DNA of 64,000 nucleotides from Bodo saltans (Eukaryota > Euglenozoa > Kinetoplastea > Eubodonida > Bodonidae): contig CYKH01000484.1 in NCBI GenBank assembly GCA_001460835.1, positions 21,667-85,666 of the forward strand, given 5' to 3'. The notes beneath the pieces are model-generated. The model did no database searches, was not told where the DNA came from, and saw only the letters and a program-made list of their open reading frames with translations. A program made the translations under genes and the position numbers. Of this stretch, positions 1 through 64,000 are shown one piece after another. The stretch's first letter is position 1; each line of letters opens with the position of its first letter.

Positions 1-2327
1 CGTGTTCGGCCATTGTCCTCATCATCACCGGAAGATTCCAATTCAGACTCGGATGATGATACAAAGCCCTCCAAGCCTGCTTCCTTTGCAGCTGCACGAA
101 GATGGCCTTTTTGATCACGAGTAAGCTCCGTCTTTCGAGCGGCGCCATAGCCCTTGTAGAATCCAGCTGACCGTGCAGGAGCAAGTCCATCTTGACGCTT
201 TTTTCGCATCACGGCGGCGCGCTCGTGAAGCTCTTCAGGAACGTCTTGCTTGGCGCGCTCGAGTCCTTCAACTAGCTCGGCCGCAACATCATCATCTCGG
301 ATCCTAGTGAAAAAGCTAACAGCATTTCCAGTGCGGCCCGCACGGCCAGTACGTCCGATTCGATGCACGTAAGCTTCGTAGTGGTCTGGCATGGTGTAGT
401 TCACGACAAGGTCCAAGTGGGCGATGTCGAGTCCACGTTCACCCAGGCCTGTGGAAATCAGAACAAACTGATCGTCTGGGGTAAAACGTTCAAGTGCGTA
501 CTCACGATCAAGCTTGTCCATCCCTGAGTACAGAAGTGCGATCTTCCCGCGGTAGCCGCAGCGCGTTAAATCAGCGAAAAGCTGATTGCACTCATCTTTC
601 GTTTGCACAAAGACCATCATTGTGCCTTTGGAGTTGGTAGAGTTACGCATTTCAGTGATACACTGTAACAGCTTCGGGAGACGTTCATCGGGCTTGCGGT
701 TGTCAACATCCACCTCGAACACTTGCTCGTCGAAAAAGGAAAATGTTTGATGAACGTTTGATGCCGGTGTAGGTCGGCCTCCCACCGACAGCTCGACTGG
801 GTGCTGCAGCTGCTCCATGACGCTGCGCTTGAGGGCTCTTGGCAGAGTTGCACTGACAAACGCGACTTGCCTATCGGGTCGCACGTTCTTCAGGAACGCT
901 GTCGTGTGCTCCATAAAGCCGCTGTCAAACATGCGGTCAACCTCGTCGACCACCACCATTGAAACGCGCTCCATTGACAGCATTTTGCCACCACTAATCG
1001 TGAGCAAGTCAAGAAGCCTCCCAGGAACGGCAATCATGATGTCGCAACCTGCCTTGCATGCCTTTATGTTCTCGCTGAGCTGCACGCAACCGTGGCTGCA
1101 GGCAACCCGAAGGCCAGCTGCTGCCGCAAAAGGCTGAATCACCTCGTAAACTTGTGATGCGAGCTCCTGTGTGGGAAGCAAAATAAGTCCAATTGGTCCC
1201 TCGCCCTTTCCACATCGACGCTGAGCCATTGCGTGACGAATCATTGGCAGTGAGTACATTAGTGTTTTCCCCGATCCAGTCTTGGCACTCACAAGCAGAT
1301 CTCTTCCGCTCATGAGAACCGGAATGCCGATACATTGCACCGCAAATGGCACAGGAAAGTTCAACTCCGTAAGCTTTGCCAGAAGTGCGTCCGGCAGGCC
1401 TGTACCGTCCCAATTTTTCATCGGCCGTGGAATCTCACGGCCGCGGACAACTGCACCATCAAGGTCTTCAAGGAGCTTTTTCACGTCTTCCTCCGTCATT
1501 GCTTTGATGTCCGGGGGAGGAATATAGAAATCCTTCTCTATTGGGCGGTAGCCCACCTTTGAGTGGTCCACGTACTGTAGTTTGATTATCTTCTTCGCAT
1601 CCTCAGGGGGTGGTGGAGGTGCTTTCTTTTTTATTGCGTCGTTGGTCATCTTGTCCTGCTCGTCCGCAGCGTTGGTTCCACCGCTACCGACCACGACGAG
1701 TGTTGTCGACACTGTGGATGCTTTCAACAGCTCCGTTGAAAGGGATGCCTGTCGCTTCTGGCGCTCAGCCTCTTGCTCGTTTCTTGATGAGATGAATGAC
1801 GAGGACGTATGCTGTGCGTGTGCGAGGAGTGAACTGAGTGCCGAGGGATCAAATGGTTCATCGTCGTCATCGCTGCCATCTTCGGGTTGTGCAGCAGCAG
1901 CATCTGTTGTTTTCGCAAATGCATCGTCTTCGTTGTCGTGAAGCCGAGTGAGATCCTTCAACTCCGTCTGCAGGTCACAATCAACAGCAGTCGAAGGGTC
2001 GTATGAAGTATTTTCCACCTCTTCTTCTTCGGCTGCCGGCGGAGTCTCAACGGCAGCTGGTGGTGCCACTGTGGGCAGTCGATCATGTTCTGGGGACCCA
2101 GCCGTTCGCCTTACAGTTGACTCTGAGGCACGAGCAGCATTTGCTAACGACGCTTCATTCAGCCCACCTCCAGATTGTTTTTTGTCTTTTTTGTCTTTTT
2201 TGTCTCTTTTTTCCTTCTTTCGCTTCTTCTTGTCACGCTTCTTTCGACGCTCATCGTCCGAAGATGAAGAGGAAAACAAAGAGCTGAACAACGAGCTCGC
2301 ACTGCTACTTCGTTCTCGTCGAGGCAT
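1..2327 (-). CDS. DEAD-box RNA helicase, Prp5/DDX46-DDX42 type (3' end beyond window)
   Basis: ATP-dependent RNA helicase, probably nuclear. The ATG at 2327 opens a charged, Lys/Asp/Ser-rich tail of about 60 residues, then a long low-complexity acidic region, then the helicase core. Motif I AKTGSGKT is at residues 348-355 and motif II is DEVD at 461-464 in place of DEAD. An SAT motif and the motif VI region HRIGRTGRAGR lie in the same frame. The stretch before the core, with the order VRGREIPRPMKNW followed by a Q-motif-like segment, resembles the Prp5/DDX46 and DDX42 families of U2 snRNP remodelling helicases. About 775 codons are present without a stop, and the C-terminal end runs off the left edge. 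In a kinetoplastid the role would be in trans-splicing, which is inference. Confidence is high for a DEAD-box helicase and moderate for the Prp5 subfamily. Confidence 0.88.
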   Translation of the reverse strand, partial: MPRRERSSSASSLFSSLFSSSSSDDERRKKRDKKKRKKEKRDKKDKKDKKQSGGGLNEASLANAARASESTVRRTAGSPEHDRLPTVAPPAAVETPPAAEEEEVENTSYDPSTAVDCDLQTELKDLTRLHDNEDDAFAKTTDAAAAQPEDGSDDDDEPFDPSALSSLLAHAQHTSSSFISSRNEQEAERQKRQASLSTELLKASTVSTTLVVVGSGGTNAADEQDKMTNDAIKKKAPPPPPEDAKKIIKLQYVDHSKVGYRPIEKDFYIPPPDIKAMTEEDVKKLLEDLDGAVVRGREIPRPMKNWDGTGLPDALLAKLTELNFPVPFAVQCIGIPVLMSGRDLLVSAKTGSGKTLMYSLPMIRHAMAQRRCGKGEGPIGLILLPTQELASQVYEVIQPFAAAAGLRVACSHGCVQLSENIKACKAGCDIMIAVPGRLLDLLTISGGKMLSMERVSMVVVDEVDRMFDSGFMEHTTAFLKNVRPDRQVAFVSATLPRALKRSVMEQLQHPVELSVGGRPTPASNVHQTFSFFDEQVFEVDVDNRKPDERLPKLLQCITEMRNSTNSKGTMMVFVQTKDECNQLFADLTRCGYRGKIALLYSGMDKLDREYALERFTPDDQFVLISTGLGERGLDIAHLDLVVNYTMPDHYEAYVHRIGRTGRAGRTGNAVSFFTRIRDDDVAAELVEGLERAKQDVPEELHERAAVMRKKRQDGLAPARSAGFYKGYGAARKTELTRDQKGHLRAAAKEAGLEGFVSSSESELESSGDDEDNGRT

Positions 2328-2809
2328 CTTAGTGATAATGAGCAATAAACGGTGAATGAACAATATTCGTGTTGTGGAATGCTCGTCTTCAAACAAGGTA
2401 TTTTCTAGAATGTCCTTGGGTACAGAGAAAAAAAGCAATGAGAAATTTTTTCTGTTGTAAGCGACAATTTTAAGGCACGCAATGAAACTTGATAAGGTTT
2501 GAACGAACGCAATGAATCAACAAGGCAAAGCAAGGTATCTGCACTTCACGAGCACATTCGCTCGAAACGAGTATACAAAAGAGAGTTGGATGGTTTGGGT
2601 TCCCAGGCAAGCTTTTGGGGCGAGCTTTGGCAATCGACTTCGTCTCATTGGAATTAATAGAGAGGGGGAAAATAGGGCAGCAAGAAGCAGCCTGGCCCAA
2701 ACCTGACGATGATTGACAGGGGGAGGCAATGGGTATAATTTAGGAGGGTTTGAGGGGTTGATTGTTTGTCTCTTCTTTTTCGGTTTTTTGGTAGGAAGTA
2801 TGATTGTCG
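2328..2809. other. Intergenic, no gene seen
   Basis: About 480 bases between two minus-strand genes. AT-rich with short homopolymers. Short open frames on both strands have low-complexity translations without recognisable motifs. It must contain the polyadenylation site of the two-TM gene's upstream neighbour in transcription order and the trans-splice site of the helicase, but no single site stands out. Confidence 0.5.
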
Positions 2810-4126
2810 TTAAATGATGATGTCAAAATTCTCTGTCGTTGGCATACCGTCATGCGAACCTTGCAGGTCCTCACGGTCACCGAGAGTGTCGCCCATCTCA
2901 ACTGGCGAGTACCCTTGTGAGTCACGCTCGTACACATCGGCAGCTGGGTTTTCAACGTCAACAGCCTCAACTCCCACCGCCCCGTCATCGTCCCGTCCTC
3001 CTCCCTCAACACTTGCTGCGAGACGTGTGAACATCGCAGCAGCTTCTTGATCAGCAAACTCTGGTTTTCTTCGTTGTGTCGGCTTCACACTATGTGAGCC
3101 ATGCCGTCGTCGGCCGTCCTCCAGGACCTGAGCGATTTCTATATCGACCTCATGCTCCTCTCGAGCGCGTCGCATCTCAGACACAACAGCGTTGTCACGT
3201 GGGTCGCGATGTCCTCCCGCAGCAGATTGTTGTTGTTGGAAACTTGTGCTTCGGATGGCGCGCCTCTCAGAGCCGAGCAATGTCTTCATCATTCGTGCAT
3301 TTCGGTTTGCAATCTCAAGTTGCAGGATACTCGGCACGTTCTTGGGAAGCTCCTCTAAAAGCACGCTTTGGTACTCAGAGTGCTTTCTGAGGTGTCCACT
3401 GTAACACGATAACCCAATCACCATGATGAACAGCACCACGGCAATGATAACAATCACAATGAACCCAGTGCCAACGTCAGCAACTCCCAGCCCTATCGCA
3501 ACCGCAAGAAACACGAAGAACCACACTCCGACATGCAGCACGGTGCCGATGGCAGCGCCGGCTTTGTACGCCTCCACTAACATCTGAACGTCCGTTGCCG
3601 ACCAGTCGACGACACCAGATTCTACGGAGCTACTATGCCGTGGAATAGATGGTGGTCGGCTTTTCTCAGGAGCAGGTGAACACGGCGTCGCCCAATGACA
3701 CCAGCGCGGCACCGCCACCATGAACGTGAGAGGCCCGTAGACAGCACCAAGATTCTTACCGTGGCGCTCTGCATCACGGATGGACTGCTTGAGTCGGCCG
3801 TGCTTCTGAACCTGCTGGTCGTACCACACCAAAATATTAGGCTGAACAGAGGGACCCTCTGACACGATGTCGCTTTCGAGGCTGCGACCAGGCGACTGTC
3901 TGCCTTCGAAAATCGTTCTCTGAGGCTCTTGATGAAGCGTCGGCCACGGTCCAACACTGAACAACTCTGGGTGCTCTTGCGGAGATACTCCCGAAGGTTG
4001 CTGTGTTCGTTGCTGGCGAGATGCAGATCCTGTCCCGAAGGAGTTGGAACTAATTGGCGACGTTACTCCTCCTGCAAAGTGCTCCCCTGCGTTGGCTGCA
4101 CAGTCGTTGCTTTCGGAAATTTGCAT
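2810..4126 (-). CDS. Unknown two-TM membrane protein, 438 aa
   Basis: I do not recognise this protein. The open frame continues a few codons upstream from a GTG, so the first ATG at 4126 is chosen. The N-terminal ~200 residues are Ser/Pro/Gln-rich and probably disordered. Two adjacent hydrophobic segments follow, one starting near GTVLHVGVWFFVF and one near FIVIVIIAVVLFIMV. After them comes a charged region of about 190 residues with a predicted helical stretch (EEHEVDIEIAQVLEDG) and an acidic end. The two closely spaced membrane segments suggest a hairpin with both termini on the same side. No signal peptide is apparent. Function unknown. Confidence 0.7.
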   Translation of the reverse strand: MQISESNDCAANAGEHFAGGVTSPISSNSFGTGSASRQQRTQQPSGVSPQEHPELFSVGPWPTLHQEPQRTIFEGRQSPGRSLESDIVSEGPSVQPNILVWYDQQVQKHGRLKQSIRDAERHGKNLGAVYGPLTFMVAVPRWCHWATPCSPAPEKSRPPSIPRHSSSVESGVVDWSATDVQMLVEAYKAGAAIGTVLHVGVWFFVFLAVAIGLGVADVGTGFIVIVIIAVVLFIMVIGLSCYSGHLRKHSEYQSVLLEELPKNVPSILQLEIANRNARMMKTLLGSERRAIRSTSFQQQQSAAGGHRDPRDNAVVSEMRRAREEHEVDIEIAQVLEDGRRRHGSHSVKPTQRRKPEFADQEAAAMFTRLAASVEGGGRDDDGAVGVEAVDVENPAADVYERDSQGYSPVEMGDTLGDREDLQGSHDGMPTTENFDIII

Positions 4127-4474
4127 TCTCGAGCAACGCGTCACAGGCTTTTTGGGATGGGGAGGTGCAAAGCCGAGACTGTTTTCTCCCCTTGTTATGA
4201 GTGCTGCGTTGTCTCCTCGCGCCGCCGCAAATCACCTGAGCACCGCCTGATGAATCGGTTACTCTCCCTTCAAGTAATTTATTATTTTTGTTGTGATAAA
4301 ATCATGAGGATATTTCCACGACTGAACATCAGGGTTGCATCAAAGATCCACGATGACTTTTTTTTCTTCGGACTTGATCACAAAAAGAAAGAAGAACCGT
4401 CGTGCGAAAACGAAGACATCACCGTCAAACATGTCGTTTGATTGCGTGCGGTGTGTCTGTGTGTTGGTTTTTGT
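4127..4474. other. Intergenic, no gene seen
   Basis: About 350 bases between the TRIP4 gene's stop and the two-TM gene's ATG, AT-rich with a T8 run near 4350. On the minus strand no pyrimidine tract is obvious close to the ATG at 4126. I see no further gene. Confidence 0.45.
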
Positions 4475-6409
4475 TTACTTTTCGTTCAATTGATGTTTGG
4501 CGGCCAAGAACGTTTTACGATCAAGTTTAAATATTTTGTGCTTTCCCTCCATTGGCAGTGGCATAGGAAGAGGCTTGGCCTCCGCACAAATAAACTTGAA
4601 GGGTGAGTCCTCTTGTCGTTCACTCTCAGAGAAACGCTCCAAATAAGCTGCATGATCAAGAACGTCGGTCACGTACACGTAACCCAGTAGGCATCCAGTG
4701 GGATAGTGCTGGGGGAAGGATTTTCCTTTCGTGCAAAATGGCGCGTAATGTGCTTCGATCCCTTGAATATCCGAAGGCTTCGCTGACGCTGCATGGATCC
4801 AAAGCTTTCCTCGGAAATCAGAATCCCAAGTGCGCCCTTCATGTGTCTTGATGCCTGATACAAGCAGCGATGCCCACGGTTGATGCATGGACAAGCACAT
4901 ACCCTCGTCGCGTTGTTTCATTTCCTTTGTGACACCGTTCACAGGCGGTTGCTCAAACTGCTGAAGGAGTGCATCAGATGCAGTTGCCAAGGTGCTTGAG
5001 CTACCAACTCCATGAGAGTCGGCCAAAAACGCCCACGTCGATGGATTGATTTCCGGGGCGGAAGAAACAAAGAATTCTATCTTTCCACCCAGAACGTATT
5101 CACCAGCAGCACGGTCTTGTGGTTTCGTTGATGCTGCGCCTCCAACGGCAGATGCTTGCGTCAAATAATAGTCTGTGTCTTCTTCAAAGTAGTCATTTTG
5201 CAGGCGACACGATTCCATGGTGCTGCGGTTGAGGTTTGTCTTTGGGCCTGCAGTCGAAGAATCGTCAGTCTCCTGTGCTTGTTTGTTGGCAACCTTCCCA
5301 GGTTTCCCATAGCGCTGCTCTGCTTGTTCGGCGCTCTCAACGTACCAAAACTTCTGCGTGACGTTCGGGTTGACGTTGATGCGTACAGTCGTGTCAAGCT
5401 CTGGTAGGTTGTCGACATCATGTTCTTCGTCGTCGTCTTGGGCTGTGTCTTCGGTAGCATCGTTGGCCACCAGTGCAGAAGTTGAAGCTGCTGATGCCGT
5501 GTTGAAGTCCTCCACACGTGCGCCAAGTGCCACATTCTGGTTCACAATATCCAAGTGAACAGAGTACGCCCCACTAGATTTGTGCAGCGAGACAATCTTC
5601 TTGCGGCGATCTTGAGCCTCAGCGTCCGCAGCAGCATCGCGCTGTTCCTTGGTGGCCCATCTGTTACTGGCCTCAAGAAACACTCCGGACTGATCGTCGA
5701 TCACATTCGTTCTCTTCGTCTTTTCGCGAGCAAATTGTAACAGTTCATCGCGTTTCGAAAGCGCAATCGCATACCCCTCTGCGTTCTTCTGTTGAGCAGC
5801 TTCATCTAGCTTCCCGCTCTCCACTTTAAGATCGTACGCGAGGCAGCGCTTTGGATTTAATCCGCAGTGATAGCAATAGTCGAGGGACTCCTGCGCACAG
5901 AAGATTCTCCCACAGTTGTGGCAGTTGCCTTGGAACTGATGTGATAGTGCGAAGCAACCACACTCAAATTGTCGCCCTTCGATCAGAGCCTTTGAGTCGC
6001 TGAGGTCGGAAAGACCTATCGTTTTTCGACTTCCTTGCGACGGCTTCTTCGTTGCGGAAGTTCCTAATCGCAATGTTGTGGCAGTTGCAGCTGTGACACG
6101 AGGGCCTCCGCCTTCAAAGTAAGGCCCATTGTCTTCACGCATCTTGACGATCTCGGCGGCAATGGACTCTTCCAGCATAAACGTGCCGCACCAGTCAAAC
6201 ACTTCCTTCTTAGTCTTGCACGAAGCAATGTTGCTGGCTGCTCCCTGAATCTCACCTTCACTAAGGCCAAGCAGATTATTGTCAGAAATTTGGCGTCCAA
6301 CGAACGCTGCGACTTTCTGCTGCGATGCTGGTGAAGAAGCGGGTACGGGCTTAGCGCCGAGGGCCGGCGTGGCTACCGGTGCATTTGCTTTCCATACTTT
6401 CGGTGGCAT
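4475..6409 (-). CDS. TRIP4: Activating signal cointegrator 1 homologue (zf-C2HC5 + ASCH)
   Basis: Homologue of TRIP4/ASC-1, a subunit of the activating signal cointegrator complex, which in animals acts in transcription coactivation and in rescue of collided ribosomes. The ATG is at 6409 and the protein has 644 residues, slightly longer than the human protein. Residues about 35-95 match the TRIP4 N-terminal segment in pattern. The C2HC5 zinc finger has Cys at 150, 152, 163, 166, 171, 179, 182 and 189 with neighbouring His. Residues from about 500 to 625 form an ASCH domain beginning MCLSMHQPWASLLVSG and containing GKLWIHAA, a pattern typical of this family. A long acidic linker separates the two domains. 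Domain order matches the family. Its role in kinetoplastids is inferred only from homology. Confidence 0.88.
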   Translation of the reverse strand: MPPKVWKANAPVATPALGAKPVPASSPASQQKVAAFVGRQISDNNLLGLSEGEIQGAASNIASCKTKKEVFDWCGTFMLEESIAAEIVKMREDNGPYFEGGGPRVTAATATTLRLGTSATKKPSQGSRKTIGLSDLSDSKALIEGRQFECGCFALSHQFQGNCHNCGRIFCAQESLDYCYHCGLNPKRCLAYDLKVESGKLDEAAQQKNAEGYAIALSKRDELLQFAREKTKRTNVIDDQSGVFLEASNRWATKEQRDAAADAEAQDRRKKIVSLHKSSGAYSVHLDIVNQNVALGARVEDFNTASAASTSALVANDATEDTAQDDDEEHDVDNLPELDTTVRINVNPNVTQKFWYVESAEQAEQRYGKPGKVANKQAQETDDSSTAGPKTNLNRSTMESCRLQNDYFEEDTDYYLTQASAVGGAASTKPQDRAAGEYVLGGKIEFFVSSAPEINPSTWAFLADSHGVGSSSTLATASDALLQQFEQPPVNGVTKEMKQRDEGMCLSMHQPWASLLVSGIKTHEGRTWDSDFRGKLWIHAASAKPSDIQGIEAHYAPFCTKGKSFPQHYPTGCLLGYVYVTDVLDHAAYLERFSESERQEDSPFKFICAEAKPLPMPLPMEGKHKIFKLDRKTFLAAKHQLNEK

Positions 6410-6528
6410 ATTTTAAGCTTCCTTTGATCTCCATCGAGAACAACGACGGAAAAGAGAAAATCGTAGTTACAAATCGATCAACTTTTACTGCCGATTGCTT
6501 TGTTTGCTTGTTTTTGCTCGCATCCTGA

Positions 6529-7086
6529 TCACAGCTCAATCACTTCCGTATTGGCAAAGTAAGGGTACATCAGCCCCTCCTTCCACGTGATCTCCTTGCA
6601 CACAGCCAATATCATTTTACCGATATCTCCGTGGCAGACTAAAAGAACCGTCTTGTCCTTGTAAGAGTCCCGCACCTTGGCTACCACATCCGTTGCACGT
6701 TGATAAAGGACGTCGAAAGTTTCAGACCCCTCGCCGGACAGGAAGTACGTCACACGGTCAGTTTTGAGAACATCACCCTTGCAAAGCTCGACGATGTCAG
6801 CAATTGGTTTTCCAGTAAAAACGCCAAAGTCACGTTCAATCAGCATCGGCTCCACGATCACATTTTGATCTCGACGAGATGCAATTGCTAGTGCAGTGTT
6901 ATGGGCACGTTGGAGGGGGGAGCTCAAAATGACGTCGAAAGGCGGGAGGGTTGTAGCAATCTTATCGGCAACTTGTTCTGCTTGCTGCCTACCGAGCTCT
7001 GTCAATGGAGTGTTTCTGTGGCCATTCAGCAGGCCGTTAGAGTTGTCCTCATCTTGGCCGTGGCGGCACAGAAAAATTTTTGTCAT
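6529..7086 (-). CDS. Histidine phosphatase / phosphoglycerate mutase-like protein, 185 aa
   Basis: Member of the histidine phosphatase superfamily (branch 1). The protein starts at the ATG at 7086, because the longer open frame begins with TTG and the RHG motif lies right after this Met. It begins MTKIFLCRHG, with the phospho-accepting His in RHG. Then come GHRNTPLTELGRQQAE, the LSSPLQRAHNTA segment with its conserved Arg, and the second catalytic His in LLVCHGDIGKMI. An acidic residue in the ERDFG segment may serve as proton donor. The length (185 residues) is typical of small broad-specificity phosphatases (CobC/GpmB/TIGAR-like) rather than glycolytic cofactor-dependent PGM. The substrate cannot be read from sequence. 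No targeting peptide is evident. Confidence 0.85.
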   Translation of the reverse strand: MTKIFLCRHGQDEDNSNGLLNGHRNTPLTELGRQQAEQVADKIATTLPPFDVILSSPLQRAHNTALAIASRRDQNVIVEPMLIERDFGVFTGKPIADIVELCKGDVLKTDRVTYFLSGEGSETFDVLYQRATDVVAKVRDSYKDKTVLLVCHGDIGKMILAVCKEITWKEGLMYPYFANTEVIEL

Positions 7087-7914
7087 AAGAATATTGCGAA
7101 CTGTGAAGCCAAAAAAAAACAAAAGTCAAAAGGCAATGTAATCAGCGAAACCAATGGTGTCAACATCGGGTTATGTTTTGTTGTTTTTCCACCTCACAAG
7201 CATCTCTTGTCAACAGTCGAGGTGGCAAGCCCTAGGCCTGGCTACCCTCTAAGTATTCCCATTTGTTTTGCATCACCACATAAGTTCCGGCAGTTGTTGT
7301 TTTTGGTCATCGCTCATTCGATCGAATCAATCCTTTCCTGCGAGAGGTTCGAATATTTTCTCCTCTTGCTTCACTCAGTGGTTGATCCGCAATCGCACTC
7401 CTCACGAGAAAACAAGAAAAATACTCGTGAGGCCAAAAAGTGCAAAACAAGAAACAGATGTGGTGCGAATGAGAAGAGGGGAGATTACGAAAACCCGTAC
7501 AGCAAGAAAGGCATAAACTTCACAGCGAGAGTGAGAGACACAGGAGCACGGGATGAAATGGGGGAAAGAAACAGCACCCAGTCATCAATCAGAAGGGATG
7601 AGGGAAGGCGCAACAAATGAAATGGTTTCGTTTTCTTTGAATGATGCAAAAAGGTTTTGCGTGAGATGTTCACCACGTGATGTTGCTCTTCCCACGAATC
7701 TTCAGTTTTCACTCGGTGTTGCTCGTAGTCTTGCTGTGCATTTCGTTTGTTCTTTTGTTTTGATTTGTTGTTTCCTTTTTTTTGTTTGTTTGTTTGATTC
7801 ATTTTTTTGATGTGAGAGGGTCGCTTCTTTGAGTCTTCACATCATCCGTAGCCGCTGTCTCCACACGCGAGCGAGAGTTGTTGTATGATTGAAATGGCAG
7901 CATTTCGTGGCTCT
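7087..7914. other. Intergenic, no gene seen
   Basis: About 830 bases between the SNARE stop and the phosphatase ATG. Short open frames on both strands are AT-rich, without motifs. The plus-strand frame over 6901-7620 is mostly antisense to the phosphatase. A long plus-strand T/G-rich stretch at about 7740-7810 reads as an A/C-rich stretch on the coding strand and probably belongs to the SNARE 3' UTR. Confidence 0.5.
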
Positions 7915-8547
7915 CTAGCAATCTGAGAAATTTGGTTTGCATGCTATCATGACAATAATGAGAATGACAACCGCTACGGCGCCACCAATCATCAACATCA
8001 TCTTTGCATTCCTCATGCACATGTTACGCTTCAGCTGCGTCGACGTTGTCTGGAATGCGTGAGCCTGGTCAGCTAGGTTTACTGATTTTGCGTGAAGGCT
8101 ATCAATTTTGTCGCCACGAGCGAGCACCTTGTCCATGTTGTCCATCATAACATCCACCACCTGGTTGATGTCGTCATTCAAGGCAGTGATCTTATCATTC
8201 TGGGGATTGTTGTAGAACTCCATCTTCTGCTGCAGGAGCTTCTTTCCGTTGCGGAGGTCAGTTGCGGGGCCGCGAACCAAGGGTTCCACTGCCTCGAGGA
8301 ACGCGAAGACAGTACGCATGCGCACATCGCTCGAGGTCACACAGCCTACAATGCGACCCTCCCCATTCGAAATGTAATGATAGTTCACACCGCCCTCCTT
8401 GTCCTCAATCGTTTTCCTGCGGTACTCCTTGGGGGGTACAGTAGCAATCACCTTCTGCATTGTGTCTGCCAGCTTCGGTTGCTCCGCAGCAGGAAACTCT
8501 GCAAGAAGATTGACTCCGTCGTTAATGCAACTGTACTTAATGGGCAT
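7915..8547 (-). CDS. Longin-domain R-SNARE, VAMP7/synaptobrevin-like, 210 aa
   Basis: Vesicle SNARE for endosomal or plasma-membrane fusion. Residues 1-115 form a longin-type domain (YHYISNGEGRIVGCVTSSD with the downstream FAFLEAV helix). Residues 119-178 are an R-SNARE coiled coil with regularly spaced hydrophobic layers and the ionic zero-layer Arg144 in DKVLARGDKIDSL. Residues 182-203 are a single C-terminal transmembrane anchor, followed by a short lumenal tail. This longin-SNARE-TM order and the length match VAMP7/VAMP72 proteins. The start at 8547 is the only ATG ahead of the longin domain. Confidence in R-SNARE is high. The exact compartment is inferred. Confidence 0.92.
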   Translation of the reverse strand: MPIKYSCINDGVNLLAEFPAAEQPKLADTMQKVIATVPPKEYRRKTIEDKEGGVNYHYISNGEGRIVGCVTSSDVRMRTVFAFLEAVEPLVRGPATDLRNGKKLLQQKMEFYNNPQNDKITALNDDINQVVDVMMDNMDKVLARGDKIDSLHAKSVNLADQAHAFQTTSTQLKRNMCMRNAKMMLMIGGAVAVVILIIVMIACKPNFSDC

Positions 8548-8699
8548 TTTTGGGGGTTGTTGCTTTCTTTCTCGTTACGAGCGCCGCGGCTTGCGAGCGG
8601 ATTTACACACTTTAAGAAAAGACGAAAAATGTTTGTAAGGTGAAATGCCAATTTCAACAAACAGGGGGGAAAAGAATCACTGTTGTTCACGAACTTGAG

Positions 8700-10094
8700 T
8701 TAAAGGTAAGGCTCAAGCATCTTGCGGCCTTCTAACGTTGTGTCGTGATGGGCTCCAAGAACCTCAAAAATCAAAAACGCGACTCGACGAGCCGGAGTGG
8801 ACACGTTGTTTGACAAGACACAGTCTTCTTCAACAACACCGCCTGCCTTCAGTGCAGGTAGAAGCTTGGGCTCTGCGCGAATGAGTTTCACACATTCAAT
8901 GATCGCAGCACGGTGCTTCTTATCAAGCACGTGTGCAACAGCAAGCTTCACGTGCTGCTCGTAGAATGTCACGGGATCATTCTGTAAATTTTCGTACTTC
9001 AGCAATGTCACGTAGTTATCCTTGTCCAAATCAAATTTTGCGACAAAGATCAGTTCGATACGAACCACCGCCTCGGCAACATCACGCAGATCTTTCGTAG
9101 CGTGCGGGAACATCTCTCGGATGGATGTCACAATCTCAAGACCTTTGCTGTAATTTCTCTTCGCCATCTCACACATGGCCAATCCGGACATGCTCTGGGC
9201 AATTGCGTTGTAGTTTCCAAACTGGCGAAGTTTAGTCCACTGCTCGTTCGTCTGCTTCTTGCGGTCGAACCCGATCGTGTTCTTAAACTGCTCTGTTGCA
9301 GCGGTTGCCTTCGTGAGGGCTTTCTCGTACAGCTCTTGCGCCTTCACGATTTCTTTCACACGCAACTTCTGATGAGCCACTTGCAAAAGCGTCATTGCAT
9401 TCTCTTCATCGTTGTCACTTCGGCCAATTGTGGCACCTTTCGCTGCGTTTTCCGCGGGCTTGCCTTCTTTCTCGTCCTTTCGGCGTTTCAAGCCGTATTC
9501 AACGAACGCGTCCACCGCCTCCTTCACCTGAACCTCAGGAACAATTCCTGACAGTTTATCCAAATTTTCTTTATTCATTGTAAACATCATCATCGGAAAC
9601 TGGTGAGGGTTGATGTGATATCTCTCTGCAATAAGGTGCTCCTTTTGGCAATCAATGAGGCAGAGCTTCAACGCAAGACCTCGGTCAGCGCCCTTCTCGT
9701 CACTGAACACGTCCAAGGCAGACTGCTGGAAGCGACGGTTGGCCTCCCTAACTTGATGCACCACGTGCTTTGTGTACTCCACAACGTCAGGGTTGTTCGC
9801 GATATGAAACAGCAGCAGAACTGGAAGTTTGCACTCCTCGAACTCAGTTCGAATGTTGCGTTGATTGAGTTCTACAACACCAACAGGTGCAGCTTGCCCA
9901 ACGTACCGGCGCACAGCTGTCACCACGTGAGTCGATGATGAGTAATATGTCGCCTCGGACACGTGTCTGGAAGTGGCGGTGTTGTACGTTCCCATTGTGC
10001 CGAAGCAACATGCAGTGGACGAACGCATCGCGCAGCTCAGAGCAACAAATGTGCCACTGGAAAACGCTCCACGCAAGGACAACTTTCGAAGCAT
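8700..10094 (-). CDS. Thioredoxin-fold (no CxxC) plus TPR protein, probably mitochondrial, 464 aa
   Basis: The N-terminal ~65 residues are rich in Arg, Ser and Ala with no acidic run, as in a mitochondrial targeting peptide. Residues about 70-205 follow a thioredoxin-fold pattern: a beta strand LPVLLLFHI, then ALKLCLIDC, and a cis-Pro-like NPHQFPMMMF. The place of the redox CxxC is taken by NNPDV, so no thiol chemistry is expected. After an acidic linker (residues 205-230) come helical repeats with TPR spacing (ALTKATAAT, AIAQSMSGLAMCEMAKRNY, HRAAIIECVKLIRAEP). Thioredoxin-like plus TPR is the architecture of the bacterial holdase CnoX/YbbN, so a chaperone-type role is possible. That is a comparison, not a demonstrated identity. 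Confidence 0.7.
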   Translation of the reverse strand: MLRKLSLRGAFSSGTFVALSCAMRSSTACCFGTMGTYNTATSRHVSEATYYSSSTHVVTAVRRYVGQAAPVGVVELNQRNIRTEFEECKLPVLLLFHIANNPDVVEYTKHVVHQVREANRRFQQSALDVFSDEKGADRGLALKLCLIDCQKEHLIAERYHINPHQFPMMMFTMNKENLDKLSGIVPEVQVKEAVDAFVEYGLKRRKDEKEGKPAENAAKGATIGRSDNDEENAMTLLQVAHQKLRVKEIVKAQELYEKALTKATAATEQFKNTIGFDRKKQTNEQWTKLRQFGNYNAIAQSMSGLAMCEMAKRNYSKGLEIVTSIREMFPHATKDLRDVAEAVVRIELIFVAKFDLDKDNYVTLLKYENLQNDPVTFYEQHVKLAVAHVLDKKHRAAIIECVKLIRAEPKLLPALKAGGVVEEDCVLSNNVSTPARRVAFLIFEVLGAHHDTTLEGRKMLEPYL

Positions 10095-10461
10095 TGTACA
10101 ACAGCAGGCGATGATGTCGAAACACTAAACTTTCAAAATCAAGAGAAAGTTCAAAGTATGCCAATTCACGAGTCCGAAAACGGTTTGCAAAGTTAGTTTG
10201 AATCGACGTTTGTTGAATCTATTTGATGTTCTCAAACTTTTCAATTCTCAAGCACACTGATGAGAAGCTATGTCAAACTTCAACTCTAGAATGACTCATG
10301 GCAGGAAGCACAAATGTGGCGCACCGCGGTGCATTGATACCTTCGTAAAAACGTGTTCGGTCTATTCTTTGCATGTATTCTTGTGTTGTTCTATTCTTTT
10401 TACTTTTGTTTGTCTGTTTGTTTGTGTTTTTTGTTCCTTGACTTCATCGTCACTCGCTCGT
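10095..10461. other. Intergenic, no gene seen
   Basis: About 370 AT-rich bases between the meckelin stop and the thioredoxin/TPR start. The plus-strand T-rich run at about 10380-10440 is A-rich on the coding strand. No motif-bearing open frame was seen. Confidence 0.45.
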
Positions 10462-13400
10462 CTAGACAAAGAACCTATCATCAATCAGCGTCTTTCGGCC
10501 TAAGTTTGCAGTTCCCTCTGAAGCCCTGTATGTTACAATTATCAGCTCTACCACATACGTAATCACCATCGATCCATACACATTCAGAATCGATCCGTCG
10601 ATGGCAACGAAGAGCAGCATGTAGAACAAGCACAGGTCTACGTCAATACCGTACAGTAGTGATGCGCCGTAGTTCTCCGAGTCATCGCGGAAGAACATAT
10701 CTTTGCCTCCAGTGGCGTTACCTTCGCCAGCAAATGGGCCGTTCATGTACATGATGTTTGGAGGAAAGTCGAAGATCGCGTGCATGCCGAATTTTGGCAA
10801 GATCAGTTTTTCTGCTGCTCTCACGCAATTCTTGAAGGAGTTGTTGAGCTGCTCCTTGATGGCGATGGCGTTGGGTGAATGGATGCGCGTGAGTCCGGGC
10901 ATCCCAAAAAGAAATTCGAATGCGCGGCGGTGATGGCCAATGTGAGGTGGCCCTGAAGCACCGCCAAGCTGAAGCTGAAATTCGCGTTGAAGTTCTGCGT
11001 ATTTTACGTTCAAGTACTGCCTTGCTGCGGTACTGAGGAACACTTCGAACGTTTGGCAATGTGCGTTGCCGCCGAATCCTCGAGTCGGAAGATTTCCCTG
11101 CGCCTCAAAAAACATGTTTTCTTGGAACTCCTCAACACTCACATCAGCGTGAGCGTGAATAGACTCACCGTGAATATAAAATCCCCATTGAGGCTCCAGC
11201 AACACCATCACGGAAATGTTGGAAACAGAGCACAGATCGATAAACGATTGTAACGGGTGAACTTTGACGGCACGGTAGTAAATCTGAAATTCAAGAATGT
11301 GCAAGACGGCGCACACTACTATCCAGAAGAAGCTGCAAATTGCAATGCGCAGGAACTTGTTTGGGATGGCAGTTGGATCCGAGTTCGACGAGAGAGTGGG
11401 AACAGAAGTTGCTGATCGCGCGTAGTCTAGGCCATCCAAGAACAGCACGACGATCATCATCGACAGCAGCGGGCGCCATCGACGAAGGCACTGTAGCTCG
11501 TTAAATTCATTGACCACAAACGCAGACCGCCACAAACTGATAGGAGCCATTTTGTTCTCGCGCAGCAGTTGACCTTTGCTACGTTCCCAATCAATCACAA
11601 AAACGTCTGCATTCGTTTGTTCCAGAATTTTGGCGAGAATGACTGCTCCTTTTGCTGCAACAGCTGTGTAAAGCATCGGTAAGATGTACTTGCTACTTTC
11701 TGGGACTGCGTTTTGAAGGTTATACTGATACTTGTACGTGATGAAGATGTACCACGTTGTGATAAGAACCACCAGGGCGTAGATGTTGGCGACGTGGTTC
11801 ATCAAGTATAACAAGAACCGCCCAAACACATCGAAGTCAAACATCAGCATCTGCTGACGACGCATCCAGCCATAGGTGCGAGTCCAGGCTGTAAAGAAGC
11901 ACAAGCAAGAGACAACAATCAGCGTGATCATGAGCCCTTGCTCCAATTTGTCGTTGTCAATTGTGGTCTTCGTCTGGAACAACGAGGGTGCGGTACCATC
12001 GCCGCTTGTAGCATTATTCATCATGCGATCAAGCGCGCTCACAGAAGATGTGTCAATGGCAGCGAAAAGCGAAGCCGTCATGGTGGATTGGTATTGTACG
12101 ATCAGCAGTGGTGAGTACAGCGATGATGTCCCAGCATTGATGGTCATGACGATCATCATGCGGCGCGCAACAGTGATAAAATCTGGTTTGAGGGTCGAGC
12201 TTCCCAAGGGGACTCCACCAACGTTGTCGTACACAAAGAACCTCCGGCGGTATCCATTGGAGGCAGGTGAACCATCGATGCTGGCGCCTGCACGCGTCAC
12301 GTCTGAATCAAACACACCTGTGGGGTCAAGATCCGACGTTGTTGTGTCAATTAGCACAGGAACTGGGAAAAGTGTGTTGCTGCCCTTGTGCAGGAGAAAT
12401 AATTCAAGGAATTGTGTCTTTGGAGCTGTCAGCACCCACCGTAAGTTGAGGAAACATGAAATGGCTCGATTTGTCCCCGCTTTATAGAACGCTCCAGCTG
12501 CCCGCGAGCTAATTTCACACATGCTGATCTGGTCCACGAGCCTGCTGTTCCCAAGCCACGTGCCATTCCAGTCATACGACGATACCATAAACTCCAAGTC
12601 ATCACCGAGATTGGCACCTGCAAGCAGTGATGCGTCCTGCATGATCTCTGATGAGCTTCGGAGGTAGTAGAGCCACGGCAGTGCTGTTGGGATTTCACAG
12701 GCTAGGCCTCGGCATGACTGGGTGAGTGACTGCAGGCTCCTGATAAGCGAACACGGCGTTGACGTCGTATCGTACCAGCTTAAGACGCACAAGTTTGCGA
12801 GTAGGTTACAAGCAGTTTGATTTCCAAGGCTGCATCGATACACGGAGCTTGTCAAGTAGTTGCTGATCACGGCGCTTGTCAATGCAGTCCCGGTGACGCC
12901 AGTGTTGTCTACATTCAACGGTGCAATGGTCAGCACGGCACCTGTGCCACCACTGAACAGTTGAGTCAGAGTGGTCGACAGCACGCAGATGCCGTCATGG
13001 GAAAGCATCGTGTAGCCCGTGCCGCATACGCACACACCTGCGGAGTACGTGTATGGGCTTGTGCACTGCGTGCAAATGTTCGTGGACGAGATCGCAGTGG
13101 AGGTGGAGCACGGGGCACACATTTGTGCCCCTAGCGCTACGCCTGCAACTTCTTCAATGATGACATACCCAGCAGCACATTCGCACTTCAAGTTCGTTGA
13201 GCTAAACGTTGCGTTGAGGAATTGTGATGCGATGGCCACAGTAGATCCTCCACAAGGGAGACAGACTTGAAAATTGTCTGTGGTGCGTCGAAAGCTCACC
13301 CCGCGGCTCTGTGCAGCGCAATTGGTGCAAGTGCCTCGAGCGTCGGTCACTGCAAATCCGGTCCCACAAACACAGCTATCATCGTCAGAGGAAACTAGCG

Positions 13401-13548
13401 CATTGGCAGGACACGTTGAGCATTGCCAAATTCCAGGAGCGAAGTAGTACGATCCATTGTTGCTGAGACAAGTTCCGTCCAGCTGATCGACTTGAACTGC
13501 TGCAGCAACGTACAGCCCAAACATGAACAGCGAAGCCCACGACCGCAT
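10462..13548 (-). CDS. TMEM67: Meckelin (TMEM67/MKS3) homologue, 1028 aa
   Basis: Ciliary transition-zone membrane receptor of the MKS complex. The ATG at 13548 is chosen because it opens a clean signal peptide (MRSWASLFMFGLYVAAAVQ) and a pyrimidine tract ending in AG lies 5 bases upstream; a further ATG at 13620 would add 24 residues upstream of that acceptor. A Cys-rich ectodomain with CxxC-type repeats covers roughly residues 25-215, then a large lumenal region, then several transmembrane helices. The C-terminal half carries family-diagnostic stretches: the DLCSVSNISV segment, GFYIHGESIHAHADVS, CQTFEV, and the extreme C-terminus KTLIDDRFFV. These align in order with human meckelin, and the length (995 in human) agrees. 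It implies a canonical transition zone in this flagellate. Confidence 0.93.
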   Translation of the reverse strand: MRSWASLFMFGLYVAAAVQVDQLDGTCLSNNGSYYFAPGIWQCSTCPANALVSSDDDSCVCGTGFAVTDARGTCTNCAAQSRGVSFRRTTDNFQVCLPCGGSTVAIASQFLNATFSSTNLKCECAAGYVIIEEVAGVALGAQMCAPCSTSTAISSTNICTQCTSPYTYSAGVCVCGTGYTMLSHDGICVLSTTLTQLFSGGTGAVLTIAPLNVDNTGVTGTALTSAVISNYLTSSVYRCSLGNQTACNLLANLCVLSWYDTTSTPCSLIRSLQSLTQSCRGLACEIPTALPWLYYLRSSSEIMQDASLLAGANLGDDLEFMVSSYDWNGTWLGNSRLVDQISMCEISSRAAGAFYKAGTNRAISCFLNLRWVLTAPKTQFLELFLLHKGSNTLFPVPVLIDTTTSDLDPTGVFDSDVTRAGASIDGSPASNGYRRRFFVYDNVGGVPLGSSTLKPDFITVARRMMIVMTINAGTSSLYSPLLIVQYQSTMTASLFAAIDTSSVSALDRMMNNATSGDGTAPSLFQTKTTIDNDKLEQGLMITLIVVSCLCFFTAWTRTYGWMRRQQMLMFDFDVFGRFLLYLMNHVANIYALVVLITTWYIFITYKYQYNLQNAVPESSKYILPMLYTAVAAKGAVILAKILEQTNADVFVIDWERSKGQLLRENKMAPISLWRSAFVVNEFNELQCLRRWRPLLSMMIVVLFLDGLDYARSATSVPTLSSNSDPTAIPNKFLRIAICSFFWIVVCAVLHILEFQIYYRAVKVHPLQSFIDLCSVSNISVMVLLEPQWGFYIHGESIHAHADVSVEEFQENMFFEAQGNLPTRGFGGNAHCQTFEVFLSTAARQYLNVKYAELQREFQLQLGGASGPPHIGHHRRAFEFLFGMPGLTRIHSPNAIAIKEQLNNSFKNCVRAAEKLILPKFGMHAIFDFPPNIMYMNGPFAGEGNATGGKDMFFRDDSENYGASLLYGIDVDLCLFYMLLFVAIDGSILNVYGSMVITYVVELIIVTYRASEGTANLGRKTLIDDRFFV

Positions 13549-13552
13549 TGAT

Positions 13553-13585
13553 CTCGTTTGAATAAAGAAAAACGAGAAGAAACCG
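13553..13585 (-). promoter_or_regulatory. Candidate spliced-leader acceptor for meckelin
   Basis: On the minus strand a pyrimidine-rich run (TTTCTTCTCGTTTTTCTTTATT) is followed by the first AG at 13554-13553, five bases ahead of the ATG at 13548. If used, the 5' UTR would be 4 bases, and the in-frame ATG at 13620 would be outside the mRNA. Confidence 0.5.
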
Positions 13586-13664
13586 TAAGTCAAAAATTGA
13601 GACTTGAATTTCAAAAACATCAATATTCGTCGAAGAACGGGTGATTCTTTTTCAGAAACGTTGT

Positions 13665-14624
13665 CTATGTTGTGAATACCTCAATCGGATGTTTCAGCAT
13701 CACTAGTCTTCCATCGGCAGTGACGATGTAACCGTCTTTGGCACTCGGTTGTTCAGCGCAATGACAACAATGGCGCACAGAAACACGATCGAAAACGAGC
13801 CCGTTCACGAGGCAAACGTAACACGTTTGATAGAAGTCGCACGACGGACAAATTGTGGTGCATTGCTTGCAAAACAATTTCGGACAAAATGCGCATGATG
13901 CACTTACAGAAGTCACAGTGTTGCAATTGCTGCACGTTGGCAGGTGAAACCCTTTGTGTTTCCAGAAATTAGTATTGTGGGAACTCCAGCCTTCTCGAAT
14001 GAGAGGCTCTACGTCTTCAAGGCGATCCCATCGAGCAAGCTTGTGAATCGAATCACATAAAAGGTGCGCTTTATGAAACGGGAAAACACCTGGGCCGTAG
14101 CATTGCACATGAAGAGAACGAGACGTAGTATCCACCAACACAGCGATAACTGGAACACCTGATGGAAGCGCAGATATGTCTTGAAGAATGACGATGTTGT
14201 CATCGCAGATGTTTTCGAGAAATGCTTCAGCTAAATTTCGCAGAAGGACACCAAGAAGTTGCATAGTGATACAGGTGCACCCAAATGGGCCGTGTTTCGA
14301 GCAACGGGGCGACGTTTTCGCAACAGTTGCCAACAACGTGCGTAACTCCTGTGCGGGCCTCACTTGAAAGCTTTGCACAACAGTTGGATCTGCGGCATCT
14401 GTGCAGCCAGAAAAAAAAGTAGCCGCACCAAACGATCGATCAAGCATGTTCGATGGGAGTACCGGGCCTCCATCATGACGATGCGTGAGACGTTCGAATG
14501 CCGAAGAGCTCATCCTTGTCACACTTCCTTCAGGTTGAAATTCGACCACAATCCTATCATCGTCGTCCGTATTCTCACTGCTGCGGCGTCGGCAGTCTCG
14601 TTCAAATCTGGTACGCTTCAGCAT
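13665..14624 (-). CDS. Unknown Cys-rich, probably zinc-binding protein, 319 aa
   Basis: I do not recognise the family. The first ~60 residues are charged and probably disordered. The middle third has a SPRCSKHGPFGCTC cluster and a predicted alpha/beta segment (IVILQDISALPSGVPVIAVLVD). The C-terminal third is a dense Cys/His region: CSNCN, CAFCPKLFCKQC, CPSCDFYQTCYVC and HCCHC, with spacing suited to two or three zinc knuckles resembling treble-clef or RING/B-box-like folds. No catalytic motif is visible. The gene sits just upstream of meckelin on the same strand, but there is no reason to link them. The ATG at 14624 is the only reasonable start. Confidence 0.7.
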   Translation of the reverse strand: MLKRTRFERDCRRRSSENTDDDDRIVVEFQPEGSVTRMSSSAFERLTHRHDGGPVLPSNMLDRSFGAATFFSGCTDAADPTVVQSFQVRPAQELRTLLATVAKTSPRCSKHGPFGCTCITMQLLGVLLRNLAEAFLENICDDNIVILQDISALPSGVPVIAVLVDTTSRSLHVQCYGPGVFPFHKAHLLCDSIHKLARWDRLEDVEPLIREGWSSHNTNFWKHKGFHLPTCSNCNTVTSVSASCAFCPKLFCKQCTTICPSCDFYQTCYVCLVNGLVFDRVSVRHCCHCAEQPSAKDGYIVTADGRLVMLKHPIEVFTT

Positions 14625-14764
14625 ACGTTTGTGTTCTATTCCTCACTTATTATGAAAAATTACGAAAAATTACAAATAGAGAACGAGAGATATTAATGCA
14701 GGTCTGCGAAAATATTTACGAGCTTGAGATGCAGTACTGAAAAAGCGAGTGTTAGTCAAAGAAA

Positions 14765-15814
14765 TCACACTTGGAACAGAGCTAAGTACGCAAGTTGCTT
14801 GTGTTTATGTGGTTCTGTCGTGCCTCGAAGCAATCGGAGGAGGTCCACAAGTTGGGTGAGATTGTGAATGACTAGGAGAATCTCGCTGTTCATCTCTTGG
14901 ACGCTCAGCAAATGATGAATGTAGCACCGTGTATGTCGCTGGCAAGTGTAGCAACGGCAAGATATTTCGCCGGAAGATAACGCTGCTTTGTCCCATCGGA
15001 ACGCAGGATCGTTCAGGTCAAGCAACACTGGTGGACGGTTGTGGGCGCTAGATACCAAAACATCTTGCAGCGCGGTTTCACTCAGTGGCAAACACAGCGC
15101 CTTTCCTTTTGCTGCCAACTGCCATGGAAGTGCCGACTCAATTCGAGTCACACCAGATAAGACGGAGCCAATCACCGCTGGCACACTCTCTGCGTGAGAC
15201 ACAACAAATGATCCAGATTGGATTTCGAGAGTTTCACGAATGGCTGCTATTCTTGATCCAAGAGTTTCATTCTGATTTGCAAAGTCTATGTAGATGCCTG
15301 CATTGCTCGCGGGGGCACTAAATTTCTTCGAGTTGCGAATCACAGTGGCAGGCACCACGACCTTACTTGCATCCTTTGAAGTCATCAACTGCTCGAACCA
15401 TCTGCATGAGCGGTCAATTGCTGTTCGTCGCTTCTTCAAAATCGGTTCATCGACACATCCTGCGTCTGACAAACCAACAACACCGTCGGGTTGAATTGCT
15501 GACTCAATTTCCTTCAACTTTTCAACTGTTATAACCAATCGTCCGGTATCATGATCACCTGCGATACCCTGTTCAGACGACGCGGTTGAAGTGTGGCTTC
15601 CAATAAATGGACTTCGGACACTTAGTAACACCTTAAATTCACTCAAGCCACACAGCGCAGCAAACGGAAGCTTTGTGGCTTGAAGAGCCTTAACATGTTC
15701 CACAGCATCAAAAATGGAGAGCGACAAAAGACGTTCGTCATCCGCAAGAATGTCGCGCAGCATTTGAGGAGTCAAGCATGGAACTCCACCTCGCCTTGAA
15801 GGAACTAGTAGCAT
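14765..15814 (-). CDS. QTRT2: Queuine tRNA-ribosyltransferase accessory subunit 2 (QTRT2-like), 349 aa
   Basis: Non-catalytic partner of the eukaryotic tRNA-guanine transglycosylase, which inserts queuine at position 34 of GUN-anticodon tRNAs. The N-terminus has the family pattern (VPSRRGGVPCLTPQML). A central IQPDGVVGLSDAG segment corresponds to the family's conserved stretch. The C-terminus holds the zinc site C286-x-C288-x2-C291-x25-H317, exactly the TGT spacing, in SCRCYTCQRHTRCYIHHLL, which is characteristic of QTRT2. The protein is somewhat shorter than the human one (415), mainly in the middle and at the N-terminus. An in-frame stop lies just upstream of the ATG at 15814. The QTRT1 catalytic subunit is not in this window. 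Confidence 0.85.
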   Translation of the reverse strand: MLLVPSRRGGVPCLTPQMLRDILADDERLLSLSIFDAVEHVKALQATKLPFAALCGLSEFKVLLSVRSPFIGSHTSTASSEQGIAGDHDTGRLVITVEKLKEIESAIQPDGVVGLSDAGCVDEPILKKRRTAIDRSCRWFEQLMTSKDASKVVVPATVIRNSKKFSAPASNAGIYIDFANQNETLGSRIAAIRETLEIQSGSFVVSHAESVPAVIGSVLSGVTRIESALPWQLAAKGKALCLPLSETALQDVLVSSAHNRPPVLLDLNDPAFRWDKAALSSGEISCRCYTCQRHTRCYIHHLLSVQEMNSEILLVIHNLTQLVDLLRLLRGTTEPHKHKQLAYLALFQV

Positions 15815-15983
15815 TGTTTGCGTTATCGACTGAAACTTCCTTTAAACATGAAGCGAACAATAGAAAAATATCACGCACTGGCGTTGCATGCGTTGACAGA
15901 CAGGTACAATCCACAAGTTTCATGTTAAGTGCACACATTGTTGTACAGGCTCTAGGAGAAAAACGATAAAGGGTACCAGCTCA

Positions 15984-18900
15984 CTACGCATTAAATACTG
16001 CGTCCCAGTCGATAGCACTTCTTAGATCTGTGCCACCTCGTTTGTTTTGCACAGAGGGTGCAGGAGAAGTAGGCTGAGCAGCAAGCCAAGGCGGCTCTTG
16101 ATCTAGACGGCGCGGTGTCGCACGAGTCGCAGCCTGTCCACTATCGAGCGAGTGCTGCATCGTCGCGCCTACTGTGCGGTGAGGGCCGCTGTACATTTCA
16201 TCGAGATGTTGCTGTGACGGTGGTTGTGAAACTGTTGGGCCGCTGCGAGGACGAGCGACTGGAGTCGGCATCACATGGGATTCTAAGTATTGATCTTGCG
16301 CAACCCAGCGATCCTTGGCAACTTGGAAACGTTCTCGACTGCCAAAGTCGGATGGACGGCCTGGTGTGCCTCGCTGCTGTGAAAGATCAGAAAGCGCGGC
16401 GAACGTATTCTTGGGGGGTGGGGGCGGGAAGAAGTCTTCGAAGGCCTTAGCGCGCGATGCGGCGTAGTCGCTCAATATTTCTTTTGTTCTTGCATCTGAC
16501 CGTGCACTGCGGTGATTAGCAGTTGGCGGTGGCGCACGAGTTGCGCTGTGAAGTGGATTGGTTTGGGTTTCGAACATTTTCTTCGCTCTCGTCTCTTGGT
16601 CGCGCAAGTATTTCTTGTGACTTGCTAGCATCTCGCAGCGGACCATCAGCGCTTGACGATCATGCGCCTCTTCGGCGTCTAAAGCCTGGCGATCTTCGTC
16701 TTCCTTGCGGCAAAGCTCGCGCACGTTAATGCGCCGCTTTTGCTCATCGTGTTTGACTTGGCGTTGCTGATCAACGCTATTTTTCTTTTTGAGATGATCG
16801 ACGTTGTTAAGCCAAGAAATCCACTGCTTTTCTGAGGCTTGTCGCTTGGCGTCAATTGCACGAGCTGCCCTACGTTCCTCCACAAACTGTGCCTCTCGCT
16901 GGGCTTCAAACTTCGCTCGTGTTTCCTCAAGGACTTGGCGAAAGACTCTGAGGCGACACAGCCCACCGCGCACGTACCTCTGCATGCAAATTGCTGCGCT
17001 ATTCTTCTTCTCTTGAAGTTTTTGCTCTTCACGCTTTCGTCTACGTTCTTCGGCCTCACGCAAGAGGCGAGCCTTTTCTTCAGCCTCTCGCTTTGCTCGC
17101 TCTTCAGCTTCTCGCTCTGCGCGTTCACGCTCTTCTCGTTCTTTCTTCTGGCGAAGGAGCTCTGCGCGATGTTTTTCGACGTATTGCAGAAAGCACTTCT
17201 TACGGTCTATGTAACCGTATCCAATGCGCTGGAGAGTAGAAGCAATTTCTTTGAGGCATTCGTCTCGGAACCGCTCCAGCCTCGTCAGTGCTTCCGTCTT
17301 CAAGAATACCTTTGTGCGCCCTTTCTGGGAGAATTTCTTGTCGCTGACTCCTGCATTCGTAAGGACGCTTTCAATTCTTGCCATCGGATCAGCTGTTGAC
17401 ACGGTCACACAGACACGGTATTTCTTCAAGAAATTTTCGTTTTGAATTCGGACGGGATATCCTGCTTTGCGAATCTTGACAGTCCCGAGAACACCACTCG
17501 ATTCAAGTTGCTTCATTGTCATCACTCCATCGAAATGCAGCGCTTTCTTGGCGGGATGTGGTTTTACGCATCTGATCCAATGTGGATTCGTGGCGTTGAT
17601 TTTTTCCATCAAGCTGCGAAGCTGCAGTGCGAAGAATCCGCCCACAGTTGGTGCCTTGCCCTTTTGCTGCTCCTTGGGAACTGGCAATGGAAGTGACTGC
17701 GCAACGATTTTGTCTGTGCTTCGTCGAATAAGCAACTTCATTTGATCACGCAGTGTGTCTTTATTCTTCTCAATCCAGCTCGTGATTGTGTACGTGACAT
17801 CGCCAGCGTAGTGACGGACAAAGAACGTGTCTCGTGATGTTTTATTTTTCCCATAGAACGTGTTCTTTGAGTGCGCAGTATCGACTTTGTCGAGAAAAGT
17901 AAAATCAGTGCTCTTATCGATAGCACAACATTCATCGAGCAGAGGGATGACTCCACCCTGTCCGGTCAGCATTTGAATGCATTTTGTGTTGTCCGGGGAA
18001 ATAATATCTGCAACGTCAATTCCTTCAGCTCGGCATTCGGCCATGTCCTTGTTGAAAATAAAATTGTTGTAGTGGCCCTGTAGTGTTTCGTTTGTCAGAT
18101 TGATGCACAGCTGTTCGAAGCTGTTCAGTTTGAAGTCTTCAAATCCGAAAATGTCAAGGAGACCGATCCAATTTCCTTGGGATTGAGCGTCACATGTCTC
18201 GTTACACTTCTCAACAAGCCATGCAAAAACGCCGTCGTACATGTGCTTGCACAACGCGTTGCGAGCGTCAATAGCACCGTCAGTGGAAGTGCGGCTTACA
18301 ATATCTCCATCAGGAGTAGTGCGTACGAAATAAAGAAGCTCCTTTAGGAGGTCTTGATCACTCACATACAGCAGTTTTGCTGCTTGAACCAAAAACTTCT
18401 GCGTTTTGTCGTCAAACGTGGAAAACTCCCGCTCAGCTTTGTCTTCGAGAAGTCCAACGTTGAGCAAGTTTAGAATCGCGGCTGGAATATGCCACACAGA
18501 CTTTACTTCATCATCGGACATTCCAACTTTCTTCATAGCATCACACACTTCTTCAAAGTCATCAGCTGTGTCATATTCTTTGTTTGTGAGACACTTTCCG
18601 CTGTTCACCGAAACATACGTTGATTCCGACTCAAACTGCAAGTGGCCTTTGTACTTTCCTCGTAGTGCCACGTAAAACGAGTGGTAGACTCGTTCTCCCT
18701 CTGATGCAGTGATAATTCGTGACTTCTCTAAAAGGTATTTCGTCGTGAACGCCCCTACGAGTCGGCCTTGGCCATTGAATTTAACTTCCATGAACTTGCC
18801 AAAGCGGCTACTGTTGTCATTGCGAACAGTCTTGGCATTGCCGAAGCACTCCAAAATTGGGCTGCATGCCGTTAGTTTGGCACCCACTCCATCGCTGTGC

Positions 18901-19523
18901 TTCTTCTCGTCCGCAGTTCCTCCGAGACATGAAACTCCAGCCAAGTATTTCATGACGATCTTGGTCGCTTCTGTCTTTCCTGCGCCAGATTCACCTGAGA
19001 TGAGGACGCATTGATTCTCCGAATTCTCCACCATTTCGAAGTACGTGTTGTGAGCGCATGCCCAGGAATGAGGATACAGTCCATGATTTGGCACTTTGTC
19101 GAAGTGTTTTCCGAGTGCCAAAAACTTTGACATTCGATCGTCCTTGTAGCGGGGAATTTCATAGTTAAAAGGGTTGAGTGCTACGACAATTGCGCCGATG
19201 TTTGTGTAAATCACATCTGTCATGTATCGGAGATAAAGGCAGCGCAACAGAGTGGCCTCATGCAGAACTGAGAGGTGAAGAAGATCATCGTGCTTTGCGT
19301 CGTCCAAGCATTCGTTGTGGAACATCTCGATACCATCGGACTTCACTTTTGCGATTGTTTCACCTTGTTGAACTTCCTTTCGCTCTTTGTCTTCAACTTT
19401 GCAGGTTGCACTATCTTTCTCAACCGAGATCACAGAGCCTCGCACCCACGAGTGTTGGGGGTGCACGAAAAACACAGCATCGCCGGGGGAAAAAGATATC
19501 GACATTAACTTCCTGCAATCCAT
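15984..19523 (-). CDS. Myosin heavy chain, motor + coiled coil + disordered tail, 1179 aa
   Basis: Actin-based motor. An SH3-like N-terminal segment (SPGDAVFFVHPQHSWVRGSV) precedes the motor, with P-loop GESGAGKT at residues 177-184, switch I SSRFGKF, switch II/relay DIFGFEDF and the SH1-helix region ending near residue 800. An IQ-like region and a strongly charged Arg/Glu coiled coil follow (about residues 800-1000), then a Pro/Ser-rich tail of ~180 residues. No UBA, FYVE, FERM or SH3 tail domain is apparent, so the class is undecided; kinetoplastid-specific classes (XIII/XXI) are likeliest. The ATG at 19523 is preferred. An earlier in-frame ATG at 19574 has no pyrimidine tract before it, whereas a T7 run followed by AG lies between the two. 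The next ATG is at 19505. Confidence 0.9.
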   Translation of the reverse strand: MDCRKLMSISFSPGDAVFFVHPQHSWVRGSVISVEKDSATCKVEDKERKEVQQGETIAKVKSDGIEMFHNECLDDAKHDDLLHLSVLHEATLLRCLYLRYMTDVIYTNIGAIVVALNPFNYEIPRYKDDRMSKFLALGKHFDKVPNHGLYPHSWACAHNTYFEMVENSENQCVLISGESGAGKTEATKIVMKYLAGVSCLGGTADEKKHSDGVGAKLTACSPILECFGNAKTVRNDNSSRFGKFMEVKFNGQGRLVGAFTTKYLLEKSRIITASEGERVYHSFYVALRGKYKGHLQFESESTYVSVNSGKCLTNKEYDTADDFEEVCDAMKKVGMSDDEVKSVWHIPAAILNLLNVGLLEDKAEREFSTFDDKTQKFLVQAAKLLYVSDQDLLKELLYFVRTTPDGDIVSRTSTDGAIDARNALCKHMYDGVFAWLVEKCNETCDAQSQGNWIGLLDIFGFEDFKLNSFEQLCINLTNETLQGHYNNFIFNKDMAECRAEGIDVADIISPDNTKCIQMLTGQGGVIPLLDECCAIDKSTDFTFLDKVDTAHSKNTFYGKNKTSRDTFFVRHYAGDVTYTITSWIEKNKDTLRDQMKLLIRRSTDKIVAQSLPLPVPKEQQKGKAPTVGGFFALQLRSLMEKINATNPHWIRCVKPHPAKKALHFDGVMTMKQLESSGVLGTVKIRKAGYPVRIQNENFLKKYRVCVTVSTADPMARIESVLTNAGVSDKKFSQKGRTKVFLKTEALTRLERFRDECLKEIASTLQRIGYGYIDRKKCFLQYVEKHRAELLRQKKEREERERAEREAEERAKREAEEKARLLREAEERRRKREEQKLQEKKNSAAICMQRYVRGGLCRLRVFRQVLEETRAKFEAQREAQFVEERRAARAIDAKRQASEKQWISWLNNVDHLKKKNSVDQQRQVKHDEQKRRINVRELCRKEDEDRQALDAEEAHDRQALMVRCEMLASHKKYLRDQETRAKKMFETQTNPLHSATRAPPPTANHRSARSDARTKEILSDYAASRAKAFEDFFPPPPPKNTFAALSDLSQQRGTPGRPSDFGSRERFQVAKDRWVAQDQYLESHVMPTPVARPRSGPTVSQPPSQQHLDEMYSGPHRTVGATMQHSLDSGQAATRATPRRLDQEPPWLAAQPTSPAPSVQNKRGGTDLRSAIDWDAVFNA

Positions 19524-19705
19524 AGGTAGGGCGATGAACTTTGCAACCAAAAAAATGCAGCTGGTTAAAGTCATAATTACTTTGGGGTTTTTTTTTCAAT
19601 TTGTGATCTGTTTGTATTTGATTTCGTGTCACACTTTTCCCTTTCTAGATGGCTCGATGTTCTGTTTTGTCATAACAACGGTGTTGTTTCTATGAATAAG
19701 AGCTC

Positions 19706-22700
19706 CTAGTTCGCTTCCTCTCCTTCGCGACCTCGTTTGCGTTCATCCATCGCAGCTCTCTTCAGGAGTCCCTGACCTTCTTCGCGCGAAATTGGCTGAA
19801 TACGGCTCACTTTGTTGTTGAAAAAGATGCCCAGAACACTATCAGCAGCTTCTAACATCTCTAGCTTGAAAGTTGCTGTGATAAACTGGCAGGATTCAGA
19901 TTGCTTTCGGATAACGTTGGCAACGGCTGTGCGATACTCTGCGTCAAGGGCAGCATCAATTTCGTCAAATAAGTAGAATGGGGCTGGGTCGCATCGTTGA
20001 ATCGCAAAGATTAATCCCAGCGCAACAAGAGATTTTTGGCCTCCACTGAGCTGGTTCAGTTCAGAGACAGCGTTTCCAACTCCAAAATTCACTTGGACTC
20101 GCACAGCGCTGTAGGGGTCCGAAGCAGTGCGATCAGTGTTTCGAACAAGTTGAAGCTCTGCAGATGCTCCCTCTGCATGGACCAACTCCTCGAACACCTT
20201 TTCAAAATTATATTGAACTTGCTTGTACGTTCGCTGAATTGCCTCGTCTTTGCGTTCATCTAGATGCTTAATCAAGTCCAAAATGCTTCGCAGTTCTTGC
20301 TGTAGTTCTTTTTTTTGTTGGGCAAGTTCATTGCGAGTCTCCACAAGCGAAGTGTATTGATCGACAGCCTTCTTGTTGACGTGAGCAAATTTCTTCATTT
20401 CTTCTTGTGCTCCGCGCAAGAGGTGCATCAATTTGCCCATGGAGTACGAAGAGTAACGCTCAACATCAGGTGGCACAATTCCAAGCTTGCGGATCTTGCT
20501 CGATGCGTCGTCCTTCTTCCGCAAAAGAAGTGTTCGTTGATTGTGAGAACGTTCAATCTTGTCCTTTTCGTCTTGTTGCACTCTTGTCGCAGATGCGAGC
20601 TTTCCTCGAATCATCGCCAACTTGTCCTCAAGGCTCTTCCGTTCGACCACTGCCTTGTCACTAGTGGCGTCCAACAAGTTAATGCGCTCTTCGATAAGTC
20701 GAATTTCTTCATCGATGCTTGCCAATTCCCGCAGCTGTGGGGAGCTTGATGACGACGTTCCGCCAAGTGTAGCCAATCTATCTTCGATCGACGCAAGGTT
20801 GCTTTCGAAGTAGTGAAGTTGACCTCGCAGCAGTTCCTGCTCAGTGGAGAATTGAACAAGTCTTGACTGCAGCGACGATGATTCACCACGTGCACCTGCA
20901 ACCTGCTGCTGCAACTGTTCCAACTTGCGATCCTCCTCTGCGCTGAGAGTCGCCTTAAAATCAGACACAAGCTCGTTGCTTAGTGCAACGTTCGCTCGTC
21001 GTAGATTCTCACTTGCCTTTTGCATCACCTCAGAGGCACGTGAGTTTTGCTGGGCGAGCAACTTCAGGCGGTGGCATCTGTCTTCGGTTGATCGAGTGTC
21101 GAGACGAGATCCTTCGACATTGGCCCGTAGGGATGCGTCATGAGAGGCCGATGAGAAGTTGACCTCGCAGCAGTTCCTGCTCAGTGGAGAATTGAACAAG
21201 TCTTGACTGCAGCGACGATGATTCACCACGTGCACCTGCAACCTGCTGCTGCAACTGTTCCAACTTGCGATCCTCCTCTGCGCTGAGAGTCGCCTTAAAA
21301 TCAGACACAAGCTCGTTGCTTAGTGCAACGTTCGCTCGTCGTAGATTCTCACTTGCCTTTTGCATCACCTCAGAGGCACGTGAGTTTTGCTGGGCGAGCA
21401 ACTTCAGGCGGTGGCATCTGTCTTCGGTTGATCGAGTGTCGAGACGAGATCCTTCGACATTGGCCCGTAGGGATGCGTCATGAGAGGCCGATGATTCAAT
21501 TTTTTGTAACAGCTCTGTGACAGCTTGTTCAACTTGGGCAACTCTCTGGCACAACATATCAAGACTTTCCTTCTCCAACCGAAGTTTTTCTTGAGAGTCT
21601 CGAAGTTGCATGTTGGCTGCAAATCTCGACGTTCGTTTCTCAATGTAGCCTCCAGTGATTCCACCCTTACGGCTAAATTGATCGCCATCTCGAGTAACGG
21701 CGTCCACATCCAGATCTCGAACAACATTCGTTGCAGCTTCTAGTGACTGGGTTACTGCTGTTCGTCCAAAAAGTTCCGCCATAACGCTTGCAAATTTCTT
21801 ATCATAAGTGATGTGAGAAATCAATCCACTAAAAACTGGAGTCGTGGGAATGTCTCGCGGGGTGCTTTTGCAGGTATCAAGCGGGAAAAACGTCACACGG
21901 CCAGGCTTCTTTCGCTTGTTCATGTGATCAAGAATTCTCTCGCTCACTTGAAAAGAGTCCACGATGACGTTGAAGAGGGCATTGCCACCAGTCACGTCTA
22001 CGGCACGATCGAAGCCTTCTTCCACGCTGATCAAGTCAATAATCTGCCCGTGAACGGCTGCTGACAAATGTTTGTCTCCTATCTCTGCAAGCGACTCTTT
22101 CATCGAAAGGATCCCTTGTCGAATATCGAGGCGGCAGCATTTTTCGAACTGTTTTGCGTTACTTTCAACGGTGTCATTGTAACGGCGAACAACTTGCTCT
22201 TTCTCTTGCACTGACGACCACAACTTGCGTCGTTGAGCATTAAGTGCATCGCGCTCAGCAAGAAGCTTCACGCGAGATCCTTCGCTTTCATGGAGAGTGC
22301 TTTCAGCATCCGTGACATTCTTGGCTGTTGTTTTTGTTTCTTCGAGGCGCTTGTTCAGTTCACCGTTGACTTTTCGTTCCTCCTCATTGAGTCGCTTGAT
22401 TTCTTGAGAATTTGAGTCGATAACGTCTTTGTTACGTGCGATTTCTTCGCGAATCCAGGCGTCACGATCAGCCTTCGACTTGAACTGGTTTTTCCTTCCG
22501 CGTTTCGCTTGAAGAAATTCAAGCTCGCTTTCCATTGCATCAAGTGTCTTCTGTGCAGTGTTGGACTTCTCCTCTGCTTCGGACACAAGCTTGTTTTTTT
22601 GGTCAAGGTCGCGTGTTGTTGCTTGAAGACCTTTTCGCATTTCTTTTTCGCGAGCTTTCAGTTCGTTCCGCTCTTTTTCTTGGTTGTTTGCATTCACTTT

Positions 22701-23633
22701 TGCATCATCCACTTTCAAGGCAAGTAATGCGCGACGGCTGACAAGTTCAGTGCGTTCTTTTTCCAGCTTCATGCGCTCAGCCTCAATCTGTCTTGTTTGC
22801 TTCTCGATAGCTGCAAATCTCTGCTCTTCTTGCTTTAAGCTGACATCAAGAGTAACCACCTCGTCGTTCTCTGCGATCACTTGGTGTTCTTTCTCAAGGG
22901 CGGTCAGCTCCACTTTGGCTTGCAAAAGCTCTGAGTGGTAAACACTGTACTCAATTGCCCGGCGGTTGCGATCAGCAAGCTGGAACGCTCTCAGTTCGGT
23001 GGTTTCTGCTTCGAGGATGGCAAGCCTATCTTCCAATTGCTTGATCGCTTCATCAATCTTTGTCACTTTCGCTTCGGATTCGTTGAGGATGAGCTCGCTC
23101 TCACTTCGCCGGGATTCGTACACCTTGGTACCTGCAACATCCTTAATGAGCTGATAACGGTCATCTTCGTTCATGTTGGCAAGGCTAACAATCTTTCCTT
23201 GCTCAACAATGTAGTACGGATTGCTGGAAGAAAATCCAGCACTTTCAAGCAGTTGCCGAATTTCAGTTGATGAAAAACGTCGATCATTCACGCGAAACTC
23301 ATCCTGCTTCAGTCCAACTGTCCTACGAATTCGCACTTCGGTTTCATCTGGTCGGCCAGGAATAACGATACGACCGTCACTGTTATCGAAGACAATTTCC
23401 ACAAACACTGCCAACAATGGTCGTCCCGCTCCAGCATGAAACAGATCTTTTCGCTCGGCGGCACTCAAATTGGCAAACTTTTCGCTCAGCACAAACTGAA
23501 TGGCAGCAAAAAAGTTCGATTTGCCAGAGCCATTCCGACCAACAACAACATTATGCTTCGGTGACAACTCTTCTTGAAACGCTTGGTCTCGGTAAGAGCG
23601 AAAACCAGAAATGATGATGTTCTTGATGTGCAT
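19706..23633 (-). CDS. SMC3: Cohesin subunit SMC3, reading frame broken by a 340-bp tandem duplication
   Basis: Cohesin ATPase. The N-terminal part starts at the ATG at 23633 (MHIKNIIISGFRSYRDQ, almost the canonical SMC3 start). It has Walker A GRNGSGKSN, the first coiled coil, and a hinge near residues 500-680 ending in FSRKGGITGGYIEKRTS. The C-terminal part has the signature LSGGQKSLVALGLIFA and Walker B with DEIDAALDAEYR. As written, the frame is interrupted: the upstream part stops at 21138, because bases 20815-21154 are an exact repeat of 21155-21494 and 340 is not a multiple of three. With one copy, the locus would encode 1195 residues, matching the usual SMC3 length of ~1200. The break is therefore probably an assembly error rather than a pseudogene. 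Confidence 0.93.
20815..21154. repeat. 340-bp perfect direct tandem duplication, copy 1
   Basis: Identical over all 340 bases to the adjoining 21155-21494. It begins GAAGTTGACC and ends GGCCGATGA. The duplicate lies wholly within the second coiled coil of SMC3 and shifts the frame by one base. No microhomology is visible at the junction. Confidence 0.97.
21155..21494. repeat. 340-bp perfect direct tandem duplication, copy 2
   Basis: Second copy, directly abutting the first with no spacer and no mismatch. Either a very recent tandem duplication or, more likely, an unmerged overlap between two contig ends. Confidence 0.97.
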
Positions 23634-23639
23634 CCTCTC

Positions 23640-23660
23640 CTTCACAAATAAAAAAAAAAA
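23640..23660 (-). promoter_or_regulatory. Candidate spliced-leader acceptor for SMC3
   Basis: On the minus strand a run of about eleven T followed by ATTTGTGAAG supplies a pyrimidine tract and first AG at 23641-23640, seven bases before the ATG at 23633. This supports trimming the longer non-ATG frame. Confidence 0.5.
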
Positions 23661-23905
23661 TCGTCATTGTTTTGGTAATAATGAAAAATAAAATGCGTCA
23701 AATCGCAAAAAAGAAAGAAAGATTAAATCCAAATCACAATTCTTTCACAAATCAGTGTATTAACGGTTTTGTGTTGTGTTGTAATCTCTCGCTTGTTTGC
23801 TTGGTGATTGCTTACAGGTAGACGAAGCTCTTTCAGCTGAACCTTGGTTCCACAAATAAAAGAAGACACGACAGAAACACAGAATTTTAAACTTAACTTA
23901 ACAAC

Positions 23906-24112
23906 ATGGCTGCTTTCCCGCTTGTGGCCGCTTCCGCGGAGGACGTACTGCTGGTCCTCTGGCACGCCCACCCGGGCGACAAGCTGTCGGTCCGTTGGCG
24001 GGGTCTGCTAAGGTGATCGCCGAGAACGGCACGGCGGTGGTCGAGTGGGCTGGGGTGGTTCAGCGTTCCTGGAGTGACGTTGTGTCATCGTCCTTTGGGA
24101 CTGGGCTGCCTC
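23906..24112 (+). other. GC-rich coding-like fragment entering the assembly gap, probable frameshift
   Basis: From the ATG at 23906 an open frame of 36 codons (starting MAAFPLVAASAEDVLLVLWH) ends at a TGA at 24014-24016. A second frame (SAKVIAENGTAVVEWAG and on) continues open into the gap at 24113. The two join naturally if the G4 run near 24000 were one base longer, so a homopolymer error or real frameshift is likely. GC content and codon use differ sharply from the AT-rich surroundings. I do not recognise the protein. A repeated or mobile element beginning here would explain the gap, but that is speculation. Confidence 0.4.
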
Positions 24113-25088
24113 NNNNNNNNNNNNNNNNNNNNNNNNNNNNNNNNNNNNNNNNNNNNNNNNNNNNNNNNNNNNNNNNNNNNNNNNNNNNNNNNNNNNNNNN
24201 NNNNNNNNNNNNNNNNNNNNNNNNNNNNNNNNNNNNNNNNNNNNNNNNNNNNNNNNNNNNNNNNNNNNNNNNNNNNNNNNNNNNNNNNNNNNNNNNNNNN
24301 NNNNNNNNNNNNNNNNNNNNNNNNNNNNNNNNNNNNNNNNNNNNNNNNNNNNNNNNNNNNNNNNNNNNNNNNNNNNNNNNNNNNNNNNNNNNNNNNNNNN
24401 NNNNNNNNNNNNNNNNNNNNNNNNNNNNNNNNNNNNNNNNNNNNNNNNNNNNNNNNNNNNNNNNNNNNNNNNNNNNNNNNNNNNNNNNNNNNNNNNNNNN
24501 NNNNNNNNNNNNNNNNNNNNNNNNNNNNNNNNNNNNNNNNNNNNNNNNNNNNNNNNNNNNNNNNNNNNNNNNNNNNNNNNNNNNNNNNNNNNNNNNNNNN
24601 NNNNNNNNNNNNNNNNNNNNNNNNNNNNNNNNNNNNNNNNNNNNNNNNNNNNNNNNNNNNNNNNNNNNNNNNNNNNNNNNNNNNNNNNNNNNNNNNNNNN
24701 NNNNNNNNNNNNNNNNNNNNNNNNNNNNNNNNNNNNNNNNNNNNNNNNNNNNNNNNNNNNNNNNNNNNNNNNNNNNNNNNNNNNNNNNNNNNNNNNNNNN
24801 NNNNNNNNNNNNNNNNNNNNNNNNNNNNNNNNNNNNNNNNNNNNNNNNNNNNNNNNNNNNNNNNNNNNNNNNNNNNNNNNNNNNNNNNNNNNNNNNNNNN
24901 NNNNNNNNNNNNNNNNNNNNNNNNNNNNNNNNNNNNNNNNNNNNNNNNNNNNNNNNNNNNNNNNNNNNNNNNNNNNNNNNNNNNNNNNNNNNNNNNNNNN
25001 NNNNNNNNNNNNNNNNNNNNNNNNNNNNNNNNNNNNNNNNNNNNNNNNNNNNNNNNNNNNNNNNNNNNNNNNNNNNNNNNNNNNNNNN
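24113..25088. other. Assembly gap (976 N)
   Basis: Run of unknown bases. Any open frame reported across it is meaningless. The gap length may be an estimate. Confidence 0.99.
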
Positions 25089-25157
25089 CTCACATCCATT
25101 CAGTTCGAGATGCTTACGATCGACCCTCGTTATGCAATCAGGAATGTTGTTACACAT
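25089..25157. repeat. 69-bp exact copy of 25481-25549 at the gap edge
   Basis: The first 69 bases after the gap (CTCACATCCATT to TGTTACACAT) recur at 25481-25549 inside the giant surface-protein gene, in the same orientation, 392 bases further on. They look like the tail of an upstream copy of a 392-bp unit (25158-25549), with the rest of that copy hidden in the gap. A mis-joined contig overlap is the simplest reading. Confidence 0.9.
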
Positions 25158-25210
25158 GTTACAAATTGTTGTTTTTGTTATTTGTCTGTTGAGAAAAGAA
25201 TTTAGTGTCG

Positions 25211-28200
25211 ATGGTCACGCTTTTGTTGTGTATCGCGCTGTTAGCGCAGTTGTGTTGTGGCCAATGGACGTTTTCTCCCGCAACGCCTATTGTGAATTTA
25301 CCTTTCCGTGTCACGACAACTGTGCAAGTGAGCAGCTTGTTTGTGTCAACAAGCCTTAGTTGCAGTGATGTTGCGAATGGAGGTGCAACGACTTTGTTGT
25401 CTGGCGGCAGTGCTGTTTTTCAGGTTTTATCCCAAAACGTGACGACATTCTACTTTTGTGACTCGCAGACGTATGTCAGCCTCACATCCATTCAGTTCGA
25501 GATGCTTACGATCGACCCTCGTTATGCAATCAGGAATGTTGTTACACATATTTCGTTTCCGTTGTTCACGCCAAACGGGACGATGTCACTTCGAGAGTAC
25601 TCTGATTGCTCTGGTTCGATAGGAGGCCAACAAGCTCTCTCTTCAACAAAAACTGTTGACGTTGCGTTTAGTGTAAGCGGGTACTATTTTGTGTGCTTGA
25701 CGTACTTTGACACAGTTGTGGCTCGATCTGTGACAACAAATATTAATTCATTTGTTGTGACGGACCCTTCAAGTTTCACACCACAAACAGCAATCACTTT
25801 TCAAACCTTGAGTTTTGAAATTTCTGGCGCTGCACCACCGAACGCTCGGGTGTTCTTTAGCTTGTCAACATCGTGCAACGTGACTTCACAAGGGTCACTT
25901 CAAGCAGGCGGATCATTTGGCAAGACTGTAAGTACAAGAATTGTACTTCCCAGTGGCAACTTTACTTTTTGTGTCGAAATTCCTATGGACAGTGGTGTGT
26001 ATGTTCCAAGCGGGGTTTTGAACGTTGGTCAATACTTTGTGCACCCATTTACAGCCTACGCAGGCCGTCCGACAACATACACTGCCCAATTCAACACTCA
26101 AGGTGTTTCATCTACCGTTGCACTTTCAACATCGACTTCGTGCATTTCACCCTTCGTGGTTGTAAACTCTCCAACAAACAGCATGGTCAATTGGACACTG
26201 GCAACAGGGACATACTATTCGTGTATTTTTAACGTTGCAACTCAAAGTTACATTCTTGCTTCTCAACATACTGTTGTAGCCTCACCAACAGTTTCATTCC
26301 TTTCACAAGCTGTTCGTGCACTGCCACTTTCTGTCCAGTCAACCGTCTCGAGCATTATTTTGGGAGCGGCAGTTCAAACCCCGACAATTGTGTTCAACCT
26401 TTCTGGAGGACTAGCAACGCAGATTGTTCCACCCACATCTTCAACGTCCCTCACGATTTGGGTCCCAACGAGTGACTATCAGTACTGGTACAACTTTGGT
26501 CAAACCAGTGTCCGAAACTTTGCACTTGTGAACCCTCCCATTTTCGTTGGTGAGCCATTCAATTTTACTGTTGACGCTGGTTTGTGGCCCCAATATCAAA
26601 TAAGGTTCGCATCGGCATCAACTTGCGTCGGAGGAGAAGACATGCAACTTCCAATTCTAGACAAACGCTCTGTGTTGAATATTTCTGGTGATCGCGTGGT
26701 TTGCGTCAATGGCTCCCAATTTGGATTTCAGGCAGCAACGGTGACCACGGTTTATGAAATTCCGTCTGTTTCACCATTGCGAATTCTTGCAAACAAGACC
26801 TCATCGATCACGGTTTTTCGCGTCCCAAGTGGTCAACAAGTTGTTTACGGACAAAGTTGCGACAGTTGGCAGTCGTCTTTCGTGAGTGTTGGTGCGCAAA
26901 CTACAATTAGTTTTCTTTCTTCTGCTGCGACTGCAACAAGCTTTTGCTCAACCTACGCAGGGTCCGCGAATGTGACATTGAGCCGGCTCCTTGGATCTGT
27001 TTCAAGCCTTGCAGTGACTGTTCGGCCTTCTGTGCAAGTTGTTAACATCTTGTCGACGTACGTTGTGTCTGTTGCTGATCCATCTCTCCTTTCCAGTTAC
27101 AGTCTCTTTGTGAGTGCTGATTGTTCGCAATCCACGCTTTCGTCACCTCTCGAATTGCAGAATGGAGTATTCATCGCGAAAGTGACACCAACGATGGTTG
27201 GCGCCTCCCTCAACGTGTGCGTCGGCAACAGTACGCAAGGATATTTTCTTGCAGCACACACTTCAATCGTTTCCCCATTTGACGTGACATACTCGACAGC
27301 ACTAGCAGGGTTGCCGTTTCAGCTGACTGTGGTGGGTACCACATTTCAGCCTCAACAGTACGTTGTTTCATCAACACGCAGCTGCAACGGCACCACTTAC
27401 GCCACGGGAGCACTGACGAATGGGACCGGATCAACACGTTTGCCACTCGCACAATCGTACTTTGTGTGTGTCTTCTCCGATGACGGAGCAACACTTCTCG
27501 AGGCTGGAGGTGTTCTTATTGGATCATTTTCTGCGACTTCCACAACCTTGGTGCGGCTTGTTGGAAATCAAATCGGTGTAACCACATCGATCACTGGTGC
27601 AAATTTCTTCCTGTCAACGTTCACAAACTGCTCTGGCACTCAATACGTTGCGTCACCATCATTATCTGCACCAGTAGGCCAATACGCTGTTTGCCAATCT
27701 TTGGGTGGATTTGCTTCAGGATCGACAAATTTAGTGCGTGTAATTGATCAGTTTGTTGCGAGTGCTCCGCCGAGTGTGAGATCATTTGTGCCTTTCAACG
27801 TCAACATCTCGCGAGGTGATTCAGGCGCACGCTCAGACATAAGCGTATTCTTGTCCTTGACAAACTGCTCTGGCGCACCGCTTGCGACGTTTACTTCGAG
27901 CAATCCAAGCTTTGTAACCATCACGATCCCCACACTTGCGTTCGTGAGGAGCGTTTTGTGCATCACCACTGCTGATGGGTATGTCACATCTCAGATTGCT
28001 GAGTTCTCACCGCTGCCATACATGTCACCATACACGATCGCCAGTACGGTCCCTGTGTCAATTTCCAGTGGGGCTCGTCAATCTGGATTTGCAATTGTTT
28101 CGCCAACTTCTGCTTGTGGTTCAGAGTGGATGAACGCAGTTGCTATTCAAAACAGCATCTCAACAGTGACGGTCCCACGCAGCACAAGCAACGTAGGGTA

Positions 28201-30829
28201 CTATTGTGAAAGCGACATTGCAGGACAATTTCAACTGCGTGGAGTTCTCGCTGTTATCCAGTTATCAAATGGAACTTCACAGCAAGTCATTTTCAATCAA
28301 ACCGCGTTTCCAGGTGTTCCAGTTGTTGCCAGCATTAACACGTCTTTAGTTTCGGACCCGTTTTTTTCAACATCGTCCTCCTGCTCAAACACTGTGGATT
28401 TGTCAAATGGTTACCTTCCGAGCGAGGGTGAGGAAGCATACTTTTTTGTGTGTGTCCTAACAGCAGACCAGACCCTTCGTTTCACAACACCGTTTCCAAG
28501 TGTCCATATTGTTGGCTATACAATCCAGCCAAAATCGTTTGTCGCGGGTAGTCAACAGTCGTTCTCATTGTCTTCGGCAATACCATCGCAAACTGTCATG
28601 AAGGTGAGTGGCACTTCCTCCTGCGCGACCAACGTTTCTGCGGCAATCGCCAATGGACAATCAGGTACCCTTTGGCCACTTGCAACACTTGACGGAATTT
28701 ATTACCTTTGTGCTCAAAGAGGCAGTACTCAAAGTGCTATCGCAACACTCCTTGTTTCACGCTCGCCCCAAAAGCTCACTCAAACACTTTTGATTCCCAA
28801 TGTACCCGTATGCGTCTCTCTGCAAAGCACCTCCACAACATTCAGTTTGATAGACGACTCTGGCTCGATGTACGACACGTTCCGCAACTACTATTCCTCG
28901 AGTAATCGATCCTTTTTCCTTTCCGCTTCAAGCACATTGTGTAGTGAGGGGAGTGGCGTCTTGAGTGCTGCTACTGCAGTGGTAAACATTTCCAGCGTTT
29001 GTCTCAGCACCTCAGGCGCAAGAGTTGGAGTTGAATACCAATTTTGTATTGGAACCCCTTCAGGCTTTGTTCCTCTAGGCAGCGCTACGTTCAACTCTGT
29101 GACAATTCAGCCCACCGTTCTGGTATCAGGAGGCTCGGTTGCACTCTCAGTGAACAATTTGCCTTCAGCAACAATTGCGCTCTCACCATCGACAACTTGC
29201 AGTCCTATTGTCACCTCATCTTTTACAGCGAACAGTTCTGGCGTCGTACCATTCTTCAATGCCTCGGCGAGTGACAACTCGTTCCTGAACCCAGGTACAT
29301 TCTTTGTTTGCGTGCTTAGTCCGCTTTCAACATGGATTTCTGTGGGGAATGTGAGTGTTGCTGGTGCGTCGTTCTACTCAATTTCAAACAACGTCGCAAT
29401 TCAACAAGTTCCAACGACTTTCGATTTGTTAGATGATTTGACTAGTGATGTCATTCTGGGACTTCGGACTTCGACGAGCTGTGCTCTGACATCTAGCATA
29501 GCGAGTGTGACGACAGTGACTTCAACAAGTATTTCTGTGACTGGAGCCGCTCCCGGCGTTACGTACCTTTGTGCAACAACACCGATCAATAATTCTGTGG
29601 TTGTGGTCGCAGCCATCAATATCATTTCAAGTTTCGCGCAGTTTTCCTCACAGGCTTCGACATGCACTGACATTACTGTTGGCGTGAACGCACCTGGGAC
29701 ATACACTGCCCTCACTCTCATTGCAGCAGACTACTGCTGTGGTGCCACAACTGCGGCTACTTTGTCAACAGCATCATCACCTTCAACATCACAACGCCGG
29801 TTCGTCGTGACAGACACTGACCTTGAAGGGTTTTCTTCACGAACTTCCTTTGCACTTTGCGCTTCAAACGCGACGTCGTGCTACAGCCTTGGTCAAATTT
29901 CGTTTGTATCATCGTCATGTGCTGGAACCCCAACACCGCAAACCCCATCTCCTGGTGGAAACAACGGCAACACTAACGGTAGCAACAGCAATCGGGTGGA
30001 CCTCGTATCATCGACAACCCAAGAATCGTCCAAAAAAATCACTCCAACAATTATTCTCGCCGCAGTATTTCTTCTGCTCTTGGTGATCGTGATCATCATT
30101 GTACTGGTTCAGTGCTGCCTTCGCTCAAGGCGCGTTATCCCGTCTGATGTTGAAGCTGGTAAAACACGAGAAGGTGCTGATGTGGCCGACAACGAATGGA
30201 AACGAACATTTGACTCCATTGTGAATACAAACAAGCGTGGTGCAAGCACAGCAGTGACGCTCAACCAACTGCTTCATGTTCCTATTTCAATGCGTTTAGA
30301 TACTTGCCGCGAAGCACCGATTCCAATTCAACTGCTGGAACTGCAAGAACGAGATGAGAGAGCTGCTCTCGCAGAGATTGAGCGTAATACCTTTTACAAA
30401 TTGATGGATAACATCGAGCGCGAGATGTACGAAATGCGAGAGTACCACGCCGCTGTGGAGAAGACCCGAGTTCTCCAAAACGTATCAGTGCTCCTGCAAG
30501 CTGAGTACATGTCACTTGCTGAGTTTGAAGAAGCAAATCGAACAGCAATCATGGATGATGAAGAAAACAACAGATTAGATGTTGTTGACGTTGAGAAACA
30601 GCACTGGCGCCATCAAGTTGATCTTGAAGGGCAACGCTTGAAGGACACTCTTGAGCGTGATCCATTCTGGAGGAATCGCAGGCGACTGCTTCGAGAGGCT
30701 CACATGAGAGCAATGCAGTCTGTCCAGGCCTCGCCAGCAGCTTTCGACCCAACTCCAAACCGCACTTTGATGGTTGACCAAACAGAGTTAGAATCGCGGT
30801 ACAACAAAGAGCAAGACTTGTATATCTAG
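25211..30829 (+). CDS. Giant repetitive type I membrane protein, probable surface glycoprotein, 1872 aa
   Basis: The first ATG is at 25211 (the open frame begins six bases earlier with GTG). A signal peptide (MVTLLLCIALLAQLCCGQW) is followed by a ~1600-residue ectodomain made of many divergent modules of about 90 residues. Each module has a Ser/Thr-rich strand with a Cys (SLSTSCN, STRSCNG, STSSSC) and a second Cys in a G-x-Y-x-x-C type strand (TYYSCIF, SYFVCVF, FFVCVL). The beta-rich, two-Cys pattern suggests a string of Ig-like or similar beta sandwiches. N-glycosylation sequons are numerous. One transmembrane helix lies near residues 1612-1638, then a Cys-Cys pair and a ~230-residue charged helical cytoplasmic tail ending YNKEQDLYI. 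Large repetitive surface proteins are known in Bodo saltans, but I cannot confirm this one's family. The ligand and function are unknown. Confidence 0.85.
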   Translation: MVTLLLCIALLAQLCCGQWTFSPATPIVNLPFRVTTTVQVSSLFVSTSLSCSDVANGGATTLLSGGSAVFQVLSQNVTTFYFCDSQTYVSLTSIQFEMLTIDPRYAIRNVVTHISFPLFTPNGTMSLREYSDCSGSIGGQQALSSTKTVDVAFSVSGYYFVCLTYFDTVVARSVTTNINSFVVTDPSSFTPQTAITFQTLSFEISGAAPPNARVFFSLSTSCNVTSQGSLQAGGSFGKTVSTRIVLPSGNFTFCVEIPMDSGVYVPSGVLNVGQYFVHPFTAYAGRPTTYTAQFNTQGVSSTVALSTSTSCISPFVVVNSPTNSMVNWTLATGTYYSCIFNVATQSYILASQHTVVASPTVSFLSQAVRALPLSVQSTVSSIILGAAVQTPTIVFNLSGGLATQIVPPTSSTSLTIWVPTSDYQYWYNFGQTSVRNFALVNPPIFVGEPFNFTVDAGLWPQYQIRFASASTCVGGEDMQLPILDKRSVLNISGDRVVCVNGSQFGFQAATVTTVYEIPSVSPLRILANKTSSITVFRVPSGQQVVYGQSCDSWQSSFVSVGAQTTISFLSSAATATSFCSTYAGSANVTLSRLLGSVSSLAVTVRPSVQVVNILSTYVVSVADPSLLSSYSLFVSADCSQSTLSSPLELQNGVFIAKVTPTMVGASLNVCVGNSTQGYFLAAHTSIVSPFDVTYSTALAGLPFQLTVVGTTFQPQQYVVSSTRSCNGTTYATGALTNGTGSTRLPLAQSYFVCVFSDDGATLLEAGGVLIGSFSATSTTLVRLVGNQIGVTTSITGANFFLSTFTNCSGTQYVASPSLSAPVGQYAVCQSLGGFASGSTNLVRVIDQFVASAPPSVRSFVPFNVNISRGDSGARSDISVFLSLTNCSGAPLATFTSSNPSFVTITIPTLAFVRSVLCITTADGYVTSQIAEFSPLPYMSPYTIASTVPVSISSGARQSGFAIVSPTSACGSEWMNAVAIQNSISTVTVPRSTSNVGYYCESDIAGQFQLRGVLAVIQLSNGTSQQVIFNQTAFPGVPVVASINTSLVSDPFFSTSSSCSNTVDLSNGYLPSEGEEAYFFVCVLTADQTLRFTTPFPSVHIVGYTIQPKSFVAGSQQSFSLSSAIPSQTVMKVSGTSSCATNVSAAIANGQSGTLWPLATLDGIYYLCAQRGSTQSAIATLLVSRSPQKLTQTLLIPNVPVCVSLQSTSTTFSLIDDSGSMYDTFRNYYSSSNRSFFLSASSTLCSEGSGVLSAATAVVNISSVCLSTSGARVGVEYQFCIGTPSGFVPLGSATFNSVTIQPTVLVSGGSVALSVNNLPSATIALSPSTTCSPIVTSSFTANSSGVVPFFNASASDNSFLNPGTFFVCVLSPLSTWISVGNVSVAGASFYSISNNVAIQQVPTTFDLLDDLTSDVILGLRTSTSCALTSSIASVTTVTSTSISVTGAAPGVTYLCATTPINNSVVVVAAINIISSFAQFSSQASTCTDITVGVNAPGTYTALTLIAADYCCGATTAATLSTASSPSTSQRRFVVTDTDLEGFSSRTSFALCASNATSCYSLGQISFVSSSCAGTPTPQTPSPGGNNGNTNGSNSNRVDLVSSTTQESSKKITPTIILAAVFLLLLVIVIIIVLVQCCLRSRRVIPSDVEAGKTREGADVADNEWKRTFDSIVNTNKRGASTAVTLNQLLHVPISMRLDTCREAPIPIQLLELQERDERAALAEIERNTFYKLMDNIEREMYEMREYHAAVEKTRVLQNVSVLLQAEYMSLAEFEEANRTAIMDDEENNRLDVVDVEKQHWRHQVDLEGQRLKDTLERDPFWRNRRRLLREAHMRAMQSVQASPAAFDPTPNRTLMVDQTELESRYNKEQDLYI
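25481..25549. repeat. Second copy of the gap-edge 69-bp repeat
   Basis: Lies in frame within the first modules of the large surface protein, where it encodes normal ectodomain sequence. The copy at the gap edge is followed instead by that gene's 5' leader, so this is the authentic location. Confidence 0.85.
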
Positions 30830-30980
30830 AACAATACGTGTGTGTTTGAGTAGAGTGTTGATTCATACCCCTTAGAATTGAAACTGTACTTCGCGCTATT
30901 AATGCACCGTAATCTTATGAGAGAAAATCAAATCGTTTTCCTTCACTGCTTGCTATCACAGAGAAGAGAAGAGAAGAGCA

Positions 30981-32192
30981 ATGGCGGCACGTTACGATGT
31001 TGCCGTTCAGGATTACAACCGTTATTTGGTCGCTTCTCTGGAAAAGTGCGACTCAGAAAAGGAAGTGATCGTATCGAAAATTGATGCTCTGGCCCATAGC
31101 CAAGATGAGCTAAGGGGTATCCGAGACACTGTGTCTCGGCAGTCCACTGAGATTCTGAAGCTACAGCAGGATTCGTCAGAAACAAGATTGATGCTTCAAG
31201 AGGAGCGTGAAAAAGTTGCGAGACTGATGAACGAAAATGCAGTTCTTGCTGCACAGGGTGATGATGATCGCTCTAAAATTGCTAGTCTTATTCGTATGCG
31301 CAGGAATGAAATGATGCAAGACGATGCAGCAAACCAGGCACAAAAATTTCCGATGCGTGTGAGCATCATGCGCCCAGGAACGGCCTCCAATCCGAAGCGC
31401 GGCGAGCCCCACTCTATGAGTCTGCGAAGCGTCGTAACAGAATACGCAGGATCAAACCACGTGCATGTAGACGTGAAATCATCACCAGCTGAGATCGATG
31501 CGATTGTCCATCAACCGCCTCCATCTTCGACGCTTGTATCTGCATTATCCCGCGAAATTGAAGGCCTAAAGCAACAGCTCGACAATCAGCGGCGTGCCTA
31601 CGAGCACGAGCGCGCTATTCGGGTTTGCGAGGAACGCGATCGTCATCAAGCTCAAGAGGAGACACTTCGTCGTTACGCAGCAACGATAGATCACCTTCAA
31701 GCGCTTCAAAACGAAACCACAAAAGAGTTCGTGACATTCCGTCATCATTCTCAGATTTCTGAACGCGGGCTTCAGGGTGAACTTGAGAAGCACCGTCAAT
31801 CTGCCGAGGACGCTCGCAGAGCATTGGTGAAAGAGCGCAGTGCTCAGACTGCTGGCATCCAGATGGCAATTCAAAATTCTGACACGCGCCATCATGATGT
31901 GATTTCATCCCTCCGAGCAGATATTGATGACAGAACAGCAAGCTTCCGTCGAGAGAAAGACGCACTTATGGCGCAACTGAGCGATTTTGAAGAAGAGTGT
32001 CGCAACCTTCGCGCAAAGGTTCAAAAGGAACGTACTCAGAAAAAGCGCCTTATTGAGCAACAGAAATTAGAGAACGAAGGTCTCCACACGGAGATCAATT
32101 TGATGAAGCAACACCTCCGAGCTGTGGAAAAGAAAATCTACTTTACACAAGTTCGAGGAAACCAGCAACAGCAACAACAATTACAATTTTAG
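30981..32192 (+). CDS. CCDC77-like coiled-coil protein, 403 aa
   Basis: Almost entirely coiled coil, with a disordered break at about residues 120-190. Several stretches follow human CCDC77 in order: LQEEREKVARLMNENAVL plus DDRSKIASLI (human pattern QEREHVLRLYSENDRL and a following KIQHLL), the NETTKEFVTFR segment (STKDFLQLR), and the C-terminal LENEGLHTEINLMKQHLRAVEKKIY segment. CCDC77 is a centriole/basal-body protein restricted mostly to ciliated organisms. The comparison is from memory and coiled coils align easily, so confidence is moderate. The C-terminus ends in a poly-Gln run encoded by CAG/CAA codons. The ATG at 30981 follows a purine-rich GAGAAGAGAAG leader. Confidence 0.62.
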   Translation: MAARYDVAVQDYNRYLVASLEKCDSEKEVIVSKIDALAHSQDELRGIRDTVSRQSTEILKLQQDSSETRLMLQEEREKVARLMNENAVLAAQGDDDRSKIASLIRMRRNEMMQDDAANQAQKFPMRVSIMRPGTASNPKRGEPHSMSLRSVVTEYAGSNHVHVDVKSSPAEIDAIVHQPPPSSTLVSALSREIEGLKQQLDNQRRAYEHERAIRVCEERDRHQAQEETLRRYAATIDHLQALQNETTKEFVTFRHHSQISERGLQGELEKHRQSAEDARRALVKERSAQTAGIQMAIQNSDTRHHDVISSLRADIDDRTASFRREKDALMAQLSDFEEECRNLRAKVQKERTQKKRLIEQQKLENEGLHTEINLMKQHLRAVEKKIYFTQVRGNQQQQQQLQF

Positions 32193-32305
32193 AGGCTCGC
32201 CATAGACAAACTACAGTGCGCGAGCATTTTCAGATAGAAATTACAAACCATATTTCAATGGATGACTTTCGGCTCTTCGTTATTTTCTGTGCAATTTTGT
32301 TCGTA

Positions 32306-32332
32306 TTTTCTCACCATACTCTCCATTAACAG
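32306..32332 (+). promoter_or_regulatory. Candidate spliced-leader acceptor for the FYVE gene
   Basis: Pyrimidine-rich stretch (TATTTTCTCACCATACTCTCC) followed by the first AG at 32331-32332, 12 bases before the ATG at 32344. Confidence 0.45.
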
Positions 32333-32343
32333 TCGGAGGTGCA

Positions 32344-33132
32344 ATGGCGGTTCATTGGACACCAGATGACCAAGTGCTTGCATGTGAAAGCTGCGATGCT
32401 ACTTTCGGAGTCTTTCGCAGACGGCACCACTGCCGTCGATGTGGTGGTGTTTTCTGTGATAAGTGCTCTTCGGAAAAAGCACGGGGTCTACCAGGCTATG
32501 AAGAAACTCTCCAACGCATTTGTGGAGCGTGCAAACAGGCACTTCAGGCAATGAGAGAAGTAGGAAAAAAGCGCCCAAGAGAGCGCCGAGTGTGCATTTT
32601 AGGGTCGCCAGGGAACGGCGAGCTGTCACTCCTTCATTATTTATGTCCTGATGCATCGACAAGTCATGACACTCAAAAAGTTATCACGTTTGGGAGGACA
32701 AGACAAATGTCTCTTCGCACTGGGGGCGAGTTCGAGTATATTTTCTCCGTTGTTGACACAGGCCCAACAGGCTGCGAAATGTTCCAGCCGCAATACACAA
32801 TTGGCACGCACGCCTACATTTTTATGTTCAACGTGACAGATAGAAACAGCTTCTTAGCGCTGCTCCCGTTGAGAGATCGGGTACTTGAGTGCGGTGGGAT
32901 GGAGAAGGCTATGATCCTTGTGGGCAACAAGCCTGTGGGGTTTGGTGCTGTGGGGTCCACCACCAATGGGCCACAATTGGACCGCCAGGTGACAGTAGAT
33001 GAGGTTTCGTCATTGGGTCATCGCTGGGGTGTTCCACATCTAGAGTTGTCCTCCAGTAAACAACGTCAAGTCGATGAGTTGAAAAATACGCTCCTGCGGC
33101 TTGTTGCGGAGCGGGACCACCTCTCTGGGTAG
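32344..33132 (+). CDS. FYVE zinc finger fused to a degenerate small-GTPase-like domain, 262 aa
   Basis: Residues 1-68 are a FYVE finger: WxxD (W5-D8), the basic patch RRRHHCRRCGG (25-35), RIC near 58-60, and zinc ligands C14, C17, C30, C33, C38, C41, C60 and C63. It should bind PI(3)P on endosomes. Residues about 82-255 follow a Ras/Rab-like layout: strand RVCILG, P-loop GSPGNGELS, a switch-like FSVVDTGPTG, AYIFMFNVTDRNSF, and the guanine-specificity region LVGNKPVG with a final SSSK. The P-loop Lys is replaced by Glu and the NKxD Asp by Gly, so nucleotide binding is probably lost. There is no C-terminal prenylation Cys. An endosomal scaffold role is inference. This domain pair is not one I know as common. 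Confidence 0.82.
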   Translation: MAVHWTPDDQVLACESCDATFGVFRRRHHCRRCGGVFCDKCSSEKARGLPGYEETLQRICGACKQALQAMREVGKKRPRERRVCILGSPGNGELSLLHYLCPDASTSHDTQKVITFGRTRQMSLRTGGEFEYIFSVVDTGPTGCEMFQPQYTIGTHAYIFMFNVTDRNSFLALLPLRDRVLECGGMEKAMILVGNKPVGFGAVGSTTNGPQLDRQVTVDEVSSLGHRWGVPHLELSSSKQRQVDELKNTLLRLVAERDHLSG

Positions 33133-33143
33133 TCATGAGTGTA

Positions 33144-34733
33144 ATCTACGATCGCGACCCAAGTTTTATTTTATGTGGTTGTTGCTTTCGAAATCTATTT
33201 GTGACTCGCTTTCCAACCCGGTAGTGACTCAGACGCACAACAACTCAGCGACAGCATCACCATCTCCAAGCGCCCGCATGTTGTCGCTGAGCAGGACAAT
33301 GCGATTGACGTGCACGCCTACGCCCCGGCGCACGGTGACTTCTGACATTGGTTCTGAATCTCCTACGCAAATCAATAGCAGCACGCAAAGCGCCTTGAGC
33401 GCCACATCTTCAGGAACTCGATCATGTGGGTTACCGCCGATCGTAACGTTCATGACTGCGAGGTCAACAAACTCGGTGCTTGGTGGTGGAACAACAAGCG
33501 CAACGATTGGGATAGCAGACCTGTTGGCCCAGCCCACTGTGTTGCTATGGTTGTCATTTATCACTGACTCACCAGAGTCATGGAGCGTTGCGCCTCGTCA
33601 AGGATCAAGCGGTGCTGCTGTGGGGAGTTCAGTGGACGTGGTACATGTGACAAACGTGAGCCACATGCCAACCTTTGCTGCCGCGCGACGTTCATTGGGG
33701 GAGGAAGTATGGCGACTAAGTGTGGCAGCACCTACCGGCGGATGGGCGGTCACAAGTGCATCGCAGTATGTATCACAGCGATTAAGTGTCGGAGTGTCGC
33801 TGCTGCTAACGGAGGTCGAGGCGACTCATTCGAGTACGGTGTAGTGGTGACGGCAGTGGGCAACCAACTACCGTACTCTGGTGTGTACAGTGTAGGTGTC
33901 ACTTTTGGACAGTCGATGGCGCAGCTTGCGTCAGGGACCGTGGTGCCCACGTCACTTTCAACAATGCGGGCGCTTGCTCGGCTGGCTTCGTGTGGAACGA
34001 CGAATTCTGGGTCAGTGTCGCAACGGCCCTGGTTGTGCTGCCTGGTGTTGGCTGTCGCTTTGCTGCTTGCCTGATTGCATTATTTTACCTTGCACAGACG
34101 CTAGTATTCCTGTGGCTGCGACCGTACTCCTCGGCGATGATGCAACTGTATTCTGCCGTGACGAATGTGCTCACGGTGCTTGCGACGGTTGCGTTGATGG
34201 TGGACATCTTTGAGTGGGAGCTTGTGTACAGCGTGCGCCTCTCGGTTGCATTTCAATTGATGCTTCTTGGGGTGTCGATAGCGAAAGGGATTATCGATGC
34301 AGTTGAATTTGCTGTTGGATCGCGTCGGCTCTGGCAATGGATTGTTTCACGTCACGAAGAGCTGATGGATGCAGTGAGAGACCAGCGCTATGCGAAGTTG
34401 GTCGTGCATTACCACGAGGACGACGTTGTATCAGACGACGGCGGTGATGCATTGATGGTTTCTCTCACGGAGGGCCCTCCAAAAACGCCGTTGCTACTGC
34501 TGAAGTGTGCATCATCGTCAAACGTATTCCAGCAAAGTACCGCTGTTGAGGAGGAAAACATCCCCTCCAGCACACCCTCAACGCCAGGAGTACTTCTGCA
34601 AGGATACGGCTCCTTTATGAGAGATACTGGGTATGTTGATGCCATTTTTCTATGCCATCGCTACGATCTGCTCGTCAAGCCCAACTTTTTAAGTGGGAAG
34701 ACTGAGACCGTGTTGTCCGACGTATCATCATAG
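33144..34733 (+). pseudogene. Probable broken gene for a multi-TM protein (frame changes)
   Basis: Protein-like sequence shifts between three plus-strand frames: a Ser/Thr-rich stretch from about 33144 to 33844, a GVYSVGVTFGQSMAQL stretch in another frame around 33840-33960, and then a longer frame to the stop at 34731-34733. The last part (from about 33960) reads VTFNNAG...WNDEFW followed by several transmembrane helices (FAACLIALFYLAQTLVFLWL, VLTVLATVALMV, VAFQLMLLGVSIAKG) and a ~150-residue cytoplasmic tail. This looks like the C-terminal end of a larger multi-TM surface protein, 5'-truncated and frameshifted. Sequencing errors could explain some shifts. The C-terminal frame alone (33990-34733) might still be expressed as a small membrane protein. 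Confidence 0.45.
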
Positions 34734-34761
34734 CCTTACGTGCACATTTTCAATTTAATTT

Positions 34762-34801
34762 TCTCGGCCCCCTTTTTATCCCCCAAAACACGCACACACA
34801 G
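34762..34801 (+). promoter_or_regulatory. Candidate spliced-leader acceptor for PSMB3
   Basis: Pyrimidine-rich TTCTCGGCCCCCTTTTTATC, then the first AG at 34800-34801, ten bases before the ATG at 34812. This supports the shorter start. Confidence 0.5.
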
Positions 34802-34811
34802 AATTATCACC

Positions 34812-35426
34812 ATGTCTATCCTAGAGCTGAACGGTGGCGCATGTGTCGCCATGGCTGGGAAAGAGTGCTTTGTGATTGCGTCTGATAACCGCCTCGGGGA
34901 GCAGTTTAAGACCATCTCGATGGAGGTTCCCAAGCTTCATGTGATCAACAACAACGTGGTTCTCGGACTGACGGGCTTCCGCTCAGATCAGCAAACGTTC
35001 GCCAACAATCTTGAGTTCCGCACCAAGATGTACAAGCTAGAGGAGGAAAGGGAAATTAGTGGCAAAGCACTCACTGGACTCGTCGCATCGTTGCTGTACG
35101 AAGCTCGCTTTGGACCCTGGTTCGTGGAGCCCGTCATTGGCAGCATTGACAAGAACGGCAAGGTGTACCTGTGTGCAATGGATCTGATTGGCGCTCCTTG
35201 CGAGCCAGAAGATTACGTTTGCACTGGAACCTGCTCTGAAGCTCTCCATGGCATGTGCGAATCATTGTGGCGACCCAACCTCGAGCCCGAGGAGTTGTTT
35301 GAAATCGTGGCTCAGGCGTTGCTTTCGTCGTGCGATCGCGATTGCCTCTCTGGCTACGGTGCCACCGTTATGATTGTCACAAAGGACAAGATCACCACTC
35401 GCTTGGTGAAGGGCCGAAAAGACTAG
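34812..35426 (+). CDS. PSMB3: 20S proteasome subunit beta-3, 204 aa
   Basis: Non-catalytic beta-ring subunit of the 20S proteasome. The ATG at 34812 begins MSILELNGGACVAMAGKEC, the classical beta-3 N-terminus (SI..YNGGA..AM.GK..). Conserved segments VIASDNRLGEQ, VLGLTGFRSDQQT and FEPVI-like FVEPVIGSI, and DCLSGYGATVMIV near the end, all fit PSMB3. The N-terminus has no propeptide and no catalytic Thr1, as expected for an inactive beta subunit. Length is the family norm (~205). The open frame extends upstream only from a non-ATG codon. Codon use is more GC-ended than in neighbouring genes, as expected for an abundant protein. Confidence 0.95.
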   Translation: MSILELNGGACVAMAGKECFVIASDNRLGEQFKTISMEVPKLHVINNNVVLGLTGFRSDQQTFANNLEFRTKMYKLEEEREISGKALTGLVASLLYEARFGPWFVEPVIGSIDKNGKVYLCAMDLIGAPCEPEDYVCTGTCSEALHGMCESLWRPNLEPEELFEIVAQALLSSCDRDCLSGYGATVMIVTKDKITTRLVKGRKD

Positions 35427-35604
35427 CGCACAATACCTCGCTCGGCGTGACCTATTCTATTTTTATGCTTGGACGACGAATCAACAACAGCAACAACAAA
35501 AAACCCCCAACATTCCATAATAAAACCCCACTGAAATTGTTGACTTGACTCACGCTGGTAGTTAGCTCTTGTTAAGTTGTCGTAAATAGAGATCAAGGTG
35601 ACAC

Positions 35605-36024
35605 ATGTCCGTAGCCGTAGCCAATCAGGAGGGATCAAGGACCCATGAGGCTAAGATGCTTTTCTGTGGGCATTGCAACAACCTGCTCTACCCTGAAAGC
35701 AATGAAGAGAGACGGATGCTGTATCGGTGCGCTTGCTGCCGCAGAATCGAGGACCACGATGACAACATCACCGTCTACGTTGTGAACGGCGGTGGTGGTG
35801 GCCAGTCAACGAGGCCAGAGGAACAGCGTCTGCTCGCTGAGTTTGCGAGTGATCCCACTGCCCAGCGTGATCCGAATAAGAAGTGCGTTAACTGCGCAAG
35901 GACGGACGTGGCGTGTTTCGTGAATCCGCTCGCACAACCCACGGAGGATATGACGTTATACTTCGCTTGCGCCGATTGCAAGCACGTGTGGAAAAATGAG
36001 GTCGCTGAAACTAAGCGCAGGTAA
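35605..36024 (+). CDS. RPB9: RNA polymerase II subunit RPB9, 139 aa
   Basis: Small zinc-ribbon subunit of Pol II that promotes transcript cleavage and fidelity. The N-terminal ribbon has C21-x2-C24 and C42-x2-C45, with the family pattern FCGHCNNLLYPE and LYRCACC. The C-terminal ribbon has C94-x2-C97 and C122-x2-C125, with MTLYFACADCKHVW, which resembles the TFIIS-like ribbon. A 15-residue Gly-rich stretch and an N-terminal extension make it slightly longer than yeast RPB9 (122). The ATG at 35605 is the only start ahead of the first ribbon with an in-frame stop not far upstream. RPA12 and RPC11 share this fold, but the first-ribbon sequence favours RPB9. Confidence 0.88.
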   Translation: MSVAVANQEGSRTHEAKMLFCGHCNNLLYPESNEERRMLYRCACCRRIEDHDDNITVYVVNGGGGGQSTRPEEQRLLAEFASDPTAQRDPNKKCVNCARTDVACFVNPLAQPTEDMTLYFACADCKHVWKNEVAETKRR

Positions 36025-36169
36025 GCGGAGGAGGACATTCGAGTGCGTGAGTGTGTCGTTGTAATTCCCCCTTCATTCCCTGATGAAATTTTCACTCCGT
36101 CGTAGATGCAACACAACTTTCTTCAACTTGTTTCACACTACAAAGGAAAAGAGAGAGAAAGTAGGCACC

Positions 36170-36745
36170 ATGAAGCTGTGCGGAAGGAACATTCCTTTTG
36201 CTCTTGTGTTTCTTTTTTTCCACGGCGTACTGTGCGTCTTGATTGTGATGAACTACTCCTTCTGGATGCGGTTCCAAGACGACAATATCGTCGGTGAAAT
36301 GATCCGCCAAGCGTACCTTGCATTTTCTATCATTGGGTTCGCATCGTACGTGTTTGGTGCAGGTCCTCTGTTCTTCTACGCGTACAAGTACGCATCGAAC
36401 CAAAAGTCCGGCGCGGTGAAATTGCGACTTGGCATTGCGGTGATTTACTTTTTCTCGTCGCTGCCTATTTTTGTCCTCGAAGTGGCGATTGCATACAGTA
36501 ACCAGACCATTGTGAACGTCCTAGATGGCATGGTACTGGTGCTGACGCTTATCGCATGGTCTTTCGGCTCGGTGGTAGTGTGGTTCATTTACATGTGGGA
36601 AGTTGCGCGGTTCCTACAAAGCCAGACCGGTGCTAGCAGGCAAGTGATGTTCAACCCAAGGTACAACCCACAAGGTGAGGTGGCCCCTCCGTATCTCACT
36701 GCTGTGGCGAATAGGTTCCACCCTGGCCAACCTGCTGTGGTGTAG
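36170..36745 (+). CDS. Unknown four-TM membrane protein, 191 aa
   Basis: I do not recognise the family. The ATG at 36170 opens with MKLCGRNIPF immediately before the first helix. A longer frame from the ATG at 36083 would add 29 charged residues ahead of a pyrimidine-poor region. Four hydrophobic segments are clear: around IPFALVFLFFHGVLCVLIVM, AYLAFSIIGFASYVFGAG, LGIAVIYFFSSLPIFVLEVA and MVLVLTLIAWSFGSVVVWFI. The C-terminal ~35 residues are Pro/Gln-rich and presumably cytosolic, with PRYNPQGEVAPPY. Small tetraspan proteins of this size occur in kinetoplastids, but I can assign no function. Confidence 0.72.
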   Translation: MKLCGRNIPFALVFLFFHGVLCVLIVMNYSFWMRFQDDNIVGEMIRQAYLAFSIIGFASYVFGAGPLFFYAYKYASNQKSGAVKLRLGIAVIYFFSSLPIFVLEVAIAYSNQTIVNVLDGMVLVLTLIAWSFGSVVVWFIYMWEVARFLQSQTGASRQVMFNPRYNPQGEVAPPYLTAVANRFHPGQPAVV

Positions 36746-36929
36746 TATGACAACACATCACTACTCACTCAACATGAGATTTTGCCCCCTAGAATTAGAC
36801 AGTTTAGACCAAGAAAAAACGAGATGGGGGAAAAATATCAAAGAAACAGTGCTTGCTTGTACACTTTGCGACATTTAAAGATGTTACCTAGATGAACGGA
36901 TGATCGTGGAGGTAGTGACTCTGATGACG

Positions 36930-36950
36930 CTCTTTTTTTTTCATTTGCAG
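36930..36950 (+). promoter_or_regulatory. Candidate spliced-leader acceptor for the PanK fusion
   Basis: A textbook pyrimidine tract (CTCTTTTTTTTTCATTTGCAG) with the AG at 36949-36950, 30 bases before the ATG at 36981. Confidence 0.6.
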
Positions 36951-36980
36951 TGAATCTGGGGTGTTGAAGAAACAGAAGAA

Positions 36981-39900
36981 ATGCAGCTGCGTGTACTCAG
37001 CTACAACATGAACATGCTCCCATGGGGAGCAGGGGGTGCGTTTCAAGAAGAACGAGCCCGCACATTCTTGTCGTACGTGGAACAAGAGAAATACGATGTC
37101 CTTTGTCTTCAAGAGTTGTTCGCTGCTGCTCTACTGCCGAACGTAGCCCAGAAGGTGTTGTGCTTCCAGAGGAAATTGATCGATGCGTTGTACAACATGG
37201 GATACCAGTACTCGGTGTACTCGCGGCAGCCTTCGTACGTGTCCGTGCTACGGTATGGAATGGTCACAGACACCGGTCTCTTGATTTTGTCAAAGGTTCC
37301 CGTTGTGGATAGTGGTTCGTTCACGGTGCGCAGCACTACCCGAGGCCAGCATAAAGCGTTACGAGGGTGTATTTTTGCAAAGCTGTCGTTCGTCGACCAT
37401 CAGACCAATCGAGTGGCTGACATGGCAGTGTTCAACATGTACCTTCGTCCAGGCGCACCAGAGGGGAACACAGGATTGCTTCCTGACGTGGTGGGAGGAG
37501 CGACCCAAAGTCACCCACGGGATCAAGACGGGGACCAGCAAGTAAATCAGCTTTGTCGGTTCATAGAGTCCACTCTTGAGCCTCGAGGTGGGCGACAATG
37601 TGCTTTTCTCCTGTGCGGCAATTTTTATGGTGACTTTCCCGGCAACCAACAACACTTCGAAGACTTCGTAGCCAGGTTACAGCACTCATCCGTTGTAGGG
37701 GGCCAGGTGGTGGACGTACTGCATCGAGCGTACGGCCGCAATGTTCCCACTCGGCCTCCACGTTTGTTTTTTCAAACCAGAGCAGAGCTTTGTCTTGTTG
37801 ATGCTGAACCGCAGCGGCAAGATTTCCTATTGATCGGAAATGTCCGATCGGAAGGCATTCATATTCAGCAATCACATCTTGAGAAGTTCCACGCACCACC
37901 CCTCCGGCCCTACGTGTATCTGAGCGACCACTTTGGCGTTTGCACAGAATTGTCCTTTGCTGGCAAAGTACTCAAAGGCCCAGCGAATATGCATCACGAA
38001 AAGGTCAAAGCGAGTGGAGGTGGCGGCAACAACAACACAGTGCTTATCGATGGGACAAGGAAAGTTCTGCGATCCTACACCTTGTGGACAATGGAGGTAG
38101 CCGTTATGCTGACGATACTTATGTTGTGCGTGTTCTACGTCCCTAAAGCAGAGATTGCCGTCCCTTGCATTGCATTATTGCTGTCTCTTCGGTGGCTTTT
38201 CGGCCACACAGTGATTCGAGAGGGACTCGCAGTCGCAACGTCGATGGCGTTGGTGGCATCAGGAGCGACTCGAGTGCACACTGAGGACATTCACAACACT
38301 TCTCAAAACGCGGATCGCGATGTTAACCCTAATCGCGATGGCATTGTGCAGCCCACTGCCATTTGGGAACTCTGGGAGAAGAGCGTTGAGAAAAATCGAT
38401 GGCAGCGTTGCCTGGGCCAACGATCAGTGGACTCGGGCATCATGTTCGACTCCGAGTGGCTGACATTTGCACAGGTAGATGCACGCGTTCGAGACTTTGG
38501 CTCTGGTTTGTTATTGAGCTGTGTCAAGCGTGGAGACACCATTGGGATGCTATGTGGGTCTAATCGACGCGCGGTGGTTGCAGATTTAGCATGTTTGGGC
38601 TTCGGCATTGCTACGCTGACATTGGCGGGAACTCAGCCCGTCATACGGCAGCTTCTGGATACAAGGGGCATACGTGTCGTTGTTGCAAGCCGAACCTCTG
38701 TGATGACCTTGCTGGAGAGCAGGTCTCGCTGCCTGCGAACAATCATTACGTTGCACCCCACTGAGTACGAAGAAGAGGCCCTGGCCAAGGATCTCAACGT
38801 TGAGCTCTTGCGCTTCGAGACGGTAGAAGGACTTGGAAAAGCAAATCCATGCACGCCGTGCCCCATTGTAGCAGAAGAAGCCCCGTTCACGCAAGTGGTG
38901 GAGTCCAGTGCTACTGGCGTCATTGAGGTAAATGACTTCACGCAGCATGACCTTATCCGTGCAATCGCTTCTCTTCAGGAGCGAAACGTAGTCCCTCGGC
39001 AGACCGCCGCCACTCCACAAGGAACTGCAGCAAGCGATACTACGCGAGGAGGAGTTGTTGAAGTTCGGCGAGATATGATGGTGTGGTTTGCACCGTTCTC
39101 AACACTGTTCCACCGTATTCTTGTGCTGTCGATGTTACTTTGTGGAGGCAACTCTGTTGCTTGTGCTGAGCACGGCCGCTTACACGATGCACTTCGATAT
39201 TTTCGCCCGACTGTTCTTGTCGCCCCGCCATCCCTTTTCTACAGCGGCGAGCAACAGTTCAGGGATGCGATGCGCAAGTGGACGAGGGCCTTTAGGTTTT
39301 TGTTTATGAGCATCTATCGATTCCGCTCACAATTGATCCACGAGCACCACCGCGATTCGTCCACTCTTCGAAAGATTTTCTTTCATTCATTCCAACGTCA
39401 CATTGGTGGCAACGTGAAGAAGATCGTGATAAGCGGTACCGACACGAGCACACCCTTCTCGGTCCACGAGTTTATCGCTGTGTGCTATCATCCGTGTGTT
39501 CGAGAGGTGCTCTTTCACCAGAAGATCGGCGTTGTCGCAGTGGACGGGACACCAAGCTCGCACTGCACAGTTGCTGTGGTCCACCACCCAACGACGCCGT
39601 TGGCTGCAGATGATGCCCGTACGCTTGTGCCGATTACCGATGTATCCCCTCAACCTATGGAGGATGATCAAGGTCAAGAGCGGATTGGGCGGCTTCAGGT
39701 GACTTTGAAGTCTCTGCATCACCCCCACACTCAGCGAGCAGCCATGGAGTTCGACGTCGCTGCTGTGTGGACCACCTCTGAACAGAAGTCGCTGAAACTC
39801 CTTGGGCCAGCGGAGGGCATTCTGTGGCCGGTGCCGTACCTCCATGTCTCTGCGCAGGACATGGAACGTACTTACTCGCAGTGCCGCTATGTATTTGATA

Positions 39901-41774
39901 TCTTTGTGACGTGTGAGTCCGGTCGTCCGCTGGTTGCAGTCGTCCACCCCAACAAAGACTTGATTGAATGGGAGTGGCTGAATCGATTTAAGCATATGTC
40001 CACGAAGCAACTTTCTTGGCCGGAGCTGGTCAGCTTTGCCACTCCTCTGGTGATGGAAGCGTTTGGACAGCTTGCAAAGATTCACGACTTGCACCTATCT
40101 CAACGGATCACCGCTGTGCACATGCATCCACACACATTCTCAGAGCACGGAGATTTCTTTACACCCCACGGTCGTCTACGCAGAGCAAGACTCACAGATT
40201 ATTTCCGTCGACACGTTCAGCGTTTGTATGGTGGGTCGCAGCTGGACCGTTCACTCTTGCTAAGTCCAGTGGTCAAGGATATAGACGAGATTCCCAACGC
40301 CCTTTCCTCATCTGCTCTCGATATCCCCAGGCCACTGCGTCGGCATCCGTTGTGGCAGTTGGTTGTCCCAGTGGCGGTGGATATAGGAGGAACCTTCGCG
40401 AAGATCGTCTACCTGCGGCCGCCGGGTGGAGTCGGCTTGCCTTCGTTTGTGCAACGTGAATACAACGCACTCGAGAAGGCAATGATGCCAGACCTTCGAT
40501 TCTTCCGAGAGACATCGTCTCCCAGCAGCTCCCTCGCGCCAGATTCGTCGCCAAACGCAGATTTTCCCGGTGAACTCTGCTTTGCTCGTTTGGAGTCCAA
40601 GCGAGTCCCTGATTTTGTGGAGTTCTTGCAACAGAGCAACGCAACATCACTCTACAAACAAGAGCACGTAGAGCAAGTGCGCGCCACAGGGGGTGGTGCG
40701 TTTAAGTATGCAGCACTTGTCCAATCTCAGCTTGGTGTCAAGCTCCGAGTGGTGAAGGAAATGGACTCCATCGTGTGGGGACTTCATTTACTGTTGAGAG
40801 TCGCCCCAGAAACGATCTTCACCGTTGACGCGGATTCTGGGACTCCCCAGCCTCATAAGATCGTTGCGGCCGCCACGTCACATGTGAGCGAGACGACCAG
40901 CAGCCCATCACCACAGACAACCCCGATCAAAGACAACTCGAAGTCTCATCAACAACCTCGCTTAGATCCGTTTCCCTTCTTGATTGTCAATATCGGGTCT
41001 GGTATTAGCATTGTAAAATGTGTCAATGGTGATGGCACGTATGAGCGTGTTGGTGGTTCCGCTATTGGTGGGGCAACTTTCTGGGGCCTCGTACGCACAA
41101 TGACGAATATCAACTCTTGGGATGAAGTGCTGGAAACCACTCGAGTCGATGGTCCAGGCGACAACACCAACGTAGACCTCCTTGTGGGGGATATCTACGG
41201 GTACAACGCGACTGACCTCCCGAGCATGTTGTCAGTGGATACCGTCGCATCCACATTTGGCAAACTTGGTACAGATCGATTCTCGCGCACCAACAGCCAC
41301 CACACTCGCCGTCCTTCGACCATGTCAGAAGAGGACCTTGCGCTTTCTGGTAGTCCATCAGAGTTGCTCCACGAGTCTATGTACGGCGTTCCCGCAGACG
41401 ACGGAGATGCCGTTAGTGCGCGTCCACCTGCAACAGTTCCACTTGGCTTGGGCGGGGTTGGCCCAAATGCTAGGAACGGTGCGCCGTCCTCAGGAGGCAT
41501 CGGTCACCATCACCCCAATCTCGCCTCTATTGATGTTGTACGGTCACTGCTCATTATGATTGCCAACAACGTGACACAGCTTGCTTATTTGCATTGTTGC
41601 ACTGAGCATACCAAGTACGTGTTCTTCACAGGTGGGTTTGTTCGCGATAACCCAATTGTCTGGAGGCAAATATCGAAATCGATGAGATACTGGTCGAAAG
41701 GAGCGCTTCATGCGCACTTTATTGCTCATGATGGCTACCTTGGAGCACTGGGCACAGCGACAATCGACCTGTAA
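36981..41774 (+). CDS. EEP/sphingomyelinase-like + acyl-CoA-synthetase-like + type II pantothenate kinase fusion, 1597 aa
   Basis: Three domains in one frame. (1) Residues 1-325: endonuclease/exonuclease/phosphatase fold as in neutral sphingomyelinase, with SYNMN (N9), LQE (E45), DTGLLILSK and SDHFG (D316, H317). NTHL is NMYL (Y154) and GDxN is GNFY (N214, Y216), so catalysis is doubtful. A hydrophobic pair lies at ~373-430. (2) Residues ~455-1110: long-chain acyl-CoA synthetase layout, but the TSGTTGxPK loop is SSATGVIEV (642-650) and the DRK motif is GPAEG (942-946). (3) Residues ~1130-1597: type II pantothenate kinase with VDIGGTFAK (D1134), ATGGGAFKY (from 1235), catalytic-type Glu1260 in KEMDS, VNIGSG, GGSAIGGATF and a C-terminal HDGYLGALG. 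A ~75-residue Ser/Gly-rich insert interrupts domain 3. It should phosphorylate pantothenate, the first step of CoA synthesis. Confidence 0.88.
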   Translation: MQLRVLSYNMNMLPWGAGGAFQEERARTFLSYVEQEKYDVLCLQELFAAALLPNVAQKVLCFQRKLIDALYNMGYQYSVYSRQPSYVSVLRYGMVTDTGLLILSKVPVVDSGSFTVRSTTRGQHKALRGCIFAKLSFVDHQTNRVADMAVFNMYLRPGAPEGNTGLLPDVVGGATQSHPRDQDGDQQVNQLCRFIESTLEPRGGRQCAFLLCGNFYGDFPGNQQHFEDFVARLQHSSVVGGQVVDVLHRAYGRNVPTRPPRLFFQTRAELCLVDAEPQRQDFLLIGNVRSEGIHIQQSHLEKFHAPPLRPYVYLSDHFGVCTELSFAGKVLKGPANMHHEKVKASGGGGNNNTVLIDGTRKVLRSYTLWTMEVAVMLTILMLCVFYVPKAEIAVPCIALLLSLRWLFGHTVIREGLAVATSMALVASGATRVHTEDIHNTSQNADRDVNPNRDGIVQPTAIWELWEKSVEKNRWQRCLGQRSVDSGIMFDSEWLTFAQVDARVRDFGSGLLLSCVKRGDTIGMLCGSNRRAVVADLACLGFGIATLTLAGTQPVIRQLLDTRGIRVVVASRTSVMTLLESRSRCLRTIITLHPTEYEEEALAKDLNVELLRFETVEGLGKANPCTPCPIVAEEAPFTQVVESSATGVIEVNDFTQHDLIRAIASLQERNVVPRQTAATPQGTAASDTTRGGVVEVRRDMMVWFAPFSTLFHRILVLSMLLCGGNSVACAEHGRLHDALRYFRPTVLVAPPSLFYSGEQQFRDAMRKWTRAFRFLFMSIYRFRSQLIHEHHRDSSTLRKIFFHSFQRHIGGNVKKIVISGTDTSTPFSVHEFIAVCYHPCVREVLFHQKIGVVAVDGTPSSHCTVAVVHHPTTPLAADDARTLVPITDVSPQPMEDDQGQERIGRLQVTLKSLHHPHTQRAAMEFDVAAVWTTSEQKSLKLLGPAEGILWPVPYLHVSAQDMERTYSQCRYVFDIFVTCESGRPLVAVVHPNKDLIEWEWLNRFKHMSTKQLSWPELVSFATPLVMEAFGQLAKIHDLHLSQRITAVHMHPHTFSEHGDFFTPHGRLRRARLTDYFRRHVQRLYGGSQLDRSLLLSPVVKDIDEIPNALSSSALDIPRPLRRHPLWQLVVPVAVDIGGTFAKIVYLRPPGGVGLPSFVQREYNALEKAMMPDLRFFRETSSPSSSLAPDSSPNADFPGELCFARLESKRVPDFVEFLQQSNATSLYKQEHVEQVRATGGGAFKYAALVQSQLGVKLRVVKEMDSIVWGLHLLLRVAPETIFTVDADSGTPQPHKIVAAATSHVSETTSSPSPQTTPIKDNSKSHQQPRLDPFPFLIVNIGSGISIVKCVNGDGTYERVGGSAIGGATFWGLVRTMTNINSWDEVLETTRVDGPGDNTNVDLLVGDIYGYNATDLPSMLSVDTVASTFGKLGTDRFSRTNSHHTRRPSTMSEEDLALSGSPSELLHESMYGVPADDGDAVSARPPATVPLGLGGVGPNARNGAPSSGGIGHHHPNLASIDVVRSLLIMIANNVTQLAYLHCCTEHTKYVFFTGGFVRDNPIVWRQISKSMRYWSKGALHAHFIAHDGYLGALGTATIDL

Positions 41775-42307
41775 CGTCGTTGTGTTATGATTGTGAATAG
41801 CTCGCCACCAATAAAAAAGCAAACAAACAACGTTATTTGCATGCAAATTAGTGCTGTGCATGCGGAGCTCAACATAATCTGTATTTTTGTTGCTGAACCA
41901 AGTTCAAGAGACTCTCGAAACACCCCATATGCTCCTGTCATTAACTGAATATATCCTCAACATCTGTTTGAAAGCGCTGACACTTCCAATGATGTACGTT
42001 TCACTCGTCCATTGATTTTACGTTTTGTGCGTGTGTGAGAGAGAGAGAGGGCGAGAAAGATACAAAATATTGACAATTCTCCTCCTTCTTGACGCATATC
42101 GAGCGATCTTCACAGCGCGTGCTTACGAATTTCATTCGAAGTGCGTTTGACGACCGTTCAGCTAAGGAAAGGAAGAAGCATCAACAGGAAAGGTAGATCA
42201 TCAAGTTCTGTCTTTTGGTTGAAAGCGGTTGCCTTTTTTTTTCTTCTGTTTGCATCAACTCTACCAAAAACCCATCATTCAATCCCCATCAAAAAAGCCT
42301 TTGTTGC
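41775..42307. other. Intergenic, no gene seen
   Basis: About 530 bases. Contains a short GA microsatellite near 42038-42050 and a T9 run at about 42233 that could serve as pyrimidine tract for the next gene. No convincing open frame on either strand. Confidence 0.45.
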
Positions 42308-42760
42308 ATGAACACGCGAAGTGCATTTGCCAGCAACAACGACATTTCGACTAACGACATTATAAGTGACACTGATACAACGATGGCCAACCCCACCAAA
42401 CCTTTTAGCGTTCGTCCCTCTGTTTCGATGAATGAACTACAGATGGATGAGTTCAAGCTGGAGCCAGGAGCTGCGTCCCCGGAGGGAGCGCAGAGTCCTC
42501 GCAACGAGGCAGATGTGGATGCTTCCAAGAAACCGTCTCAGCGTTTGCTGATCCGCAAGTACGATAGTTGGAGTGCGCTTGACGAAGGTAGTAGTGGGAG
42601 CGTCGTTCAGAGTCCACAATCACCCCGTGCGCTTTTAGTGATGAAGAGGATGGCTGCAGATGAGAAACCACCTCGCCCTACACCTGCTCCAGCACTAAGG
42701 CCAAACAGTCAGCTGCCTCCTCTTGCACCCGCACCTGACTCCACCACCGCACAACAGTGA
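42308..42760 (+). CDS. Small Ser/Pro-rich hypothetical protein, 150 aa
   Basis: The ATG at 42308 (the frame is open further up but only from a TTG). The product is low in complexity: Asn/Ser/Thr at the N-terminus, a central RLLIRKYDSWSALDEG stretch, and a Pro/Ala-rich C-terminus. Repeated SP sites (AASPEGAQSP, QSPQSPR) could be targets of proline-directed kinases. No domain or membrane segment. It is probably real given its size, pyrimidine-rich leader and acidic/basic balance, but its family is unknown. Confidence 0.45.
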   Translation: MNTRSAFASNNDISTNDIISDTDTTMANPTKPFSVRPSVSMNELQMDEFKLEPGAASPEGAQSPRNEADVDASKKPSQRLLIRKYDSWSALDEGSSGSVVQSPQSPRALLVMKRMAADEKPPRPTPAPALRPNSQLPPLAPAPDSTTAQQ

Positions 42761-43619
42761 AACAATGCACCTCTTGAGGACGGAGATGCGAGAGAACAAA
42801 AGAGTGACGACGAGCGTGCTTTGACTGCACCTGTAGCACCATGATCATCAGCGCAGTGTGTCACTACACATTAACACACGAATTAGTGAACTGCATATTT
42901 CCTGTATGGTGCTGCTTGGGGCTTCATCACCGGATTTTTAGCCTGTGCTTTTTTTTTTTTTGTACTGTGACTATGCTAATCTTCATTTTTTGTTGCATTG
43001 CTTTTGCGCCAACCGGCCTGCTCTTCACAGGTCTCAGGAGGTAAATGTTGTTCTGTTTTTTTTTTTTCTTGTGGGTTTTTTGTTTTGTTTGAGCGCACGA
43101 CTGTTTTTTATTGTTTTCGTGCACTTTTGCGTTGCACTCATCATTCTCCAAATCCGCCACTCTCCGCCGCTGGTGGAGAGTTCGGATGGGAAAAGTGTGT
43201 TCAGTTGACAAGAGATGGTTCTTCCCTTCACCACCTTGGTGAGTTTTTTTTGTATGCGTTTGCTGCTGTGGAACGTCCCTGCCTTGTTCGCTAACACATT
43301 CTAAAGATCTTGTGTGTTTTCTTGATTCGCCCCCCTTACTGCTTTCTTACTGCTTTCTCTTTGAATACTTTCGGCGCGTGTGTCTTCCCACTCACTTTAT
43401 CCCCTCGGCGTTGGAAGTGCAAAGGTGATGCATTTAAGAGCGCGTGCAGCCATCGGCGCCTTCAACGCAATTATCACGACCGTGCTCGCTATGCCGTACG
43501 CCAATTGGTTTGTGTGGGCACTTTTTGTTCCTTGTGCTCCTCCTCGCCGTAATCCCAGAGGTCGTTTGTTGTCTGACAAAGCTAATCAAAAAAGCCCAGA
43601 GCAATCGAGGCACGTCGAG

Positions 43620-44038
43620 GATGAAATGTTTCACTGTGGACTAGGCGCAGAATCAAAAATGTTGGAAAAAGGGGATCGCCAAAGTGGTTATGTGAGGCAT
43701 CACGCATTCACTTGCGAGAGCAGAGCCTTTGAGCTTCTAGCATTCTTCTTTACTAAAACACGCTCCATTTTCTCGAAGCGATTATATGTTGTCAAAGCAC
43801 ACAGTGTAAAACACCCTCACTTCTCCTTTATCCTCCTATATCGCCAACTCCCCCCTGCTATGTGTGTACTTTCCTCTCTTCGTTTGCTGTTTTCGTCATT
43901 GTTGCGGGATCGTGTGTTTCTGATGTGAGCAAAATTGACGGCGACAAGTCAGAGTGAGTTTTGTGTAGCTTACAAAAAAATCTATCTTTTTCTACTGGTG
44001 TTAGTTGCTCTCTGCCCCACCTCCAAGAAAAGCCTGTT
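43620..44038. repeat. 419-bp perfect direct tandem duplication, copy 1
   Basis: Begins GATGAAATGTTTCACTG and ends AGAAAAGCCTGTT. Every line compared matches copy 2 without mismatch, and the two copies abut directly with no junction microhomology. Confidence 0.97.
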
Positions 44039-44457
44039 GATGAAATGTTTCACTGTGGACTAGGCGCAGAATCAAAAATGTTGGAAAAAGGGGATCGCCA
44101 AAGTGGTTATGTGAGGCATCACGCATTCACTTGCGAGAGCAGAGCCTTTGAGCTTCTAGCATTCTTCTTTACTAAAACACGCTCCATTTTCTCGAAGCGA
44201 TTATATGTTGTCAAAGCACACAGTGTAAAACACCCTCACTTCTCCTTTATCCTCCTATATCGCCAACTCCCCCCTGCTATGTGTGTACTTTCCTCTCTTC
44301 GTTTGCTGTTTTCGTCATTGTTGCGGGATCGTGTGTTTCTGATGTGAGCAAAATTGACGGCGACAAGTCAGAGTGAGTTTTGTGTAGCTTACAAAAAAAT
44401 CTATCTTTTTCTACTGGTGTTAGTTGCTCTCTGCCCCACCTCCAAGAAAAGCCTGTT
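44039..44457. repeat. 419-bp perfect direct tandem duplication, copy 2
   Basis: Exact second copy, continuing into unique sequence after GCCTGTT at 44457. Non-coding, so the reading-frame test available for the SMC3 duplication does not apply here. Confidence 0.97.
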
Positions 44458-45032
44458 CTTGTGTAATCTCTTCTTTCTCCTCTTCTTTCCTCTTCGCACT
44501 TTTACACATCCACCCCTTCCATTTGCGTTTGCTTGCGCACCTTTCGTTTCGTTTCTTTCGCACTTTTTTTTTCCTTGTTCGATGAACCCAACGGTATGCT
44601 GCTTTGCTTTCCTAATTGACGGACCTCGCGGCTTTTTCTCGTTTTATTTATGAAGAAGAATCAAATGCAGGCGGGGAAAACCATCAAAAAACAACTGCAC
44701 TCCCCTCCTCGCGTGATGCTTTCATCCCCTCCACTTGTCACTCGTTGCAAGAAGGTTTTTTTTTTTTGTACAAATGGACATCATCGGACAGATGTGTTGT
44801 TGTTTCAAAAGAGAAACTTGCATTGTGACTTTTTTGCCGCACTATTTTGTTTGACAAGCCATCCAACATGAGTAGGAGACAAGATCCCCCAAAAAAGACA
44901 ACAACAACTCAGTGTGTTTTGGTAGGTCTAACTGCTTCTTTAGAATGGTAACGCCAAGTCGTTGTTTGCACTAAGTTTTCCTCCATAAAGAGAACAAAGT
45001 GAACCATTCAGAGATAAGTTGCCTTTAAGAGG

Positions 45033-45617
45033 ATGATGCGCCCCACACCTTCTCCAATCCTCCTAGGGGCGTCTGCTGAAAGTAGCAGCAGACATACGAC
45101 AACGAGGCGCAGCGAGGACTCTGACGTGTGGGTGTCAGGTCACGGCAATCCATTAGGCGCCATGAAATCGTCGATTCCTTCTGGAACGACAAACTTTGAT
45201 CTTCTGCAGAGGGCAACCCGGTGTGAGGAAGAAGCAGCAAGGCTCCGTGAAGTTGTCTCAACGCTTGAACTTGAGCTTGAAAGGGCCAGAGTGCAACAAG
45301 AAGTATGGAAGACAACAGACCCATTTTACTACGTGACGCCAGTGTCTGTGTTGCCGCCACGTGTTGTCAATGAGCATCGAACTATTATCGAGTCTATCGT
45401 GGAGCATGCAATCCTTTATCGGGAGAGCTTCAAGCTCTTGCAGCCAACCTCTGCAGGGGCAGGCGTTGTGAAGAGTAATACTGTGGATGGCGGCACCCCT
45501 TCGACGATGATAGAAAACCAACGAACAGCAAGGGCATTGCGACAACTTCAACAAGAGAACGAGATTCTTCGCTCGACAATTGCACGGCTGCATCATGAAG
45601 CTGCTTCACGTTTTTGA
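45033..45617 (+). CDS. Small coiled-coil hypothetical protein, 194 aa
   Basis: The ATG at 45033 follows an AT-rich leader. The N-terminal ~50 residues are Ser/Thr/Arg-rich. Residues about 57-90 (RATRCEEEAARLREVVSTLELELERARVQQ) and 160-190 (RALRQLQQENEILRSTIARL) are heptad-rich coiled coils. Between them is a possibly folded segment, YYVTPVSVLPPRVVNEHRTI. The size and layout suit a structural or cytoskeletal adaptor. I recognise no family and see no membrane segment or catalytic motif. Confidence 0.62.
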   Translation: MMRPTPSPILLGASAESSSRHTTTRRSEDSDVWVSGHGNPLGAMKSSIPSGTTNFDLLQRATRCEEEAARLREVVSTLELELERARVQQEVWKTTDPFYYVTPVSVLPPRVVNEHRTIIESIVEHAILYRESFKLLQPTSAGAGVVKSNTVDGGTPSTMIENQRTARALRQLQQENEILRSTIARLHHEAASRF

Positions 45618-45834
45618 GTCGTTTTGCCTGTCTTCGGTTTTGTTTTTTGTACATTGTTTATCACATTTGCGAAGCAAGGTGTAATGCGGTGACTCATTTC
45701 ATTTGACGGGTACCTTTTTGGTGTTGTTGACTACGAAAAAAAAAAGAAGCCCCCTTAACGAACAGGAACTCAGGTGGTAGTTTCTGACAGTTGCCCCTAA
45801 AACACACAGCACCTGAAGAATAAACGCTCAAGAA

Positions 45835-47373
45835 ATGGAAGACGATAACCTTAAGAAGCCCCAAGCCGAAGAGCCCTTCACTATGGCAGTCTTTGTGGAG
45901 GAGGCGAAGCTTCTGAAATGGCGAGTGCTGATTGTTGCTTGCTTCCTTACCTTCGGATCGTACTACATTTACGATTTCCCTGGATCCATCGGCACCGGCC
46001 CACACAATACCATCCAGAAGCGCTTTGACGATCACTTCGGCAAAGGCTACTACAGCCAGGAAATGAATCAGGTGCTCTACAGTGTCTACTCATGGCCCAA
46101 CACTGTTCTTGCCATCTTCGGTGGCCTGCTGATTGATAAGTACCTTGGCCTTCGCCGTGCGATGCTCCTTTTCACTGGTCTTGTGTTCGCTGGCTCTGCA
46201 GTGTTCTACGTTGGCGTTGTTGCCATCAACTATCCGTTGTTGATCTTCGCTCGTGTTCTCTTCGGTCTCGGAGGTGAGTCTCTCTCCGTCGCTCAGTCCG
46301 CCTTCGTTGCCAGGTGGTTCAAGGGCGGCCGTGGTATGGCACTTGCATTCGGTATCACCATCTCCTTCTCTCGTGTGGGATCGTCCTTCAACTTCCTATT
46401 CTCACCCATGATTGCCAAGGACAAGGACATCAACACCGCTGTTATGGCTGGTATGCTTGCCTGCTGCATCTCACTCCTCGCATGCTTTGTTCTGATCGTC
46501 GCCGATCGCTACGCCGTCAATGTCGGCTACATTAAGGCCGAGGCCCACGAGAACAGCGAGGATGCTATGAACCTGCGCGATATCTTCAAGCTGCCAAAGG
46601 AGCTGTGGGTCATCTGCATCATCTGCGTCTTCTGCTATACCTCCATCTTCCCCTTCATTGGTATCGGTAAGAACTTTTTCGAAGTGAAATACGACTACAG
46701 CGGTGACGAGGCAAGCCGTTACATTTCGATCTACCAGTTCACCTCTGCCGGTGCGAGCCCCGTGGTTGGTGCACTCGTCGATGGTATTGGCCGCAACACC
46801 CTTTGGTTGATCCTTGCTAGCAGCTGCTTCATCCTGACCCACTTGATGTTCATCGTTACCTCCATCCCTGCTGCCGTGATGATGGCCACCATGGGTGTGT
46901 TCTACTCCTTCCTTGTGTCAGGCTTGTGGCCCTCTGTCCCGTGGGTTGTCCCCGAGAACATGGTCGGTTTCTCCTACGGTGTCATGACTGCTCTGCAGAA
47001 TGCTGGCCTCGCTATTTTCCCCCTGATCACTGGTGCCGTGCTCGACCACTACATGGCTGCCACCCCAGCCATCAACGGCACCAACACCACCAACGGCACC
47101 AACGGCTCGCATAGCTTCATGGCTTTCCTTGAGGATGCCAATGCCTCCGAGTCGTCGAGCTCTGGTGCCCTCCCCGAGCTCGAAGGGTACAAGATGACGG
47201 AGATCCTTTTCATGATCTCCGCTGGTGTTTCCCTCGCTGCCTCAATTCTGCTTCTGATTTTGGATAAGCGCGGCTCCGGTGTTCTCACTGCGCGCGCTGC
47301 TGAGCGCCGCGCTCTTGCCGCCAAGGCAAAGGAGTCCGACCCGCTGCTCAACCACGGTGATGGCGACTTGTAG
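45835..47373 (+). CDS. MFS transporter, MFSD1-like, 512 aa
   Basis: Twelve-TM major facilitator. After a short cytosolic N-terminus, helix 1 contains RVLIVACFLTFGSYYIYDFP. The helix 2-3 loop has LIDKYLGLRRAM, the MFS motif A form. GLGGESLSVAQSAFVARWFKG followed by GMALAFGITISFSRVGS is the pattern of MFSD1, a lysosomal dipeptide exporter in animals. A lumenal loop holds clustered sequons (NGTNTTNGTNGS). The C-terminal tail ends with KESDPLLNHG, which fits the acidic dileucine sorting signal [DE]xxxL[LI], supporting a lysosomal or endosomal location. Codons end mostly in G or C, unlike its neighbours, which suggests strong expression. The substrate in this organism is inferred only by homology. 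Confidence 0.87.
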   Translation: MEDDNLKKPQAEEPFTMAVFVEEAKLLKWRVLIVACFLTFGSYYIYDFPGSIGTGPHNTIQKRFDDHFGKGYYSQEMNQVLYSVYSWPNTVLAIFGGLLIDKYLGLRRAMLLFTGLVFAGSAVFYVGVVAINYPLLIFARVLFGLGGESLSVAQSAFVARWFKGGRGMALAFGITISFSRVGSSFNFLFSPMIAKDKDINTAVMAGMLACCISLLACFVLIVADRYAVNVGYIKAEAHENSEDAMNLRDIFKLPKELWVICIICVFCYTSIFPFIGIGKNFFEVKYDYSGDEASRYISIYQFTSAGASPVVGALVDGIGRNTLWLILASSCFILTHLMFIVTSIPAAVMMATMGVFYSFLVSGLWPSVPWVVPENMVGFSYGVMTALQNAGLAIFPLITGAVLDHYMAATPAINGTNTTNGTNGSHSFMAFLEDANASESSSSGALPELEGYKMTEILFMISAGVSLAASILLLILDKRGSGVLTARAAERRALAAKAKESDPLLNHGDGDL

Positions 47374-47975
47374 ACATTTGACTTCAGTTTTTCATTAGAG
47401 AAGAAGTCTTAAGCATCTTGCTTGACGGAAACCACCGGAGTATTCATTTTTGATACAACAGTCAATCTGGCAAGTGAAGAGACAGTTGCACATTTGTTTT
47501 TTTCCACCGTGATCTCGACGAAAGAACACTGGAGGTCGAGCGAGAGGGATATCGACGAGGACACAACAGGCGAGAAGAGACGAGCTCTTGTGAAGTGAGT
47601 GGGTTAAGAAAATAGTTGAAACTGCGTTTTTTTCCACTTCTCTCCCCTTCTCCCACAAAAACAGAGTTAAGAGAGCACTAATGACCACACCATCTCGTAC
47701 CCAAGTGATGAGGTGTGCCGTGAATATGTTGCTGCTTTAATGAAAGATTGCGAGTGCGTGAAAAAAGAAGAAGAAATACGAAAACATCAACAAATATTGA
47801 AGAGCAATAAAAAGTCAAAAACAAATCACCGCGAACTTGTAACGTACTGTGTGTGAGCGGCGGTGTGTTTGTGTGTTCAGCAAGTAGCTGTTGCTTCATT
47901 ATAACGCTCCATGTTTTCATTCGAAATTGAACTCTTATCCATTACTTTATTTATTGATACGAAAGTTTTTTCTAA
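47374..47975. other. Intergenic, no gene seen
   Basis: About 600 AT-rich bases. A pyrimidine-rich run (GTTTTTTTCCACTTCTCTCCCCTTCTCCC) at about 47625-47655 is followed by AG and could be a trans-splice signal far from the next ATG, giving a ~300-base 5' UTR. GTTTTTTC directly before 47976 is a nearer alternative but lacks an AG. Confidence 0.45.
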
Positions 47976-49241
47976 ATGCCTAGTCGTGCAGTTGAAAAGA
48001 AGAAGGCTCGACGCGAGGCAAAGCGAGCAAAGAGTGCACTTGAGCCACCAGTCGCTACGGCCGAAGGAGGAATGCCGACCGAGGTCGCTGAAGTTCTCCC
48101 TGTTGCAGTTGTCCCACCCGTCGCCACGGCTGTTTCTCCATCGGTTATAGGGAAGTCGAAGAAAAGGCTTCGTGAAGAAGCTCAGGCTGCTAAGAAACAG
48201 GAGCGAGCTGCAAGCACCGCCGTCGTGGAAACAGTCGCCGCCGTCGCCATCGTGGAAGCAGTGCCCGTGGTGCCAGTGGAGGAGTCTGTATCATCGTCGA
48301 AGCGGGAACGCGAGCCGGAAAGCGGCAGTGAGGGATCTGAAGTCGAAAGTGCTGACGACAGCAATGATCCCGGTGCTCCCCTTTCCCGAAAAGAGAAGCG
48401 CCGCATCCTGACACAGCGCCGCTTGGAGCGTCAGATTGCACGTGTGAATAATGAAGCGAATCGCCATGCCCCCAAACCAGCGGAAGGCACTGAGGGGGCA
48501 ACAGGGGAAGAAACAGGCTCCACGCCTGCGCCCTCTGAACCAGCCCCTAGGCATGATCCCAAGTTTGCGAAAGGCACTTTTTGGAAAGATCGCAAGGACA
48601 AGAAGGCCCGTACTCTGTTTGTAGGAAACCTCCCAGGAACCTCAACAAAGAAGACAATCTGCGATTTGATCAATGCAGTTGTAGGGGCATCGCCGGAAAC
48701 AGCAGCAGTTGAAGGAAGCTCCCGATGTGTTCAAGAAGTGGACCTTCTCGAACCAAAGTTTGGTAGCAAAGTCCGCCACGCCTTCGTGACATTTATTTCT
48801 GGTGCTCTCCGTGACGTCTCCCATCCTCTCCTCAATGGTATGGTGGTTGGGCGCGACGTTCTCCGAGTCAATGCTGCGGACGATAAAACAGAGCGATCTG
48901 CTGCGATCTCCAAGCGCGATGGATCTGCACATCTCCGTGGAGGCGTGCAGCCGTTCGGACGTGGTGGCCATCGTGGATTCGCCGGTGGTCGTGGTTTCAC
49001 TGGTGGTCGTGGCTTTGCCGGTGATAGAGGAGGTCGCGGGTTTGCCGGTGGCCGTGGTTTCGCAGGAGGTCGCGGATTTGGTGGTGGCCGTGGCTTCGGT
49101 GATCGCGGAGGTCGTGGTGGCTTTGCAGGTCGCGGATTTTCGGGCGGGCGCGGATTTGGTGCAGGTGCTGGGGATCGCCATCGAGGATTCACCTTCACAC
49201 CGCAACCGCCTGCTGAGGGTAACACAGCACCATCGGAATAA
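47976..49241 (+). CDS. RRM protein with C-terminal RGG/FAGGRG repeats, RBM34/Nop12-like, 421 aa
   Basis: Probable nucleolar RNA-binding protein. The N-terminus is Lys/Arg-rich (KKKARREAKRAK) with an Ala/Val/Glu-rich region, then an acidic stretch (SGSEGSEVESADDSND) and a basic segment (SRKEKRRILTQRRLERQ). One RRM follows at about residues 211-305: RNP2 is TLFVGNLPG and the RNP1 position reads VRHAFVTF. The C-terminal ~95 residues are near-tandem GGRGFAGG/FGGGRG repeats, an RGG box that can be methylated and can drive phase separation. RBM34 and Nop12 (rRNA processing) have a related lysine-rich plus RRM plan but two RRMs, so the subfamily is tentative. The RGG coding region is an imperfect 12-30 bp repeat array. 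Confidence 0.82.
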   Translation: MPSRAVEKKKARREAKRAKSALEPPVATAEGGMPTEVAEVLPVAVVPPVATAVSPSVIGKSKKRLREEAQAAKKQERAASTAVVETVAAVAIVEAVPVVPVEESVSSSKREREPESGSEGSEVESADDSNDPGAPLSRKEKRRILTQRRLERQIARVNNEANRHAPKPAEGTEGATGEETGSTPAPSEPAPRHDPKFAKGTFWKDRKDKKARTLFVGNLPGTSTKKTICDLINAVVGASPETAAVEGSSRCVQEVDLLEPKFGSKVRHAFVTFISGALRDVSHPLLNGMVVGRDVLRVNAADDKTERSAAISKRDGSAHLRGGVQPFGRGGHRGFAGGRGFTGGRGFAGDRGGRGFAGGRGFAGGRGFGGGRGFGDRGGRGGFAGRGFSGGRGFGAGAGDRHRGFTFTPQPPAEGNTAPSE

Positions 49242-49404
49242 GTTCGAATAAAAACGTCGCGCTTCGACAAGGCGACGACACTCTCGTGTAAGTTCACATA
49301 CCACTGGTGATAGAAAAAGCTACATTTGGACAACCTTTTCTTTTTCATCTTAGAACTTTGTGACTTTTTTTGAAACAGAAGCTGAAGAAAGGAACACCGT
49401 TAGA

Positions 49405-52400
49405 ATGTCGGACTTCCAGCAGCCCATGCTGGGAGCCTCATCCTCGTCGATGCCCGGCGGCGGTGCCAACGCCCCTGCTTCCCCAGGGTCCCCATCGTTA
49501 CGTCACCGCAATTTCTTCTTGAACGAAAGTAATTCGAACAAGGGATTTGCTGACAACACCGTACGGACGTCGAAGTATCGTTTTCTCCCTCTCCATCCTC
49601 ACTTTTTCCTCTGGCGAAATCTATTTGAACAGTTTCATAAAGCAGCAAACGGCTATTTTCTCCTTATTTCTTGCCTTCAGCTCATTCCTGGCCTCAGCCC
49701 CACCGGGACGTTCACAACCCTTGTCCCTCTGTGCGTTGTGATTGCCGCGACAATGCTCAAAGATGTGTTCGAAGATTTGAAGCGCCACAAAAGTGATCGA
49801 GAGGTCAATGAAAGAAAGGTTCCAGTGTGGCGCCAAGGGCAATGGGTGGGCATTTCATGGAGTGAACTCGCTGTTGGGGACATCTGCAACATTGCTTCTA
49901 GTGAGCCGTTTCCAGCGGATTTACTACTACTTCACTCCTCCGGAGATCATGGAGAGTGCAGTATCGAAACAGCATCCCTAGATGGCGAGACGAACTTGAA
50001 GAAGAGATACGTACCGCAGCAGCTAGTCATGCAGCCATACTTCGCATTGCCCCAAAATCCCACTTCTATTCGAGGATTGGTAGAATGTGAGCACCCAAAT
50101 AACAGGTTATACACCTTCGAGGGCCTTCTAGACACAAGTGTCTCCGGAATGGGTCGACCAGCAGTGCCGCTCACAGCAGATAACGTGCTCCTTCGTGGAG
50201 CTACGTTGCGCAACACCAACGCGATCATTGGCGCAGTCATTTTCACAGGATCCGAAACAAAACTGATGAAGAATAGCAGCTCAGCGCCTCCCGTAAAAAT
50301 GTCGCAGGTTGATGACGTTACCAATTGGCAAGTAGGGTACATTTTCGCCGCGCAGATCATCATCGTGCTCGGCTGTGCGATTGCGTCTGTTGCGCTGTCC
50401 AGCTCGGCGTTGAAGAACTGGTACCTTGGCCAGCTCACAAAGCCATCAGCGGCGTCATTCTTTTTCTCTAGAGCAGGCACGTTTCTGATCCTTTTCAACA
50501 ACTTGATTCCCATTTCACTGTACGTGACGATGGAGATGGTAAAGGTGATTCAAACGCTGTTCATCAATAATGATCTTGGCATGTACCACGAAGAGACCGA
50601 CACTGCAGCAAAGTGTTCTACATCGTCCCTCAACGAAGAGCTCGGCCAGATAGAATACGTCTTCAGCGATAAAACGGGAACCCTCACTCAAAACGTCATG
50701 GAGTTCCTGAAGTTTACGTGCGCACGGTACGACCCGCAGTTGAAGCGCGACGTTGCCGTGTCATACGGCACTGGAACGACAGAAATTGGAAGAGCCGCGG
50801 CGGCACGATCAGGTCGACCGCTAGTAGACGACCGGCCTGACTGGTGGTATCAAACCAAACATCCGTTTCAATTCTACGACTCGCGAATTAATGGAGGTCA
50901 ATGGGGCCGACAAGATAATCGTGCCCAGCTTGAGTTCTTTTTTTGCTTCCTCGCTGTGTGCCATGCTGTCGTACCCGAAAGGAAAAAGCACCCCATCACT
51001 GGAATTGAAGAAGTGATCTACTCAGGTGCATCTCCCGATGAATCTTCTCTGGTCAAAGCAGCCCGTAACATTGGCGTTGAGTTCGTGTCACGAGCTGGCA
51101 CCGAGGCGATCATTTCTGTTCGCGGCGTGGAGGAGCGTTGGAACATTCTTCATACGGTGGAGTTCGACTCCACAAGAAAGAGGATGACGGTAGTCGTGGA
51201 AACTCCTGACGGGAAGATTTTGGTAATGTGCAAAGGTGCGGACACGGTTATTCTTGATCGTCTACGGCCTGACCCGCTCACTGCCGCCATCCGTGACGAA
51301 ACGGTCGAGCACCTGAATCGATTTGCTGGAGAGGGGTTGCGAACATTGGTGCTGGGAATGGCCATTTTGAGCCAAAACGAATACTTGGCGTGGAGCAAGT
51401 TGTTTATGGAGGCCTCCAATTCGCTCGTGGATCGCGCAGCAAAGATTTCGGAAGTCGCAAGCCGCATCGAGCAAAACTTAGAACTTGTAGGAACGACGGC
51501 CATCGAAGACAAGCTGCAAGACGGTGTTCCCGAGACAATTGAGTTACTGAGCTCTGCGGGTATCAAGGTATGGATGCTGACCGGAGATAAGCAAGAGACT
51601 GCCGTTAACATCGGATTTGCCTGTTCCCTACTTGGTGATGATATGGGGGTGTTCACGTTCCACAACTGCAACAGTGACAACATCGCCAAGGTGTTGCAAG
51701 CATACCTGACAGATGCGAAACTGGTTGTCAATCAAGATCTTGCGCTGGTGATGGAGGGCAGCGTGCTTGAACTCGTTCTCCCCCCGGCTGAGAATGAGAT
51801 CATAGTCGAACTGAATGAGGAAGAAAAGGCAGCTGCAGCTGCAGCAAAGAAAAAGCCGACAAGCAAGCTTTCAGGTGTCATGGCCGCGTATGGAATGTCT
51901 GACATCAGCCAAACTAGCCTACGCCGCGAAACAGAGCTTTTCTTGAGCCTGGTGACTCGATGCCGTGCGGTCATTTGTTGTCGTGTGTCCCCACTCCAGA
52001 AAGCGCAGCTTGTGTCCCTCGTCAAAAAGAACATGAAAACAGTCACGCTGGCCATCGGTGACGGGGCGAACGATGTTTCCATGATCCAAGCGGCCCATGT
52101 AGGTGTTGGCATCAGTGGGCTAGAGGGACTCCAAGCTGCGCGCTCTGCAGATTACAGCATCGGACAGTTCCGTTTCCTGCAGCGGTTGCTCTTAGTACAT
52201 GGACGGTACAACTACCGGCGCATCTCTCGGTTGATCCTTTACTGCTTCTACAAGAACATTTCGCTGTACCTCACGCAGTTGTGGTTCTGCGTGTTCAACT
52301 TTTGCACCGGGCAATCGCTTTACGATCCATGGGCACTTTCCATGTACAACGTTGCCTTCAGTGCGTTTCCTATTGTCATCACGGCGACGCTTGACAAGGA

Positions 52401-53277
52401 TGTTCGCATGGAACGGTTGCTGAGTAAGGATCAATTCCCTGAGCTGTATCACGACGGGCTTCACCACACATTGTTCAACACGGGAACATTCTGGCTATTC
52501 CTCGGGAATGCAGTATTTCACAGCCTGCTCGGTTTCTTCTTGAGCATTCGTATTTTGCAATACTTCACCGATTTCTCTTCAGGCCTCGACCTGGGAATGA
52601 CTGGCTCAGGGTGCACTGCGTACTCCGCCATCTTAGTGATCGTGACTGTGAAGATTTCACTGGAAACGCAGTCGTGGACTGTGGTGAACATCATCGTCGT
52701 TCTTGGATCTGTACTGCTATGGTATGCGTTCCTCGGGCTGTATGGAAATTTCTTCAACGTTGCCAAGATCAAAGATTTCGCGTTATGGTACGGAATGCCA
52801 AGCCAAGTGCTCAAGCAGCCAACCTACTGGCTCGCCGTCATTATTATAGCCAGCGTTGCGGTACTGCGAGATTTCTTATGGAAAGTTTGGCGGCATAATT
52901 TCAATCAGAAACTAATGCACGTTGTGCAAGAATTTGAAAGCATCGATCGACCCTTTAGCCGCAAGGATGTGCTCCGATACAAGCCCCACTTGCTTCCCAA
53001 ATTCCAGCTGCTCAAGCCATACGAAGCAAACGTGAAGATGTACTCTTCTGTTTTCGTTGACGAAGACGTGACAATGGTGCCAAAAATCGCGATGTTGTCT
53101 GTTGCAAACACTGCAGTGAAAGCTGCCTCTACTGCCGTAAGTGTCGTGGAGCGTGCCCGCAATGATCCATCAAAAATGAAACAGACGGGACCAGCAAGAG
53201 CAGTCCCGCGGAGTGGTTTCTTTGCGTCTCCAGGCAAAGTGAGGATTAATGACATCCTTGTCGATGAGCTTCTTTGA
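49405..53277 (+). CDS. P4-type ATPase, aminophospholipid flippase, 1290 aa
   Basis: Moves phospholipids from the outer to the cytosolic leaflet. The ATG at 49405 is chosen; the frame is open 45 bases upstream only from a GTG. The actuator domain has the P4-typical SLDGETNLKKR. The phosphorylated Asp is D422 in FSDKTGTLTQN. The nucleotide-binding domain has CKGADTVILDR, then MLTGDKQETAVNIG and GDGANDVSMIQAAHVGVGISG (from G885). About ten TM helices are present, with the P4-specific N-terminal FLPLHPHFFLWRNLFEQFHKAANGYF region read as unbroken family pattern. An Ala/Lys-rich insert (AAAAAAKKKP) lies between the nucleotide-binding and phosphorylation segments. P4 enzymes usually need a CDC50 partner, not seen in this window. 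Confidence 0.94.
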   Translation: MSDFQQPMLGASSSSMPGGGANAPASPGSPSLRHRNFFLNESNSNKGFADNTVRTSKYRFLPLHPHFFLWRNLFEQFHKAANGYFLLISCLQLIPGLSPTGTFTTLVPLCVVIAATMLKDVFEDLKRHKSDREVNERKVPVWRQGQWVGISWSELAVGDICNIASSEPFPADLLLLHSSGDHGECSIETASLDGETNLKKRYVPQQLVMQPYFALPQNPTSIRGLVECEHPNNRLYTFEGLLDTSVSGMGRPAVPLTADNVLLRGATLRNTNAIIGAVIFTGSETKLMKNSSSAPPVKMSQVDDVTNWQVGYIFAAQIIIVLGCAIASVALSSSALKNWYLGQLTKPSAASFFFSRAGTFLILFNNLIPISLYVTMEMVKVIQTLFINNDLGMYHEETDTAAKCSTSSLNEELGQIEYVFSDKTGTLTQNVMEFLKFTCARYDPQLKRDVAVSYGTGTTEIGRAAAARSGRPLVDDRPDWWYQTKHPFQFYDSRINGGQWGRQDNRAQLEFFFCFLAVCHAVVPERKKHPITGIEEVIYSGASPDESSLVKAARNIGVEFVSRAGTEAIISVRGVEERWNILHTVEFDSTRKRMTVVVETPDGKILVMCKGADTVILDRLRPDPLTAAIRDETVEHLNRFAGEGLRTLVLGMAILSQNEYLAWSKLFMEASNSLVDRAAKISEVASRIEQNLELVGTTAIEDKLQDGVPETIELLSSAGIKVWMLTGDKQETAVNIGFACSLLGDDMGVFTFHNCNSDNIAKVLQAYLTDAKLVVNQDLALVMEGSVLELVLPPAENEIIVELNEEEKAAAAAAKKKPTSKLSGVMAAYGMSDISQTSLRRETELFLSLVTRCRAVICCRVSPLQKAQLVSLVKKNMKTVTLAIGDGANDVSMIQAAHVGVGISGLEGLQAARSADYSIGQFRFLQRLLLVHGRYNYRRISRLILYCFYKNISLYLTQLWFCVFNFCTGQSLYDPWALSMYNVAFSAFPIVITATLDKDVRMERLLSKDQFPELYHDGLHHTLFNTGTFWLFLGNAVFHSLLGFFLSIRILQYFTDFSSGLDLGMTGSGCTAYSAILVIVTVKISLETQSWTVVNIIVVLGSVLLWYAFLGLYGNFFNVAKIKDFALWYGMPSQVLKQPTYWLAVIIIASVAVLRDFLWKVWRHNFNQKLMHVVQEFESIDRPFSRKDVLRYKPHLLPKFQLLKPYEANVKMYSSVFVDEDVTMVPKIAMLSVANTAVKAASTAVSVVERARNDPSKMKQTGPARAVPRSGFFASPGKVRINDILVDELL

Positions 53278-53699
53278 AAAAGTGGAAATGCGATGTCAAG
53301 AAAACGTGTCGTTGTTTATGCATGTTACTTCCTCCCTAACACCTTTTTTGCGCCGAAAAACAAAAAAAACCCTACACACAAACGATCTGCTATTTTCTGT
53401 TGTTGCTAGAGCAGTTCTTGCTGTGCGGCTGTAGCTCGCCAAGTTCATGATCCTTGGCTGCTTCTCAAGCGCGCACTAAGTATTTGATTTGTCGCAAGAT
53501 TATCAAGTTGTACAATTCCCACAACCATGAGAAAAAAATATCAAACTCAACGAGACCTCCGCGGGTTGACTTCATTCACCTTGAAACTGTTGTCACCACT
53601 TCAGTCGTTTGTGTTAAGCGGAAGAAGAAAATTGAAACTGCATTTGGGCATCGCATAGATAACGACGCATTCAGTTTAACGAACACAAACCAAAATAAC
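53278..53699. other. Intergenic, no gene seen
   Basis: About 420 bases between the flippase stop and the LRR gene's ATG. The upstream extension of the LRR frame (from 53454, a TTG) is Asn/Lys-rich and is probably 5' UTR. No clear site stands out. Confidence 0.45.
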
Positions 53700-56600
53700 A
53701 TGCTCAAGACTGAGGAGCTAACTGCGGTGCTGGCGCTGTACCAGCAAGTTGCGTTGCAAATAAAACAGCTCGAGAAAGGAACGCTGCAGCTGGAAATGAG
53801 TTACGCAGTCTTCACTATCGTAAATCGAATTCACACGGCCGCTGCGTTGTCCACTCACCCCATTGCAGCTGAACAACAATCGTTGTTGAAGATGCTGAAG
53901 TTGGTGCAATCACTATCGATCAACGGTAAGAATCTGCACCGATCGTGCGACATCGACCTTATCTGCTTCCCTGGCCTCTTCACACTCCGTGTCGAGAAGC
54001 TTTCCGTGAGGCAGATCGAGTATGGTGTGAATGTCGTGGAACTTAGTTTCGTGGACTGCGCGATCGAAGAAGACTTCTACTCCCAGGCATTCCTTGCGCT
54101 GCGTTCCATCGAGTTTGAGCGAACGCCTGTGAACAGCAAATTCCTGAGCTCGTTGGCGTTCACGTTGAGGCGCTTTAGTATCAAGCACAACGACACGGAG
54201 CTTGACAAGACCGCATGGCGAACACCAGCGGTGCTGGAAACTGGGCTGAATGCTTGGCACGCACTGACGCACATCAGCATCCGCACCCACCGTCCCATCT
54301 TCACTGAGCTCGATCACTCTTGGGAGCGGCTCACAAATTTATCTGTGCTGTCGCTCACAGCTATGGGTCTGCCGGATCTACGTGGCATTGACGTCCTGAA
54401 GCACTGTGTAAACCTTGCTGCTCTGGACCTCAGCTACAATCAACTGACATCACTTCAGAGACTTGCGGCTGTGACTCCATCATTGATTCGATTAAATGCA
54501 TCGCACAATTCGTTGTCTGCCATCGATGGTGTTCCTGAACTCAAAGAGTTGCGGCACTTGTGTCTTGAGGGTAACACGATTCATGAGTGGGCTGAGCTGC
54601 GTGACATTGCAGAGGGCTGCCAGAAGTTGCAAACACTCGATATCCGCGGCAATCCGATCTTATCCCAAATCGATGAGCAGCACGAGGTGGTGCCGTTTGT
54701 GGCGTCTATTTTTCAGTTCCGCCCACTTCTCGTTGATGGCGTGCGGAGTGAAACGACGCGTGGGAAGGTCAACGCAGCGTTCCTTGGCAAGCACATGGGT
54801 CTGTTTGAAAGGAATCGTGGAATGGACGGCGTCGCCTCTGAGCATCCTCAGCACAACACCCGACGCACCATCGGTGGTAGGGGTGAGATGGAGTCTCAGC
54901 GAGCTGTCTCTATGCCTACTCGCAGATCTATCGCTGCCCGCAGCGTTGCCTCCGAGAGGACGATGGATGGATCGCCTCGAAAGCGTCGCGTGGTGACCAG
55001 AGGAAAGGTTATTGCAGATAAGCAAGAATCTGAGATTGAGTTGCCGAAGGAGCAGCTCACCACCATCGACCCTAGCTCTCCTTCGTACGTGGATGTGGAG
55101 AACCTTGCGGAGAAGCACAAGGAGCGTTGGCTGACAGCTGTGAGTGCTCAATCTGCGGTGACGAACCGTGCGAAGAAGAAGGAGGTAGTTGCTGCGCCTG
55201 CAGCGTCGACAGCAGCGGGACAGCAGTCACAACAATCGCAACAAGTCTCAACAGCACCGCCAGTTCAGCGTGTGAAACGCATTGTCAAAGTCATTCAGAA
55301 GCCCACAGGCTCGGTGGCTCCAGCTGATGTGCCTGTCACCACCCTAACCTCTCCAAGACGACCACCCGCCAAATCCGTTGCTGCTGTGAAGGCAAAGCCA
55401 GCAGCTTCCGACAAGCCCGCAGCCCACGACGATGATGACGGTTACGATTCAGACGAGGCGGAGCGAGCTGCTAAAAAGGATGCCGCGGTGAAAGCAGCCA
55501 TGGAGGCAACATCACAGAGCAAATCGACAGGAGGAGCGGGCGCTTCCCGCCTACCTCTTCGACAGACACCGCAACGTGACCCAACTCCACTGTTTCAAGC
55601 GTTCCTGCAAAGCCTATCCTCGATGGATTGGGCATACGTCCACAACGACAAACGCCTGAAGGGCTTCCCCAGCGGGTGCCAGACGTACCTATCACGCATC
55701 TGCGAAGAGAATGAGGCGTTGTGGGGCATTGTACCGGATGACTTCACCACTCCAACTGTCCACCACACTGCAGTCGAGGTGTTGCTGCACGACTCGAACG
55801 ACAGCACGCACACCACGGCTACTAGCCGTCATGTTGACAAAAAGTTGATTCGCGTCATTGATGTTCACTGCGGACAAACACGTACAGTGAGGGCGGAGGT
55901 GGCCGTGTACACAGATAGGAACACACTGCCTGACTTCGAGGGGCGCCCGGTGTGCACGGTGAATTTCCTCACCCCGCTCCCCACTCAACCAGCGGACTCT
56001 TTCGTCGATGTGAAGACGGGGTTGCCACAACGCGCGAAGAAGGGTTCGTTTGCTGGTGGCAGCAATAGTGCTGAGCGAGGGCGAAGCAACTCCGAAATGG
56101 ATCGAACCATTGATCTTGACATCGATACCTCACGCATCTCTCGTAACATTTTGCGCTGCGAACGCCAAGTGCTCCTCGCAGCGTTTGTGGTAGACAACAC
56201 CGCAGTGGGTGACATGTTTGTGAATGTCCTGAAGCAGCACATCCAGTCGTGCCATTCCAGACTGTGCGAAACAAAGATTATGCGAGAGTGGCCGCTGTAC
56301 CTCGATGAGACGGCGGTCAAGCGTGATTCCGAGAGAAGTGTCCGGGTTGAGATGACCGTTGCGAACGTCCTCGATCGCATGAAGAACAACACCGATGAGG
56401 ATACCAATAGGCAGCGTATTGGTTGCCCGGATGTCATGATCAACAGTGAAGAGCTGAGGATCAACCTTACCACCGAAGTCTTCCCAAAGATTGCTCGTGA
56501 ACGGTTTTTATACAACGTGTACGGTAACATGGTGCAATTCGACAGCGACGTGGATGAGTCGGCAGTATTGCTCATTGTGACGCAAAAGACATTTCTCATT

Positions 56601-57284
56601 GCGAGAGATCAAAACTTCAAAGGCCGTGGGGGCTGTGCGACGCCAGACACAGCGTTCGAACTAATCCAAGCGGTCCCAGTTGCAAAGATAAAGAACGTTG
56701 TGGTGTCGTTCAACCTCCAGACCATCCGCATTCACACATTTATTGTCCAGCTACGTGATAGCGGCACAGTTCTTAGCCTGCTAAGCAGCTTGATGAATGC
56801 GACGGAGAACGCAATTCAGATTGAGGTAGCCAGATGCCCGTACAAAGACATCACCAACGCACCGCTTATTTTCAGTGCCGGTCTCTTTATGCGTGTGATG
56901 GGCCAGAAGCGGCAAGTAGATCGAGAAACGACTGCGTTTCCGTTGCGCCACATTGAGGAGGCGATGATCCCTGTGTCGTTTGTCATCACGGCCACCGATA
57001 TCGTACTACTGATGGAGCGAGATACCATGACCGACGAAGTCTCCATCAAGAAGCTCACACGGCAGCCACTGAACAGCGTTGTTGCGTTTGGTGTGGCGTC
57101 GGCGGCGCTCAACCCACTCTTGTTCTCAATCCAGTACAACAACTTGGACAAGGGTAAGCGTGAGCAGTGGGTGTTTGCCGCACAGCATCCAAATACAATT
57201 GCGGCCATCTATTCCGAGCTGCGTCAAACTCAAGGCCAACGCATGAATGTCGTGGACTTCACAAGCGCCGACTACCTCAAGTGA
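53700..57284 (+). CDS. Large leucine-rich-repeat protein with C-terminal PH-like region, 1194 aa
   Basis: The ATG at 53700 is the first Met in the frame. Residues about 60-330 hold SDS22-like LRRs (LAALDLSYNQLTSLQRL, LIRLNASHNSLSAIDGV, LRHLCLEGNTIHEWAEL, LQTLDIRGNPI) with an LRR cap. A ~270-residue disordered Arg/Ala/Ser-rich segment follows, with poly-Gln/Ser. The C-terminal half is folded: residues from ~620 (DPTPLFQAFLQSL) onward include a PH-like stretch ERFLYNVYGNMVQFDS...VTQKTFLIARDQ and a related second stretch ending IQIEVAR. LRR followed by PH-like domains recalls STK11IP and nischarin, but I see no clear signature of either. Likely a membrane-associated scaffold. Confidence 0.72.
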   Translation: MLKTEELTAVLALYQQVALQIKQLEKGTLQLEMSYAVFTIVNRIHTAAALSTHPIAAEQQSLLKMLKLVQSLSINGKNLHRSCDIDLICFPGLFTLRVEKLSVRQIEYGVNVVELSFVDCAIEEDFYSQAFLALRSIEFERTPVNSKFLSSLAFTLRRFSIKHNDTELDKTAWRTPAVLETGLNAWHALTHISIRTHRPIFTELDHSWERLTNLSVLSLTAMGLPDLRGIDVLKHCVNLAALDLSYNQLTSLQRLAAVTPSLIRLNASHNSLSAIDGVPELKELRHLCLEGNTIHEWAELRDIAEGCQKLQTLDIRGNPILSQIDEQHEVVPFVASIFQFRPLLVDGVRSETTRGKVNAAFLGKHMGLFERNRGMDGVASEHPQHNTRRTIGGRGEMESQRAVSMPTRRSIAARSVASERTMDGSPRKRRVVTRGKVIADKQESEIELPKEQLTTIDPSSPSYVDVENLAEKHKERWLTAVSAQSAVTNRAKKKEVVAAPAASTAAGQQSQQSQQVSTAPPVQRVKRIVKVIQKPTGSVAPADVPVTTLTSPRRPPAKSVAAVKAKPAASDKPAAHDDDDGYDSDEAERAAKKDAAVKAAMEATSQSKSTGGAGASRLPLRQTPQRDPTPLFQAFLQSLSSMDWAYVHNDKRLKGFPSGCQTYLSRICEENEALWGIVPDDFTTPTVHHTAVEVLLHDSNDSTHTTATSRHVDKKLIRVIDVHCGQTRTVRAEVAVYTDRNTLPDFEGRPVCTVNFLTPLPTQPADSFVDVKTGLPQRAKKGSFAGGSNSAERGRSNSEMDRTIDLDIDTSRISRNILRCERQVLLAAFVVDNTAVGDMFVNVLKQHIQSCHSRLCETKIMREWPLYLDETAVKRDSERSVRVEMTVANVLDRMKNNTDEDTNRQRIGCPDVMINSEELRINLTTEVFPKIARERFLYNVYGNMVQFDSDVDESAVLLIVTQKTFLIARDQNFKGRGGCATPDTAFELIQAVPVAKIKNVVVSFNLQTIRIHTFIVQLRDSGTVLSLLSSLMNATENAIQIEVARCPYKDITNAPLIFSAGLFMRVMGQKRQVDRETTAFPLRHIEEAMIPVSFVITATDIVLLMERDTMTDEVSIKKLTRQPLNSVVAFGVASAALNPLLFSIQYNNLDKGKREQWVFAAQHPNTIAAIYSELRQTQGQRMNVVDFTSADYLK

Positions 57285-57482
57285 AAACAGGTTTGACATC
57301 AATCTAACGATTCGTTGCTCTTAACTTCTTGTCGTGTGAGAACGAGTGAAACATGGAACGTTTACTGGCGATGCCAAGTTAAATCGACTGCCCTTTTAAT
57401 TCCCTCGTTTTTGTTTGTTGTTTGTGCTGATAATGCCTCTTATTTTCTTCATTGCTGCATTGCACCAGTAGTAACATATTCA

Positions 57483-58223
57483 ATGCTGTATTCGACAACT
57501 CATACACGTTGTCTGTTGCTGACAGCAATCACATTTACCCTTCTTTTAAGCAAATGCTCTTGGGCAGCTGCTGAGGCGGACGACGTCGATAGCCTGCCCG
57601 TTCTACGCATTGGGCGCACCCTATTCAACCAATCTCTTGACCCCTTTGATCCATCACGAGTGATGCAGGAGTATCTCCTCGATCCAGCCATCGTACAGGA
57701 ATACAGCGACCTAAGTTCCCGGCACACTTCATATGAGGTTCGCATTAGTTACTTAGGAAGCCCTGCAGCATCATACACGATCTCCCTCATTCGTCGTCTT
57801 CGCAGTAGTGGAGCTGCTGAGGAGTCATTTTCAACGCCCACCACGCGACGAGTGCTTCTGGATACCGAACGCGTCGTGTTCAGCGCCAGCGATGTCCGGG
57901 AACTTCCCCTCGACGGTATTGTTCAAGACGGTGAAGCAGCGGCGCCGGTTGACACGCAGCTAAGTGATGAAGTGATCATCGTACGTGTTGTGACTAAACC
58001 GTTTGGTCGACGCCGCGACGGCAACATTGTCGTGCCAGGCGAGGGGGTTGTTTTCTACAACATTGTGGTAGAGCCTATGGTGCTTGGGGTGCCTCAAAAA
58101 ATGTTCCCGGTGCTTCTGTGCGCTGCGGTATTAGTGCTGCTTTCGCTGTTTGTGATTGCTCCAGCAGTGTTGAAAGTCTTGCAGCCACTTCCACCCGTCC
58201 CAGCCGCACGCAAAGCCGAGTGA
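57483..58223 (+). CDS. Unknown type I membrane protein, 246 aa
   Basis: The ATG at 57483 opens a signal peptide (CLLLTAITFTLLLSKCSWA). The lumenal domain of ~165 residues looks beta-rich (SYEVRISYLGSPAASYTISL, DEVIIVRVVTKPFG, GVVFYNIVVEPMVLGVP). A single transmembrane helix near the end (VLLCAAVLVLLSLFVIAPAVL) is followed by a short Pro-rich basic tail. The closing pattern (a VEPMVLGVP strand right before the helix) recalls small ER membrane-complex proteins, but I cannot name the family. Sequon NQSLDP is unlikely to be used because of the following residues. The frame is open upstream only from TTG. Confidence 0.72.
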   Translation: MLYSTTHTRCLLLTAITFTLLLSKCSWAAAEADDVDSLPVLRIGRTLFNQSLDPFDPSRVMQEYLLDPAIVQEYSDLSSRHTSYEVRISYLGSPAASYTISLIRRLRSSGAAEESFSTPTTRRVLLDTERVVFSASDVRELPLDGIVQDGEAAAPVDTQLSDEVIIVRVVTKPFGRRRDGNIVVPGEGVVFYNIVVEPMVLGVPQKMFPVLLCAAVLVLLSLFVIAPAVLKVLQPLPPVPAARKAE

Positions 58224-58338
58224 GAGGGGCGATGCGTGTGATGGTGTGCTTCCCAAAAGATTTTATTCACTGTTGCATTTTCTGAGATTTCTTGTGGAAG
58301 TTCAACTTTTTTCCCCCCGAAACATTGAAGGAATTCAG

Positions 58339-59262
58339 ATGTCTAGTGTCGCACTGATAGACACACTGAAGGGCAAAGCGGCTGCTTACGTGATGGAGAA
58401 GCAATGGCAGGCTGCGCTGGACATCTACGACGAGATTTTGGATGTGGCCTCGTCTGTAAGCGACAGCAAAGAGTCGGTTCCCCCGCTTCTCATCGCCACG
58501 ATATTTTCGAATATGTCTTCGTGCCGCCTCAACATGGGCGATATTGAACTTGCTGTGATCGATGCCGACTCTGCCATTAAATTAGCCCCAAAGTGGTCTA
58601 AAGCACATTGTCGCCGAGCTTTGGCGCTGATGGCACTGGAGCGATTCGACGAAGCGAAGGTGTCGATGGATATGGCTCGTGTTCTGGAGCCAAACAACAA
58701 AGAATTTGTAGCTCTTGAAGCTCGACTTGCTGCTGCCAGGAGAGGAGGCGGGGAGAGTGGGGCTGTGAGCGGCGAGGCAAAACCCGCAGTCGATGCAATG
58801 AAAGCACCAGCAGGTGCGATCTTGGTGGAGGACCATCTGAAACTCACTGCCGTATCGATGCCTTTGCAGCTCGACCCTTCACAAGTCTTTCTTCCTCCTG
58901 CATTGGTGAAGCTTGGTATCCCAATTGCGATTGCCTTTAGGCCCCAAAGCGAGAGAAAGGGCGACAATCAGTTGGCGGCAGCCTTCATGATCGACTTGGC
59001 CACTGGCTTCGCTCCTGCGAGGTGGACCACCGGTGAAACTGGTGATGTGGTTGTATTCCGCACTGACGGCGGAGGCATCACCAAGATTGAAGTGTTTGCG
59101 CTGTGGGACTACTTTAACATCGCCATAGACGCATTTAAGGAAGGATCACCGCCTGACTTCACACGTGAGCACATGCTGGAGTGGCAAGAGTCATACAATG
59201 ACATGGCTCAGCAGTGTGGTGAAGACGACGCATCGTTGGGCGAGGTGCACTTCGTTGAATGA
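58339..59262 (+). CDS. TPR protein, 307 aa
   Basis: The N-terminal ~140 residues are three TPR units: GKAAAYVMEKQWQAALDIYDEIL, then IFSNMSSCRLNMGDIELAVIDADSAIKLAP, then HCRRALALMALERFDEAKVSMDMARVLEPN. The second and third have the CTPR signature and a basic HCRRA that resembles the carboxylate clamp of Hsp70/Hsp90 co-chaperones. After a short Ala/Gly-rich linker, residues ~165-305 form an unassigned domain with IPIAIAFRPQ, DVVVFRTDGGG and IEVFALWDYFNIAID. The ATG at 58339 directly follows a pyrimidine tract (CTTTTTTCCCCCC) and AG. It is likely a cytosolic adaptor. The C-terminal domain is not recognised. Confidence 0.8.
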   Translation: MSSVALIDTLKGKAAAYVMEKQWQAALDIYDEILDVASSVSDSKESVPPLLIATIFSNMSSCRLNMGDIELAVIDADSAIKLAPKWSKAHCRRALALMALERFDEAKVSMDMARVLEPNNKEFVALEARLAAARRGGGESGAVSGEAKPAVDAMKAPAGAILVEDHLKLTAVSMPLQLDPSQVFLPPALVKLGIPIAIAFRPQSERKGDNQLAAAFMIDLATGFAPARWTTGETGDVVVFRTDGGGITKIEVFALWDYFNIAIDAFKEGSPPDFTREHMLEWQESYNDMAQQCGEDDASLGEVHFVE

Positions 59263-59468
59263 AGCGTTGCTGTTGTCGACGACATCGATAGAGGTGGGCC
59301 GGCATCCCTTTCAGATTCTTCACTTTTTTTTCTTTTTTTTTGTATTTTCGTTGTTTCTTTGCTTCCCACTGTGTGCTTGTGATAATTTCCTCCAAATTTG
59401 AATCGCTTCTGGAATTATTAATCGTCATTTTTTTGTTTCGCTTAGCGTTTCTAGCATTGATTTCCACA

Positions 59469-61904
59469 ATGATCTTTCGTAGTAACCCAAGCTCACACGG
59501 CGGCAGTAACCCAACAGGCGCTAGACGAAATCAAAAAGGGCGGCAATACATTAATGCCCCGCGGACGCAAACCGTGTGGCTACTGATCGCCGCCGTGCTA
59601 GTGGTGTGTGCTCTGCTCGTCGTTCGGCAGGTTGCGAAAGGTCGCACAAGCTCCGAGGTCGCAACCCCATCCCCAGGCAAATGGACAAACGAGGAGCAGA
59701 GCAAGTCGCCAGTTCGTCACGAAAACGTGGCCATTGAGCATCGTGGCCAGAATGATGCAGTGGAAGTCCCAAATGCTCTTGTCACTAGCGATGCCGCCGA
59801 AGCCAAGAGAGGAAGCGACGCACAAAAGGTGTTGGATGCGATTGCAGTAGACCTCGCAAGTGATCGATTGATGTTAGGAGACATGAGCCACGGTGCTCCG
59901 GTTGCCGCTGCGGCCTTGCGCCTTCGCTGGAACCCTCTCGCCTTTCAACGGTCATCGGAGTTGTTTTCCTTACGTATTGCGACAGTTCTCCGCAAGCAGC
60001 GGAGGGACTCAGCTCACCTCCTGAGCGAAGAGCTCAATTCGCTTCATCGGTATCGACTTGGTGGCATCGCGCTGCTGCTGGGGAGAAGCGATTCCCAATT
60101 TTCTCAACAAATTCCATACCGATGCAAAGCATGCGAATCCATAGAGCAAATCAACATCACGAAGATGATGATTGAAGTGCCCCGCAGTCCTAGTGATGGC
60201 GCGTTTGTCGCCTTCACGGCGCGCCGCAAGCTGGAACGAGTGCATCACTGCTTCTCTCAACAGTCCATGTTTCTTCTCGCTACATTTGCAGCGGAATCGA
60301 GTGTGTTCGAGCAAATTGAGATGATCATGGGTTTGTTGTATTTGGGCGCCGTGTCATCACGCACCGTAGTCATTCCCTCCATTCGTCTTTCGTCTGGCCG
60401 TCGCGTGCCACTATCCCATTTATTCGATGTGAGGCTTCTGTACACGTCCGCTGCCACTGGGTACGCACAGCAGCCGGTCGTTTGTATTCTCGAGGAGGAT
60501 GAGTTTGTGACACTGGAGGCATCGCGCCTTGATTTGCTGCAACGAAAGGAGTCCAATAGTGCGGTGGGTGACGACAAGGCTGCTGCTGCTCTCTACGCAC
60601 GCCTCAAGGACACGTCGTGCCTGCAGGCGACTTGGCTGCGTGAGGTCAAAAAGCAATCTGACACTCACGTAACCGCAGAAGACCACATCAATTGTGAGGA
60701 GGTACTTAACGTTCACTTTCCTACACTCTTGACGCACCCCATCCAGTCGGACTCGTCGTCTTCCACAGCGGCGGGGTTTGACGCTGGCTCAACCATTGAA
60801 ACGGAGCGCGCATTGGATGAAGCAGTCCTTGAGCTTGCTGGATCGTTTCACCGAGTGGTGCATATTGGCCCTCTCATGACATCGGCGTTATCGGTACTGA
60901 TTCCAGCTGCCCTACGTGGCTTAGAGGCGTTTGCTGCTCGTGCTGATGAAGAGGACCACCACCACGCGGCGACTGAACATTCGCCATTTTCTTCCCGTAC
61001 AGGCGCACCTCCAGCTGCTCGATTGCATCGATGCTTGTGGCGTCTGCTCCTTCCTCATCCATTCACGAGGCGGGGGGTCAAGTTGTTTGACTTGGTCACC
61101 GAAGAACTGGTGCCGTCACCGAGCGGTAGAAAACTGACGCTGTCAGAGCGTAATGTAGACTCCGATGCGCCTCTCATCGCTTCCGCGATGATGTCTCCTC
61201 CACCTACGAATTTATTGGGAGACAGCGTCGGACACGCTGACCAGACCCTTCGTTCTACCTTTGTGTCGTCGTGGAGGCAAGGCGGCATCTCCATCCACCA
61301 CCACCCGGTGTTTCCAGGAGGGGTCACGTGCGTAGGATTAGACAAGTTCTACACATCGCGTGGCGGTGGTCCATTATGCCGACTCTCTAATGACGCACTG
61401 CGTGTCATCGTTGACGGACTGCGAAGTGGCGCAGCAGTCGGCCTTCACTACGGAGCCAGATCAGAAGCTGAGGTGTTTGTGCTGATGCGTCAAATCGAAT
61501 ATGCGATTCTCGAAGGGCAACACACCACTCCCACGCCTGCCGACGACGATGAAGCTGGTGGGGCGGCACCTGCGCGACGCAACCCACTCGACGTGCGTCA
61601 CGTGTTGAAGTCTCCGAACTTGTTCCACCGCACAAATCGGCTCACTCGTTTTATTCAAGCAGTGGAGGACCGCAGAAAACTGTTTATTGGGAAAGGGAAC
61701 TTGTTGTTGCAAGGTGGTTTTTCTGACATGACGTCGGCGGACTGCCCTTTTGCCCTGCATAACCCTTTTGCTGCTGAGCCTGGCCTCCTCGCTGAGTTGA
61801 TTGAATTTTGGAGTATGATTTTTGATGATGGCTTCGTGAGCACCTCTCCATGGAGCGCGATGACAAGGACGGTTCTTATGCGGCGTCGCGCAAATCTTGA
61901 TTGA
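59469..61904 (+). CDS. Type II membrane protein, putative glycosyltransferase, 811 aa
   Basis: The ATG at 59469 gives a 36-residue basic cytosolic N-terminus, one TM helix (VWLLIAAVLVVCALLVV) and a large lumenal part, the plan of a Golgi glycosyltransferase. At about residues 275-330 is a stretch FEQIEMIMGLLYLGAVSSRTVVIPSIRLSSGR followed by VPLSHLFDVRLL. That pattern, a helix, then R-T-x-V-x-P, then a VPxxxxFD element, is typical of O-fucosyltransferase-like folds (GT65/GT68 and plant relatives). Later, RVVHIGPL and the ending segment around SADCPFALHNPF are unassigned. Two ~70-residue disordered inserts break the domain. The sugar and acceptor are unknown. Similarity is to pattern only, so the enzyme call is tentative. 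Confidence 0.6.
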   Translation: MIFRSNPSSHGGSNPTGARRNQKGRQYINAPRTQTVWLLIAAVLVVCALLVVRQVAKGRTSSEVATPSPGKWTNEEQSKSPVRHENVAIEHRGQNDAVEVPNALVTSDAAEAKRGSDAQKVLDAIAVDLASDRLMLGDMSHGAPVAAAALRLRWNPLAFQRSSELFSLRIATVLRKQRRDSAHLLSEELNSLHRYRLGGIALLLGRSDSQFSQQIPYRCKACESIEQINITKMMIEVPRSPSDGAFVAFTARRKLERVHHCFSQQSMFLLATFAAESSVFEQIEMIMGLLYLGAVSSRTVVIPSIRLSSGRRVPLSHLFDVRLLYTSAATGYAQQPVVCILEEDEFVTLEASRLDLLQRKESNSAVGDDKAAAALYARLKDTSCLQATWLREVKKQSDTHVTAEDHINCEEVLNVHFPTLLTHPIQSDSSSSTAAGFDAGSTIETERALDEAVLELAGSFHRVVHIGPLMTSALSVLIPAALRGLEAFAARADEEDHHHAATEHSPFSSRTGAPPAARLHRCLWRLLLPHPFTRRGVKLFDLVTEELVPSPSGRKLTLSERNVDSDAPLIASAMMSPPPTNLLGDSVGHADQTLRSTFVSSWRQGGISIHHHPVFPGGVTCVGLDKFYTSRGGGPLCRLSNDALRVIVDGLRSGAAVGLHYGARSEAEVFVLMRQIEYAILEGQHTTPTPADDDEAGGAAPARRNPLDVRHVLKSPNLFHRTNRLTRFIQAVEDRRKLFIGKGNLLLQGGFSDMTSADCPFALHNPFAAEPGLLAELIEFWSMIFDDGFVSTSPWSAMTRTVLMRRRANLD

Positions 61905-62090
61905 CAAACTCCCGAGCCTTTTTGTGTGAGCTGGAAGCACTACATTTTTCACGTTGCCTAATGTCGCAGTAATTCGTGCCCTTCTGAAAATCTTTGTGCA
62001 AGGAATACAAAAAAACAAAAAAATCGATCCAATCTAGGTACTATCATTTTAGCAAACGTAGTGTGATAAGCGAAAACGTGAAAAAAAAAA

Positions 62091-63677
62091 ATGCCGACTC
62101 TCAGCAGCAGCAGCCCGTCGTACCGGAGCACTGCAGCGCACGCTCAGCAGCAACGCAATGCTTCTACTCTCGAGAAACTGAAACGCCAAAGTGAACATGA
62201 TCACGCGCAGTACCACGTTGAGCGAAGCATTATTGATATCTCAGCTCTCGACCGAATCGCTGAGACGCTTGAGGTGAGGCCACCAAGCCAACGTGTTCGG
62301 GTGACGCACTCTGCAACTATCAAGCGAAGCTACACACCGTTGTGGGAGAAGTACAGGAGATCGCTTATTCTGCCGCCTGAGATGTCCGAGGAGGAACGAA
62401 ATTTAGTGCGCAAACTGCGACAAGACCCATTTGCACGGCGCTCATACGCACCAAAAATTCATAATTTGGAAGAAAGCATCGCCGGAACTCAGTGGCGCAT
62501 TTCAGCACGGGTGGAGCGAGAGGCCCAGGCTGATGAGGACGCCCCACGGAACAGTGCCTCTCCAAGGACTTTGAAAACACTTCATCGTGGCATTCAGGTC
62601 CTTCCCGTCGGCCGGATGCAAGAAGATATTTCATTCCGAGTCATCAATGCTGGTCCCCCCTCGTCGTTGTCGTCCCCTCGGCGAGGAGTAAGTGATGTGA
62701 CTTCTCATCGGGGTGCGCAGTTTCAACGACACCAAGTGGGCTCGGCACGTGGCTTCCGCAGTAGCTCACCGTACAGCGGAGACCCAAGTACCCCAAGGAC
62801 AGTGACCACTGGCTTCGCGACGCCACATAGCAAGTCCCCTAGACAACATCACCACCAAAGTTTTGGTCGGCATCAAACTCTGGTCGATGGTGGGCACGGT
62901 CGAGGTTACGCAAGCGATGCGGATCTGCAGCGTGCTGTCGCAACTTTCAATGAACTGAAGAAGAAAGCGGTGCTCCTTGACCGTATTCCAACATCCGTCG
63001 AGGTTCTGACACCAGAAATGTTTGTTCGAATCGAAGATGACTTCTTGCGTGCCACAAAGGGACGAAAGAGCCGCGTCCTCATGTCCGAAGATTTCACGAC
63101 CAGCGATATCAAACTTGGTGGAAACATCTTCACCAAGCGGCGGCTTGAGTTTCTTATGACAAAAGACGATGGCGGTGGTGGTGTGGCATTTGTGCCGCTC
63201 TTCCAATACGCATTTCCTTACGTCTCATCGGCGCAGATTGATCGCTACATGCTACAACACTCCACCTCCATGAACAAACTGCTTGGAGGGCCGCTGGAGG
63301 TTCGTGCAGAGCCTGCGGTGTACCGAGCCATCCACTCATTCTACGAGAAGTTTGATGTAGACGGTGATGGTGTTGTCTTCGTTCAAGACATTGTGCGGCA
63401 ACAACAGAAACTGTACGATCAGACGAATCCTAACAACGTCTCCGGGGGTGGAGGACCACCATCGTGGACAACTCCGTCATCGGCACCACTGTCGTCTCAA
63501 CAACAAGAGGGTGGCGTCATTGGTGGAGATGGGGGGTTCGAGGCGGCAAGTCTCCACATCAACGCGGATCCGGATGGTCGAGTGTCGCTCGAAGAGTTTG
63601 CCATGTTTGCACGTTTTTTGTTTCCTCCTTACAAAGCGCTCGAAGTCAACCCTCATGCGCTCCCGTCGCTCGTTTGA
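62091..63677 (+). CDS. EF-hand protein with long disordered N-terminus, 528 aa
   Basis: The ATG at 62091 follows an A10 run. Residues 1-280 are Ser/Arg/Pro-rich and probably disordered, with short helical segments. Residues about 290-400 form a folded region (VEVLTPEMFVRIEDDFLRA, FTTSDIKLGGNIFTKRRLEF). Two EF-hand loops follow: D422-V-D-G-D-G-V-V-F-V-Q-D433 and N491-A-D-P-D-G-R-V-S-L-E-E502, each with suitable Ca-binding side chains at positions 1, 3, 5, 7 and 12; position 12 is Asp in the first. They are separated by a Gly/Ser/Gln insert instead of the usual short linker. Probably a Ca2+-regulated cytoskeletal or flagellar protein; the exact role is unknown. Confidence 0.8.
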   Translation: MPTLSSSSPSYRSTAAHAQQQRNASTLEKLKRQSEHDHAQYHVERSIIDISALDRIAETLEVRPPSQRVRVTHSATIKRSYTPLWEKYRRSLILPPEMSEEERNLVRKLRQDPFARRSYAPKIHNLEESIAGTQWRISARVEREAQADEDAPRNSASPRTLKTLHRGIQVLPVGRMQEDISFRVINAGPPSSLSSPRRGVSDVTSHRGAQFQRHQVGSARGFRSSSPYSGDPSTPRTVTTGFATPHSKSPRQHHHQSFGRHQTLVDGGHGRGYASDADLQRAVATFNELKKKAVLLDRIPTSVEVLTPEMFVRIEDDFLRATKGRKSRVLMSEDFTTSDIKLGGNIFTKRRLEFLMTKDDGGGGVAFVPLFQYAFPYVSSAQIDRYMLQHSTSMNKLLGGPLEVRAEPAVYRAIHSFYEKFDVDGDGVVFVQDIVRQQQKLYDQTNPNNVSGGGGPPSWTTPSSAPLSSQQQEGGVIGGDGGFEAASLHINADPDGRVSLEEFAMFARFLFPPYKALEVNPHALPSLV

Positions 63678-63845
63678 GCGCAACGAGAAGTGGGAGTTCA
63701 TTGTACAAATCAGTCGATCGTTTTTTTTTCCTCTCGGTATGTGGTGCAAAATCAACCCCCACGATGAACATCAAACTTCAGCTGCTTCCATCATTTTCAT
63801 GCCAGAATAACAAGACAAACCCTCATTATCAACACCATACAGACT

Positions 63846-64000
63846 ATGACGATCCACCGAACATTGACTACGTCTCCGGTTGAGCTTAAGGACGGTGTCA
63901 TCGCTCGCAACGCTTTGAACGACATTATCGCTGCCCTCGCAGAGCAGCGGGAAGAGATTGCGGCCATGCGTCGTCTGAGTGGAGCGCGGCAAGTGAGCGC
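63846..64000 (+). CDS. 5' end of an unknown gene (runs off window)
   Basis: From the ATG at 63846 the frame stays open to the end of the window (51 full codons): MTIHRTLTTSPVELKDGV followed by a helical, charged stretch (LNDIIAALAEQREEIAAMRRL). It is in line with the plus-strand cluster. The helix suggests a coiled-coil start. No function can be proposed from this much. Confidence 0.55.
   Translation, partial: MTIHRTLTTSPVELKDGVIARNALNDIIAALAEQREEIAAMRRLSGARQVS

Follow-up and report, generated by a model that had tools for sequence, protein, structure and literature searches.

Bodo saltans carries, on the plus strand of the window analysed here (the whole stretch of DNA, 64,000 nucleotides), a long reading frame that ends in a pantothenate kinase (PanK), the enzyme that catalyzes the first and regulated step in making coenzyme A (CoA). 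Why should this kinase be joined to two other enzyme-related domains, and do these domains still work as enzymes? As read from its sequence, the locus is a single frame encoding a PanK with its motifs, of which no second copy was found, behind two enzyme-related domains that are altered at residues on which such enzymes depend. If the sole PanK of this organism is built together with an inactive fatty-acid activator and an anchor in a membrane, CoA supply may be coupled directly, at one cellular site, to how much lipid is available. The features discussed below are listed in Table 1.

Table 1. Features of the PanK fusion gene, with positions in the window
Feature	Position	Strand	Basis
Putative trans-splice acceptor: 13-nt pyrimidine tract, then AG	36930..36950	+	Sequence pattern
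Single open frame, 1597 aa	36981..41774	+	ORF translation, genome search
Degenerate EEP (endonuclease/exonuclease/phosphatase) domain, residues 1-330	36981..37970	+	Pfam 24.8 bits; own-genome profile 18.0 bits
GNFY (213-216) replacing GDxN	37617..37628	+	Motif reading; GDxN in 8/8 readable paralogues
Hydrophobic pair 367-385 and 394-412, putative transmembrane hairpin	38079..38216	+	Hydropathy only
Degenerate acyl-CoA synthetase domain, probably long-chain type, residues 463-1083	38367..40229	+	PF00501; long-chain profile
SSATGVIEV (642-650) replacing ATP-binding TSGTTGxPK; Lys = Glu649	38904..38930	+	Lys in 12/12 references
GPAEG (942-946) replacing (G/D)RxK; Arg = Pro943	39804..39818	+	Arg in 12/12 references
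FTPHGRLRRARL (1060-1071), remnant of C-terminal LTPTxKxKR motif; Lys = Arg1065	40158..40193	+	Lys in 12/12 references
Type II PanK domain, residues 1131-1592	40371..41756	+	PF03630 318.3 bits; aligns to yeast CAB1, human PANK1
Glu1260, aligned to Glu of the E(L/M)(D/E) stretch in PANK1/CAB1	40758..40760	+	Alignment

The reading frame and its kinase

The window translation gave one unbroken frame of 1597 codons from an ATG, exactly where a preliminary description of this DNA had placed three domains in one frame. A search of the genome with this frame returned one match, 100% identical and with no internal stop; it lies in the same assembly and is hence no independent check. Upstream, a 13-nt pyrimidine tract (36930-36942) is followed by an AG at 36949-36950, and the ATG at 36981 is the first beyond it. 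A pyrimidine tract, an AG and then the first ATG is the usual look of a trans-spliced kinetoplastid gene. Codon usage by segment did not distinguish the true frame of the PanK fusion from the other frames.

The C-terminal domain matched the Fumble family (PF03630) over profile positions 2-331 of 334 when the parts of the protein were scanned separately with Pfam, far above the cut-off of 28.5 bits. With the NCBIfam equivalog model TIGR00555, the PanK domain scored 219.3 bits, below the cut-off of 247.6, probably due to two insertions of low-complexity look that interrupt it (about residues 1288-1328 and 1436-1512, by eye). The motifs that had been called intact, VDIGGT, ATGGGAFK, Glu1260 and VNIGSG, were located at the same positions (VDIGGTF at 1133, ATGGGAFK at 1235, KEMD at 1259 and VNIGSG at 1336). 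The C-terminal 460 residues resemble human PANK1-3 and yeast CAB1, and DIGGT, ATGGGAFK, Glu1260, VNIGSG, Arg1356, WSKG and GYLGALG all stand in aligned positions against CAB1 and PANK1. Both the family profile and the glycine motifs with the catalytic Glu thus place the domain in the type II PanKs. Glu1260 occupies what we take to be the column of the catalytic Glu138 of PANK3. The E138A variant of PANK3 is catalytically inactive, according to PMC6199309. In the explanation that we favor, the fusion protein is predicted to carry an active type II PanK. The solved human and yeast PanK chains that it matched are 360-386 residues long and lack the upstream part, whereas the fusion protein has approximately 1130 residues before the kinase in addition to the two kinase insertions.

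This PanK was the sole Fumble match found across the 29.3-Mb assembly, and no second or unfused PanK was found in its 934 contigs, which possibly do not make up the complete genome. Genes for later steps of CoA synthesis are present elsewhere in the genome (two CoaE matches and one DFP frame), so that the pathway continues and the sole PanK found is probably needed. The CoaE (dephospho-CoA kinase) matches are two separate ones, L040 and L041, against the one PanK found.

The domains upstream of the kinase

Judged by profile scores and blocks, the N-terminus is a weak yet above-chance EEP domain. Exo_endo_phos of Pfam covered residues 6-152 when the domain was scanned alone, narrowly above its cut-off of 24.5 bits; the score was below that cut-off in the whole protein (21.1 bits, residues 6-137) and in the genome search (23.7 bits). 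Of the three domains, Fumble and AMP-binding were well above their cut-offs, whereas EEP passed on the isolated domain and fell short in the whole protein. An EEP profile was also built from seven of the ten other EEP matches in the genome, leaving out L008, L005 and L013, the last of which runs off a contig end. With this profile, none of 500 shuffles reached the score of residues 1-335 (shuffled maximum, 5.9 bits), and residues 140-335 gave 5.6 bits against a maximum of 3.2 in 500 shuffles. A profile comparison with hhalign covered only 47 columns, at a probability of 61.7, and the EEP domain alone retrieved no other EEP match from the genome at E up to 1. The blocks LSYNMN, CLQELF and YLSDHFGV, shared with the EEP superfamily (exonuclease III/AP endonuclease, TDP2 and neutral sphingomyelinase), are present. 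Profile and blocks together assign the domain to this superfamily, near the threshold.

Glu45 and the terminal Ser-Asp316-His317 of the EEP domain are kept. However, the GDxN motif of catalytic members is GNFY in the fusion protein. This substitution, pointed out previously, is a real departure: of the ten other EEP matches in the genome, eight are readable over this stretch, and GDxN stands in every one of them. These eight are the seven profile members and L008, read by eye. Tyr154 had also been put forward, as the loss of the family His. A Tyr does stand at that position, but it is not decisive: a Tyr in the N-x-Y-x-P block is also found in members of the exonuclease III/AP-endonuclease type, and we therefore do not take it to prove that the EEP domain is dead. 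One such paralogue is L007, with E values of 1.6e-15 to 2.2e-10 against solved exonuclease III and AP endonucleases. It has NVYVPN in this block, and the solved exonuclease III aligned to it has NIYFPN; their correspondence to FNMY of the fusion protein was made by eye. The nearest in-genome EEP protein by phmmer, L003 (E 0.0013), resembles TDP2 and has TSHF, with the His, in the same block, so that Tyr154 could still be a loss. The name "sphingomyelinase-type" was not confirmed: the weak database matches of the domain were mostly exonuclease III, with no sphingomyelinase family among them, and the best row of one search was a ribosomal protein, a chance match. We consider the EEP domain more likely to be a scaffold or a lipid/membrane-contact module than a hydrolase.

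Between the EEP and synthetase-like domains, a hydrophobic pair was found close to the region of about 373-430 where one had been proposed. The mean Kyte-Doolittle values are 2.03 (367-385) and 1.65 (394-412). Values of 1.6-1.9 also occur in three stretches within the globular domains, and the transmembrane nature of the pair, judged by hydropathy, is therefore only probable. The Isc1/SMPD2-type neutral sphingomyelinases have an EEP domain with a transmembrane pair behind it, an arrangement into which the hydrophobic pair of the fusion protein would fit.

The next domain matched AMP-binding (PF00501) at 60.1 bits on its own (cut-off, 29.9) and at 56.9 bits, over residues 489-755, in the whole protein. 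A long-chain synthetase profile was built from two in-genome proteins, L014 and L017, and ten prokaryotic relatives, L028-L037; the genome holds 13 other AMP-binding matches, of which only these two entered the profile. The domain scored 45.6 bits in total with this profile, residues 463-821 contributing 40.4 and residues 956-1083, which followed in order, only 0.7. A profile comparison in which nothing was realigned extended over 563 columns (E 2.7e-12, 15% identity). In controls with 500 shuffles each, residues 456-830 gave 45.1 bits against a shuffled maximum of 0.7, and residues 940-1100 gave 5.4 against 2.1. Residues 800-960 were not above chance (-1.8 bits, equalled or passed by 16 of the 500 shuffles). 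Homology therefore extends over the whole ANL domain, as both ends exceed all shuffles, although the piece 800-960 taken alone does not. Furthermore, FFTPHGRLRRARL near the C-terminal end aligns with the LTPTxKxKR block of long-chain enzymes. The in-order match and this remnant are shared with the long-chain acyl-CoA synthetases, including L014 and L017, and suggest that the domain probably descends from an entire long-chain-type synthetase rather than from its N-terminal part alone; "long-chain" here denotes likeness to the long-chain profile, the one ANL subfamily compared.

In contrast to these likenesses, none of the five catalytic columns examined is kept in the fusion protein, and each is kept in all 12 references. 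The P-loop Lys is Glu649, the Glu of GYGxTE is His861, TGD is absent, the Arg of (G/D)R is Pro943, and the C-terminal Lys is Arg1065. The alignment near TGD and GYGxTE is uncertain; neither motif is visible in the translation there. The loss of motifs that had been noted at SSATGVIEV and GPAEG is therefore confirmed and proves to be wider. Since L028-L037 were fetched by patterns that included DEWTPEN, its conservation among them reflects this selection, and the block was left out of the count; none of these patterns touched the five catalytic columns. The strict P-loop pattern occurs in eight of the 13 other AMP-binding matches in the genome, and L018, which is outside these eight, has a variant that keeps the Lys. 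We concluded that activation of fatty acids by the usual route is not plausible for the synthetase-like domain.

What the fused domains may do

We give an even chance to the following reading: the sole PanK found is a membrane-tethered type II PanK fused to a degenerate EEP domain, a hairpin and a degenerate long-chain-type synthetase, and these pseudoenzymes serve as a scaffold and probably sense lipid or acyl-CoA. Both degenerate domains lie within approximately 1100 codons free of stops, an open stretch that would be surprising under neutral decay. The hairpin would hold the fusion protein at a membrane. The synthetase-derived domain would keep a fatty-acyl or acyl-CoA pocket without turnover, and occupancy of this pocket would change PanK activity. 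A lipid-supply signal would thereby be added to the acetyl(acyl)-CoA feedback already present in type II PanKs. These enzymes switch between an active, ATP-bound dimer and an inactive dimer bound to acetyl(acyl)-CoA, and acetyl-CoA feedback acts on PANK3, as described in PMC6199309. Since this dimer switch exists, a fused domain could bias it. The loss of the ATP-site residues argues against acyl-AMP as the ligand and for a fatty acid, acyl-CoA or no ligand at all. Sensing of lipid or acyl-CoA by the upstream domains may reasonably be inferred from these features, and if true, it would clearly exemplify the re-use of enzymes as sensors. A bolder form, which we regard as rather doubtful, has PanK controlled in cis by two captured pseudoenzymes: the synthetase would read the supply of acyl groups or acyl-CoA, the EEP domain would read or dock on membrane lipid, and CoA synthesis would be set at the membrane. 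We know of no other PanK with such a layer of lipid-status control.

The upstream domains may instead be purely structural, tethering PanK to a membrane or organelle or binding partner enzymes while sensing nothing. We hold this less probable than the sensing reading, behind which it ranks closely. Only the folds would then be needed, and the catalytic residues would have been lost for this reason. The change of all five synthetase columns, ATP-site residues included, makes even nucleotide binding doubtful and fits such a role, as does the position of the hydrophobic pair between the EEP and synthetase-like domains. However, a synthetase-type domain of more than 600 residues would be costly if only a tether were needed, and its N-terminal part keeps clear similarity to the family (45.1 bits). 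A tether only would nevertheless still be a testable explanation for where CoA synthesis starts in cells of the Bodo saltans type. It is unlikely that either domain retains a changed catalysis by means of an active site assembled anew from different residues. The EEP domain does keep Glu45 and the Ser-Asp-His end, and Tyr154 has its counterpart in exonuclease III-type members; however, the change from GDxN to GNFY takes away both the Asp and the Asn, and on the synthetase side the P-loop Lys has become Glu, while the Glu of GYGxTE, TGD and the C-terminal Lys are gone.

We regard it as very improbable that the fusion is an artefact, whether a misassembly or a long frame from which two or three trans-spliced mRNAs are made. 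Unbroken pyrimidine tracts of 9-11 nt occur at six places inside the frame, in every case no more than 50 bases from an AG, and internal trans-splice acceptors may thus be present. However, none of these tracts is as long as the 13-nt tract just before the start codon, which is the longest uninterrupted one within 36746-41774, and the frame is unbroken across both linkers.

Relatives and neighboring genes

The whole protein, scanned against viral contigs and against contigs of prokaryote genomes, revealed no relative, and neither did the paralogues L014 and L003 when scanned against the viral contigs; these were single-protein scans, which reach close relatives only. In the open-access literature, none of the titles and abstract starts among the matches listed describes a fusion of EEP, synthetase and PanK, which is weak evidence of absence. 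Trypanosomatid databases contain long entries named "pantothenate kinase subunit, putative", which we take to be possible orthologues of the same architecture; this phrase did not occur in the open-access papers among the matches listed. The fusion architecture may therefore be that of an annotated yet unstudied trypanosomatid family. The heteromeric PanK complex of apicomplexans is likewise a protist PanK other than a plain homodimer; the partner in that complex is another PanK rather than an EEP or synthetase domain joined to the kinase. Such a complex appears as a title in the reference list of PMC8717973. In the parts of PMC3833962, PMC2927427, PMC7052976 and PMC8717973 that were available, the domain make-up of kinetoplastid PanK is not described.

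The proteasome beta-3 subunit encoded in the window scored 360 and 355 bits against two proteasome chains, 6qm7 from Leishmania and 9f9p from a trypanosome, and no more than 220 bits against the other 14 listed, which include human and yeast chains. This looks like a kinetoplastid at a similar distance from both. Up to about 25.2 kb, most long open reading frames of the window are on the minus strand; from there on, most are on the plus strand. Neighbors in kinetoplastid-type gene blocks seldom share a function. A frame for a P4-type phospholipid-translocating ATPase (flippase) at 49405-53277 (+), some 7.6 kb further downstream than the PanK gene, is for this reason probably unrelated to it. 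Upstream, a 262-aa frame at 32344-33132 (+) combines a FYVE zinc finger (73.2 bits) with a Ras-family GTPase-like domain (40.4 bits), to our knowledge an uncommon pairing of two membrane-traffic domains. The frame at 25211-30829 (+) encodes 1872 residues rich in Ser and Thr. Pfam gave it no match up to an E of 0.01; by eye it appears to have a signal sequence, and it has the look of a large surface protein.
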